A stretch of 64,000 nt of DNA. It comes from Marvania coccoides (taxonomy: Eukaryota > Chlorophyta > Trebouxiophyceae > Chlorellales > Chlorellaceae). Below, piece by piece: positions 1-64,000 of the stretch; the first letter of the stretch is position 1; each line of letters opens with the position of its first letter. The DNA is taken from positions 496,001-560,000 of the forward strand of contig OY978098.1 in assembly GCA_963854735.1 (NCBI GenBank), given 5' to 3'. Made by a program: the position numbers and the translations under genes. The notes below the pieces were generated by a model. The model saw only the letters and a list, made by a program, of their open reading frames with translations. It was not told where the DNA came from and ran no database searches.

Positions 1-1787
1 CCCACCGCCCGACAATCCAAGCGGTAGGAAGTGATTGGGGTGCCACCATCATGCGGCGAGGCCCCCCATTGCACGCCCAGCGCGTTCTGGGTCCTGGAAA
101 TCGCGTTTGGTGCGCCAGGGGCTTCAGGGCACGCTGGTGAAGTCGCTACGTCTGCAGGGAAACTGTAAGCCCCTGCACCCTGTGCGTTGACCGCTCTCAG
201 CCGAACCCGGTACGTGCACCCCGCGCGCAGCGCCCCCAGCGTGCAGGCCGTGTTCCTGCCCTCGTACACTCGCATCCACTCCTCTGGCATGTCACGCGCA
301 GAAGCGGCGCATTTGGGCTGCATTTCCACCTCGTACCGCAGCAAGGGGCTGCCTCCGTCGTACTCCGGCGCGTTCCAACCTATCGAAATGCTGGAGTGGG
401 TGAAAGACTGGCGGAAGGGGGTCGAGGGGGCAGGGGGCGGCATAGCGGCAGTGCGAGCCACGCAGGGGGCGCTCCACACGCTGCGCCCCTCCGAGTTCTC
501 CGCCTGAATACAGAAGCGGTATGACAGTCCGCTGCGCAGTCCAGCCACCGCGAAATGCGGCTCCCTTGTGTGGCCGACAAAAGTGTAGTCGCCGCCTTGC
601 CCATCATCCATTCGCACTTGGTAGCCCGTCACCTCCGAGCCGTTGCCTGGGGTGGGCGGCCACCGCAGCACCACCGAGTCTTGCGCTGAGCTGGTCACTG
701 TGGGGGGTTCGGGGATGCCAGGCACAGACGCTTGAGTAGTGAAGGTTGCGATGGGGCTGAATGGGCTCTGGCCGATGCAGTTGACGGCCTGCGAAAGGAT
801 GATAAAGGACCGGAGAGGGGTTCAATTGTGGTCTGAGAACGAGAAAAGGGGAAAGACAGGCCAGGCAGAGGGCAAAGACGAAAAACAAATGGGAAAGAAA
901 GGATGCAACAGCTTACCTTGACCCTCACGGAGTACCGCACGCCAGGTACCAGCCGCTTTATCAAAGTGTTGCGCTCTGTGCCGCGGTACACTTCAAACAT
1001 GCCCTGTAGTACAATGCAAATAATATATATTATGAGCTCTCAACCGAAACTCTTTAAAATGAGGCTCAAGACACCCCGCAAACAATAAGCCAACCCTGTT
1101 TACCTCCGCGGTGGGTGGGTCCCCGTTCCCTTCGGGCGGCGGGTGCAGCTCCAGGGCGTATGCCTGTATCGGGTGCCCCCCATTTTCCGACGGCTCGCTC
1201 CACTTAAACTTCAGCGAATTGCGCTGCCGCTGCGCCAATGTGGGCACCGCAGGGGCACAGGGCGGCGTCGCCAGCGTGCGCACGACCAGAATATCTGAAG
1301 GCGCCGCCGCGTCCACCACAACTTCCGGATCCGTGACGATGGGCTTGCAAACGACCCGAACAGCGTAGTTCCGCCCCGGGCGCAGCCCTTTGACCTGTAC
1401 GTAGGTGGCTGGGCCGCTGTACTGCACCGACCAGCGGTCTTCCCTCACTTCTGCAGGCCCAGATGGCCCCAGCACCTCGACCTGCTGCATCTCCAGGGCA
1501 TACGCCTCCAGACACTCTACCACGCGGATGTGGGTGGACTTGACGGTGATGGACACCGGGCTCCACTGCACAGACATGCTGGTTGAGTCGACAGAGACCA
1601 GGGCAGGCACATCGGGCGCTCGGTCGACGATGAGGCGGGTGGAGGGGGGAGGGGGCGTGGGCTGCTCCGCTGGAGCAGCAGCGTCTGGAGGGGATGATGG
1701 CGAATGGTTGATGGGTGGTGACTGCGGCTCGGCGTCCGGAGAGGGCACGTTTGAATTAGAGGTGGCAAGATAATTATTCTCCTCCAT
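1..1787 (-). CDS. Fibronectin type III repeat protein (5' part, truncated by window edge)
   Basis: Exons are 1787-1104, 1003-917 and 788-1 (continuing off the left edge). The start is ATG 1785-1787 (MEENNYLATS). Junctions are GAG|GTAAAC to CTACAG|GG and AAG|GTAAGC to TCGCAG|GCC. A Pro/Ser-rich N-terminus of about 60 residues is followed by tandem fibronectin-III domains. Each shows the FN3 tryptophan near its start (SVQWSPV, FKWSEPSENGG, LRWPPTPGNG, IGWNAPEYDGG, VQWGASPHDGG) and the later Y-x-V/L-R-V strand (NYAVRVVC, RYSVRVK). At least five domains are visible. There is no signal peptide, so it is probably intracellular. The repeat spacing resembles animal FNDC3 proteins, but I cannot name an orthologue. 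The FN3 identification is firm; the function is unknown. Confidence 0.85.
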
Positions 1788-2194
1788 CGAGGTTAAGAAG
1801 CGGCAGAGCAGAGCAAACGAGAATGGATGGTAATGATCGGGCAAGAGAAAGCTGAAATTGTAAAAGGAAAAAGGTAGGTCGTTGTTTAAAATATTCAATC
1901 AAATTATTATTGGCACTCGCTCAATGAGCCATTTGGCGGCCTTCTGCAATTGCAAGGCATGGTGGCCATTTTGTTGAGTTAAAAAAAAGAACAACACTCA
2001 ATTTGCCCCTTCATTTTGTCTTCGGCTGCTGGACGCGTCGGGGGTGAAATTTTTTGTTCGCCCTCAAATCCCACATTGGATGTGTGCTATACGCAATTAT
2101 TTTAGTTCATGACAAAAACTTTTGATTCAACTCTCTCTGTTTTCAGACATATTCGTTTTTTTTGTACAATTAATTATGTTTTCAGAATTTAATT
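1788..2194. promoter_or_regulatory. Divergent intergenic region
   Basis: A 407 bp AT-rich stretch lies between the divergently transcribed FN3 gene and the zinc-ribbon gene. It contains poly-A and poly-T tracts. I see no motif I would name and no gene; it presumably holds both promoters. Confidence 0.4.
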
Positions 2195-2714
2195 ATGGCT
2201 CCAAAACCGCTGCGCCACAACACTCGAAGGAACGCTTCTTCACTCCCGCCAGCCCAAACATCGAAATTTTTGCTGAGCGCGGCTGTGCAAACTGCAGCTG
2301 TCTGCCCCCAGCTTGCTGCGGTGCTGGGCCGCCGGTGCCTCCAGGTAAGGAACTCAATGCATTGCCCAGTTCAGCGGTCAATTATTTGAAGGGCCGACTC
2401 GTTTTTGACAGGCAGCATCCGGTGAACACGGGGCCTTGACCCGCTCTGAGGCTGCCTCGCTATGCCAACACTGCGGAGCACCGCTGCCTTCAGAAACCCC
2501 AAATTGCGCCACAGTGGTCACCCTCTCCCGCTCAGCCCGCCGTCGCAGCGGACGCAAGGCTCTGAAAGCCACCAAGGGCGCCCCAGCGCAGCCCAACCGA
2601 GCAGCAGTGGTCATTTCATGCAAGACGTGCACCCAAAAGACCACCAAACGCTATTATACGCTGGGGATGGCGCAACAAGCTGTGCCAAAGGCCACAGAAG
2701 CACCAGGAACATAA
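2195..2714 (+). CDS. Rpr2/Rpp21/SNM1-like zinc-ribbon protein (RNase P/MRP subunit family or C18orf21-like)
   Basis: Exons are 2195-2344 and 2412-2714, with a 67 bp intron (CTCCAG|GTAAGG ... TTGACAG|GCAGCA); the product is 150 aa. A basic N-terminus leads into a helical segment (SKFLLSAAVQTAAV, then LAAVLGRRCL). A four-cysteine zinc ribbon follows: CQHCG, then an Arg/Ser-rich insert, then VVISCKTCTQKTTKRY. The order of a helical hairpin, C-x2-C-G-x-x-L, and a basic C-x2-C is the pattern of Rpp21/Rpr2/SNM1 proteins, which bind RNase P or MRP RNA in the nucleolus. C18orf21-type proteins share the same layout, and I cannot separate the two. The start is the first ATG after an AT-rich leader. Confidence 0.6.
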
Positions 2715-3121
2715 GCAACACGACTAAGCTTTACGATGATGAGACTGGGCAGTAAATTTACTATTAGGCTCACGCTCGAGTGTGTGTGTGCACATGGAGC
2801 GCATGTGCCCTTCTGATGCGCATGGCAGATGCACTGGCGGGAATCATGGCCCGCTATGTAGCCTCTGAGATTTCCCCATGCAATTTGAGCCTATCTTTAT
2901 GCCTTAAGTGAGACGTTGAAGAGGGTTTTCTTCCATAGATTTTCCTTGCTTTTTTTTCCGACGTAAAGCGACAAGTAGACTTTCTATCCCTTTACAAAAT
3001 ATCTCAATTCCCTCCCTATATTTCTCCGTAGGCATCGGCTCTTAGTCCCTCGGAGTCCTCACCTCCTTCGTCGTCGCTGCTTGCTCGGTCGATCGCCTTT
3101 TAAAAATGCATTCTCATCTGA
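2715..3121. other. Intergenic region, no gene seen
   Basis: This 407 bp holds the 3' flank of the zinc-ribbon gene and a short GT run near 2780-2792. I see no coding exon or structured RNA. Confidence 0.5.
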
Positions 3122-3230
3122 TGGCTCTGAGGCGCCGTTCTCGTGGCTCATCTCCATCACCGCGGCGGTCATGGCGGCCATCTCGTTCTGCGGCATTATG
3201 TTCTATTGCAGGTTCAAGCGCCTTATTTGA
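3122..3230 (+). pseudogene. MRS2 terminal-exon fragment
   Basis: This encodes only the last approximately 35 residues of the neighbouring MRS2-like protein (GSEAPFSW, then ITAAVMAAISFCGIM, ending FKRLI and TGA 3228-3230). There is no upstream exon, splice acceptor or start. It lacks the pore motif and most of TM1. It is a 5'-truncated copy of the gene at 40146-41903 and not a working gene. Confidence 0.85.
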
Positions 3231-3577
3231 GTTGAGAGAGCAGCGCCGTTGAGCGCTTTGTCTAACCTGATATTTTTAGGGAGTTCTCAATTGCTGCTCC
3301 GTTATTTTGTTTTTATTTACAAATAGTTATGCATTTTAAACGTATTTTTGGCCCATTCGTGTAAGATATTTAATGGTTATAAATGTTTTTAGCGTGGGGC
3401 GGCAGCAAGACAATGGAGCTAAATGGTGGTGGCGGTCCTTGAGGGGCTTCTAGACTGAGGCAACCTTCATTGGCTGCTTCCGGTGGCCGACCGCGTCGTA
3501 AAGACGAGCACTTGCGAGGTGAGCAGCGGCAAACCCTGCCAGCGCGGAAGGAGAAAACCTCGTTTTCTCCCTCCAAC
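3122..3577 (+). repeat. Inverted duplicate (copy A) of the MRS2 3' end and downstream DNA
   Basis: Read on the plus strand, this block matches the reverse complement of about 39791-40259 with only scattered mismatches and small indels. It carries the last part of the MRS2 terminal exon, its 3' flank (TTTTGGCCCATTCGTGTAAG is shared by both) and about 200 bp beyond. Similarity ends abruptly near 3122 (inside the coding exon) and near 3577. Copy A lacks 6 bp in the coding part (SWLISIT versus SWFMSISIT) and 8 bp near 3520 relative to the other copy. The partner is 36 kb away in opposite orientation. Confidence 0.9.
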
Positions 3578-3956
3578 ATTATACCCCATTCTTGATTGCC
3601 GTGGTTTTCTCTTCTTTTTCAATTTCATGCTTGCTCAATAAAAAAAATGGTTTGAACGCGAGCATGCCGATGCCGCTTGCTGTGGCCACGAAAAAAAAAT
3701 ATGTATATATATATATATAATAGCGACATTTGCAATGTTAAAAAAAAATGATATGGAGAGATGGTGCTTTCAGTTTAGAACCTAGAGGCGCAGCACTGGC
3801 TTTGCAGCAAAATTCTTACCTCGCCCTTGCCTGCCAATGCACGAACAGCCTCAGGCGTCTATACTTGAATTTTTCCTCATCGATGTTGTGGGTAAATTTT
3901 TGTTGGATATTTGGGACCAGTCAGATTTGTTTTCCAAGGACAAAAGCTAAAAAAAA
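3578..3956. other. Intergenic region with TA microsatellite
   Basis: This 379 bp AT-rich spacer has a poly-A run at 3691-3699 followed by a (TA)n microsatellite at about 3703-3719. It forms the 3' flank of the channel gene. A long plus-strand reading frame that begins here is the antisense shadow of that gene. Confidence 0.6.
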
Positions 3957-6233
3957 TCACATCTCAATAATAGCCGATTGGCTGCTCGTGAGCGCAAAAA
4001 TTAATATTACGCCCAGATTGTACATGAGCATGGTGAAGATGAGGATGAACCTGTCCACCCCGAATGCCACATACAGCGCAAAGTCCGGATTCTTGCGCAT
4101 CTCCTGCTTCATTTCTTTCCATTTCTTCCACAACGACGCTTTCTTCTTCTTCTTCGGCGAGGCAGCAGCCGGTGATGGTGCGAACGCATCACTTTGTCCT
4201 TGGGGAGAGTCCGAAGGATGGCTGCTGCTGCTGCCTTCTGTGTCGTCGTCTGAGCTTATGCCGTTGCTAGGTCTTCCAGGGTTGGACTCCATCCTGGCGC
4301 CAATATCTCTCGAAGATTCGTGGCTGAAAATTCTCAGCCCCATGCTCGTCTCCCGTCGGATTAGCTCAGAAGGATTCAACGAAGAAGAAGGTGCTGCAGA
4401 AGCGGCACCGTCGTTGGCACCGCTGCCGTCTTCCAATACCGCTTCTAGAGGCTGCTGGGACCGTTGTGGTACAGCAGGGGAGCGTCGGTTGAGTTTTTTC
4501 CTCCTGACCTTGGGCATTGCGTCGATGCGTTGGAGAAACTGCCGCTTTGCAGCCTGCGTTCTCTGCCGCACATTTTGGCGTTTTTGTACTGTCATAATGT
4601 TGTAAACGATAATCGACTCCAACCCTGCGACAGAACATGGCAGAAGTTAAAGCGCCAGTTAAAGAACTTGGCGTATATTATGTGTGCAGGGAATCAGAAT
4701 AAACTTGCCGACAATGCCCAAAACGAAGTAAGAAATTATGCACAGCAGCTGTGTAGGGACGACCGTCGAGCTCTTGGGAAGATCCCCCGCTGCATTCAGA
4801 TAAAATCGGCATTAATACAGGTTAAATAGCAATACAAACATTCTCATGAACGTGTTTAAAAAACGTTTCTTATAATTTTTCTCACCCATTACCCACATCA
4901 TCGCCGTGAGACTGAGGAAGAGCGTAACAACAAGCAGAAGGCGAGCTTCCAGCTCCTTGGGCGACATGGAAAAAACCAAAAGGGCCAGCCAGCAGTTTAA
5001 CACTGCAAATGGGAAATGGAGGATTAAAAAAAAAAAATCAAGTTAGCTCGTAATAGAACAGCAAACTATTTACCTATAGGAATGACCCCAATCAGCACAT
5101 AGTACAAACTAATGCGCTCTATTTCGATAATTATCGCAAACCCCTGCAAAAATAAAACAGCGGCGGCGCCATCGTAAACTAGCAAAACGCGATTTTCGTT
5201 CAATGCAGGGGCGGCATTTACCTCTTTCCATAGAATGCTGACGAAATGAGGTGCATTGGGATCTACTGGATTCAGCCCCCAAGGGTCGTTGGGATTGCTC
5301 TTTGTTGTTATGCTTGGAATGTACGACGCGGGGACAGCGTAAGACATAAACCTCACGCCTTTCAGATTCCAGCCTGAAATATCATCTCCTGCAATTCAAC
5401 ATTTGAATTTGTTGCAAATATGTTTGTTGATGAAACAGGGATAGACCACAATCAAGGTTTGCCGGAGGAAGAAAGATGATGCCTTGCCTGCTCGTGGCAT
5501 GAACCTGCGTAGCAAAATTAATGCAAATTAGGAGTTTATCTATTTCATTAATATTTTAATGGAAAGAAATAAAGGGAAAAAGCAATATAAACAATAGCAT
5601 TTTTGTGGAGTGAACTCACAGCTGCTCCGCTGTGCTGCTGTTGAAAAAGCGCACGGGTAGGTCAGGCGTGCGATCCGCATACGCCATTTGAACCACCAAC
5701 TGTTGATGGTCGAAAGGGAAGCTTAAAAATTCCAAGTTTGTGTAGAATTCGCCCTGAACGTGGGCCCACCACGCCACGGCGTCTGAGACTGCTCCTGCGC
5801 TCGAGTTGACGGTATCTCCAAATCGAATCCCGTACCGCACGATCCTATCTTGGCTAAAACCGCGGGCATTCACAAACTCCAGGTGCGGCAGCCAGACGCC
5901 GTCGCAGCACAGCATTTCGGTATAGATGGCAGCGTACATCGAGGAACACGGCAGATTGCACGAATCATTCCCACTGGCAGCAACGGCGGTAGATGCGAGT
6001 GCTGCCGGGTATGCCCTGGCGTCGGTCCACGTCAGCATGATGAACAAGACAACCTCAAAGCGGTAGTTGCTGTCGTCCACAGAAAGGAGGCGGTCGAGAG
6101 CCGCGCTCACAAAGACGTCCACTCCGCCGGTGGGGGGCAGTCCTTGGCCCTCGAATGGAGTGATCTGCTGCCCAATCACAGCGTTGTGGGTCACAAAAAG
6201 TAGACAAACAGCGAGGCAGGAGGCAAAGGTCAT
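3957..6233 (-). CDS. Pentameric ligand-gated ion channel (Pro-loop / GLIC-like, no Cys-loop)
   Basis: Exons are 6233-5620, 5487-5447 (weak donor, tentative), 5388-5222, 5143-5074, 5002-4886, 4789-4709 and 4624-3957; phases join to about 585 aa. A signal peptide (MTFASCLAVCLLFVTHNAVIG) precedes a beta-sandwich ligand domain with the family WLPHLEFVNA motif and FPFDHQQ loop. The two Cys-loop cysteines are replaced by T and L, as in prokaryotic channels. TM1 follows (IERISLYYVLIGVIPI). Pre-M2 EAR leads into M2 (LLLVVTLFLSLTAMMW). The M2-M3 loop is LPKSSTVVPTQ, then M3 (CIISYFVLGIVGLESIIV). A basic cytoplasmic loop of roughly 150 residues precedes M4 (DRFILIFTMLMYNLGVILI). All core elements are intact, so it is probably a functional plasma-membrane channel. 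Ligand and ion selectivity are unknown. The intron 4708-4625 uses a GC donor. Confidence 0.88.
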
Positions 6234-6792
6234 TTCAAGGTACCAAGATATTTAATGATTTAAGGGATTATTAAAAAGAGTAATAGAAACTGGAGAGACA
6301 TGCGGTTGATTATAAGTGGGATACTGTTTTGAAAAATGAAAAATAGAGATTGAGATGTATATTTCAAAAAAACGCTTTCATGTTATTAGCATAACTAGCT
6401 TTATGTGAATGAAGCAGTCGTGAATTTGTTATATTAGCGAAAAAATTAAAGGTTGATGAGGGACGCGCTTGAATTAATCATTTATTGATTGTTGTTGAGA
6501 ATCGAGTGAGCTGTTGAAGAAGCAAAAAAATAAAGCCCTTGCTGCAACAAGTGCATAAGACAAATATCAGTATGCTGGGGTCAGTCTCTCGCCGACAAAC
6601 TAAACAAACCACTTTGTTTCAGTGTTTGGCCGTGGCAATTACAGGAACTATCTATCCACCGCCAAAACTTCTGGTCCACTCCACTGTGCATTTCAAGCAA
6701 AGAACAGAATTGTGTGCAACAATAATAATGAATTGTATTTTCATAAAATTGTTTGCCAAAATGAAAGAAGAGATGTTTCAAGGGCAAGGCTC
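6234..6792. other. AT-rich intergenic region, no gene seen
   Basis: This 559 bp includes the 5' flank of the ion channel gene and the 3' flank of the ABC1K gene. Short open frames occur but none shows coding composition or a recognisable motif. Confidence 0.5.
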
Positions 6793-9008
6793 TTAAGCAG
6801 GTTTTGGTTCGTTTCTAGGTTTCGTTGTATTGCTGGAAAATAACCTACGCATCGCCGCCATCGCCTTTCTAAACAGCTTTTTGAACATCACCGCGAAGAC
6901 GGCGGCCGCGACCGCCACCGTGAAGGTCAGCAGCTGGAAAATGCTTTTTGGCGGACTGCGCATGACTTTAGGTACCGACGCTCGGAACAACATCCACAGC
7001 CGCTTGCGCTTGACCCTGGCCTTGGCTGACCCGTCCAGTAGCTCGCTGGCAGCTGCAGACATGTCCCCGGTGCTCAGCGCCTCTGTCAACACCTTGAGGA
7101 GGTCAGCCCGCATCTCCGAGGGCATCTCCGCCAACGTCGCTGCCGGATTTGACATCGCGATGGTGCGACGGAGCGGCACGTTGCGGCGGTCCAACAGAAG
7201 GCTGGTGACGTCCACCGCAGCTGCAGTGGCTGTGACCTCTCCTGCTGCTGCCGCCTGCGGTTCACTGCCCTGCCCTATCGCCTCCGCCCTCGCTGCCTGC
7301 TGCGCCGCAGACAGCCACACTTGCAGGATCTGCCGCGTGGTCTCGTCAGTGCGTAACGCCCCCCCTGGCACCAGCAGCAGCTCTCTCAGCAGCTCTTGGG
7401 CCGCAGGGCGCCGATCTGACAGCAACTGGTTCAGGACCACCGGCATGCCAGCCGCCACCAGCTTGAAATTAGGGTCCACAGTGAGCGCCACCCCCTCCAA
7501 GCTGGCCACTGCTCTGATGACGAGTGGAAAGTATGAAGGCAGCATGAATCGGAACTTGAAAGCCACACGGAACAACACCCCAGCCAGCGTGCTGAAGCTC
7601 AAGCTGCTGGTTTGCAAGCTCAGGAGCGGCAGCTGGGTGGCCAGCGCGCCGGTCTCGGAGGTCCCTGATGAAAGCACCGCCGAAAACTCTTTTTCGAGCT
7701 CTTTGGCCAGGCTCTCCTTGTCTGTGCCTGACTTCAGCAGGTCCATGTTCTCCAGGTCGTTCACCAGCCGCGCCCACTCCCCCAAGCCGAGGTGCACCAG
7801 CGCAGCCATCATTGCTTGGCGGTGGCGGTCGGTCACTCGGACGATGAGCCCAAAGTCAAGGTAGCAAAGCTTGCCGTCATTTTCGAGAAGCAGGTTTCCA
7901 GAATGTGGGTCTGCATTAAAATAAAAACATAAGTGAGCACTTAATAATTGTGAGAATAGGAAAACAAAAATAAAATAAAATTAAGAAACGTGCCTCCGTG
8001 CATGCAGCCTGTGACGAGCAGCTGCGTGAGTGAGCACTGGATGCCCATGCGCACCATTGACAGCACCTCTCCTGGGGTGCCAGACACCAGCAGCTGCGAG
8101 GGACTGCGCCCATCCACCCACTCAGACAGCAGCACCCGACGAGAACACAGCTCAGGCACCGCTTTCGGGGTGGTGATGAACTGCAGGGCCGCGTGCGCCT
8201 TCGCAAAAACCTCTGAGTTGGCCACTTCGTTTCTGAAATCGCACTCCCCTCGAAGGGCAATCCCAATTTCATCAGCCAGCACCCTGAGGTCTCTCGTGAT
8301 GCCTGCTGCGCGCTGCACAACCCCCAGCAGCTGCCGCAGCAGGAAGATGTCCAGCGCGATGCTCTCCGACGCGCCAGGCCGCTGAATTTTGACCGCCACG
8401 CTGCGGGAGCCATACTGCGGCAGCAGCACGCCCCGGTACACCTGGCCCAGGGAGGCTGACGCAACGGGATCCGGGGATAAGTACTCAAACACTTCTCCAG
8501 CCGGCCGCCCCAGCTCCTCCTCCAGGATGGCCAGAGCAACAGCGTTGGGGAAGGGAGGGACTTGGTCTTGTAGTTTGGCCAGGGACTGGGCGTAGACGTC
8601 GCCCACCAGGTCAGGCCGCATGCTCATCGTCTGCGCTAGCTTCACAAAGGTAGGGCCCAGCCGGGTGAGCAGAGCTTGGAGGGCTTGTGCTGTTCGCGCT
8701 TCGCCGCCACTCGTGCCCATCACGACGCTGTCCCAGCTTTCAGCTGCGCGGTAAGCCATGAACTGCAGTCCTGCTGCCGAAACCTCGATGGCCCGTCGCG
8801 TGAGGGCCCACTGGGTGGGAGGAGCCAGGATGTCCACTTGATACACAAGATTGTTGGTCGATGGAGGTTGAGTTGTGGCTCCATCCAGCGAAGGCGCGTA
8901 TGAGGTCAAATGTTTTCGATTTAATGGGCTGTGCGCGTTGCTGTTTCTCCAAAGAGGGCGAACAGGGCAGCTTGGTCTGCCCAGACTGAAGCTCGGCGAG
9001 AGCAGCAT
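6793..9008 (-). CDS. ABC1K / UbiB-family atypical kinase, probably organellar
   Basis: Exons are 9008-7994 and 7910-6793, 710 aa, joined by a GC-AG intron (GGAG|GCACGT ... AATGCAG|AC) that falls inside the catalytic HGDPHSGN motif. Hallmarks in order: an N-terminal presequence of about 45 residues; the family-specific helix LGPTFVKLAQTMSMRPDL (the KxGQ motif reads KLAQ here); the Ala-rich loop VASASLGQVYRG in place of a P-loop; VAVKIQRPG with the ATP-site Lys; the ExD-like GECDFRNE; HGDPHSGN; and the DFG-equivalent YLDFGL. A membrane segment (SIFQLLTFTVAVAAAVFAVMF) lies near the C-terminus. Family members act in prenylquinone and prenyl-lipid metabolism in plastids or mitochondria. The subfamily is not assigned. 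Confidence 0.9.
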
Positions 9009-9266
9009 TGCAGCTGTTAATGAGACAGAGTGCAGTTGTGAAGCATAACAAATTTTTAAAATTAAATGATATAGCCTTACAGAGCCGTGTGGCAGAGCTT
9101 CGTTTAAAATTTCCTCCAGCTGGATTTCATGTTTTCAGCACAGCGAGACCCTCCGAAATCTGCATAATGATACAATTGCAATGCAATCTGATTGATGAAG
9201 AAAACAGGCCAGAGAGCAGGCCCTTCTCTTCAATGATCTGGGGGAGAAAATAAATAAATCAAAATA
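9009..9266. promoter_or_regulatory. Shared promoter between ABC1K and SDR genes
   Basis: A 258 bp region separates two divergently oriented start codons, so both promoters must lie here or overlap. No specific element is recognised. Confidence 0.4.
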
Positions 9267-10423
9267 ATGAGTAGCTTTCGCTTCCGTGATCTCGAGGAGC
9301 TGGCGATTTTAATTCAACTCAATCTCAAGGGGCTGCAGGAGATCCTGCACAATGCGGCAGTTTGCATTTCCCACAAGCTCGGATGGCGGAGAAAGCAGAG
9401 TGAAGCTCGAGGTGCCTTCCCTGCTGGCTTTCGAACGCTGATTACGGGTGCCAACCAAGGAATTGGTCGCGCGACTGCCGCCGAGCTGATGAAACGCGGC
9501 AGCGACGTCGTGCTGGCGTGTCGGAACACTGCACTGGCTGACGCAGCTGCAGATGAGCTACGCCAGCTGGTTCCTTACAGTGGGTGCTCCCTTGGGTCGG
9601 TTGAGGTCGCCAGCTTGGATCTTGCATCTTTGGCCAGCGTGAAAAATTGCGTGCGCACTCTTTTGAACGACACCAAGCGGCCGCCTTTTGCGGTTATTGT
9701 TTGCAATGCTGGCATCATGGCCCCTCCCCACCGCATTGAGACTGAAGATGGCTACGAACAGCAGTTTCAGGTGAGCTATAATTTCATACCTATTTCAAAT
9801 TTAGCAAATTTAGCCCAGTTTTAACACCTTGTAAATTTGTATCTCAGGTCAACTATCTCAGTCATTTTCTGCTAACCCACGAGCTGCTCCGAGGGTTCAA
9901 GTCCCGCTACATGATCTATAAAATCGAGCCACGTGTCGTATTCCTCTCGAGCTTAACCCATTTCGGCGCCAGACTCTCTTTAGACGACGACGCCCTCCAA
10001 AGCCGCACGAAGTACGACGCGTTCAAAGCCTATTGCAACTGCAAGCTGTGTATAATAATGGCAGCCAATGAGTTTCATCGTCGCATGACTATTAATGACC
10101 AAGAATTTCCTCGAGGCTCAGCTGTCAGTGTTCACCCTGGCATCGTGGATTCCTTCCTCGCCCGCCAATTCTTCATCAACGAGGTTCCGTCGCTGCTGCG
10201 ACCGGCGGCTACCCCCCTCCTGGAAAGGCTTGTATTTCCTTTGGCGCTGCGGACAAAAGAAGAGGCAGCAAACGGGGTGGTGTTTGCAAGCACCGCGCCA
10301 GCAGAGACAGTGGGCGGGAACTATATAGAAAATGGGGCGGTAGCACGCAGTTCGGGGCCTAGCCATGATCCTGTGTTGGCGAGAAAACTTTGGGACCTGA
10401 GCCTGCAGTTGGCTGGGCTTTGA
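9267..10423 (+). CDS. Short-chain dehydrogenase/reductase
   Basis: Exons are 9267-9770 and 9848-10423 (TTTCAG|GTGAGC ... ATCTCAG|GTCAAC), 359 aa. It is a classical SDR Rossmann fold preceded by about 55 residues. Visible motifs are the dinucleotide-binding TGANQGIG, the NAGIM strand motif, the catalytic Ser in FLSSLTHFG, and Tyr-x3-Lys in YCNCKL. The late HPGIVDS motif and overall layout resemble retinol-dehydrogenase/WWOX-like and protochlorophyllide-reductase-like SDRs. The substrate cannot be told from sequence. The extended N-terminus (LEELAILIQLNLKG) is amphipathic and could be a membrane or targeting segment. Confidence 0.88.
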
Positions 10424-10900
10424 TATGAAAGTAGAAAGCCGATGACTTTTTGACAACGCAGCTTTAGAGATGGCCATGAATCGATGATGCCATCCACTTA
10501 TTTGATGGGCGGCCTTGGCAATGCTAAAGAGTGAGAAAATCGCCGGCATGAGAGGCATTTCCATCACCGCTGGCGGAGCTGTACTATGACACCATATTTT
10601 TGCATTTGATTCATTTTTTACCTTTTAAACTGATTTATTTATTGTCAAGGACTGCAAAGAGCTGGAAAGGACGTTTATATTTGATATATCAGCCGCCGAC
10701 ACAAATTATTTGAAATTAATTCAAGGCATTTCGAAAAGGCCTCTTTTCGCTGCTTGATTCTTGCCGAAGGTGATGCGATTACTAAACTTAAGCTTCACAA
10801 ATGCGGCATTCCCGCAAAGCTCGCACTTTTCCTCTCGTGGTGTCATTAATTGTCATTAATCAATCATTCTTTTCTCTCATAAACCTTACAGGCTGGCACG
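10424..10900. other. Intergenic region, no gene seen
   Basis: This 477 bp lies between two plus-strand genes. A pyrimidine-rich CTTACAG at 10884-10890, just before the next ATG, could be the acceptor of a 5'UTR intron. Nothing else is recognised. Confidence 0.4.
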
Positions 10901-11891
10901 ATGAGCTCGCTGAGTCCTTTGGAACATACAGCCATCGGGGCATTGGCGGGGCTCACGGAAGTAAGCCTCATGCAGCCCACGGTGGCCCTCAAGAATGCAC
11001 TGCAGGAAGGCAGGGCCCTCCCCCGCACTCCTCTCGCGCTGTACAGAGGCTATGCGGTAAGATCGCATACGAATTATACGTGGGTTGTCGCCTCTTGCAA
11101 CCAACCTTATTTTCTTTTTATCGCAGGTCAGCGCCGGCTCCATGTTTCCCATCACCGCTGTCCAGTTTGGAATGAATAGATACCTGGACCAAGCCTACAT
11201 CAATGCGTTTGGTTCCCGGCCAGGAAACGCAGGTCAGGTGGGGGTGGCGATGGCTGCGGGCTCTACCTCGGCGCTGTTTGGCTGCGCTGCAGAGTTCGTA
11301 ATGATCCAGCAACAAAAGCACGGAAGACCGCTGGGACAAGAAATCAAGACCATCATAACAAACTATGGCCCGCTATCTGTCTATAAAGGCCTGGTGTGTT
11401 CGTTTTTGTGCGTTTCTCGTGCTCCATGCAATCCCTGGACTAAACCAACGTTAAATGTCCTTAAAATGCAGAGTGCAACCATCCTGAGGGAGTCGCTCTA
11501 CACGGGAGGCTACTTGGGGGCGTTGCCCATCATGCAAGCCAAGTTGCAAGAGGTGCCTGCTGTGAGCAGCTTGCCAGGTGGCCCCATGATTGTGTCAGGT
11601 CTTGCTGCTGGCTTGATGGCTGCAGTCACAACGCAGCCTTTTGACACCATCAAGACCCGCATGCAAGCCTTCCCCGACCCCATCGCTAGGCCAGAGTATC
11701 GCAGCCTGGTTTCGACCGCAAGCCACATTGTGAAGGAGGAGGGGGTTGCCACACTGTTTGCTGGCCTGACACCGAGAGCGCTGCGCATTGTGTGTGCAGT
11801 CTTCATTCTCACTGGTACGCGCAACGTGATCATCGATGAGGTGGAGAAGCGGAGGACACCCATTCAGACCCCTCTCGCTTCCCGAAGCTGA
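10901..11891 (+). CDS. Mitochondrial carrier family (SLC25-like) protein
   Basis: Exons are 10901-11056, 11127-11393 and 11472-11891, 280 aa. Three repeats are seen. The third has the textbook signature QPFDTIKTRMQ and ends with LFAGLTPRALRI. The first signature is degenerate (QPTVALKNALQ lacks the acidic residue) and is followed by LYRGYAVSAGSMFPITAVQFG. The second repeat is also divergent (EFVMIQQQKHG). Such carriers move metabolites across the mitochondrial inner membrane; the substrate is not predictable. The second intron (11394-11471, 78 bp) has no stop codon and a length divisible by three, so retaining it would add 26 residues between repeats two and three. Confidence 0.82.
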
Positions 11892-12112
11892 ATGACAGAC
11901 CAGGTCGGACGAAATTTCGCGATTTTTTTTTAGAAGAACGCTGAAAAAAGAAGAGACGTGTTCGCTTCGGTTGTTTTGTTTAATATAGTTTTTTTTGTTA
12001 ACATGGTTATGTGCGGTAGTAATTGAGGAGGTAGCAGGACGCCCGAGCACTTTTCAAAAAGGAATCACTGGCAATCCACCCCATAGTGGTTTAGTTTCCG
12101 CCGGTCTTCAGA

Positions 12113-15100
12113 ATGCAAACAGAGATCTCCACAAACAACGCCTGGGTGGAATCGTATCTCAATGCTCGTGAGTTGCATGTTAAATTCGGCAAAGAGATCG
12201 TTCATTCAATAGCTTCACGATCTCTTGCCCAAGTCCAACCATTTCGTTGCCTTTTAGAACTTGTATTACAGCACAGAAATCGCCACACCAACTTAACGCG
12301 CCATTGATACAAGTCCAATTGATTTTTCTGCAGTTCTCACTTTCGGGCTCAGCAGCGAGTACGCCGGTGCTGCCAAGGAGAGTGGACCAGCTCCAGATGC
12401 TGACAGGGAGCTGTACAGCAGATATTATGTCCAATCCCTTCTAAAGCTAGATGAAGAGAATCTGAAGTATGCGTGGAGCAGGGTGAGTAGTCTTTTTTAT
12501 AAGCGACGCATACGAAACAAACTGGTGCAAAACGCAGGCAGTTGGTCTTTGGGGCCCTTTTAACGCGTGTGTCAACAGCCAAAAACAACCTCCGATGTTT
12601 TCTGTCCTCTTGCTTTTTCTCTGCAGGCTGCCTCTGCCACCAAGTCGGGAGGCGACAAGGACGCCAGGCTGCAGTACTTGTCCTGGCGAATCTGGCACCT
12701 GAAGCGCAAGCACGCAGAGGTTGAGCGCGACCGTCAGCTCCATGTTGAAGCCAACGAAAACCTGCCAGAGGTGCCCCCCTCCCGCTACTACAGCAGCGAT
12801 GACGAGGGCGGCGAATCGCGGGGCCTCAGCAGCCCTGTTACGGGCGGCGTGATGCCTTTTGTGCAGCCCGGCGACCTCGCCCCAGTCCCCAACCTCCGCC
12901 GCCTGTCAGTCAGGGTGAAGCACCACCATCACCAGCAGCAGCAACAGCAGTCTGACGCAGTTGCCGCCGCCACCGCTGCCGCCGCAGCGGGGCTCAGCCC
13001 TGTAGCCCCTGCGGCTGCCACCGCCATCGAGGCCCTCTTTCAAGATTTGATTCTTTCTTCCCACGAGGCCACGCCCATGGCCACACCGTTGGAGCCTCCC
13101 CGCCTGGACAGGCTGTACATTGTGATGATCAGCCTGCACGGATTGGTGCGCGGGGAGCGCATGGAGCTGGGCCGAGACAGCGACACCGGTGGGCAGGTCA
13201 AGTACGTGGTGGAGCTCGCGAGGGCCATGGCGCTGCACCCTGCAGTTTTCCGCGTGGACCTGCTCACGCGGCTGATTCGCGACCCTGGAGTGGACCCCGA
13301 CTACGGCAAAGAAGAAGAGTGCCTGGCGAAGGGGCGTGGGGATCTGGGCGGTGCGTACATTGTGCGACTGCCCTGCGGCCCCGTTAACAAGTACATTCAC
13401 AAAGAGGAGCTGTGGCCCCACGTGCGCGAGTTTGCGGACAACGGGCTGGCGCACGTGTCGAAGACGCTGCGTGCGCTGTCTGAAACGGGGCGGCGGTGTG
13501 AGCTGTACTGCGTGCACGGGCACTATGCTGATGCCGGTGAGGCAGCGGTGCTCATGTGCTGCACGCTGGGCGCGCCCATGGCGATGACGGGGCACAGCCT
13601 GGGGCGCAACAAGCTGGAGCACCTGCTGGGGAGCGGCACGATGACTCGCGCCGAGATTGAGGCCACCTACGCCATCTCTCGCAGGATTGAGGCGGAGGAG
13701 CGGTGCCTGGACGTGGCCACCATGGTGTACACCTCGACGCAGCAGGAGATAGAGGAGCAGTGGGGGCTGTACGATGGGTACAACCCCGCCCTGGCGCGCG
13801 TGCTGCGGTTCAGGCGCTCGTTTGGCAGGGCGATGCCGTTCATGAAGGTGATCATAGTAGGAGTCAGGCATACCAAGATGTTGAAAATTATTTTTGGATG
13901 AAATGATGCATTGTATCTGGACAAGATTTTCTCTATCCACTATTCAGGGCTAAAAAAAGCTTAACGAAAATAACCAACGCGTCGCTCAATTCATCCTTTT
14001 TTTTAATTATAGGTGTCTCCCCCTGGGCTCGATTTCTCCAACCTCAAGGTGACCATGCCGCAGGACCCCGTGCTCAAAGAGTTTGAGGACCAGCGCGTGG
14101 CCCTTGAGAAAGTAGAGTTTGCGCCACTCTCGACCAGCGTGCCCCCCTCCCCCCTGGGCGCAACTGCAGCCTTTAGAAAGCAGGGCTCTTCCACCCCCGA
14201 CGCGAGCACCAAGCCCCCCCGGGTCGGTGCCCTGATGGGGCAGTCGCCTCCCACCTGTTCTTCGCCAGTGGAGAGCCCGCAGCCGCCGCCGCCGCCTCCC
14301 CGCGCGGACATCATCCCCCACGGGCCTCCCATCTGGCAGGAGATTGCGCGCTTCCTGCGCAACCCGCTGAAGCCTGCGATTTTGGCGATGTCGCGGCCTG
14401 ACACCAAGAAGAACATCACGACGCTAGTCAAGGCGTTCGGGGAGCACGCGATGCTGCGGGAGCTGGCCAACCTGGTGCTCGTCATGGTGAGAAGCCGGCA
14501 TTTTGTTTCACTTTTTCTCATTCTCTTCTGCTTTTATCCCCCACCTCTTTGAATTTTGAAAATCTCGTGTGTGTCGTTTTGCACCTCTTTTCCTCAAATA
14601 AATATAATTTTGTTGCTAAGCTGTATTTTCTATTCTTTACTTTCGCCAATGGCCTACTCAACCCAATTATTATATTTTAAAACATTGCAGGGCAACCGTG
14701 ACAACATCGACTCAATGGCGGCCTCCTCCCAAAAGGTGCTGACGCAGGTGCTCAAGCTGGTAGACGCCCACGACCTGTACGGCTCCGTCGCCTACCCCAA
14801 ACACCACACCCAGGCCGATATTTCCGATATCTACCTCTTTGCTCGGGAGACGCGCGGTGTGTTTGTCAACATCGCCCTGCAGGAGCCTTTCGGCCTCACC
14901 GTCATCGAGGCGGCGGCGCACGGCGTGCCCACGGTGGCCACTTGCAACGGCGGACCGGTGGACATCATGGCCACCCTGCATCACGGCGTTGTGGTCGATC
15001 CCACTGACAGCGACGCTGTGGCCGCTGCGCTGCTCAGCATTCTGACTGCACCGTCTACCTGGAGCACCATGTCGACGTGTGGGGTGGACAACATCATGGC

Positions 15101-16499
15101 CTACTCGTGGCCGGCGCACTGTAAGCGATACATGGAAGCTATGGACCTGGAAAGGCGGTTTGTTCGCGGGCTGTTCAACCGAAAACCGGAGCGTGGGGCT
15201 GGTGGTATGTTGGAGCGGCGGCTGTCGCGGCTGGACCTGCTGGGTATTGTGGACGCTGACGTTTCGGCGCCCATGGGGAGCCCCAGCCACGCTGCGATGG
15301 AGATGCAGCGCCAATTCAGCACTCCGGGTGACTTGACCCCGGTGGCGATGCTCTCCGGGGGGGCCAACAGCCCTGTGGTGATGCGGCGCCCCAGCGGGCT
15401 CACCACCGACGACCTGGACGTGCTGCACAGCCTGCAGACGGAGTCGCTGGCGCGGAGGATCGGCCGCAGCGCAGAAGTCGCCGCAAAGTCACGGCGGGCG
15501 TTTGTGGTGGTGCCCCTGGACTCGGACAAGGTGGTGGGGCGGGTGATGGGAGTGCTGGCGCAGCTGCTGAAGAGCTTGGAGGCTGTTGGGCTGACAGACA
15601 GCGTAGGGGTCGGCGTGCTCAGCATGCTGGGCTTCGATTCGACGCACGAGTCCCTGCACGCGGCCGGGGTGGACCCTTCTGCCATTGATTTCGCGGTGTG
15701 CAACAGCGGAGCTGACGTGTGGCTGCGGCATGAGAGCGGGCGGTGGGAAGCAGACGATGATTACGAGAGTCGCATCGATTTCCACTGGGACCGGATTTCG
15801 CTGCACCGCATGCTGAAAAAGATCGTCAGCGAACCGGTGGGCGACCACCGCCGCCTGCCGCGCTTGAAAGAGCTGCTGTACACCGTGGCAGAGGCCCCGG
15901 AAGCTGGCGTGCACCCGCGGCACATTTGCATGGAGCTCGACCCCGAAACGCAGGGCATTCTGGCAGCGGGCATGGGCCCCAAGGCGCGCACCGCCGGCGG
16001 GGTGAGGCTGGCAGCGGCCGTAGCCGAGCGGCTGAAGCGTCGCCTGCGCACCAAGGGTTTCCGCGCCAGCTACACCCTGCAGTTTGTGCCCCAGGAGGAC
16101 GCGGAGCACAAGCACCTGGCAGTGATGCACATCACGCCGCTGCGGGCCACCCGTCCGCTGGCGCTGCGCGCTGTGATGGAGCGCATTGGTCTGCCTATGA
16201 ATGCGGTCACCATGGTGGTGATGCCGCCCGAGATGCGAAACGGAGATGAGCTGGCCACCGCGGTGCTGGGGCCTGCCACCAGCGACATGCACGACATGGT
16301 GGCTGGGGCGCAACGCGTGCTGGTGGTGCGGCCGAAGGGCGAAGCGGCGACGACTTTTGGCGGCGACTTGGCTGCTGACCTGGGGACCCCGCTGGCGCCC
16401 TACCGGGACATGACCCGCGTGGAGGTGGTGGACTTTGAAGCGGCGGGCGAGGCGCTGGTGGCTGGGATGAAAGACAAGAAAGAAAATGGATCCTTCTGA
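12113..16499 (+). CDS. SPS: Sucrose-phosphate synthase
   Basis: Exons are 12113-12167, 12334-12482, 12627-13847, 14013-14486 and 14691-16499, 1235 aa. It makes sucrose-6-phosphate from UDP-glucose and fructose-6-phosphate in the cytosol. The N-terminus ([12 protein letters not shown]) and the [18 protein letters not shown] segment match plant SPS. The GT-B core has [22 protein letters not shown], the [10 protein letters not shown] loop, [12 protein letters not shown], and the EPFGLTVIE donor-site motif. The C-terminal 330 residues are a sucrose-phosphatase-like HAD domain whose nucleophile motif is lost (VVVPLDSDK instead of DxDxT), as in plant SPS, so it is probably non-catalytic. Oddities are a His4-Gln6 run, an Ala-rich run, and a Pro/Ser-rich insert of about 90 residues in exon 4. 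The length is slightly above plant enzymes because of these inserts. Confidence 0.95.
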
Positions 16500-16941
16500 A
16501 TAACTAATTACTAGTAGAGATTATGCATATGCATGGAAATTTTGTTTGTTTTCGCTCTTTGTTTTTCCTGGTGCAAATGGGTGCATTTGGCACATGTGGC
16601 GCCAGTTTCGAATTTCTTCTTTTCTTCTGATGTTTTATTTTCTTCTGGCGTGTGTGATTAAGTGTATATTGATTGTAATAAAGTGAAAGTGTCAGTTCAC
16701 AGCATGGGGCAACGGCGGCAGGATTTTTTGCGCCACCAAGCTGATATGGGGGGGCAGAGACTTCCCATCGGCTCCATCAGGCCCGGCATTGGCATCTCTT
16801 GAAATGCAATGACCTTCCCTCTTACAATAAATGACAAATGTGGCATGAGGCCGTCGTATCCTTTCCAACTACAGTTTGACTTTGGTTTTGCTCCTCCTCG
16901 CTCGCAGAATTAATTAAATTCGGATTTATAAATTGAGAAAT
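16500..16941. other. Intergenic region with SPS 3' flank
   Basis: This 442 bp spacer has a TGTAA pentamer at 16674-16678 followed by ATAAAG. That is a plausible polyadenylation signal in green algae and sits about 175 bp after the SPS stop. No gene is seen. Confidence 0.4.
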
Positions 16942-17869
16942 ATGGCGATGTCGAGGCGTCGGGTTCTGGATCTACAGCCGCAGCTTTTGCGAGCAGCAGC
17001 CTTCTGGCAAAAGGCTGGTTATTCATCTTCCTCTGCAGAGAGCAGGCCTGTGACATGGGTGTTTTTGGGCCCTCCTGTGAGGCTACTCTTCAATTAATGC
17101 GTCACATTCACCCTGCTGCTTCCCCAAAGTGAACACAGTCGATGCATCTTGCAATCTCAACACAACTTCCCTTCTCTCAACTCAACAGGGCGTGGGTAAG
17201 GGGACCTACTCCACCCGAGTGGCCGACAACTTTGGCTTCTGCCACATCGCAACGGGCGACCTGGTGCGCGAGGAGATCAAAAAGGGGAACGCCCTCGGGC
17301 GGGAGATGGCTGAGGTGGTAAACAGCGGCCACCTGCTGTCTGATGCGATGATTTTACGCGTCATTCGGGAGCGTTTCATGAGCGCTGCCGCCTCTGGGGT
17401 CGACAAATTCCTCCTGGACGGTTTTCCACGCTCTGTGCCTCAAGCGGCGGCCCTGGAGGAGGTAGCTGATGTGCAGCTGGCGTTAAATTTGGACCTGCGA
17501 GAGGAGGTACTGGTGGAAAAGTGCATGGGCCGGCGGATGTGCAGCAAGTGCGGCGGAAACTACAACATCGCCGACATTAAACTGGAAGCCAGCAACGGCC
17601 GGCCAGCAATCATTATGCCGCCGCTCAGCCCGCCAGAGAAATGTGTGACGCACATGGAAACGCGAGGAGACGACACTGAGCAGACGATCTTGCGCCGCCT
17701 TGAGGTATACAAGGCAGGGGCTAAGCCAGTGGAGGATTTCTACAGGGAGCGGGGCACTCTGGTGGACTTTGAGATCACAGCTGGCATCCCGGAAACCTTG
17801 CCCGGGCTGCTTGATATTTTGACGCCCTATCACCAAGCTGGCACCCAGGCAAAAGCAGCTGAAGCATAA
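16942..17869 (+). CDS. Adenylate kinase, organelle-targeted long form
   Basis: Exons are 16942-17076 and 17189-17869, 271 aa. The 112 bp intron splits the P-loop exactly (GGC CCT CCT|GTGAGG ... CAACAG|GGC GTG GGT), giving GPPGVGKGT. ATG 16942 supplies an Arg/Ser-rich presequence of about 36 residues (MAMSRRRVLDLQPQ...), fitting mitochondrial or plastid import. Core motifs are the AMP-binding ATGDLVREEI, FLLDGFPRS, a LID domain starting GRRMCSKCGG (with a further Cys later, so possibly zinc-stabilised) and the DDTEQTILRRLEVY helix. It interconverts ATP, AMP and ADP. The length and LID match plant mitochondrial/plastid adenylate kinases. Confidence 0.93.
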
Positions 17870-17994
17870 TTTGTATTCGTCAAAATTCATCCTTAATTGA
17901 TTGACCTTTCTTTAACCATTTAAATTGATACAATGCACACAATACATTCATACATGTATCCTCCTATTGTACATAGCAGCCTTATCTCCACCAT

Positions 17995-19720
17995 TTATAC
18001 AAAGCCCAGCTTCCTCTTAACTTCTTTGATTTTGTCTCGAATCTGGTTATGTGTCTCTGCCGCTGCCACAATCTCCCTCTTCTTGGCGTCTTTCATCAGC
18101 AACGCCCCCAGCCCCTCAGCGTACGTCGCCACCTGCTTGAACAACTCTTCGCTCTCGAAATTTTTGTAGAGCACACCAGCAGACGCACCCAGGCGCTGCA
18201 GCTCTCTGTGCCACAGCCTGATCTGGTCTGCTACCACTCCAGGGACAACTGGCACACGAGATGCAACCCTGCATGCAATAAAAATGAATGTTTGAAAAAA
18301 AAAAATAATTAACGCAGATCAAAAAGAGAGCGCCGTGCAGCTCGGCCTTTTTGCTTACCTTGGGTGCGCGTGTTGGCGCAAGTAGCCCACGATTTGCTCC
18401 GAGCTGACCCCATTCTCCAGCGACCCCATGGCGCTCTCCCTGGTGATGGTGCCCACAAACAGGTTGGGCAGCAGCACGTCGCAGCGCACAAACAGACGCA
18501 GGATGGCTTGGCGGATGGGGGAAGAGGTGTAGGCATACACCCTGAGCGATAAAAAGACCGAAAAGAAAAGGAGGGTAAAATAAAGCAATCCATGTGATTG
18601 AAAATGATCTAAAAAAACACTCCAAAATATATATAATGATGAATGTCTTACCTGGAGTTGGTTTCCACTATCACGAAGCCGTCTTCCTGCGTGGCGGGGC
18701 TGGAGGCAGACCCGCTGGTCATCAGCACCGCCAGCCGCGTGGGCCGCAGCCAAAAGTCCTTTCCTACTCGGAATGCTGCCAGCACGCCCAACTGCACCAT
18801 GTGCCCCGCTATGTCGTGCTGCAGGGGGCTCAACCCCGAGGCGCGCAGCGGGCACTCGCCCTGAAACCCCAGCTGCAGCAAAAATCCTAAAACTGAGGAC
18901 AGTTCTGCGGAGGACTGCCGCTCCGCCCTTGCGATGTATTCCTTGAGAATCTGCCATAGCTGGGTGTAGGTGTTTGACAGCAGGAATTGGAAGCCGGATT
19001 GGGTGACGGAGCGGTGGTCACCCGTGCCGTCCACCACGCCAGCCGACAGCAGCAGATCTTCAAGATTCAAAGGGGCGGAGGGTTGAAAATCAGAGGCGGG
19101 AGAGGGAGGGGGTCCTCCGCCCACGGCAAACAGCAGCAGGACCTGCAATTTTGATTAAAATGCAAGGTTATATATACAAACTATTCTATACATTTTTTTT
19201 TCCCAGAGATATTTTCTTGCACACCTCCCACTGCTCTGCTGCAAAACCGTCCACTGCTTCCTTTGTGGGTGCTGCCACAGCCACCTCCTCAGGCACCGCC
19301 TCGATGAGCTGCGCCACCCCAGAGCACACCGTGCTGCGCATGTGCTGCTTGAAGGACTTGCCCAGGCTGTATGCGGGCCCCATGGCCTTGCCGGCAGCAG
19401 GAGATAGAAGCTGTAGCCGGGTCAGGGTCTCAATCGCCGCCCAGTGCTTGCTCTGCGCCGATGGTTTGGGCCACGAGGTGACCACCGCTGCAACGAAGCG
19501 CCAATTTTCAAAAGTGATCAGAAGATTATAAAGGGGAAGCGAGCAATGGACGGTTGAATTCACCTTCGGGCAAGCTTGCTTCTGTGTAGATAAATCGCAC
19601 AACATAAAACTTGGCCAGTTGTGGCAGGGAGCGGAAAATAGCCAGACATGTGAATGGGTTTTCATACAAGCGTGCGATTTTTATTGGTGGCAGCGAGGCC
19701 ACATAGTCAATGAGATCCAT
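17995..19720 (-). CDS. TFB2: TFIIH core subunit p52 / Tfb2 (GTF2H4)
   Basis: Exons are 19720-19564, 19487-19225, 19142-18652, 18541-18359 and 18268-17995; all junctions are GT-AG and in phase, about 455 aa. It is the XPB-anchoring subunit of TFIIH, used in RNA polymerase II initiation and nucleotide excision repair. Diagnostic blocks are the N-terminal LYENPFTCLAIFRSLPQLAKF, the QWEV segment, a winged-helix core with NTYTQLWQILKEYI, the VETNSRVYAYT block, and the C-terminal VVADQIRLWHRELQRL with GALLMKDAKKREIV, matching human p52. The start is the only ATG ahead of conserved sequence. It converges with adenylate kinase (125 bp apart) and diverges from TOR. Confidence 0.92.
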
Positions 19721-20067
19721 AGGACCGATCCCTAATTTTATATGACATTAATAACGTTTCCCATGCCCGAAAGGGCGAAATGGAAAACGTGATGTTCCAA
19801 AATGAAAGGATTTCCGCATTTCTGCCGCTCCAAAAGTCCCCACCGACCATCGATATTTCAATTTTACATGATGATCTATTATATGCTGAATTTGTAAGAT
19901 CATCTGGTTTGTTGTAAAATAATAACATGGGGTTAATAATTGAGGGTCTCACCCGTTTGGCCCCCTCACTCCCGCTGTTCGCATAAAAGCTAGGTTGAAC
20001 GTGACGCATGAATTAATTGTGAGGAGAGCACAGAGCACAGAGCTCGCATAGTTGGGACTCGAAAAAA
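19721..20067. promoter_or_regulatory. Shared promoter between TFIIH p52 and TOR
   Basis: A 347 bp AT-rich region lies between two head-to-head starts. No named element is seen. Confidence 0.4.
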
Positions 20068-23000
20068 ATGGCAGCAACATCTTTGGCAGGGCTTCCTTCG
20101 ACTGCCTCCCAGCAGCGGCTCCTCGTGAAAGCGGACACCATGTCCCGCATTTTTCGAGACATGTGCAGACGAGGTAAGACATCTTCGAGGGCTCTCCCCC
20201 TAGAATTTTTCACTTTGGCGGTCGGCGAGGGCGGTCCAATTTGAGAGGAATTACAATCTTATCACTCTCCTGTTCGCCCGTAGGCATTTTGGAGCGCGGC
20301 GAAGACCATGTGCTGCGCGACTTTGTCGACGCTGAGAGCCGCAGCTACTCTGGGGAGCGCTTCAATCGTTTCGTCACCGAACTCTTCTCTCGAGTCAAAG
20401 CGCTGGTCCAGAGGTGAGGAGTGAAGTCCCAACCAATTGTTCTCAACAAAATCAACAAAATCTCCCATTTGTGTCATCTAATTTGTTCTTCTTCTTTAAA
20501 AAATTGTGCAGTCCTGACCCTTCTGAGCGGCTGGCAGGTGTGGTAGCGATCGACGAACTGGCAGGCACAAAATCGTTTGCGGAGTCTGTCAGCCGCCTGT
20601 CCGACCTGGTCCGCATCGTGATGGACGCATTTGGGGGCGGCACAGACCCTGCCACGATGGAATTTGCAGCATCGACGCTCGGAAGGCTGGTACGTGCCGG
20701 CGGAGCTTCCCTGTCGGATGTGGTGGAGGAGCAGGTCAAGCGAGGTCTGCACTGGCTGGCAGCACCGCGGCAGGAGCACGCCCGCCTGGCTGGCGTGATT
20801 GTGCTGCAGGAGTTGGCCAACGCTGCGCCTGCTGTGTTCAACGTCCACGTGAGGTCGTTTATCGAGGTCATATGGAACCCGCTGCGCGACCCAAAGCCCA
20901 ACGTGCGGGAGGCGGCTGTTGCGGCGCTGCGGGCGTGCCTGGTGCTCGTGGAGAAGCGCGAGACGAGGTACCGCGTTCAGTGGTACTACCGCCTGTTTGA
21001 GGAGACGCAGCGCGGACTGACGAGGGTCACGTCGGTGGAGACGGTGCACGGGTCGCTGCTGGCGCTGGGCGAGCTGCTGCGGCACACCGGAGAGTTTATG
21101 TTGGCGCGGTACCGGGAGGTCTGCGAAACTGTACTGCGCTTCAGGGACAGCAAGGAGAAGCTCATCCGGCGGGCGGTCATCACGCTGCTGCCGCGCCTGG
21201 CCGCGTTTGCGCCTGATCGGTTTGTACGGTCGTACCTGAAGCAAGCCACCGAGCACCTCCTCAGCGTGCTTTCAAACCCCACAGAGCGAGGGGCAGGCTT
21301 CGTGGCGGTGGCCGAAATGGCGTCGGCGTTGGCTGACGCCAAAGTGGCGCACTACATGAAGACGCCTGACGATTTTTTGCGTCCGATCGCTGCCCAAATT
21401 TGCGAGGCATTGCTGTCTCGCATGCGGGGCAAGGGGCAGTGCTCTGAGGCGCTGGAGTGCGCGGGCACGCTGTGTGTGGCCCTGCGCACCGACTGGCAGC
21501 CCCATATGGCGCAGCTCTTGGAACCTGCGCTGGGCACCGGCCTCTCGCCTTCGTTGGTTCAAGCGCTGCACCAAGCGGTGGAATCTCTGCCCGACCTCTT
21601 GCCGCGCGTGCAACGCGCGCTGTTGGATCTGCTGTCGCTGGTGCTGGCGCGCCGGCCCTACAACCCTGCCGCCACGTCTGCAGCGACGGTGGCAGCGCTG
21701 CAGGCAGCACTGGCGGCAGGGGACCTGCAGGGCCCTCCACTGACGCGGCTGGCGTTGAAGACGCTGGGCATGTTCAACCTGGTGCCCCACTCGCTGCTGG
21801 AGTTTGTTAGGGACTACGTGATGCCGTATTTGGATGATCCCGAGCCTTCTACCCGCCGGGCAGCTGCGCTGGCTGCGTGTTGCGTGGTGGAGCGCCATGT
21901 GCAATACTCGCGCTCTCACGAGACTTACCTCCCCACTGCGCAGCGCCGCTGCATAGATGGCATTGTGAATCGGCTGCTTGCGGCAGCGGTGGCAGACACA
22001 TCTGTGGGGGTCAGGCGCACTGTTCTGGAGTCTCTTGCGGGCGGTGGCGCGCTAGACAGCCATCTGGCGCAGGCGGAGAGCTTGCGCAGCTTGTTTGTGT
22101 CGCTGAATGACGAGAGTCCTGTGGTGCGTTCTCTAGGAATTCAGCTGGCAGGGCATTTGAGGGACGTTAACCCGGCCTACGTGGGCCCGGCACTGCGGCG
22201 CCACCTGCTGCAGCTCCTCAGCGACATGGACCACTCCCCAGACTCCAGGCAACGAGAAGATAGCGCCAAGCTGCTGGGCGTTCTCGTTCGCGCTGCACAC
22301 AAGCTGGTGGCACCCTACACCTCCGCCATCATGCGCGCGCTCTTGGCCAAGCTCAAGGCCGCTGCCCCGGGCACAACGCCCTCCTCAACCACAGCTTCGG
22401 TCCCTGGCGGCTCTACCTCTGCCAGCTCCGCCCCTGCCACCTCAGGCGCTCAAAACTCCGAGGAGGGGCTGCACATCGCCGTGCTGGACACCCTGGGGGA
22501 GCTTGCGGGCGTGGCCGGTGAAGCTCTGAAGGGGGAGGTCCCGGAAATGCTGCCGTTGATAATCGAAGCGTTGGGCGACACCAGCAGCCCCACAAAACGG
22601 CTGGTGGCGGCGCGAACGCTGGGGCGGGTAGTGGAAAACACTGGGTTTGCGGTGGTGCCGTACATGGACTACCCTCCGCTGCTGGGGATGCTGCTTCGCA
22701 TGCTGGGCGAGGGCGGCGTTGCCACTCGCCGCGAAGTCAGCCGCGTGCTGGGCATCATTGGCGCCCTGGACCCGCACATCCACAAGCTCAATCTCGCAGA
22801 GCTGCAGGGAGAGGGGAGGCTGGAACGGGAGGGTGTGCGGCCGCAGTTTCCTGGGCGGCCGCCGCCAGGCGCTGAGCTGGGCACGCTGCTGCCGGGGCTG
22901 GACGGTGGGGGAGGGGCCTACCTGGACCTGCTCCCTTCCTCCGGCATGGTGACGTCATCAGAGGATTACTATCCCACGGTTGCTATCAACGCTTTGATGC

Positions 23001-26000
23001 GCGTGCTTCGCGACGGCACTCTGACTTCTTTGCACGGCCGCGCTGTGACCGCGCTGTTCCAGATCGTGCGCTCCATGGGCCTCGGATTCGTGCCATACCT
23101 CCCCAAGGTGGTGCCTGTGCTGCTGGCGTTGACACGAGCGGCAGACGACCTGCACCGTCGTATTGAGATGGTGAAGGCTCTGACTGATCTGGTGCAGCTC
23201 ATGCGGCAGCACGTGAGGAAGTACCTGTCGGATCTTCTGGCGCTGGTGGATGCGTTCTGGGACGAGGCGCCCGGCATGCTGCCCCATGTGCTCAATTTGC
23301 TGGCAGAGCTGTCACGTAAGAATGTCTAGTTATTGCTTTGTGCTTTTTCTCATTCATTTTGCTCACCTTTTCACACTCAATTCTTTACAGGCACGCTGCG
23401 GGATGACTTTAGGCAGCACACCCCTGATCTTTTGCCCAAGTTTGTTGCACTGTTTGCCGACGCAGAGCGCACCGGCGATTACTCAATGGTGCGGCCAGCT
23501 CTGAACGCGCTGCGCGCGCTGGGGCCCGTCCTAGAGGACCACCTTCCGCTGCTGCTGCCCGCTCTCGTGCGCCTGGTGTGCAGCGGCGAATCTAGCGGCG
23601 CCCCATTGCAGGTGCAAGAGGAGACGCTGTCGGCGATGCAGGACCTCCTTCACCGCATGCAGCTGGCCTCCTACGCCTCCGCAGTCCTCCACCCTCTCAT
23701 TCGCGTCATGGATGGCCCCGCAGACGAGCTCAGAGAGCGCGCCTTGGACGTCATTTGCTCGGTGGCATTGGCTGTAGGCCCTCAGTTCGCAGTCTTCATT
23801 CCCACCATCAAGAAAACCATGTCGCGTCACCGCATGGCGCCGCATGCCACCTTCTCCCGCATCTCTACGCGCTTGTTGGCCCACGAGCCTCCCTGCATGT
23901 CGTCTGCAAACGACTGGGAGAGTAGCTCGGGATTTTTGGCTTCAGAGCACCTGGGCAAGCTGCGGCAGTCGAGCAACTTCGAGAATGGCATGATGGTGGA
24001 CCTGTCGATGCCCCAGGACTCGCAGGATCTGGGCGAAGGCGGCGTTGGCGTGTACGGGGAGGGTCTGATGGCGCTGCGGCGGGCATGGGAATCCAGCCAG
24101 CGCAGCACGCGTGAGGACTGGGCGGAGTGGATGCGGAACTTCTCCATCGAGCTACTCAAACAGAGCCCCTCCAAGGCGCTCAAAGCCTGCTCGTCTCTGG
24201 CTCAAACCAACCCGGCGATGGCGAGAGAACTCTTCGCTGCTGGCTTCGTGTCCTGCTGGTCAGAGCTGGACGAGGGCATGCAAGAGCAGCTGGTGCGCAG
24301 CTTGGAGGCTGCGTTGGCCTCCCCCTCGATCCCCCCAGACATCGTGACCACGCTGCTGAACCTGGCAGAGTTCATGGAGCACGATGAAAAGGCGCTGCCG
24401 CTGGACACCCGCACGCTGGGCGCGCTGGCGGAGAAATGCCACGCCTACGCCAAGGCGCTGCACTACAAGGAGCTGGAGTTCCAAACTTCGCCGCACACAG
24501 CGGTGGAAGCCCTCATTTCAATCAACAACCAGCTGCGCCAGCCGGAAGCTGCTGTGGGGGTGCTGGACTTGGCGCAGCGCAAGCTGTCCATGGAGCTGAA
24601 GGAGAGCTGGTATGAGAAGCTGCAGCGGTGGGACGACGCGTTGAAAGCGTATGAGCGGAAGGTGGAGGTGACCAAGAGCGGGTCCCCTGCTCACGCTGAG
24701 GCGCTGCTGGGGCAGTGCCGCTGCTTGGCGGCGCTGGCGGAGTGGGAGAAGCTGTTTAAGCTGTGCCGGGAGGAGTGGGGGCGGGTGGAGCCCCCCGCCA
24801 GGCGCAGCATGGCGCCCATTGCAGCGCACGCTGCTTGGCAGATGGGCAACTGGGACCAAATGCGGCAGTACGTTGACGTGGTGACCACTCATCAGGGTGG
24901 GGGCGGCGAAGGGGCCTTCCTTTCTGCTGTTTTGGACGTGCGCAACGACGATTTGCAGTCTGCAGCGGCAATGACGGAGCGAGCAAGGGAGCTGTTGGGG
25001 GTGGACATGGCGGCGCTGGTGGGGGAGAGCTACGAGCGCGCGTACGGGGACATGGTGCGCATGCAGCAGCTGACGGAGCTAGAGGAGATCATAGGGGTCA
25101 AGGCGGCAGAGAGGGCGGTCACAAATGGTAAGACAGAGCTTATTATTTATGTGTGTTTATTGGCGGTTTTTTCACCGTATTACGTCATTCGATTATTTCT
25201 AGAGTATTTTTTGGGGAAAAGTGTACTCAAAGTATTCCGTACATTCGTATATTTTTGTCCTTTTTCAATAATTGTTGGTTTCTGAGCCCACTTTTCAACT
25301 TTCTTCAATCCTTCCCTTCCATTATTGTCTACAGGAGACCGCGCGGCAGCCAACGCAGTGCGAGAACGCATCAAGTCCACCTGGGTCATGCGCCTGCGCG
25401 GCGTGCAACGCAATGTTGAAGTGTGGCAGGCGCTGCTCAGCGTGCGCCGGCTCATGCTGGGCATGGACGAGGACGTGCGCACGTGGCTCAAGTTCGCCAA
25501 ACTCTGCCGCGAGAGCGGCCGCCTGCGGCAGAGCCAGCAGACGCTGCAGGAGTTGATGTCGACGGTGAGAACTGCCACGGACCAGAAAGCCATTCCGCCC
25601 TTTTCCTCGCTCAACCGCGAGGTTGACGTGATGTACGCATGGTGCAAGCACCTGTGGCACGTGGGACACCGGCAAGAGGCGTTTGGCAGCCTGCAGACGC
25701 TGGCAGGGGACTTGGGGGCGATGCAGGCGGCAGCGATTGGGGAAGAGCCTCGGTCAGAGGACGCGGAGCGCACGCTGCTGTGCGCCAAGGTGCACCTTCG
25801 CACCGGCATGTGGCGGCGGCAGATGGCAGAGGGCCTGACCGAGAGCCTCATCAGCTCGATTTTGACGTCCATGCGCTCTGCCACAGAACTGGGCCCTGGG
25901 TGGGGCAAAGCATGGCACCAGTGGGCCTACTTCAACGTGGAGTCCATGATCTACTTCAACACCGTGGGGGACGCCGAAACGGCGCAGCGGTTTGTGGCTC

Positions 26001-28378
26001 CAGCGGTCACCGGCTTCTTCCGAGCCATCGAGCTGGGCCAGGCTACCTCTGGCGACCGCTTGGCGGACGATCGCTCCTCCGGCACCAGCCTGCAGGACAT
26101 TTTGCGGCTGTTGACGCTGTGGTTCGCCCACGGCGCAGCCCCAGACGTCGAAGCTGCGCTGCAGGAAGGCTTTGGCCACGTCAGCATTGACACGTGGCTT
26201 GCCGTCATCCCGCAGATCATCGCGCGCATCCACACCTCCTCCATCGCAGTTCGTCGGCTCATCCACTCCCTGCTGGTGCGCATCGGGCGGCACCACCCTC
26301 AGGCGCTGATGTTCCCGCTGCTGGTGGCGTGCAAGAGCCAGAGTCCCGCGCGGCGGGGGGCGGCCATGGCCGTCGTGGACGCCGTGCGGCAGCACTACGC
26401 GGCGCTGGTGGAGCAGGCGCAGCTGGTGGGCGGCGAGCTCATCCGCATGGCCATTTTGTGGCACGAAATGTGGCACGAGGCGCTGGAGGAGGCATCCCGC
26501 TTGTACTTCGGAGAGTCCAACGTGGAGGGCATGCTCAACACGCTGCTGCCGCTGCACGAGATGATGCGCAAGCAGGGCCCTACCACGCTGAAGGAGATCG
26601 CCTTCGTGCAGGCGTATGGCCGAGAGTTGGACGAAGCGTTTGAGTGGTGTCTGAAGTACAGGGCATCGCGCAAGGAGGCGGAGCTGCACCAAGCCTGGGA
26701 CCTGTACTACCACGTGTTCAAGCGCATCAACAAGCAGCTCCCCAGCCTGACGACGCTGGAGCTGCAGTACGTGGCGCCGGCATTGGTGCGGGCGCAGGGG
26801 CTCGAGCTGGCGGTGCCAGGGACCTACATCGCTGGGGAACCGCTGGTCACCATCGCCGCCTTTGCCCCGCAGCTCACGGTCATCACCTCCAAGCAGCGGC
26901 CCCGTCGGTTGGCCATCCACGGTTCGGACGGAGCGGAGTACGTTTTCCTGCTCAAGGGCCACGAGGACCTGCGCCAGGACGAGCGCGTGATGCAGCTTTT
27001 TGGCCTGGTCAACTCCATGCTCGCTTCGGACCGCGTCACCGCAGAGCGCGACCTTTCCATCGCCCGCTACGCCGTGATCCCGCTGTCGCCAAACTCAGGC
27101 CTCATCGGCTGGGTGCCCAACACGGACACCCTGCATGCGCTGATTCGGGAGTACCGCGATGCTCGCAAGATCCCGCTGAACGTGGAGCATCGGTTGATGC
27201 TGGGTATGGCGCCTGACTATGACCACCTCACAATCATCCAAAAGGTGGAGGTGTTTGAGCACGCGCTGGACTCGACGTCCGGGGAGGTAAGGCTGAGGGA
27301 TATTACAGAGTTTAATATACATATATAATCAAGATATTATTTTCCACTTCCTTTTTTTTTTGGTTGCCGTTTCCTCTCCTCTCTTTTATTTTTTCCTCTT
27401 CTACACGACCCTAACACCCTCCTCCTCCCCCAAATTATCTCATTTCCTCCCGCAGGACCTGCACCGCGTGCTGTGGCTCAAGTCTCGCTCCTCCGAGGTG
27501 TGGCTGGACCGTCGCACCAACTACACGCGCTCAACAGCGGTTATGAGCATGGTGGGGTACATCCTGGGATTGGGCGACCGTCACCCCTCCAACCTCATGC
27601 TGGACCGATACTCTGGCAAGCTGCTGCACATCGACTTTGGTGACTGCTTTGAGGCGAGCATGCATCGCGACAAGTTCCCGGAGAAGGTGCCCTTCCGCCT
27701 GACGCGGATGATGGTCAAGGCCATGGAGGTGGCGGGCATTGAGGGCAACTTCAGGGCCACGTGCGACCAGGTGATGCGCGTGCTGCGGACCAACAAGGAC
27801 TCGGTGATGGCCATGCTGGAGGCGTTTGTGCACGACCCGCTCATCAACTGGCGCCTGCTGCAAGCGCCAGAAACTCCCGAAGTCACCACGCCGCAAGGGT
27901 AAGGATATTAGTTTGAGGGAATTAATATATCTTTGTTTATTTTGTTTATATGGTTTTTAATGTTTATATGTCCATGCATTCATTTTTTTAATTTTTTAAT
28001 TTTATAGTATTTTCAACAAGCTCACTCTGCGTTTTTTGTTTTTTTTTCCCCTGCAGTGTCGACGCTCCTGGAGACGCAAGCGTCATCGCCAACGTTCCTG
28101 CGGACCTTCGCCAGGCCCCCGCCTCTCCCCCTCGGCGGGAAGTCACCAAGGAGCAGGTGCTGGCTCAGTACGGCATCCAGGGAGACCCCAGTGAGGCGCT
28201 GAACGAGCGCGCCGTGACTGTGATGAAGCGCATGGGCGACAAGTTGACTGGAAAGGATTCTTTGACCCCTCAAAATGAGTCCGACAGCGTGCAGCGGCAG
28301 GTGGGACGGCTCATAAAGGCAGCCACTTCGCATGAGCATCTGTGCCAAAGCTATATTGGCTGGTGCGCTTTCTGGTAG
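20068..28378 (+). CDS. TOR: Target of rapamycin (TOR) kinase
   Basis: Exons are 20068-20173, 20284-20413, 20512-23315, 23391-25127, 25335-27286, 27456-27898 and 28057-28378; phases agree and give 2497 aa, normal for TOR. It is the PIKK kinase of the nutrient-sensing TORC1 complex. HEAT repeats fill the first approximately 1150 residues, with a FAT domain after them. The FRB domain (from about residue 1955) keeps [20 protein letters not shown] and AWDLYYHVF, including the Ser, Phe and Trp that contact rapamycin-FKBP12 in animals. The kinase has [16 protein letters not shown], the catalytic [12 protein letters not shown] (about residue 2283) and HIDFGD. The FATC ends YIGWCAFW with TAG, against the usual WCPFW. 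One low-complexity Ser/Thr/Ala insert (22370-22450) interrupts the HEAT region. Confidence 0.97.
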
Positions 28379-28893
28379 TAAATAAAAATAAAATACGAGC
28401 AGCCTAACGAGTGATGAACCAAAATAGGTATAAGAAAAATTGGAGCGGGCAGCGGCAGGATGGATATTTGTTTTGTTTTACGCAAGTACTTATTCAGGCT
28501 TAGGTAGATTATTATTGTTTTTGCACGTAGCCGCGAAGCGGTTGAGTGCGATGTATAATGTGTTCTTAAATTTGCCTCATCCCTTGTTATGTAATGTTAA
28601 ATGACGTGTCTACCCACACCTTTGCTGCAAACCAAAGAGGAATTTTTCATTTCTTCTACCGCTGCTTTTCTCTACAGCGGGATTGACATCACTTACAAAC
28701 TCATAAAACTTACAGCAAATGAAAAAAAGCAAACAAAGCATTGGGCATTCTCATAATCATCAGGAAAAAAGAAGAAAGAAGGTAGAAAGAAAAAATCAGA
28801 GAGAACGGATAAATTATATAATCATAAAATACTCAAACAGAAAGAGTCATAATTATTGTCGGCATTGTACATTATTGTCATGTGCGTATTAAT
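28379..28893. other. Intergenic region between convergent genes
   Basis: This 515 bp is AT-rich 3' flank of TOR and of the coiled-coil gene. AATAAAAATAAAATA directly after the TOR stop is a possible poly(A) signal. A TGTAA occurs near 28590. No gene is seen. Confidence 0.45.
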
Positions 28894-31359
28894 TCACGCG
28901 TTGAACAAGTCTATCTCGGCTACAGGGGCCCGCGTCAGGAAGGAACTGCGCTTGCTCACGAGGGAACTGGGCGCGCTGCGCCGAACGGCCGCGATTTTTT
29001 TCTCTCCGGCGCCTGCTGTGGCCTTCTTCTCCTTGGAGGAGGCTTTGCAGGGCTTCCCGGCGGCTATTGCCTGCATGGAGGCCCTCACAGACATTTGGTC
29101 AGCCATGTACTGCACCATGATATTGGCATCAGTAGGGCTCGACCCTCCCAGCGCTTCCACCGCCGCAGTGGTGGCCATGGGAAGCCCTCCCGCTGCCTCC
29201 ACCTCATCTGCGACAAACCTCACAGCGCGCCGCTCAGAGCGCGGCGTACACAGCCTGGAGCTGGACCCTCCCATGGCCAGGCATTTTGCAAGCCATGGAG
29301 AACTGCAGCTGATGCCTGGTACAGCCTTTGTAACGCTGGAAGGGGGGGAGCCTGCGGCAGGTATTTTCGGCGGGGGGCTGGGAGGCCTGGGCAAGGGAGC
29401 GAGGTAGCTGCGGTCGCCCTTGTGGGCTCTCCCATCCTGGTTTGAAGCGCTGGGCAGGGGTCCGTCGAGCATGCGCTGCATTGATGCTTCTGTGAGAGCT
29501 TCGGGATGAGACGCTCCTTGGTAGTCCACCAAGCTGCAGGCCCCTCCCGCGAGCGCTACCCTGTGGCGGCTGGCGGGGGACAGCTGGGCAACCTGCTCCT
29601 GAGCAGGAGACAGTCGAGGGCGGGGGGTGAACGCGCAGACAGCGCTGTTTTCGGGTGAAAGAAACTTGTCACTGTTGCTGCTGCCGCTGTACCCGTTGGC
29701 GGTGGCAGTTGTTTCGTACCCCCTGTCGAAGTGAAAAAGGGACTCGTCGACCGCGGTGGGGCGCTCGCGCTCGTGCCATGGGGTGCTGGCTTGGGTAGAC
29801 CTGGAATTGGGTCGCAGCGGGTTCATCATGTCGTAATACCGCGACACGCGCGCGCGAATCCCCGCATCAAAGATGGCATGATCCGCGGGGGCGGGGCTGA
29901 TGGAGGGAGGGGGAGGGAGGCTGGAAGCGGGGGTGTCTGCTCCCGTCGCCGCGGGGCCTGTGGTCAGCGTGCGGGGCACAGAGGGCGGGCCAGATGCTTC
30001 TGAGGCAGACGCCGGGCGGAAGGGAGCCAGGGAGAAGCTGCCGTTGGACCATCCGGGGGCTTCGGAGGCGCAGCGCAGGGCCCCCACCGAATCGGGGGCT
30101 TGGTGGAGCGGCGACGGGGAAAGAGGATAAGACGACGGCTGGAGGGAATCTTCGACGGGAATGCCCACCGCAGGGTGCTCATTTTCCAGGATAGCGTCGT
30201 CAAGGACATTTTCGGCTTCTTCAGGGGTCAGCCCGCTGCCTCCACGCCCCCACATCCTGCCCGTCATTTCTTTTATCGTTGCCAGCGCAGAATCCAGCCG
30301 AGCACGCTCCTCCAGCAGCGCCTCCACCTCCAGCGCGTGCATCGCCTCCAAATTCTGGATGGCAGCTACCGCTTCCGCGCGAATCACGGCCACTTCGCCA
30401 TGCTGCTGGGCCTCGCTGCTGGCAGCATTGCCACGAGCTGCATCAAGCTCCCTTTCCATGATAGCGATCTGGGACTTGAGACTGTCCACCAGCACTTGAT
30501 CTACGCTCGAAGCGGAGCTTGCGCCTTCCCCGCGCCGCAGGGCGTTCAGAACTGCTTCCGCTTGCTGCAGAGCCTCGCCCGTCTGCTCCGCCTCTTCCTT
30601 CCACCGCAGCGCCGCGCGGTTGCTGACCTCCAGCCTGACGCGCAAGTCATCCAGATCTCGTATGCTGCTGGCGGCCGCCCGCTGCCCCGCTTTGATGAGT
30701 TCTGCAGCCCGGCGTTCGCTGCCGGCGGCCGCTTCAACCTTTGTTTCCATGCGCGCCAGGGCGTGGCTGGCCCGCAGATCCATGGTTTCCTCCCAGAACG
30801 TGAGCTCAGAGAGAGGGAGCGCAGAGACGCGCTGCACGCGTGCGCTCAGCTCTTTTGAGCGATACTGGGTGTTGAGCAGGGAGTAGCCACTGCAGTGAGG
30901 TGTCGGTTCCCACGCTTCACGGCTGCCAAAGCCGTGGGAGAGGGTGTGAGGCGCTCCAGATGCTTCGCAGGCTTGAATGAGGCGGCCCTCCGCCCTGAAC
31001 ATTGACAAATTGGGGGGTTTGTCAGAGGGATGGATGGAAATTTAAGTGTGACGCAACAGAAAAGTGTCATCTTACCCGAGGCACTGGAACCCGACGCTGC
31101 TTCCACGCCTCAAGACCATAAAAAGCGCCTCAGCGGGAATGGAGGAGAATTGTGCAGGTCGCGGTTGAGCCTGCAGCTCCCATCTATTGGAAGTTCCTTG
31201 ACGTGCTGTAAGCAGTCCGCTGTTACCCACCGCGAGGCATACGAGAGCACCAGGCTTCAATGATATGTCGGGGCTGCTCTCATCGCCTGCAGCGAAACGA
31301 CGTCTCATTTTAGCTGGGCTTTCGCCCTGTTCACCGTGCAATTTTTCCACTATCCTCAT
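28894..31359 (-). CDS. Coiled-coil protein with beta-trefoil/fascin-like N-terminus, function unknown
   Basis: Exons are 31359-31076 and 30994-28894 (CTCGG|GTAAGA ... TTCAG|GGCGGAG), 794 aa. Residues about 30-150 have short hydrophobic strands with glycine turns (GALVCLAVGNSGLLTARQG, AEALFMVLRRG), suggestive of a fascin/trefoil fold. Residues about 175-360 form a long heptad-rich coiled coil with Ala/Glu/Arg (METKVEAAAGSERRAAELI onward). The rest is Ser/Pro-rich and disordered, with a short basic helical tail (MQAIAAGKPCKASSKEKKAT). I do not recognise a family. Possible roles are cytoskeletal or scaffold; this is inference only. Confidence 0.7.
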
Positions 31360-31865
31360 TGCGATTGCAGCATGTCTGGCAACACGGAAAGAGTGTTCTT
31401 TAGCTGAATATTAAATTTATTTTGTTACAAAGCTAAAATAAAAAAGCTGTCGACGAATGTTTGCGGGTCGTTGAAAAAAGCCGTTGGAGCTGTCGTTGTT
31501 CGTTGCGAGAGCCCTCCAAATTCATATAAATTAAACTAGCTTGGAGTACACACTTTTGTCGTTGCACAGCAGGCGATAGAAGCTGTGTTCATGCTCCGTG
31601 GTAGGCTGAAATAAATAACCGATTGCCAAAATGCTGCGAAAACGAGGGGAAGCTGGCCCACGGGGCTCATGGGCGTTCAATCTCAGCGACAAATCAATTT
31701 CACCCGAACACAGTGAGTGTGGCGCTGCAGCGGTTGCAACTTGCATCTTTGATCGATCACAAAGCGCGCTAACCGGCCGTGTTCCGCCGAATAATTGGTG
31801 CAGAGGATAGCGCAGATGATATCAAGATTGCTGCGGTCAGACCTGCGGCGCGTAAGACAGAGAAC
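31360..31865. promoter_or_regulatory. Divergent intergenic region
   Basis: This 506 bp lies between the minus-strand coiled-coil gene and the plus-strand coiled-coil gene. It is AT-rich in the first half and GC-rich near the downstream start. No gene or named motif is seen. Confidence 0.4.
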
Positions 31866-33120
31866 ATGGGGCTTGGGCGGTCGTCCTCCACCCCAACTGC
31901 CGCAGAGCCTGCGGGACTGCAGACGCAGCTGTCTCTCAGCGGCAGCCAAGGTACGCCACCATGTAAATGTTCACTTTTGATCTTCTCAAGGGACTCTCCC
32001 CTAAAGCACTGCTTCTTACACCCCCCTATCAGGTCGAAAATCTCGCCCTTCTGCAGACCCCTTTGAGGCAGTGGACCTTGCCATGGAGGCAGCAGCCACG
32101 CAGCTCGTCAACAAAGCTCTACGCTTTATCTCTCTCGAAACCTCCCCGCCGCGCGCAAAGTCGGTTTCCCCCGCTCCCAGGCCGTTGGCCCCAGGCGACA
32201 ACAGTCCTCTCGTCAAGTTCGACTCCACTTCACTCATTGACAAGAGCATCGACGCCATCTCTGGCGTGGGGAAAATGGTAGAGGACCTTGCAGTCACGCT
32301 CGACGTGGTCATTGGGCAGGCGTTTGACGACTGGGTCCCACAAAAGGCCCCTGGCAGGGAGGGCAAGAGGCGCATCTCCCGGCCGTTGGGACGCGCGCCT
32401 GTTGGGCCCTCTCCCGGCACCGATGGAACGCAGCAACCAGCAGCGGGTATTTTGCGGTCTCCTAAAGATGAATGGGGCGATTTCGATGTGGAGGAAGGCG
32501 GCAGCGGTGAGGCGGCAAAGAGCAAGGATTCTGTTCCCCCTGCGCCAGCGGCTCCCGCCGTACCCGCGCGCGGGGAGTCGGCGAAGCAGATCCAGCAGTG
32601 GCGGCGGCGCGCTCAGATTCTACAGCGCGAGCTGCAAAAGCTCAGAGCTCAGCGCGACGAGTACGAGAGGCTCAAGTACGCAGTTTGAATTTTCATAATA
32701 AACTTTCCGTGAATAAAACAATAATATGCATGAGTATACTTTTGAATCGAATGTTGCAGGGAGCAGCTGCGGAAGGAGGCTGAACAGGGCGCGCCGCTCA
32801 CCCCACCACAGGCGGCTGTCAACCAGCCTGAAAGCGGCAAGGCGGAGTCCCCGTCTTCAGACCATTTGGCAAATGAGCAGGTGACCCGCCAAGTGGAGAC
32901 GCTGCTGGCAGAGAAGGCGCGGCTGGCGCAGGAGAACGACCGTCTGCTTCGCGAGAACAGCGGGCTGCATGAGCTGCTGGAGTTCACCATGCAGCAGCAT
33001 GCAGCGCAGATTGGAGACGATGAGCTGTTCGGGGAGGGGTCGGAGCCTTCATACGGGGATGATTCTGGTGCAGAATGGGGGTGGGCAGCAGAGCCTTCTG
33101 AAGAAGAAGAGAGCAGCTGA
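31866..33120 (+). CDS. Hypothetical coiled-coil protein
   Basis: Exons are 31866-31950, 32033-32675 and 32760-33120, in phase, 362 aa. The start is ATG 31866, because an in-frame TAA lies upstream at 31770. The middle carries a helical segment (VDLAMEAAATQLVNKALRFI) and an acidic DEWGDFDVEEGG motif. It is followed by a Pro/Ala linker and a C-terminal coiled coil (QILQRELQKLRAQRDEYERL, then RQVETLLAEKARLAQENDRL), ending in an acidic tail. No enzyme motif is present. It may be a scaffold or adaptor; the family is not recognised. Confidence 0.75.
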
Positions 33121-33228
33121 ACAAATATAGATCTTTAATATTTTTATAAAATTATTATTGTGTTTTTATTGATAATCGTGTAAGCGGCAGGTGGATTGCA
33201 AAGAGAATAGCCACAGATATCGGCAGAA

Positions 33229-34055
33229 ATGAACACATTTATTCCGCAGCCAAGGAGTTCGCAAGCTGCGCAGCCTACATTGCGGCTTAATCTCAAGCCA
33301 AAGCTTCATCAGCGACTCACAGGCGCTCAAATCCGACAACCGCAGCTGCGCGAGGCAGCATCGAGGCCAGCTGTGATGTCGAGCAGTGGGCAACCTGCAT
33401 ACAACAAATACAAGTGAGCCAGCCTTCCACGGTTATTTTAACAAGGACATCAAGAGGGGCAGAAAATTGCCGGGGCAGTCATCTCTTTGTGCGACCCTTC
33501 CATCGTTGCTCCCGCCGCCCGCTCTTTTCATCCTCCCCTCTTTAATGCTCTAACACACCCCATCTCTAAAATCGCTGCAGGAGCCGGCAGAACATTGAGC
33601 GGGACTACTACCGCCAGTGGGAGCGCACCACGCTAATCGCTAAAGAGGATGTTGACCGTCCCATGACCATCCTCACATTCCTTCGATTTCTACCAATTTG
33701 GTTTCGATTCCACGGCCTCCCAGGCCCTGTGCGGTTCATGTGCTACCTGATATGGCAGCGCGCAGCGGCGGTGGGGCATAAAATCCACAAGCGGCTGGTG
33801 ATGGAGGGCGCCAAGCTGGATTCGTCGCTCATTCGGCGGGCAAACCTTCCAGAGGGCACGCTTTCAAAGAAGATGGTGCTGCTGCGGTACCACCACCGGA
33901 TATCAGCGCTGGAGAACGCGAAATTTCGCGTTGCGCTGCTGTTGGGGAAGAGCTATTTGCCCAAATCGACTCCTCTTCCTGAGGATCACTTTGTGGACCC
34001 CAGGGAGGACATGAAGGGATACGACCCTACCTGGGACCCTCTCCCTGTGGTCTAA
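33229..34055 (+). CDS. Hypothetical protein, 219 aa
   Basis: Exons are 33229-33413 and 33581-34055 (TACAA|GTGAGC ... GCTGCAG|GAGCCGG). The first exon is basic and Ser/Gln-rich. The second has NIERDYYRQWERTTLIAKED, a hydrophobic segment (ILTFLRFLPIWFRF, then VRFMCYLIWQ) that may lie in or on a membrane, basic helices and an acidic/Pro tail. Coding composition and phase are convincing, but I recognise no family. Confidence 0.7.
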
Positions 34056-34385
34056 AAAAAATATCGATAAGAAAATTGTAAACTAGGATCCAGCTCTTTC
34101 TAAATATAATTTGGAACGATAAATAAAAGCAACGCAAGCAACAATTTGAAAATTATACACATTGGAAAGGAGTACAAGTTGACCAACAATACAAAAAGAA
34201 AGAAGAGCAGAAAGACGGAACGCCGCTGCTTGGAGGGAAGCCTTCCCCTTCGAAGAAGGTTTATTTATACAAAAAAAGAAAACATGCAAAACAAGCAACC
34301 AAATTTTAAGTTCTTAGAAAAGAATACAGCGGGCGCTTTGCTTGGTATCAGGTGAAATTTCTTCAAACAATTATCCATCATCAGC
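34056..34385. other. AT-rich intergenic region between convergent genes
   Basis: This 330 bp holds A-rich tracts only. No gene is seen. Confidence 0.45.
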
Positions 34386-35337
34386 TCAGCGCCTGCGTAC
34401 GTGGCGGTAGTGCGTGGCAGCTTCTAACGACGTTCTCTTCCTCCTGAGAGCTTGGATGGAATCTCTCAAACGGCGGGAGGTAGCTTGCTGCGTGGTAAGC
34501 GCGTGCATCATCGACCGCATGGCCTCTTTACAATCGTTAATGCTGGAAATTGACTCAGCAAAAGATGCAGCACCGTCGCAGAGCGCGTGGCACACCTCTG
34601 GAGACAGCGCTTCCGCCCACTTTGGCGCGCTCTCGGCATCTGGGTAAAAAGAAAGCGCAGATCCGCTTCCCTTCTTCACCGTCGCTGCAGCCGTGTCAAG
34701 GATGTGGCGCCCCAGCTTGGTTTGCATGTGGGTTGCGGGGCAGCCTGAAACCTCCTCCAGCTTTTTATTGATCTCCCACTTTTGGCCGTTGAGGGTACGA
34801 TCCTGGGAGGAAAGCGTGGCCATCAGGTCTTGAACGGAACGCTCCAGGGCAGCACTGGCGTCCTCAATGTCATCAAAAAGCTCCGCTTTCTCGCGGAGGC
34901 GAAAGCAAGTGTTGTCCAGCGTGCAAGCGCTGTGGTAAATAAAGAAGGAAGGAAGGAAATGAGATTTCATTGGCACAAGGCGGTGCTAGTGCTGCAAGAG
35001 CTTTGCAATGGCAAATAGATACAAGCTGGAGGGGAGGCTAAAAGAGAGCTATACTGAGTGATGCCCACGAATGAATGGGCTCTTACATGTACTTCTCACG
35101 CCAGGAATCCAAACTTGAGTAGTCAACGCCTTTAGCCTCGCCGAACTCTGCAAAAAAAGACCTCCTCCAGGGGTCGTCGCAAGATTTGCTGGCCGCATGC
35201 CACTCGGAGGACACTAGGGCGACGTTGCAGAGGTCGTGGACAGTATCCAGCTGGTTAAAAACTAATCTGAGGACGCCCCCGGGCAAATGCGGTAACACCT
35301 TTAGCTCCTCGAGCAGTGCAGCGTCTTCCTCAGTCAT
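34386..35337 (-). CDS. F-box-like protein with C-terminal coiled coil
   Basis: Exons are 35337-35087 and 34929-34386 (TACAT|GTAAGA ... ACCACAG|CGCTTGC), 264 aa. The start ATG 35335-35337 precedes an F-box-like segment (LPGGVLRLVFNQLDTVHDLC, then ALVSSEWHAAS, DDPWRRSFFAEFG), which typically binds Skp1 in SCF ubiquitin ligases. The C-terminal 180 residues are helical and hydrophilic, with no LRR, kelch or WD repeats. The target is unknown. An in-frame upstream ATG (35430) would add 31 residues, but lies in sequence unlike coding DNA. Confidence 0.65.
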
Positions 35338-36875
35338 ATTGGATATTAATAGAATTTTAAATTGCAAAATGTAGAGAAACGACGGTTTTTCGAGAGGTCT
35401 CCCCAGTGGTATGGCGCTCCAGTGAGTCACTCATCTGGGGTTCCAAAACTGATTTTTTTCTTTCATCTGGGGTTCCAGCTGTTGCCAACACTGACGCTGA
35501 ATACGAGCTTTTTCCGCATATGCAATCCAACACCAGTGTTATCCCCAGCGATTGCCAACGCCGGTGCTGAATCTCGTTGGAAATAATTCCAAGTGTTGCA
35601 GTGTGAAGATCAACACTTGATGATGATGATTTTTACACAGGAAAGGGCGGCACACGCTCGGTCGGAGCCTTTCAGCATCTCTAATTTTCAGCGTAAATCT
35701 GCGCTTCCACTTAACACATGTCTTTCAACGGTGCCGCGTTTTGGTAGAAGTGAAGGATTCTGATTCGAACGGACATATTTTTTAGCTTTCACCTGCATGT
35801 GCCACCTCTAGCTTCTTCCCCATTCGCTACGATTCTTTTGTTACACAGATTTCAATCGTCATATTATCAAAGACACGAGCAGGCACGCACTAGGTGTGGG
35901 CCCCCTGGACCCGCCTCATGGAGCCGCAACGTTAACAATAATAATAACAACCAACGAGATTTCGCCGATTTCAAAAAGCAAAGTTACACCCAATGTAAAA
36001 CGGTAAAACTCCAATCCGGGTAACGAAACCGTGTTAAGGTTTTACATATGGTTGTAACTTCTACTACCGAGGGTGCCCTTTAAGAGATCCGCAAGTCGAC
36101 GTGCCACTCACCCCTCCACATTAAGGCGGGGTACCCCTTCCATCCGTGGGATCAACCTCAGGTACTGGGGCGTACGGATACAGCATTACGCCGATACCGC
36201 ACCGTCGCCCACAATGTAAGGCTCTGGCCCCTGCTTTCCCGAGTCCCCCAACGGCGCGACCGACATGAATAAAAAAAATGGGGGGAAAGCAGGACTCTCC
36301 TGACGGCAAACGGCCCGTCCGGTTTGGGGTTCGCGCTTGGGCAATGCTGGCCCGCCCAGCACCCCTACCATCTACTGCGGTCTCTCCCTGGCTAAAAGGG
36401 ATAACCCTGGTGTACTCACAGAGATATGTGGTACCCGCCCTGTGTACCCGTCCGATGAGACTACGATACCGTGGGGAAGTGATGCATCCGACGTCGCAGT
36501 GCAGTAAACAACCAAAGTTTACGCACTGGCAGCTACCATGAGCTAACTAGTAGGGAGCGCGAACCACCGCATGTGCAAGCATAATAAATTAAATTAAATC
36601 ACCCTATTCAGAGAAAAAATAAAAATAGAAAAGAAGGAAATCAGTTGTATATGGAACATGAAGAACTGTGAGAATAAATAACGAACGTTATTCTTTATAA
36701 TATTATATTATGTTATTGAGGGGTGCAGCGTTCATGCACGCAATTTATCAAAAATGCTGCGAAAGAGGTTCCAGCGCCCAGCACAACGGCTAGATCCCCT
36801 CCCCAGCATCAAAAGAAGCCGTTTATTTTTCCAAACAATGCGTTATCAACGCAATAATAAATCAAATCGTAATAC
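35338..36875. other. 1.5 kb gene-free block, possible decayed mobile element
   Basis: This is the longest stretch without a supported exon. About 35400-36560 is more GC-rich than other spacers yet lacks a coherent reading frame. It contains a directly repeated TCATCTGGGGTTCCA (near 35429 and 35463), an imperfect repeat of TTGCCAAC-x-CTGA motifs (35475-35575), and an inverted pair CCTGCTTTCCC / GGGAAAGCAGG (about 36230 and 36286) flanking an A-run. No transposase or reverse-transcriptase motif is seen and no clear terminal repeats. It may be a solo LTR or SINE-like remnant; this is inference. Confidence 0.35.
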
Positions 36876-39357
36876 TTAACGAATGCGGGCCTCGCAAGCC
36901 TTGTTCCACCGCTTGATCAGGCCCTTGAGGGCCTTTTTCAAGACGGTTTTGGCAGTCTTGGCCGCATTACCGGTCGCCTCCTTGAACTGGTCCCACAGGC
37001 CGGTGATTGTCCGCAGAGCGCGGCCCATGAATCCCTCGGCGGAGGCAGGGGAACAGCCTCCCGCGGCCGCGCTTTCCAGCTGCGCAATGATCTTCGCAAC
37101 GTCCAGCCCAGCAGGGGCGAATGACTCAATCACCGCCACCAGGCTGGCAGGCACAGCGACAGAGGCATCTGCCGGCGGGGGAGACGCAGGGGCAGAATCC
37201 TTCACCGCTGGTGCTGCCACCACAGCAGCAGACTGCTGCTGCTCCTTCTGCTGCGCAACCGCCTCCTCCTCAGCGTCGCCGAAGACAGTGGCAAGGAGCT
37301 CCCGGCGCACAGATGCCGTACACATCGCCGGTCATTGCGGCGTTGGGCATCGCCTGCACTGCTGTAGGCTGAGGCAGGAAAGAGCGTTTGGCTGAAAACA
37401 CGGTTGTCATTGCCGCCGGAGCGCTCTGCACCGCAAACACCCGCACAGCTCCCAGGCCGCTGAGAATCAGGGGCCTTCCTGCCAGGACAACCATAGCTGC
37501 GCTCTTGGGCGCCACTTTGGCCGCCTTGAACGCGCGGTAAAGGGCGTGAAGGGTGTCATGAGTGAGATTGATGCCCACCATCAGACCCCGCACAGCAAGA
37601 ACCTGGCGGGGAGCGTAGAACGCCGCCGCGGCGGTGATCTTGGGCTTCACCGCCAGCTTGGGGGTCTTCACGTTGCCGCGCACCAGCGGCAGCCTTGTGG
37701 CAGTCTGAGCGGCAGCTGTGAGGGTGATGATGGAGCGAGCGGTCACCTCCAGCTCCGCCACGCGCACCACGGGAATGGGGTAATCGAGCAGCAGCACCAC
37801 CTTGGGCTGCTTGGGGGCCAGCATGAGGGCTGCCTGCGCGACCACAGCCTCAGCGGAGGAGACTATCAGCGGAGGAGATGTCTCCTTCAGCTTGGTGGGG
37901 GAGGAGTGAACAGCTTTGATGAGGTCCTCCACGGCGGCAGCCTTGTGCTGCTCCATCTCCTTGGGCACAGCGGGGGCGGAGGCCAGCGCAGCCTTGTTTG
38001 AGCGGCGGCCGCGGCGGCGGCCGCGCTTGCCGTTGGTGGGCCTCTTCTCCTTGATCTCTCCAGCCTGCGCGCTCGCCTGCTCGGCGGCGCGGCTGTTGGT
38101 GGGAGCCTTGGGCTCGAAGGAGCTCTTGGCACCGCGAGGGGCCCTGGTGGCACTCTCGCCAGAGGCACCACCGGCAGCGGCGATCTTGCTGGCGTCAGCG
38201 GGGGACAGCTGCGTCTTGGCGGGGCCAAGAGCGGTGGCCTTGACGGCATCAGCCTTGGCAGGCCTCTGGTTCTGGCTCTGGGGCAGCTGCTGCTGCTTCT
38301 GCTACCCGGCGTTCCTCCTTGAAGACTGCACCGAGGCGTTGCTGGTGCTGCCACCAGCGCTCTTGCCACGTCCACGGCCGCTATTGTGGCTGGCGTTGGC
38401 GTTCCTCATGGCGTCAGAGCCAGAGTTGCGGGGAGCCGGCGCAGCGATAAGGGGAGCGCGTGCTGCCTGAGAGACGGGAGCACCGCCTTTCATGGGGCCC
38501 AGACGGCTGAAGACGTCGGGCTTTGCAGCAGCGGCGCTCTTGGCAGGCGCAACGTCGGTGTTGCTGGGGGTGGAGCGCACGGAAGGGGGAGCGGAGCCCT
38601 TGTTGTTGACGGGGCCAAGACGGTCGAAGACTGAGGGGCGACGGGGCGCCTGGTGGGGCGCCTCTGGGGCGTCGTTGTCGCCAGCAGTGGCCCTGGGGTT
38701 GCCAGCGTCGCGTCGGCCGGAGGAGGGCTGGTGGTTGGCGCTGGCAGTGCCTGCAAAAGTGGGTAGAAGGCCAAGTGATCAGAAAATAAATAGTTTAGGA
38801 GGGCAAAAGGCCGGACCTTGAAGGGCCCCATAGAAAAAGGAACATATGTGAATACGAATTAATGCCAAAGGAGCGAGCCCCGGTGAGAAATTTCAAATAG
38901 AACGAAACAAGAACAGAATTATAGCGAAGCACGCTTGAAAAAACACAAAGACAGCCATGTGCGCGAAAATTTTGCAAGGTGTGGAGCGATCCAGCGATAG
39001 CCCAATACGGCCACAACACAAAGAAGCCATGCCGGGCACCAGATTCAGTCCACACACAAAATCCAAGGCCCTCAAGTGCGATGGTAAGCAGGAAATGTTG
39101 AAAAATGAGCTCCAGAACACTGGAACGCCGTATAAAATGCCTCTAGGATACCAAGCAACGAAGATGAGAAAGTGCAAGAGGCACCATGGCGGCACCACTA
39201 TCTCGGGACCGCACGATTCCAAATTGAATCGACTACACTTTGCCCACATAAATTCCCGTGCGACGCCGAGGTCGCCACAGCACTCACCGGCATTGGGGTT
39301 ATGCCTGGCCCTGCCTCGGCCCCTGTGCGCTCGCTGGTCATCGCGTCCGTTGGTCAT
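36876..39357 (-). pseudogene. Low-complexity RGG / VFDRLGP-motif protein gene with in-frame TAG and a frameshift
   Basis: Exon 1 is 39357-39288 (MTNGRDDQRAHRGRGRARHN). A 537 bp intron joins it to an exon starting at 38750. The frame carries two copies of a short motif (SVFDRLGP and DVFSRLGP) and an RGRGK stretch, then meets TAG at 38302-38304. The same frame stays open for another 344 codons with coding-like composition (QKQQQLPQSQNQ..., RGRRRGRRSNK, a hydrophobic alpha/beta-like region) to TGA 37270. A further coding-like stretch in another frame (37332-36876, ending KAKT-type basic helices LKKALKGLIKRWNK) continues it after a one-base shift between 37332 and 37270. So there are two apparent disablements. 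It may be a young pseudogene, assembly error, recoding, or two or three separate genes. RNA binding is inferred from the RGG and Arg-rich segments. Confidence 0.5.
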
Positions 39358-39790
39358 CTTCAAATTGAGGATTTTAAAATTTCTCTTCTCTAGCGGCAAA
39401 TTTGCTAGCTAAGCACTATAGATAGCAGGTAGGGATGTGACACCGTGTTTTTGCGACAAATATTTTAAATAATTAAATGAAACAACGCCGAGAGAGGCCG
39501 GATGTGGGCTCTTTTATTAAATAAAACAGGAAAAAAAACAGGAAAGAGCGAGCCAATTTTGCGATTTATGGGCCAGCCCGTCCCTCATTCTAGGTCTTCA
39601 ACATCCCATGACGGACTGGAGAAGGCATCCGCGCGCCCCACTTTGACTTTAGCTTGGCTTGGTCTCTCATATGTGAAAGTTCCTCGTGATGTGTGTGAAG
39701 GCTCGACTATTGCACGCCCGTTTGTGGTGCCATCCCTGGTCAGGAAGGCATTATATATCATCTCTTCGGATGCCGTCGTCACCAGCATGA
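39358..39790. other. Spacer with a small unsupported minus-strand ORF
   Basis: A minus-strand frame starting with an ATG at about 39790 (MLVTTASEEMIYNAFLTRDG...) and ending at 39585 encodes about 69 residues with reasonable composition. It has no homology I recognise and no clear promoter or splice context. The remaining DNA is AT-rich spacer. Confidence 0.25.
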
Positions 39791-40259
39791 GTTGGAGGGA
39801 GAAAACGAGGTTTTCTCCTTCCGCTCTGGCAGGGTTTGCCGCTGCCCACCAACTCACCTCGCAAGTGCTCGTCTTTACGACGCGGTCGGCCACCGGAAGC
39901 AGCCAATGAAGATTGCCTCAGTCTAGGAGCCCCTCAAGGACCGCCACCACCATTTAGCTCCATTGTCTTGCTGCCGCCCCACGCTAAAAGCATTTATAAC
40001 CATTAAATATCTTACACGAATGGGCCAAAAATACGTTTAAAATGCATAACTATTTGTAAATAAACACAAAATAACGGAGCAGCAATTGAGAACTCCCTCA
40101 AAAGACCAGGTTAGACAAAGCGCTCGACGGCGCTGCTCTCTCAACTCAAATAAGGCGCTTGAACCTGCAATAGAACATAATGCCGCAGAACGAGATGGCC
40201 GCCATGACCGCCGCGGTGATGGAGATGGACATGAACCACGAGAACGGCGCCTCGGAGCC
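39791..40259 (-). repeat. Inverted duplicate (copy B) overlapping MRS2 3' end
   Basis: This is the partner of 3122-3577. It overlaps the last 114 coding bases of MRS2 and the 350 bp beyond its stop. Because it contains the intact gene, this is the source copy. The outer boundary at 39791 has no recognisable terminal repeat. Confidence 0.9.
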
Positions 40260-41903
40260 GTCCTTGGTGAGCGACACGTTCATGGCAAACAGCGACGTCA
40301 CTGCCGTGATGAGCGCCATTGAGCAGGTGAAGGCGGTGAGGATGAGATCCAGGCGGATCAGTTGGTTGCGCTGCGAATCCAGCTTGCTGGAATTGGCAAG
40401 GGGGAAGGGGAAAATGGGAGAGAGATCAGTTTTCGGCGTGAAGCAAAAGATGAATTTCGAGGCACATTTTGGAATGATAAGCCTGAAATAATCAACAGAA
40501 CTAGGAGCGAAAATGACGGTTCCTCACATGTTGATGAAATCCTCCGTGTCCTCAATGAATTCGGACAGCGTCTGCAGTTTGTTCCAGGTTTGATCGATGC
40601 GCATAAAGTAACTCTCCAGCAACTGCTCCACCTCCTCCACAGCCTCCTCCTCCTCCTCCTCGCTGTCGTACGTCAATGTCGCCGACCGTGGGCTGCCCGG
40701 GGTCTTGGTGCCCGTCATAGGCAGTACAACATCGAAAGGCTGTACAGATCCATGGCGTCCCGCCTGCGCCTCCCGCTCCTGCGCCTCTCGCGCCTCCTTG
40801 GCCGTCAAGTTCATATCATGCATGTCGCTGTCGTCGTCCAGGAACTTCTCCAGCACCTCCCGCAGGGTCTCCACTCGCGTAGTCAACCGCACCATCCTAT
40901 TCTTTACTCGACGAACACGCTCAAGGTTGTCGGTAGACACCTTGGCGGTCAGGGCATCCAAAGCAGGGTGTGCCGCCGCCTCCAGGTCTGCACAATCAAA
41001 CGTTTGTCGTCAGCAGGATAGTTAAAAACACGAAACAAATGCGAGATTTGCCTCACGAAGTGATGTTCCAAAATGTAATTTTGAGGAAACATGCGAGTTA
41101 TGCAATAAAAACAGCACATACCCGCAGTGAGGCGCTCCAAGTAGTCAGAAACCACGTCCAGCGCCACCTCCATCACCCTCAGCTCAAAGGGGAGCTCGTC
41201 AAAGCCCGGGGCAGTGCCGCCTGCGGCAGCGCTCGCTGCCTCAGCCGCAGCCAAGTCCATGGTGCTCTTGGTGACGGGCAGCCCGCGTGCGCCGGCGCTC
41301 AGCCGCCGCTGCAGCTCGCTGATGAAGGTGGTGGTGCTCTCGTCTTCCAGGTGAGTGATGTAGCACCGATCCAGGCCCACAATCATTTTGATGAACTCCA
41401 GGTTGACCACCAGAGAGCGGTCACGGCACAGAATGGCGGAGGGGTAACTCGTCGCCAGCTTGGGATCCAGCAGCCTGAGGCGAGAGAATATTAGTTAAGT
41501 ATGAGAAACCTATAAAATTTGCATGGGGCAAAAAAAAACAAAAAAAAACAGTTGATTATGCTCACCTCAGATCGCGCAGTTGGATGCCCAGCTGCCCGGT
41601 GAACTGCGCCTTGTTGAGCGACACCATGGAGGTGCTGCCAATGGGGTCCATCATCAGCCACTTGCGCTGGGCGGAGATTGGAACTTTCTTGCCGGAAGCC
41701 TTGGCCTTGGGGCGAATGGGGTTGGGCGGTGGCGGCAGGCCCGAGAGGGAGGGCCCTGCAGAGCCGTCCATGGTGGTGGTGACCGCCTCGTGGAGCGTGG
41801 ACTCAACCCAGTTGGAGACGGCGTCGGCGGGATGTGCAAGCAGGTGGGCGTGCGAGCCGTTGCCGGCTGCCAGCTCGACGTCGGGTGGGGAAGGAGTGGT
41901 CAT
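40146..41903 (-). CDS. MRS2/CorA-type Mg2+ channel with AMN in place of GMN
   Basis: Exons are 41903-41566, 41474-41122, 40987-40528 and 40386-40146, all GT-AG and in phase, 463 aa. The cytosolic or matrix domain has RDLRLLDPKL, YPSAILCRDRSLVVNLEFIK and LPFELRVMEVAL, the standard plant MRS2 order. A long helix with an acidic run (YDSEEEEEEAVEEVEQ) follows, then NQLIRLDLILTAF leading into TM1. The pore signature at the end of TM1 reads FAMNV (codons 418-420, 40278-40286), where the family has GMN. TM2 is ISITAAVMAAISFCGIMFY, with a short basic tail. The absence of a clear presequence leaves the target membrane open. The last exon is partly duplicated at 3122-3577. Confidence 0.93.
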
Positions 41904-42275
41904 TGCGTGAAGTGCGCGGGAGCCAAAAATTGAAGGGAAAAACTCAAAGAAGAGCAACAAATGTTCGCTAAAAAAATAAAATCAACTTGAAAAAGAAGAG
42001 TGTTCCAGTATCTGGGCCGTTCGGGCCAACAAAGCGGCACAACAAGGTGTTTCACATCGGCGTTCAGACACGGCTCGCGATCAGCGATGAACTCCCAAGA
42101 GAGATGTCGGACACAAATTGAAATCGACGGAGGGGAATAAGGGCTGTGCTCACATTCGACAGACAATTTTGCGACTGTGATTACACCGTGTGAAATTGAA
42201 TTGATAAAAATGAGTAGGAGTTTGCAGGCAATCACTGACTGAGAGCGCCTCAGGCTGCTCTGTCATCACTTCATT
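41904..42275. other. Intergenic region between MRS2 and ETF-alpha
   Basis: A 372 bp spacer separates two minus-strand genes. It includes the MRS2 promoter and the ETF-alpha 3' flank. An ATG at 41960 in frame with MRS2 could add 19 residues. No other gene is seen. Confidence 0.4.
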
Positions 42276-43672
42276 TCATGCAGTTTTTTTGTTCGTCTTC
42301 TTCAGCTCATCCTCCAGCTCCGGCAATATCTTGAACAGATCTCCCACCAATCCATAGTCCGCAACCTGCATTTTGCACAGGAACGGCCCCATTAATCAGC
42401 AATAGAACTTCCACTTTGCGCAACTCCGGCCCGCCTCGAATTCTGCCTCCTACTCAAATATGGCGCACCTGAAAGATGGGCGCTTCAGCGTCCGAATTGA
42501 TGGCCACAATGAATTTGCTGTCCTTCATACCAGCCACGTGTTGAATGGCCCCGCTGATGCCAATCGCAATATACAAGTTTGGCGCCACAACTTTGCCAGT
42601 TTGGCCTACTTGAAGATCGTTGGGGGCGTACCCCGCGTCCACCGCCGCACGCGACGCCCCCACGGCACCCCCCAGCAGGTCCGCTAGCCGCTCAATCACC
42701 GCAAAATTGTCTTTACTCTTCAAAGCTCGCCCGCCCGATACCACGACCTTCGCTTGCCCCAATTCTGGACGCTCTGATGCCGCAGCGCTCTCTCCCACCC
42801 ACTCTGAGGCGCCTGAAGCCGCTCTTGCGGCTTGCAACTCTTCGACAGCGACCGATTCAACGGGTGCGGTGCTGCCTGTGGCTTCAGCCGCAGGGAATGA
42901 GGTTGGCCGGATGGTTAGGGCTCGTACTCCGTCTGTGACTATCCTCACTGTAGCCAGCGCGTTCCCGGCGTAAATAGGCCGCACAAAGATGTCTTTGTCT
43001 TTGATTTGGATGACGTCTGAGACGGCTTGCACGTCCAAAAGCGCGGCCGCCCGAGGCAGGACGTTGCGCCCGAAGGTGGAGGAAGGAGCGACCAAATGGG
43101 TGAAATTTCGCCTGGAACATGAGAATGAGATGTTAAAATATCGACGGTTTAGTGTAGTAAGGGGTATAAAGATTAAACAGCTAAATATATATATATTTCA
43201 TTTCACCTTTTTTGGACCTCGGCGAGCAATGCTGCCGTCGGCTCAGGAAGGCCGTGCTCCAGGCAAGCATCCTCGGCCACAAGCACCTGCAATAACTCTC
43301 ATTCAAGAATTACATGTCGTTTAAATTCACATAAAAATGACCTCTTACCTTTTCCACTCCAGCCACTCGACTGGCGGACTCAGCGGCAGCAGCACTCCCT
43401 GCGACTAGGACCGTCACACCGCCACCCAGCTGCTGCGCTGCAGTGATCGCGTGCAGCGTGGAAGGCTGCATCTGGCCGCGCTTCTGTTCCGCCAACACCA
43501 AGCTCGACAGCTGCACACCGGAGAAGCGGGTGAGAGTCAGCAACGCTGACGAGGAAGGAAGAAAAACACTTGGAGACTGTGTGCGCACCGCTCTGGAAAT
43601 GCAGGCGCCTACAGAGCCTAGAAATGGTGTTTGAAACGCGGCACGAGTGCGTGCGAGCATAGAGGTTTTCAT
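42276..43672 (-). CDS. ETFA: Electron transfer flavoprotein alpha subunit
   Basis: Exons are 43672-43349, 43286-43207, 43111-42469 and 42365-42276, all GT-AG, 378 aa. It is the mitochondrial FAD-binding subunit that passes electrons from acyl-CoA, isovaleryl-CoA and related dehydrogenases to ETF-QO. A presequence ([16 protein letters not shown]...) precedes the N-terminal domain ([26 protein letters not shown]). The C-terminal FAD domain is complete: [68 protein letters not shown]. Initiation is at 43672 or 43660. It fits functionally with the nearby PCC-alpha gene in mitochondrial acyl-CoA breakdown. Confidence 0.95.
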
Positions 43673-44071
43673 AAGGCGGATTGTTGGAGGGAGATCTTTA
43701 AAGAAGATCCAAACCAAAAGACAGATTGTGCGCTCCTCCGCACGTTGTGCCAAGCAATTAAAATACAATGGATAATAAATTAATATGCCCGAAACCGAAA
43801 TAGCCTACCAACCACCCTCGCTGAACGAACATTTTTCATTTTGAAGAAAATGAGGAGAAGCGAACAGTTTCGTCAGCAATCCATTTATAAAACACGTTTA
43901 TACTGTTATTTGTTTATTATATATCCTAGTATTGCGCGGGATACCAGCATCAGCTCGTCTTTTTTGAATTTCGTTTTTAAACTTGATCACTCGCTTTGTC
44001 GCTTGGTTTCTCATTCAGCAGGCTATACCCTATAATTTAGTTTTGAATAGCTCAAGCACTTCTCAGCCACC
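43673..44071. promoter_or_regulatory. Shared promoter between ETF-alpha and POLD1
   Basis: A 399 bp divergent spacer. TCCCGCGC (reverse strand of 43934-43941) resembles the core of an E2F site, which would suit an S-phase gene such as POLD1, but it is one imperfect match. Confidence 0.3.
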
Positions 44072-47000
44072 ATGTCTGGCACCGGAGCCGGCACAAAGCG
44101 GCCTTACCAGCAGAATAATGTGAATGCACCTCGCAAAAGGCCGCCTGCGGACGATGCGGACGACTTCATCGAGGAGGACTTTGACCTGGAGCCCCCTGAG
44201 GACTACGATGAGGACGGCCTGGCCGCAGCGGAGGTGGTGGAGGACACTTTGGGCGAGGCCGGCCGCAACTGGAATCGCCCACCCCCTCCTGCGCTCAACC
44301 CCGCCCAGGACCGCCTGATTTTCCAGCAGCTGGAGGTGGACTACACCAGTGGCCCCCCCAACAAGCAGTTTTACCAGTCAGACCTGGTCGAGGCGCCCAT
44401 TCTGCGCATGTTTGGCGTCAACGAACTCGGTGAGCAATCCTTTCCCTGTTTTCTGCACATTTCCCAAAACCAAATTGACCCCCAAAATATGTATGATCAT
44501 TTTTTTTCTTCCTTTCTTTCCCTCAGGCAACTCTGTATCCGTTTTCGTCCATGGCTTCGAGCCTTACTTTTTCGTGGAGGCGCCCACGCCCACCTTCAGC
44601 CCTGACGACTGCGCTGCCCTCGCAGACGTGTTCAACGTAAGCCAATCCGCGCACTTTTCATTATTTTAAGATTTCCCTTTTAATTTCTGTCAAATTTTGT
44701 CTCAAAACCTCACTTTTCTTCGCTCAGAACAACCTTGCGGGCCGCGACAAGAGCCGCAACCCGCGCCGCTGCCTGCGCGTGGAGCTCGTCCGCAAGCAAA
44801 CCATCCAGTACTACCAGCCACAGACCTCCCGCCTCTTCCTCAAGGTGGTGCTGTCGCTGCCCAACCTGGTAGCCGCCGCTCGTGGCGCCATTGACAATGG
44901 CCACGTGGCGCTCAATTGGCTGGGCCACGGGATGAACCTGCGGGGGCCCACCTTCGAGTCCAACGTGCCTTACGCTCTGCGGTGAGTGCATTTCAGTATA
45001 CATTTCATCCCCTTTTTTCAAACCAACAATTATATTTCCAACGCCAACAATAAAATGCCGAAATCAACCAAATGTACACCATTCTCACCCATTTTTTCTC
45101 GCGTTTCGTCTCATTAACTTGATATTCAGGTACATGATCGACTCTTCCATCGTGGGTGGCAACTGGGTGGAGCTCCCTGCTGGGTCCTACTCTCTCACGC
45201 CCGAGGCTGGCATGCAGACGCACTGCCAGCTGGAGGCGCACGTGAACTACAACTCAGTCATCAGCCACCCCTGCGAGGGGGAGTGGGCCAAGCTGGCCCC
45301 CTTCCGCATCCTCTCTTTGGACATTGAGTGCCAGGGCCGCCGAGGCCACTTCCCGGAGGCTCAAAAGGACCCTGTCATCCAGATTGCGTCGCTGGTGACC
45401 GTGTTTGGCGAGAAATCCCCCGCGGTGAAGAACATCATGACTCTGGGCACCTGCGCCCCCATCACAGGGGCTGAGGTGATGAGTTTTGACACCGAAAAGG
45501 CGCTGCTGCTGCGGTGGAGAGACCTGCTGGTGGAGACCGATCCAGACATCATGATCGGCTACAACATCGTGAACTTCGATCTGCCCTACCTGCTGGACCG
45601 CGCCACCGCGCTGGGGCTGCCGCAGTTCCACGCGTGGGGGCGGCTGCGGGGAAGAAAGATCCGCATGCGGGAGGCGCGCTTTTCCTCCAAGGCGTACGGC
45701 ACCCACGAGTACAAGGAGATCACCATCGAGGGGAGGGTGCAGTTCGACCTGCTGCAGGCCATTCAGCGCGACCACAAGCTGTCGTCTTACAGTTTGAATT
45801 CCGTGTCTGCGCACTTTCTAGGGGAGCAGAAGGAGGACGTGCACCACTCGGAGATCTCCAAGTTGCAGGACGGCAACTCCGAGTCCCGCCGCCGCCTGGC
45901 TGTGTACTGCCTGAAGGACGCGTACCTGCCGCAGCGCCTCACCGAGAAGCTGATGTACATGTACAACTACGTGGAAATGGCGCGCGTGACGGGAGTCCCC
46001 ATGTGAGTGCGCAATAAAGAGCAAATTATAATGCATAGTTTTAGTTTTTCAATTTTTACATTTATTTTTAATGAAAATAGTTTTCTTACTTTTTGGTTTT
46101 TTCCTTCTCTTTTTCCCCCACCCCAACAGGTCCTACCTCCTCTCCCGGGGGCAGTCTATCAAGGTATTTTCCCAGATCCTGCGCAAGGCGGCGCAGCGCG
46201 GCCTCATCGTGCCGGTGGTCAAGCGCCAGGGCGACGCCGCCGAGGGCGCCAAAGCCTACGAGGGAGCCACCGTGCTGGAGCCCAAAGCGGGGTACTACGA
46301 CCGCCCCGTAGCCACCCTCGACTTCGCGTCGCTGTACCCCTCCATTATGATGGCGCACAACCTCTGCTACACCACGCTGGTGCCGCGGCACTTGGCGGGG
46401 CAGTTTGACACACGACCGGGGGGCAACGCGGTGAAGACCCCGCAGGGGGACGTGTTCGTGAAGTCGGAGATGCGGGCCGGGCTGCTGCCGGAGATTCTGA
46501 CCGAGCTGCTGTCGGCGAGAAAGCGCGCAAAGAAAGACATGGAGACGGCCACCGATCCTTTCTTAAAGGCGGTGTTCAACGGGCGGCAGATGGCGCTCAA
46601 GGTGTCGGCCAACTCTGTGTATGGGTTCACCGGCGCGACCGTGGGGGCGTTGCCTTGCCTGGAGATTTCTTCCTCGACGACTGCCTATGGTCGGGAGATG
46701 ATTGAGGACACCAAGCGGCAGGTGCAGGCGCGGTACACCCGCGCAAACGGCTACCCTGCGGACGCTGACGTCATTTATGGCGACACAGATTCCGTCATGG
46801 TCAGTTTAAAGTTGTTTTTTAATGGAGACATCAAATATTTTGTTCACTGTGTGTTTTATCCAGTGCCGGCTGCAATATTTCCCTCCATTACTATACTCAT
46901 CCATTGATGCCAAATTTCTACTCTTTTTCAACTGATATTTCTTTCTTTCTTCCCTTTCCTTTTAGGTGCTGTTTGGCGTGGAGGACACCGCCAAGGCAAT

Positions 47001-48121
47001 GGAGCTGGGCCGGGAGGCCGCCGCCGCGGTTTCCGCGACGTTCGTCAACCCCATCAAGCTGGAGTTCGAAAAGGTGTACAACCCGTACCTGCTGATCAGT
47101 AAGAAGCGGTACGCGGGGCTGTTGTGGACAAAACCGGAAAAGTGGGACAAAATCGACACCAAGGGCATTGAAACGGTGCGCCGCGACAACTGCCTGCTGG
47201 TGCGCAACGTCATCACCACCTGCCTGGATCGAATCTTGGTGGGACGCGACCCCACCGGTGCTGCTGAGTACGTGAAGGGCGTCATCGCCGACCTGCTGCA
47301 AAATAAGCTCGACCTGTCGCTGCTGGTGATCTCCAAGGGTCTGACGCAGAACGCGGACGACTACGAGAACAAGGCGGCCCACGTGGAGCTGGCGAAGAAG
47401 ATGAAAAAGCGGGACCCGGCGACGGCGCCGACTGTGGGCGATCGCGTGCCTTACGTCATCATCAAAGCTGCAAAGGGCGCCAAAGCCTACGAGAAGGCGG
47501 AGGACCCCATCTACGCGCTGCGCCACAACCTCCCCATCGACAGCCAGCACTACCTGGACCACCACTTGGCGCTGCCGCTGATGCGACTGTTCGAGCCCAT
47601 CCTGAAGAACCCCAAGGAGCTGCTGTCGGGGGCGCACACGCGCACCATCACCGTCACCACGCCCTCCGCGGCGCTGGGCGGCATCATGAAATTTGCGCAG
47701 AAGCGGCTGACGTGCCTGGGGTGCCGTGCTGGGCTGGCCAAGGGGGAGACGACAGTGTGCAAGCACTGCAAGCCCAGGGAGGGGGAGATCTACACGCGAG
47801 CGCTACTGGGGGTGAACGATCTGGAGGCGCAGTTCTCCGCGCTGTGGACCCAGTGCCAGCGCTGCCAGGTCGTTCTATGTTTTTTATTTCAAAATATTTG
47901 CCTCCCCGTTTTTGCTCAAGCGTTGCTCTGAAATTCCATTTATACTTGTTTTTCTTTGTGCTATTCAATTAATATTCGACTTGTGTTTTGTTATGCAGGG
48001 CTCGCTGCACCAGGACGTGCTGTGTGCTTCTCGCGACTGCCCAATATTCTACCGCCGCATGAAGGTGCAGAAGGAGCTGACGGAGGCGCAGGTGTCGCTG
48101 GAGAGGTTCGAGGACTGGTAG
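44072..48121 (+). CDS. POLD1: DNA polymerase delta catalytic subunit
   Basis: Exons are 44072-44429, 44527-44636, 44728-44981, 45130-46002, 46130-46799, 46966-47868 and 47999-48121; phases agree and give 1096 aa (human about 1107). It is the lagging-strand replicative family B polymerase. A basic N-terminal nuclear signal (APRKRPP) precedes an acidic region. The 3'-5' exonuclease has LSLDIECQG (about residue 304), [11 protein letters not shown] and YCLKDAYLP. Polymerase motifs are [17 protein letters not shown] (about 596), [12 protein letters not shown] and YGDTDSVMV (about 750, interrupted by an intron after SVM). The C-terminus has zinc module CysA ([19 protein letters not shown]) and Fe-S module CysB (CQRC...CASRDC). 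It ends FEDW with TAG. Confidence 0.97.
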
Positions 48122-48513
48122 TGGTGCGGATTTGATGAGTAGCTAATAAAATGACTAACTTTATACTGTAATTGTGTGACGGCGGCAACATTTTAAGTTT
48201 TTTCTTCCATTACAACACCATCGTCGAGCAGCCTAAAGGAATCGAGAGAAATAAAAAAATTCGGTCATCGTATGTTATGAGAAAGTATTAATAAAAAGTA
48301 CATTTAAATTGGAGGAAGAGGGAAAAATGGCCCAGTCGATCCGGAGAAGGATAGAGAGCAAAACAAAGGAGTAAACGTTTACTCTCCATGTTAAGGGAGT
48401 GAAAAAATCGAATCGTCAGCCTGTCAAAAGAACAGGAAGGCAGCGTTTGTTGGTGGGAGCGCAACAGTCGGAAAGAGGCTCAAAGAAGAAGAAAGGGAAA
48501 AAAAAAATTTCTT
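48122..48513. other. Intergenic region between convergent genes, poly(A) candidates
   Basis: AATAAA at 48145-48150 and TGTAA at 48167-48171 after the POLD1 stop are plausible polyadenylation signals. The rest is AT-rich. No gene is seen. Confidence 0.45.
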
Positions 48514-49290
48514 CTACTTGACGGTGCGTGTCAGCGGCCCAGTCAAAAACAACATCACAATGAAGGCTATCACCGCTTCCACATCCGAAAGCGCCTCGAT
48601 TCCAGTCTCGAAGTCCAGCAACCGCAGCACGCCCTTCCCAGTGAACATTTCTGCAGCGATAGACCCAGCCAGGCCCAGATACGCCACCCTTGCTGCCGCC
48701 ATTTGAAGTCTGACCAGCACGGAAGGATTGCCGAGCTCCCGCTTCTCAGGCCACGCCGCGGCACCCAAGAGCATCGCGATGGAGGCCAGCAGCAGCGGGT
48801 GGAACCCTGAATTGTGCAGCTCCAAGTTTTGCACGATGCCCTCTCCGTTGAGACGCTCTGAGAGCAGCGCAGCGCCAAACACAAAGGTGGTCAATGCACC
48901 ACCTGAACGGAGGGGAAGATGAAATGGAGAAGAAATTATTAGCCCATACGTATTAAATCGTTTGTTTTTGATTGGTTGATTGTATCAGCTAGTCAAAGTG
49001 GGGTAAAGTAACGTCCACTTGCCAAAATGCTGTGTGACCTCTTCGTGGTCGAATTCTGCCTGGCGAGAACGGCCCTTGCCGGCATCTGCCGATGGAGCGC
49101 CTCCAATAACGTAGGGAAGGGTGGTTGGCGCAGGGGGCCTCAGCCTGTCAGAGTCTTCAGAGGGCGCCGAAAATTGCCGCCTGCTGGAGGACTCTGCCCG
49201 CCATGTTCGAGAGCTAGACGCTCTTCCCAGCCTTGTTTCTCGTTGCCTGACCGGGCCGAGAGGCCAGCGGGGCTTCGCGACGAGGCTCAT
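48514..49290 (-). CDS. PsbS/LHC-superfamily-like four-helix thylakoid protein, divergent
   Basis: Exons are 49290-49023 and 48902-48514, 218 aa, joined by a GC-AG intron (TTTTG|GCAAGT ... GTTCAG|GTGG). A presequence of about 60 residues, rich in Arg/Ser, looks like a plastid transit peptide. Two tandem helix pairs follow. The second is clearly PsbS-like: RVAYLGLAGSIAAEMFTGKG, then LLDFETGIE and a final helix (VEAVIAFIVMLFLTG). The first is a faded copy (FGAALLSERLNGEG, LELHNSG, HPLLLASIAMLLGAAAW). Glutamates sit at the positions of the lumenal pH-sensing residues (LEL and FETG). A role in non-photochemical quenching is inference; an ELIP/SEP-like relative is the alternative. It ends with TAG. 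Confidence 0.6.
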
Positions 49291-49594
49291 TTATTTTGTG
49301 AAAATTATTCTTTTAGAGCGAGTTGCACGCAGCAGGGCCAGTAAACGCTGGCAACTCGGAAAATTAACTTGAAGAACACAAAAGACTAAGGTTTTTTTTA
49401 ATTGAGCAGGATTTTCGGTGGAGATTCATTTTGCCAGCGCGCAATATTGGAGCAATATTGCGCTCATTAATGCAAAATTTCAAACTAAAAACCACTTCCG
49501 AGAGAGAATTTGAAATCATCTTTGGTTGTTGAAATGGAGAAAAACAGAGATAGCCTGCGGTGAACCCTCCATTTGCCACAATAATTGATCAAAG
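49291..49594. promoter_or_regulatory. Shared promoter between PsbS-like gene and PCC-alpha
   Basis: A 304 bp divergent spacer. The imperfect palindrome GCAATATTGGAGCAATATTGC at 49441-49461 is an obvious structure that could be a binding site. No factor can be assigned. Confidence 0.35.
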
Positions 49595-52500
49595 ATGCAG
49601 AGCCAACGTCGCTTAGCGCAGGGCCTTCCGGCCCTGTTAATGCGAATTTCCTTGCACGACAGCAAGTATTTGACGCCTCTGCTCTATGTCGGTGGCCCCC
49701 AGGCTACTTGTTATTCATCGTCAGCCTCGCCGTCCTCCGCTCACAATGAGAAGCAGCTGTTTTCCAAGCTGCTGGTCGCCAACCGGGGCGAAATCGCGGT
49801 GCGCATTATGCGCACTGCCCGTCGCCTGGGCATTCCCACTGTCGCTGTGTATTCTGACGCGGATGCCAACGCAGTGCACACGAGGTTTGCTGACGAGGCG
49901 GTCAGAGTGGTGAGAAACTATATTTTAGGCAAACAAAGTCACCCAGAAAACGGGTTTATATTTTGTTATGCTGTAATAGCTGATGTCGAGAGGCTATCAT
50001 TCCATTGATGCTCCGCTCAAATTGATATATTTTGGACTCTGGATGATTTATTTTAATGCTTGCATGCAGGGTCCTCCGGCCTCCACCCAAAGCTACCTTA
50101 ACGTTGACGCCGTCATGGAAGCAGTCCGCAAAACGGGGGCCGACTCGGTACACCCCGGCTACGGATTTTTGAGCGAAAACGAAGCTTTTGCATTAGCCGT
50201 AGCTGCCGGAGGAGCCACCTTCGTGGGGCCCCCCGCGCATGCTGTGCGTGCTATGGGTGACAAGGTAGAAAGTAAACGATTCGCGAAAGCTGCCGGGGTC
50301 CACACGATCCCTGGTTGGGTGGGCGTAGTGGAAAACGCTGAGCACGCTGTGGCTGTAGCACAAGAAATCGGATTCCCTGTGATGGTGAAGGCGTCAGCTG
50401 GCGGGGGCGGCAAGGGGATGCGCATTGCGTGGGACGAGAAGGATTTGATGGAGGGCTACGCGCTGGCCACGCAGGAGGCGGCTTCTGCATTTGGCGACTC
50501 TCGGATGCTGATTGAAAAATTCGTGGAGAGGCCCCGCCATGTCGAGATCCAGGTAGGCTATCAGAGGTATTTTGTTCTCATGGATGGTTGAACAGCTTTC
50601 AAAGGCTTGCAGCGCGCATGCAGTAGAGGGAATGGTGAAAATCAATGAAGATTTTTGTGTGTTTTACTTCCCTCGCCATTTCAGGTTCTCGGCGACACCC
50701 ACGGCAACGTCATCTACCTCCCCGAGCGCGAGTGCTCCATCCAGCGCCGCAACCAGAAGGTCATTGAGGAGGCTCCCTCCCCTGTGGGCGACCCTGCGCT
50801 GAGGAAAGCAATGGGAGAGCAGGCGGTGGCGCTGTGCAAGGCTGTGGGGTACTTTTCTGCGGGAACCTGCGAGTTCCTGGTGGACCCTAAGAAGAACTTC
50901 TACTTCTTGGAGATGAACACACGACTGCAGGTGCGGGGAGAAGAGGATCAGGACAGTTAGACGTTTTCGCCAACGATGAATTTAAATTTAAATTTCGTAA
51001 AAATAACTTATATTCGTTATAATCCGCTTATAAACGCCACAACTAACCACGGGTTTTCATCCTTAGTGTGCATTTTGTCGATCTTTCTTTCTTTCTTTCA
51101 TTTCTTTCTTTCCTCGCAGGTTGAGCACCCCATCACCGAGGCGATCACTGGCTTGGACCTGGTGGAGCAAATGTTGCTGGTGGCGGCTGGGCGGCGGCTA
51201 GAGGTCACCCAGGAGCAGGTGACGCACCCCAAGGGGTGGGCAGTGGAGTGCAGAGTCTACGCAGAAGACTCTGCTCGTGGGTTTTTGCCATCGACGGGCC
51301 GGCTGCAGCGATACATTGAACCCACAGGGACAGGGGTGAGTAAAATATATATTAATTTATATCCAGATATCGATTAGTGCCTTATGGGATGGTTTAACTC
51401 GCCACAGTATCTGCTTGGTGACCTTCATTTCGTTCTTTCATTTTTTCATTTTTTCATTTTTATTTTTTCATCATGCATTCATTATTTCTTTCTTTCCTGT
51501 GCAGATTCGTGTGGACTCTGGGGTGGAGGAAGGAAGCGAGATCAGCATGTGGTACGATCCGATGATCTCAAAGCTCGTCGCGTACGGCCCAGATCGTGCA
51601 GCGGCGCTGAAGGGAGCGGCCAGAGCGCTGGATGCTTACGTCATCAGAGGGGTGCAGCACAACGCCCCGCTGCTGCGTTCGGTGCTGGATGCCCCTGATT
51701 TTGCGGCTGGAGACTTTTCTACGGCGTTTTTGGCAGACCATTTCCCAACTCCGCAGGCAAGCCAATTTTTGTGTTGAACACTTTTTTCGTACCGCATTTC
51801 TCTCCTTTTTTCCACAGCAAAATATTCATCTAATATTACCAAATTTGAATTAACTTTTTATTCGCTAGAGCTTTTATCTCATCTAAATTCCTTTATTTTT
51901 TGCTTGCAGGCGTCTGCCCCTGCCAACCTGCCGCTGACCCCTCAGCGAGAGCAGGAAGTGCGCGCCCTGGCAGCAGCACTTCAAGTCTGGCGAGACTTGA
52001 GAACGGCGGGCGATGACCCCGCCCGTCGGGTCATCGCTTTGGGCCGGGAGCGCCGCCTCGTTTTGACCGACGCCTCTGACGTTCAAACTCTAGCAATAGT
52101 GCGCCTTGCGTCAGCAATGATGGTGGGCAGTACAGAAAGCAGTACAATCACCCCTCCCCTTGAAGTTGAGCTCGCGGATCGCGTGGTTCAGATCAGAATT
52201 CCACAAGAAAGCGACAACCACCACGGTACTCCTTTAGTCGTAGCAGAGATCGACGGTGCAGAAGCATTATGTCAATTCATCGAGCGCAGCGGGCGCCACG
52301 TCACCTTGCAGTACTGTGGGGTGCACCGCCGCTTGACGGTGGACTCCCCAGAGGTGGCAGCGCTGCAGCATCTAATGCCGCCACCGTTGAAAGAAGACCT
52401 GTCGAAAATGGTGAGGTCGCCGATGCCAGGCGTGCTGGTCAGCCTGACTGTGGCTGTGGGAGACGAGGTGCAGGAAGGGGATGAGGTTGCGGTGGTGGAA

Positions 52501-52614
52501 GCCATGAAAATGCGGAACGTGCTGAGGGTTGGGTGCAGCGGGAAAATTTCAGCGGTGGAGGCTAAAGCAGGAGGCAGCGTAGCTGCCGACCAAGTCATCG
52601 TGAGGTTGGAGTGA
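49595..52614 (+). CDS. PCCA: Propionyl-CoA carboxylase alpha subunit (biotin-dependent carboxylase)
   Basis: Exons are 49595-49909, 50070-50552, 50685-50930, 51120-51335, 51505-51756 and 51910-52614, 738 aa. The last intron is GC-AG (CCGCAG|GCAAGC). A mitochondrial presequence ([20 protein letters not shown]...) precedes the biotin carboxylase: [38 protein letters not shown]-grasp [48 protein letters not shown] and [16 protein letters not shown]-like linker and a biotinyl domain with EAMKM (about residue 703) follow. [10 protein letters not shown] and MRIAWD match PCC-alpha more closely than plant MCC-alpha, from memory; MCC remains the alternative. It carboxylates propionyl-CoA in odd-chain and branched-chain breakdown. 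No beta subunit lies in this window. Confidence 0.88.
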
Positions 52615-53048
52615 TGGCCATGATGATGTACTATATACCGCTGGAAATAATGGGTTTGTTTGTATCTACGTTGGCGCAATTTTGCTTTGTTTTCATTTTC
52701 CATCTCCGTTTGACAATTTCAATGAAACATTGAAAGGCACTGACGGCAGCGCCCTTGACTGGCTGGCTTCATCATCTAGCAATTATTGCTATTGAACTAT
52801 CTCCCCCAGCACTTTGCAGTTTTTTAACGTACGGTTCCATTCGTAAAAACAATATTAATTTGCAATTTAAAAACACACGCACACTTCACTCCGAAAAAAA
52901 AGGCAGCGATAGCGACACCCCACCCAGGCAGCCCTGCCTTACTCTCCTTATGAATACACACATATCAAACACATATTATTTTATCACTCCCTTTTTCAGC
53001 TGTAACGAAACAAAATTGATGTCGCATAAAAATGGTATTTTAGTGCAC
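52615..53048. other. Intergenic region between convergent genes
   Basis: This 434 bp is AT-rich 3' flank of both neighbours with an A-run near 52897. No gene is seen. Confidence 0.45.
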
Positions 53049-54300
53049 TCATCTCGTAAGAAAGTTGTGCATCGCTTCGTACACAATGAACGTCACTGCA
53101 TTGGCCGGGACGCTGCGAACTATGCAAGGCTCAAATCCCCGGAAAAGCCCGCGCCAGCCCTGCTGCTTCACGGTCTGCTGGAAGCAATCTGCTAACCCCC
53201 TGCAGTTGGAGCAACCATGATGTATTTGAGAATATACGAGAGAAAATGGACGCTAAAAGAGCTTTTCCCCCCCCCCCGAAACTAACCTATATTTGGGGTT
53301 GAAGGAGGAGTCCACTTGAATGCGTGTCTTGACAATGTCGACAGGATACACGGGCGCCCAGAATGCAGCTCCTGCGAGCCCTCCCGCTGCCATGAGTGAC
53401 CCTACCCCCAGCTGGCTCGGTTCAATGCCTTTTGCAGCTGCCAGCGTCTCTTTTGCCCACGCATACGCCCCAAAGTACAGCGCATTGCCTGGCACCTGTT
53501 GAAAACAATCATTTCGAAGAAAATTCTAGGTCAGTACAATCAACGAGAGAAACTTGAAAGCGGCAACAAGAAATCGACCCCACAAAAAATATGCCTCGCC
53601 TCTCGTATGAGCGTGGCTGTCAGCCCTTTAAACATGCCTCTCACGCCCTCAAACTTGAGAATGAGCGTCAGGGCGTCCAGGCTGTTGCTGTACAGCACTT
53701 TGCCTGCTTGCGCGTCGGCGCAAGTGTACACAGCGCCAGGGGGAGGACGAGCGCCGCCCTGCGCTTGGAGGCGGCACTTGAGCAGCTCAGTGGGCGTCGC
53801 TAAGAGGCTGACGGGGATGCCAGCCAAACCGCCGGTGAACGCAGCTTCAGCGGCGGTGAGAGGGCCGCCATCTGGGCGGACGAGGCGGTTGAGCGACCCT
53901 GTGACACCAAACAGCAGGGCGTTGAAGGCTGCGATGGTGGCCATGGGTGGGCCAATGCCGCGGTACAGCCCTCGGGGTCCCTGTGAGGCGAGAATTTGTT
54001 TCACAGCTCCGACAGGGGTCAGCCGTTGGGCGGAGCTCTGCATCGTGACCTTTGTTGTGTCGAAGGGGTGGCCAACCTGAACAGCAAGGCAAAGATGAAA
54101 ATGTCGTGGAGTAAAAGAAACGATTTTGATAGATAATGAAAGTAGAAAAGAATTGAAAACGAAAGGGGTTTTCTCTCGAAACGAAAAAAGTTTAATAACA
54201 ATTTATTGAGGGGACTAGGGCCTACCAGGATCTGAGCGGCGCCAGCGACCGTGCCGGACGTGATATCAATGAGAGCCTTGGCCCCATCATCGCTCGACAT
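53049..54300 (-). CDS. Mitochondrial carrier, BOU / carnitine-acylcarnitine-like
   Basis: Exons are 54300-54226, 54076-53600, 53495-53287 and 53199-53049, 303 aa. All three carrier signatures are present: GHPFDTTKVTMQ, TPTELLKCRLQ and YPVDIVKTRIQ. The block IREVPGNALYFGAYAWAKE joins two exons across a GC-AG intron (CGAGAG|GCGAGG ... CACAG/CAACAG|GTGCCAGG). The C-terminus, LFRGFEPCIVRSVPANAVTF, is typical of the BOU/CAC branch, which moves basic amino acids, carnitine or related metabolites across the inner membrane. The last intron holds an 11-C homopolymer (53267-53277). Confidence 0.9.
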
Positions 54301-54553
54301 TCTTTAATCGAAATATGAAATAATAATATATAAGTAGAACTCTGCAGAGCGTTCGCGTGTGCACGAACGCCCGTGCGATGTGGGGATGCAAATTTTTGTC
54401 GTATTAAATGGAGACGGATCAGGATCAGGAGAAAACCACAGACAATTCAAAGGCAGTGGAAAGGAAAAATTCAAAAGGGAAGTTGACTAGCCAAATTGAG
54501 CCCCAATGCCGACGCCTTTATTTCAAAAATACATCCAAACAAACGTTTAGCAA
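54301..54553. promoter_or_regulatory. Shared promoter between BOU-like carrier and ubiquitin-like gene
   Basis: A 253 bp divergent spacer, AT-rich. No element is named. Confidence 0.35.
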
Positions 54554-55135
54554 ATGGGTCCCCCTGCACCCGGCCCTGAGCTTCGGAAAGTGACAGTGGT
54601 GGTCGCCTTTGGCGACTCTGCTCTGTCCCGCGATAACGCGCACACGCTGCAGATCGAGGTCGCCGCGGATGGCAGCGACACCCTGTTGGAGGTCAAGGAG
54701 AAGATCTCGCGCGTCACCGGCGGCAACGTCACCCCTGGCGACCTGCTCCTTTCCTTTGGCGCCAACGACCGTAAAATGGGCCAGCAGTTTCGCGGCGACC
54801 CCACCGTGGATGAAACTAAGCTGCGCCTCTCCCAATACTCTGCCCTCGCCTGGATGGAGCGTTTCCCGCACTGGACTCTCGCCGTTCGCCCGATTCCCAA
54901 TGCCCCTCCCCCTCCCGGCGTGGCCATCAAGCAAGCAGCGGCCATCGCGGAGCGGAAGGACCCCGAGCGCGCGGTGCAGGACGGCAGGGCCAAGGGGGAG
55001 GTCCCCATGATCAAAGACCTTCCGGCGCCTTGGGGCCCCAAGCCCTATGTGCCGCCGTCTGACGAGGAGCTGATGCAGCATGGCTACTTGCCAGCGACCT
55101 ATCCCAGCGGCAGTGCCCCCCTGGTCGATGCTTGA
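54554..55135 (+). CDS. Ubiquitin-like-fold protein, intronless
   Basis: A single-exon 193 aa frame with GC-rich coding composition. Residues about 10-115 look like a beta-grasp ubiquitin-like domain (VTVVVAFGDSA strand, LLEVKEKISRVTGG helix, PGDLLLSFGANDRKM, DETKLRLSQYS, WTLAVRPIP). The tail is Pro-rich with an Ala/Glu/Arg helix and a short distinctive block (PWGPKPYVPPSDEELMQHG). No C-terminal di-Gly is present, so it is not a conjugated modifier. It is one of few intronless genes here. Its family is not recognised. Confidence 0.65.
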   Translation: MGPPAPGPELRKVTVVVAFGDSALSRDNAHTLQIEVAADGSDTLLEVKEKISRVTGGNVTPGDLLLSFGANDRKMGQQFRGDPTVDETKLRLSQYSALAWMERFPHWTLAVRPIPNAPPPPGVAIKQAAAIAERKDPERAVQDGRAKGEVPMIKDLPAPWGPKPYVPPSDEELMQHGYLPATYPSGSAPLVDA

Positions 55136-55315
55136 AATATGCGAAAAAAGCTGCAACCGCACGCACGCTGGTGCTGCCATTGGTGCATCGGAGTTTGATA
55201 GCAAGAAATTGATTTTGAAACGGCATAGAAAAAAATAGAAACTATTCAAGCAGCTATTAAATGCAACAATGCCACAAAAATTATCAAACGTTGTAAACAC
55301 ACAAATATAAGTATA

Positions 55316-55349
<34 letters not shown>

Positions 55350-55435
55350 TTTTTTTCATATGCTCAATCAATATGCACCGAGGATAATTAAGCTCTCTCT
55401 CTATATATAATAGAGAATCTCTCTTGAGCAAAGCT
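55136..55435. repeat. Intergenic region with (TA)n and poly-T tract
   Basis: Contains (TA)n at about 55311-55331 directly followed by 25 T at 55332-55356. This is a microsatellite and homopolymer pair between convergent genes, or an A-tail-like tract if read on the minus strand. No gene is seen. Confidence 0.7.
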
Positions 55436-56631
55436 CTAAGCTGCAGGGAGGACTCCTTCGTCAAGAAATGACAGCGTCATTGCGCGCGCTGCGTTCGTGA
55501 GCGGCATGACGTGCAGGCCAGACACACCTGGCAATGCCAACGTCTGCATCAATTTAATTAAAGGGTGTTATTCCTACACGCATGTCTTTAGCCTATACAA
55601 AAAATAAAACTGTGTGCAGTACTACTTACCCAGCGAATAAAATCTTCGTTCCAAGTTCGCACGGCAGCCTCGAATACCTCCTTTCCGCTGCTGTCAGGAC
55701 CAGCCCTGGGAAAAGAGTTTAAGACGGCTTCTGCCTCGGGGGTGCCTCCCAGCCCGCACAGCTTCAACCAGAAATCGAGGTTGCCTGCAGATGAGGCCAA
55801 GGGAACGCCAGCCATGACCTTGACCGAGTCTGACAGCCCCGTGCGCTGTGTTTCGCTGCACCACCGCTCACAGCGACTCCTCACAAAGAAAGGCTGCGTC
55901 AGCACCACCTCTGCGCCGGCCTCCACCTTGCGCTGCAGCCTGCCGACGGGGGCCTTTGACGGGTTCTCCACGGCCCACAGTTGAGTAGCGGCAGGCAAGT
56001 CTCCGCTCTTTCGCATTTCTCTCGCGTCTCGCAGCATGCCGAAGCTGTCTTGCAGCAAAGAATTGGTGAACGGGAGCGTACGCGCGGGGTGTCCGCCAGA
56101 GAGCAACAAAAGGGCGTCAGCGCCGCCGCCTCCTGTTGCGACGGGAGAACAGGCCAGCTGCATGCACCTGCGGAGCTCAGAACGCGAGCGGCACTGCGCC
56201 CCCACGGTCCGAACGGTCAGCCCTTTGCCTCCGGAAGAGAAGCAGAGCTGTTGGGGAGGGCTGGAAGGCACTGCAGCAGCGGCAGAGGAGGACGCGAGAG
56301 ATGTTCCACCGCCGCTTCGATCCAAAAGTTTTGCTAGCAGTTCTGTCCAGCTGCTGGCAAAGGGGAGATCGGGGTAGACTTGGGCGTAGAACGCTCCCGT
56401 TTCCCACAGTGCGGAGTCGACTCCAGAGCGGCCTCCTATCGCTCGCTCCAAGCACAGCGATACTTTTTTTGACGTGCTGCTAGCAGGAGGGCCGTCGGAT
56501 GCTGCGCCGTTGGGGGGCGCTGCGCTGCAAGACGCACGCCGCGCGAATAATGGGAGTGTTGGTCTTCTTCTGAAGGGTCCAAGCGAGGCAGCCAGCCCTA
56601 TGCTTGAGTGGAGGTGACGGGGAAGGTTCAT
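55436..56631 (-). CDS. Methylenetetrahydrofolate reductase-like TIM-barrel protein, probably organellar
   Basis: Exons are 56631-55630 and 55543-55436 (CGCTGG|GTAAGT ... TGATGCAG|ACG), 369 aa, TAG stop. The start at 56631 gives a transit-like N-terminus (MNLPRHLHSSIGLAASLGPF). An in-frame ATG at 56742 would add 37 residues. The core (ADALLLLSGGHPARTLPF, SFGMLRDAREMRKSGDL, LQRKVEAGAEVVLTQPFF, VKVMAGVPLASSAGNLDFW, GVSGLHVMPL) follows the MetF/MTHFR barrel order, including GAEVVLTQPFF. It is divergent, and the Gly-Asp flavin-site motif is not obvious, so substrate and activity are uncertain. Confidence 0.55.
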
Positions 56632-57185
56632 GCCTTCTACCGGTGGGAGCGCCAAGGAGGAAGCCGGGAATTCTGTGCACCCAGCGGAGCTTAACTTGAT
56701 CGTTCTAAGCCATTTGTACGAAAAATACGGGCAGACTTTCAAATTTGCACAACAAAATGATCTATTTTTTTGAAGATTTCCCCTCTTGTGAAGAAGATGT
56801 AGTACAAATATCTATCTTGTTAGTAATGAAATTTAGTTTTTCCCCTTCAAAAAAAATCAACAACAAAAAACGTAGCAACTGCATTTTTTTCGCTCTTTTC
56901 TCATCGTTATTTTATCTATAAAACTCGCTATTATTTATTAAATTTGTTATTACAATATATCAGTGACGTCAGTGACGCAGTGGTCGGCGCCCGATGGCTT
57001 CTGTACCTCCCTTTCATCGGTAGCAATTCAAATTATTTTTTTACCTGAAAAATGTGCAGCAAACTCGTTATAAATTGATTAAAACCGTATGTGATGGCAA
57101 ATTGACGAACTGTAGCCCATCAAGATCCAATCTTTCGACCTGCACCTTGAACCAATTGTTGTTTTCTCTCCTAGCCTGAGCCATT
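56632..57185. promoter_or_regulatory. Divergent intergenic region
   Basis: This 554 bp AT-rich spacer lies between the MTHFR-like gene and the lipase gene. TGACGTCAGTGACG at 56963-56976 contains a TGACGTCA element, the core bound by bZIP (CRE/TGA-type) factors. No gene is seen. Confidence 0.45.
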
Positions 57186-60100
57186 ATGGAGTCCAGCTCC
57201 CAGCCAAGCACGATCGCTAATGCCGCCATGAACGTCGTCGAGGCGGTCGGGAACGTCGTACACCAAGCAGGCCATGCTGCCTACACCACCGCCGAAACAG
57301 TTACAAACATCACCGGCGCAGCGGTCGACAAGGTGAAGGGCGCGACGGGAGGTGTGCTGGGCCGCAGCAGCGACGCTTCTGCTGCGGAATCCTCCTCAAA
57401 CTTCCGCTTCCTTCGCCAGACCTCCACGTTTCGCCGGTTCAGCGCCATCCTAACCCCGACGGTGGAGGGGCAGGGCGGAGACTTCGGGGACGACGACTCG
57501 GAGGACAAAGACCCGGTGGTCCTGCGCATCGAGGTGGTTTCCTCGACAGAAGTGAAAATCATGCGCTTCATCTCGTGGCTCGTCTCGCTCTTTGTTTTCC
57601 TGGCAGCGGTGAGTTGTATACTTATTGGAAAGGAATGTCGCAATGAAATGACGCAATGAACTGGCGCAACAACATTCGCTGTTGATATCGAATCAGATAT
57701 TTAAAAAAAAATCCTCCCCCACTACCGGCAAACATGCAGGTGGCGATGACGTCGCTGAAATTCCTGAAACCCAACGCGCTCTCCGAAAACAACCGCTACT
57801 TCAGTGCTGCCAACATCCTGTATGGAATCCTGTTGGCAGCGCTGCTCTACATGGCCATTCTGTTCATCGTTCGAACCGTCTCTGCCAGGCGCATCGGGCT
57901 GGTGTGGTCCAAGCGCCGTCTGTCCATGACCATCTACGTGTTCACCTTGTTGGTGCTGCAAACTCTGTGCGTGCTGCTGGCGCTGATAGCCACCGCGGTT
58001 TCCACAAGAACGGTTTGCTCCTGGCGAAACGACAACGTGGTCATCGTCGGCTACCTGATTTGGACGTTTTCCAACTGTTCTTTCTTGGTTCTCGTCATTC
58101 TGGCCCACAGCGGCGCCTCGTACAGGGGCCCCATTGCGGTTAAGCCGGTGGAGGATGGCCACGGCCCCCACCCGCACACCTCAAACGCCCTCGTTTTGGA
58201 CGCCTCCTTTAGGATGCACATCAAAAAGTTTGCGCTATGGGTTATTTTTCAGGCATCCCTCACGGCCATGCTCGTTCGGTTCGTACTCCAGGGGTGGGGT
58301 GCGCCTTGCGTGCCAGGCATGCCTGCAGCTTGCACAATTTCTGGGTGGACTTTTGCAATGATCGTCATTTTGGTTGTCTGCGTCGGCCTGTACCTCTGTT
58401 CCTACGTCTACTACTCGTGGCTCGCTGACCGAGACATCAGGGCGCGGCCCTACGCGGAGATGCGGTTCGCGCGCATGGTGTTTGGCATGTCCCGGGAACA
58501 AATTTTACCGGTGTTTGCAACGCTGTCGCTGTGCGTGATTCTGCTGCTCGTCGTCAAGATAAATTCATGCTGGACGTTCGCATTGACATGGTGAGTAGTA
58601 CCCTTTTAATCATTGCATTGTTCTTTTTAATTGAATTGATGATCAAGCTGACAAACTCACCTTCTTTCTTCTTAAAATTTTACAGGGTAGGCATGGTTCC
58701 GCTGCAGACCATTCTTTGCTGCATGGTCTTCATTCTGGGCTACTACTTCATGCCCGTGCGCCCATCTTCCCAAAACGACCTGCTGGCGGCGTGGCTTCAG
58801 GAGTTTGCATGGACGTTTGCGGAGATGCCATTGAAGCTGATCCAGCGCAACGCCAAGTTGGCCGCCTCCAAGAAGCTGGCAGCGGAACCCATGTTTTGCG
58901 TGGAGACCGCCGTGAAGATGCTGCACTTCTCTGTGTTTGTGTACTACGCCAAAGAGGACGCCGTCAAGGGCTACTTCGTCGAAAAAGTGGGTGGCGGTGG
59001 CTCTGAAGGCGCTCTTATAGACGGCATGCTCGCAGAAGAGGGTGCTACGGTTGTGCCCGAGGTGGATGTGATGCCTCAGGAGCTCGTTGAGCGGGCGGCG
59101 AGCTCCTCGAGTTTGCAGGCCAAACCCAGCAGAAGCGATGCTGCTCAGAGCGAAAGCGGCGGCGACGGCGCCATTTTCTCAGAGGTGGAGGGCGACGCTG
59201 CCCCTGCAGTTGCAGTCGAAGAGCCGGAGTTCCAGCTGAACGGGAGCAGCATTGAGGTGGCGCTGGGCATGTACGATCTCACCAACATGGAGGTGATCTA
59301 CGAGCCCAAGACAGACACCTGCTCGGTGCTGGCGTGGGGCGGCACCACCATGATGCTGGCCTTCAAGGGCACCAGCAGCATGGAGAACGTTATCACAGAT
59401 CTCAACGTAAGGCTGCTATTTTTGTTGCCCACCCAAAGAACCAACAGTGCAAGATCTAATTTTCTTAGCCAAATCTGTTCTTATTCAGACATTTCTCTTT
59501 ATGTTTCTCTCTCACAAGACCTCCTTTGCTTTTCTCTTCTCTTGAAAATCTGCGCAGCTGTGGAAGACGTACCACCCTCCTGTCCGCTTCGCCTCCATCA
59601 CCAGCATGTGGGGCCTGAAGCTGATCAAGTCGCCGGTGCGGGTGCACAGGGGCTTCTTCGAGGCCTGGGAGTCCGAGGGCTACCGAGAACGCGTGCTGGC
59701 TCGAGTGGAACAGGTGTTCACAGAGCTCGGAGGCCCTCAATTCGTCACTTGCCTGATCACTGGGCACTCCCTTGGCGGCGCGCTTGCCACTCTGGCTGCC
59801 CACGACATCAAAACGCGGTTCCCTACTGCCAAGCTGACGGTCTATACCTTTGGGCAGCCCCGGGTTGGGAATCGTGCTTTTGCTTACGAGTACAACGAGC
59901 TCATCGACGAGCACTTTTGCGTGATCAACGGCGAGGACCCCGTCAGCCGGGTGCCCAAGGGGTACTACAAGCGTGTTGGCGACCGCATCGTGGTCAACAA
60001 ATACGGCGACATAATTGTTCGACCGACCTACCTAGAAATGCACCTCATCAACACCTCAAGTAAGGCATTTGGAGTTTCTTTGTTGTGAGACGAAGATTAT

Positions 60101-60635
60101 GGTATCAAATTCATGTACCGAGCGTATACAACTGAGTATTTTGTTACCCCTTTTTGTTTGATTTTCAACCGACACCCGACCGAACACCCCTCGTGTGAAA
60201 CTTGCAGCCATGAAGGTGAGCGAGCACATGCTCAACTCGTACCGGCTGTCCATGATGCGCATCATCAAGAACCAGTTCACGCAGCGGTCGCTGAAGACGG
60301 GCCAGCCAGGGGCGCGTGAGCTGTGCCGCTTTGTGAACCTGAACAACGTTTTGATGGGGGTGCACATGAGCGAGGAGGACCTGGATGACCCAGAGATGGA
60401 ACCGATGACGGTAGAGATGTACCGGTTGAAGGCCAAGCCGAAGGCGAGCTGGAGGATAGGAAGCTTCGGCAAGTTGAAGCTGAGCTGCGAAGATGGCGTT
60501 GGTTGCGGAGGGTGCAGCAGCAAGAGACGAGGGGAAGCGAACATGTTTGACGACGCGGAGGAAGTGGTGAAGGCCGTGGACAAGGAGGACCCCCCCATCG
60601 TCAAAAAAGAGGCCGAGGAACAGGTGCGATGCTGA
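57186..60635 (+). CDS. Polytopic class-3 (DAG-lipase-like) lipase
   Basis: Exons are 57186-57608, 57740-58590, 58686-59406, 59558-60059 and 60208-60635, all in phase, 974 aa. A cytosolic N-terminus of about 130 residues precedes about eight predicted membrane helices (e.g. ILYGILLAALLYMAILFIV, TIYVFTLLVLQTLCVLLALI, MIVILVVCVGLYLCSYVYY, LSLCVILLLVV). A linker of roughly 150 residues follows, then an alpha/beta-hydrolase with LAFKGTSS (oxyanion), nucleophile GHSLGGALA, YTFGQPRVGN, acid NGEDPVSRVP and a likely His in YLEMHLIN. The tail has a Cys cluster (CEDGVGCGGCSS). The layout resembles animal sn-1 diacylglycerol lipases (DAGL, four helices), with more helices. Membrane-lipid hydrolysis is expected; the substrate is unproven. 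Confidence 0.85.
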
Positions 60636-60859
60636 CAGCTCTTGCAACGCCAGCAGGAATTTCTTTCAACAAAACTTCGACCGACAGTTTTCGGTTAAAT
60701 TTCAACCCTGTTTATTTAGATTGATTATTTTATCGGAACAAGACTCCGACGTTGACCATTTGAACATAAATTCACAAATTTGGCAGTTCGGAGATCATAT
60801 GTGGTTGCAACCAAATACAAATTATACTTTGACGAATCATTGAAATTGACCTATCATCA

Positions 60860-62244
60860 ATGGCATACAACCTTAAAACGTTGGATGGCATCAAGTCTTT
60901 TGCGGAAGACAAATTTCAAAATTCGACTACAGCAAAAAAGCGTCTGGAATCAGCTGTCAGGGAGAAGATAGCCTCAAAAATTCTAGTTAAATATTGGGAA
61001 GAAAACCCCGCACACTACGAGCTGCAAGTCCAAGGGAGCAGCAGGCGTTACGACATCGTCGTCAACCTCGTGCAAGGCAGCCTAGGCAGCAGCTGTGCAC
61101 AAATCAAATGCACGTGCCCCGCGGCGAACAAGGAGCCTTCCTGCAAGCATGGCTTAGCATCGCTGTTATGGTTGTTGTCAGAGGACCAGATGCAGCGTGC
61201 AGAAGAGACATACGGCGGTGGCGATGCAGGCGCCAGCGGCAGGAGAGCTCCTTCTGATGCACAACCCAGCCCAGTGGAGCAGCAGCAGCCTCTGTGGCAG
61301 CGCATCCGTCCCGTTCTGCCCTCTGCGGACGGCGCCCCTGCCCGCGTGGGTGGGCGGGTTTTGATCCCCTCGATGCTCCAACAAATAGCGGCCAAAAACG
61401 CCGCAGCTGAAGAGTGAGCAAAGAAGAAATGAAGGAAATTTTTGTCTTCACATACCGCAAACTGCAACTTACTTTTCGTTGCTGTATGCAGAGATGAGAC
61501 TGGGCCATCGACAAAAAGGCGGAAGACCACATCAGCTGCTGCAGACCCAACTGCTAAAAGCAGCCGCGCTGCAGCAGCAGCAGCTCGCCGGCAAAAGTAC
61601 GGTTTGAAATGAAAAAAATTCGCCATATTCATTGATATGTTAATTCTCCTGTTCATTTTGATTTTCATTTTATTCAATTTCTCCCTGCCGCATTCAGGGA
61701 AAAGGACGAAAAGATCGACAATGTCCCAGACGAGGAGCTGGTGCGGCAGTGCATGGAGAGACTGAAGGCAGCGGGGCGGCCAATTCCTGGGGAATCACCG
61801 GCGGTGGCGGCAGCCCAAGATGAGAAGGAATCTGAGAAAGAAGAAGAGGAGAGGCACCGCAGCAGGAGACGCCCGCCGCTGCGGGCTTCTCGGTTCATAG
61901 ATTCCGAGGCGGCAGAGGCGATGGGGGGATCGACTGAGGAAGAGGAGGAGGAGGAGGATGAAGCGGGGCCCTCTACCATGCTGCCAAGGGGTCGCCATGC
62001 TGCTGCTGCTGCTACGGGTGCTCCTCCTGCTACTGGTACTGCCGTGTCAATAGAAGAGGAGCGAAGGGAGGAGGAGAAAGAGGAAGAAATGGCCATTGAG
62101 GATGGCAAAGCTGGAGGCACGGCCAATGGCCACAACCAAGCTGCTGCTGCTGCCGCTGCTCCTGTTCCCATAGAAGAAAGTGACACCGACGACGATGACT
62201 ACAGCTTCTTGGCGGATCTCAAAATGCTAAAAGAGAAACGTTAA
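60860..62244 (+). CDS. SWIM zinc-finger protein
   Basis: Exons are 60860-61413, 61492-61596 and 61698-62244, 401 aa. The SWIM motif C-x-C-x(n)-C-x-H appears as CTCPAANKEPSCKHGLA (about residues 83-99), including the downstream Ala of the CxCx(n)CxHxxA form seen in SWS1/ZSWIM7. The first 80 residues are helical and basic. The remainder is low complexity with Ala/Thr, basic KRRK (possible NLS) and long Glu runs. It is probably nuclear. An SWS1-like role in recombination is possible but not supported beyond the motif. Confidence 0.75.
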
Positions 62245-62432
62245 AAATAGCAACGGACACGTTCAAAAGAATAAAATGTTGAATGAGTATACGAGGTGCT
62301 CTGCAATGAAACAAAACGGAAGCAAAAAGCAAAAAAATATAATTTCGGTTTTAATCATAGGGGACAGCATAAAATGGGGTCAGGTTGCTGCTGAAAAAAT
62401 AATAAGTATCAGGCGGTGGTGGCACTAGTATT

Positions 62433-62751
62433 TCAAGCCTCGTAGTTAGGGAAACACTCCGCAAAGGTGTTTTTGGAATGCTTGCTCTCAGCGTGCTGCT
62501 GCAAGACGTCTTTTTTCACGGTACACATAAAAGTTTGCCTGCAGACGGCGCAAGCATAGGCCAAGTTGGCTTGGGCAATCTGAGCGAGCTGAGAGCCTTT
62601 TCCACTCTTGGCATCCTTGGCCATCTTCCTGGCACGCGCTGTCGCCGACTGCAAAGAGAAGGGAGCAATTACTCGTCAGTACCAAGGCGGCTACAATGTT
62701 GAAAATGTCTAAATTTTTTTTACTCGCCTTCTGAGCGTTGCCACCTCCCAT
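62433..62751 (-). CDS. ZNF706 / At2g23090-like small C2H2 zinc-finger protein
   Basis: Exons are 62751-62728 (MGGGNAQK) and 62648-62433, 79 aa, joined by a GC-AG intron (CAGAAG|GCGAGT ... TTTGCAG|TCGGCG). The family signature is complete: MGGGNAQKSATARARKM, KGSQL, a finger with CAVCRQTFMC and HAESKH, ending AECFPNYEA. Plant and animal relatives are 75-80 aa with the same ends. Its role is unclear. The match makes the GC donor unambiguous. Confidence 0.92.
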
Positions 62752-63020
62752 GTTTATTTTATATATAATGAAATTTATGTATGTAAAGCAGTGCGGAAAT
62801 AAATGCGTTTGCAGCCGCTTGGCGAGTCGCAAAAGAAAGAGCTTTTATTCATCAATTTCAGTCTTCGGTTTCATTCATTTTGCGGGTCCGTATTGCAATT
62901 TAAAGTATAGTGAACTCTTGAATCGACCAGCTCGGTGCCCGAGGTGTAGGGTTGTGCCAGTCCTTCAGGCACAGTCAATTTGAAGATTCGACACCTCGTG
63001 GGGCACCGTGGCACCCAAAT

Positions 63021-64000
63021 ATGGCCTTTACGTGCTCACAGCAACCATTTACAGCAGTACGCACCCGTGTCAGGGGGTGCCCTCTCCTCCCAGCCTGTTC
63101 AGCCTCGCTGCTGACAGCTGCAACACCAAGGCCGTCCCCATTATTAATCCCCTCCAGCAGACACTCCCATAGCAGCCCAGCCGTGTGCTCCGCCACCAGC
63201 TCTTCTACTGCGACCGAGGGTCTGGCCAGCTTCGATGATTTTCACATCAATACCCTCCGCTGGGGCATTGGGAAGGAGCAAGGACCAAGGGAAACAATGG
63301 AGGACCTGATACAGGTGGTAGCAGACGGCCGCTGCGGCTTCTTTTTTGCCAGTGAGTTCGTAATGGCAGTTTAAACGCTCAGGTTTCATTCAGTTCAAGT
63401 TTTGTTTCCGTCATCTCGACTTTTTACTTCATTGTTGCGCAGCTGTGTTTGATGGGCATGCTGGCATCGCATCGGCGCAGTTCTTGGAGGAGCACCTGTA
63501 CGGGGTGTTCAGTAAAGCGATCAATGTGCACAGCTTGGGCCTCGACTGTGCACTAGACCTGAGGGACGAGGGCATCTGCTGCCCGTTGGAGCTTCATGAC
63601 GTGTTGACAGAGTGCTACCGCGCCTCGGACGAAGCGCTGCTCAAATGGTTGAAGGCCCAGCCCAAGGCGGAGGCGGATAGCGGCTCCACCGCCACCACAG
63701 CCCTCGTAAGATTTTATTATTATTGTTAAATATACAAATATCCTCATGCATGGCATACATTTTAACTGTTTGAATTCCATCACACACGCTCTTGTTTACT
63801 GCCCCTACATTGCACCATTTTCCTCATTTTCTTCCGCAATTCCCTATTGCGCTTTCGTTAGGTCCGTTCTGATCGCGTCATTGTGGCCAACGTCGGCGAC
63901 AGCAGGGCGGTGCTGTCCCGCAACGGCACCGCCGTGGACCTCAGCACGGAGCACCGGGTGTACGGCAGGGGCCCAGTGGTGGAGTCTGAGATCGAGCGCA
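63021..64000 (+). CDS. PP2C-type phosphatase, PPH1/TAP38-like, plastid (truncated by window edge)
   Basis: Exons are 63021-63351, 63443-63705 and 63862-64000+ (runs off the right edge). ATG 63021 gives a Ser/Ala/Arg-rich transit-like N-terminus. PP2C motifs are LRWGIGKEQGPRETMEDLI, the metal-binding FFFATVFDGHAG (split by intron 1), DSGSTATTALV and VIVANVGDSRAVLSRNGT. The spacing and the ALLKWLKAQ...DSGSTATT block match land-plant PPH1/TAP38, which dephosphorylates LHCII in state transitions, better than other PP2Cs (from memory). The C-terminal metal Asp and membrane anchor lie outside the window. Confidence 0.78.

Follow-up and report, generated by a model that had tools for sequence, protein, structure and literature searches.

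Does the alga whose DNA was analysed here carry a complete pentameric ligand-gated ion channel (pLGIC), and, if so, does the gene belong to the alga, where did it come from and what might it do? The question arises from a minus-strand gene running from position 6233 to 3957 of the window, by which we mean the whole stretch of 64,000 nucleotides (C2:496001-560000). Our reading of the sequence is that this is a genuine and apparently intact gene for a Cys-less (Pro-loop) pLGIC, and that its host is probably an alga whose plastid is of the green type.

The best gene model consists of seven exons, joined in phase to give 585 amino acids and a stop; splicing and translation thus returned the exon count, protein length and coordinates that had been proposed in the earlier note. 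All exons lie on the minus strand. Exon 1 (5620..6233; 614 nt, 204 whole codons, donor GTGAGT) contains the start codon, a hydrophobic N-terminus and most of the extracellular domain, including the WTD strand, WLPHLEFVN and the Cys-less FPFD loop. The weakest exon, exon 2 (5447..5487; 41 nt, donor GTCTAT), encodes the beta8-beta9 loop, and exon 3 (5222..5388) encodes beta9 with the conserved GW, a long loop C and the start of beta10. Exon 4 (5074..5143) supplies the pre-M1 arginine (residue 284) and the N-terminal half of M1, including proline 296, exon 5 (4886..5002) the end of M1, the EAR motif and most of M2, and exon 6 (4709..4789) the end of M2, the M2-M3 loop LPKSSTVVP and the first part of M3. 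Finally, exon 7 (3957..4624) covers the end of M3, a basic and serine-rich M3-M4 loop of ~168 residues, M4 with VDRF, and the stop codon. Five of the introns are GT-AG and one, which follows exon 6, is GC-AG (donor GCAAGT); they are 58-132 nt long, with a GC content of 0.29-0.49 compared with 0.53 in the coding sequence.

Alternative junctions were explored by varying one while the others were held fixed. At the end of exon 6, the frame is kept from none of the GT donors but from six GC donors, among which GCAAGT looks consensus-like by eye. For exon 2, GT donors allow two open versions (donor GTCTAT), of 41 or 44 nt and one residue apart, the longer having its acceptor 3 nt further upstream, and GC donors allow three more. 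A direct join of exon 1 to exon 3 stays open only from GC donors, six of which were found. We consider exon 2 likely to be real. A frame on the plus strand (3742-4602) lies antisense to part of exon 7, and we did not count it as a gene.

The predicted protein has the layout of the family: the hydrophobic N-terminus, which appears signal-peptide-like on hydropathy, is followed by a pLGIC extracellular domain and four membrane helices, and the hydropathy peaks correspond to M1-M4. The profile search by which the earlier note proposed to judge this identity gave a divided answer. Pfam PF02932 (Neur_chan_memb) matched at 56.9 bits (E 4.9e-15; cut-off 28.1), with the match extending to residue 573, but PF02931 (Neur_chan_LBD), at 18.7 bits (E 0.0012), fell short of its 26-bit cut-off. 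Profiles built from bacterial sequences only scored well above shuffled sequences in both halves of the protein: the extracellular profile gave 52.8 bits (E 3.8e-15) against exon 1, where the best of 2000 shuffles gave 4.7, and the transmembrane profile gave 37.7 bits (E 1.9e-10) against the full protein, where the best shuffle gave 10.2. Together with the PF02932 match, these bear out the assignment to the pLGICs. The beta-sandwich of Neur_chan_LBD is accordingly indicated by the bacteria-only profile rather than at the Pfam cut-off, and also by a fold comparison using a weak structure model of exon 1 (mean pLDDT 59.7, pTM 0.58), whose alignment contained pLGIC rows, so that the fold match is not independent.

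The motifs singled out in the earlier note are all in place, with WLPHLEFVN at residues 114-122, FPFD at 172-175, LPKSSTVVP at 340-348 and VDRF at 553-556. Table 1 of Jaiteh et al. (2016; PMC4795631) lists seven positions conserved across pLGICs, and the algal protein has the residue in question at each of them: F172, P173, D175, W225, R284, P296 and P341. The F/Y-P-x-D motif between beta6 and beta7, with its invariant proline, reads F172 P173 F174 D175. The aromatic residue of beta9 (W225), the pre-M1 arginine (R284), the 14' proline of M1 (P296) and the M2-M3 proline (P341) are each invariant in a six-row alignment.

What the protein lacks is the Cys loop itself. FPFD forms the tip of a Pro loop (5709..5720, minus strand), and the flanking positions, which align with the two cysteines of the human alpha-7 receptor, are T and L, just as had been claimed; the animal-type pair of cysteines bracketing a 13-residue loop is therefore absent. 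A polar residue followed by a hydrophobic one at these positions is described in PMC4795631 as the pattern of bacterial channels.

Several segments set the protein apart from the ELIC- and GLIC-like rows of the six-row alignment. The extracellular segment between the WTD strand and WLPH (5904..6017, minus strand; residues ~73-110) is 16-20 residues longer, there are 12 extra residues after WLPHLEFVN, and a long loop C separates the GW strand from pre-M1. Cysteines 92, 96, 109 and 110 lie in the WTD-WLPH stretch, some of them in aligned columns and outside the gap itself. Nicotinic receptors have an acetylcholine-type aromatic box; because the position of the alpha-7 loop-B tryptophan is an alanine in the algal protein, such a box is unlikely here. 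One might go further and propose a distinct green-algal subfamily, with a redox- or metabolite-sensing role unlike that of any characterised member. Its marks would be the four-cysteine segment directly before the loop-A ligand site, the enlarged loop C and a hybrid filter (Glu at -2' as in GLIC, Ala at -1' and Arg at 0' as in chloride channels, and Leu at 2'). We regard this proposal as speculative and rather unlikely.

For the pore, we used an alignment of 39 rows, made up of 34 loci (38 with a pLGIC frame, minus four duplicates), the query and four references, on which the M2 prime numbers are our own count. M2 begins E-A-R in the algal protein, E-A-N in GLIC, S-E-R in ELIC, G-E-K in alpha-7 and A-A-R in GABA-A beta-3. 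The idea that this region resembles prokaryotic more than animal channels holds in part. In the pre-M2 motif, EAR is closer to EAN than to GEK, but by sequence the nicotinic alpha-7 receptor of animals is the best M1-M3 match among solved structures (E 1.1e-6). GLIC is cation-selective, and the charges at -2' and -1' bear on selectivity. Because the algal protein has Glu at -2', as does the proton-gated GLIC, cation selectivity seems somewhat likelier than anion selectivity.

Taken as a whole, we put the probability that the gene encodes a Cys-less pLGIC subunit with the general mode of action set out here at about 0.82. The subunit would enter the secretory pathway and reach either the plasma membrane or a membrane inside the cell, and would probably assemble as a homopentamer, since the gene is apparently the only one of its kind. 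The extracellular domains would respond to a small external cue, perhaps a metabolite, an amine, an amino acid or pH, and the movement would be relayed to M2 through the FPFD loop, the pre-M1 arginine and the M2-M3 loop, opening the pore. If cations enter, opening would depolarise the cell or admit Ca2+.

The genome assembly comprises 22,462,713 bases in 15 contigs, and the pLGIC gene lies 0.5 Mb into its contig. There are 21 chlorophyll a/b-binding matches in the genome, one of them at C2:579558-580067, ~77 kb from the pLGIC gene. By PDB sequence comparison its product is an LHCII-type protein: the best 60 of 326 PDB neighbours are mostly 'chlorophyll a-b binding protein, chloroplastic', from E ~1e-112, with LHCI chains of 9vfj in the first three places. 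Because this gene sits on the same contig, the host is likely to be an alga with a green-type plastid, and contamination by animal or bacterial DNA becomes less likely. The LHC match would also fit a euglenophyte or a chlorarachniophyte, should its plastid be green-derived. Searching PF04712 (flagella) gave no match in this genome, and the control genomes were likewise without a match.

A six-frame search of the genome with the full protein, seeking a second pLGIC copy, found the gene's own exons and one place at chance level (E 8). Such a search sees exons singly and has little power for genes divided by introns; scoring covered three candidates, and a divergent copy could be missed. PF02932 and PF02931 used as family queries gave no match even for the pLGIC gene itself, which is split. 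The gene is apparently single-copy. Elsewhere in the window, some 560 bp upstream of the pLGIC gene, the minus strand at 6796-7980 matches Pfam ABC1 (atypical kinase) at 39.5 bits, and a long minus-strand frame at 7944-9134 may belong to the same ABC1 gene. The plus-strand frame at 46966-47928 resembles, by eye, the catalytic subunit of DNA polymerase delta.

To place the gene among its relatives, a tree was built from 31 sequences (the algal query, bacteria and two human receptors), which remained of the 39 rows after eight near-duplicates had been dropped, using 263 columns and the Q.pfam+I+G4 model. The algal protein sits on a long branch without supported partners, nested neither with the two human receptors nor with GLIC. 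The surrounding backbone nodes have SH-aLRT/bootstrap values of 38.4/45, 68/31, 29.9/27 and 61/39, and one split deep in the tree (L032-L058 with L042 and L043) reaches 90/96. Over the core, identity to the 30 other sequences ranges from 14.8 to 22.4% (alpha-7, 20.3%; ELIC, 20.2%).

An ELIC/GLIC/query alignment scan of named bacterial genomes yielded nine loci from 377 pattern matches. PF02932 matched 11 of 149 genomes in the phylum of the planctomycete that carries L026, with 8 of the 11 passing the family cut-off, and at least 12 of 398 in the phylum of Vibrio penaeicida (L020), with 3 of the 12 passing; these counts are lower bounds, L020's own genome (G001) having gone unmatched there, though it was matched in another search. 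A core query matched none of 386 genomes in the phylum of the GLIC-bearing cyanobacterium (L025), whose own genome (G002) was unmatched too. A virus-borne relative is unsupported: in two scans of viral contigs, none of 4 and none of 43 pattern-matching stretches encoded one, the patterns being few.

The bacterial loci have peculiarities of their own. Glycomyces artemisiae L027 (1678-3912) is a single frame with Peripla_BP_6 (91.8 bits) ahead of Neur_chan_memb (32 bits), so that this bacterial channel would come with a solute-binding module of its own. One Planctomycetota MAG (G003) has four separate PF02932 matches (L026, L028, L032 and L033), and in other members of its phylum the open frames run to as many as 863 residues, which hints at additional domains. 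The frames of L050-L057, from the phylum of V. penaeicida, are likewise long (609-611 aa within the stretch retrieved; 357 aa in L057) and have a pLGIC C-terminal part; in the alignment, the usual LP is missing from its M2-M3 region.

Four other explanations have to be weighed against a resident, cation-conducting channel, and the closest of them changes nothing except the ion. The same fold could conduct anions (chloride), in the manner of GABA-A and glycine receptors, with Ala at -1' and Arg at 0' setting selectivity, so that opening would hyperpolarise the cell or regulate its volume. The A-R pair does align with that of GABA-A beta-3, and the -1' Glu of alpha-7 is absent, but the Glu at -2' aligns with that of GLIC where beta-3 has Ala, and the best structural match over M1-M3 is alpha-7, itself a cation channel. 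Moreover, according to PMC4795631, the motif is in general no predictor of selectivity in protists. An anion channel is thus a possibility to be taken seriously, if the less probable one. Another possibility is a decaying gene, or a subunit that requires an unseen partner, in which case no homomeric channel would be made. Exon 2 is marginal, and animal relatives include hetero-oligomers, both of which speak for it; an uninterrupted frame of 585 residues that keeps the conserved residues of the superfamily argues the other way, as does our failure to find a second subunit gene, in a search that handles split genes poorly. We therefore think decay or dependence on a partner improbable.

The remaining two explanations concern origin. 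The case for contamination, with an animal or some other member of the culture as the source of the DNA, is that animal nicotinic receptors are the top PDB matches. It fares badly against the position of the gene, well inside a contig that also carries the LHCII-type gene, against a GC3 of 0.62 in its coding sequence, inside the 0.55-0.84 spread of the 30 long window frames listed (antisense ones included), and against the failure of the protein to nest with the two human receptors; we consider contamination next to negligible. Horizontal transfer with a cyanobacterium or another bacterium as donor, recent enough to trace and followed by intron gain, would explain the Cys-less loop, the EAR motif and the ELIC-like WLPHLEFVN, and identity to ELIC is 26% in a three-sequence alignment. 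It would have to account for six introns and for an M3-M4 loop that is long where GLIC and ELIC have short ones, and the low core identities point to no close donor among the 30 tree sequences. The empty search of the cyanobacterial phylum also counts against it, if weakly, given that the genome bearing L025 was itself unmatched. PMC4795631 places the Cys-less channels of eukaryotes (protists and some invertebrates) in a single clade and recovers eukaryotic pLGICs as a whole as monophyletic, with low support. An old transfer from bacteria, as suggested in the earlier note, is neither established nor contradicted by the tree and the cyanobacterial search. A traceable transfer of this kind thus strikes us as very improbable, slightly more so than decay, and we continue with a Cys-less pLGIC resident in the alga.

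How new is such a gene? The earlier note held that these receptors are generally considered absent from land plants and from well-known green-algal models. The first half agrees with Jaiteh et al. (2016; PMC4795631), who detected no pLGICs in multicellular plants or fungi. The second half is contradicted by the same paper, which records pLGICs from the Chlorophyta and names Chlamydomonas and Chlorella as examples; PMC11085791 cites that paper for Cys-less pLGICs in chlorophytes. The novelty that the earlier note saw in the gene thus rested on an outdated absence. As of 2016, a biological role was known for no unicellular pLGIC, as stated in PMC4795631, and among the titles and abstract openings that searches of the open-licence PMC literature brought up, none announces a functional study of a green-algal one. 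Known pLGIC distribution is not overturned by the algal gene, which adds a data point on the persistence of the family in the green-plastid lineage. A compact alga of 22.5 Mb with an apparently single-copy pLGIC would also be convenient for asking about its role, as one knockout might remove the family.

Among known channels, the animal receptors share with the algal protein a long M3-M4 loop and a VDRF-like start of M4. Compared with nicotinic alpha-7, its best PDB sequence match, the algal pLGIC is without the Cys loop, the vicinal cysteines of loop C and the loop-B tryptophan, and has EAR in place of GEK. ELIC (PDB 2yn6_A) and the related proteins of Dickeya undicola and Vibrio (L019-L021 and L024) are likewise Cys-less, and their WVPALEFIN and FPFDRQQ resemble the algal WLPHLEFVN and FPFDHQQ, with Glu in ELIC and Ala in the alga at -1'. 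The proton-gated GLIC of Gloeobacter, whose reference sequence is identical to PDB 8i41_A over 313 residues, has 17.6% core identity to the algal protein, which differs from it in having Arg rather than Asn at 0', Leu rather than Thr at 2', extra length in the extracellular domain, a long M3-M4 loop and introns. Nearest in kind, set beside it by published description, are the Cys-less (Pro-loop) pLGICs of protists, including Chlorophyta: according to PMC4795631, these are likewise eukaryotic and without the Cys-loop cysteines, and they share with the algal protein the polar and hydrophobic residues at the cysteine positions and all seven of the family-wide residues.
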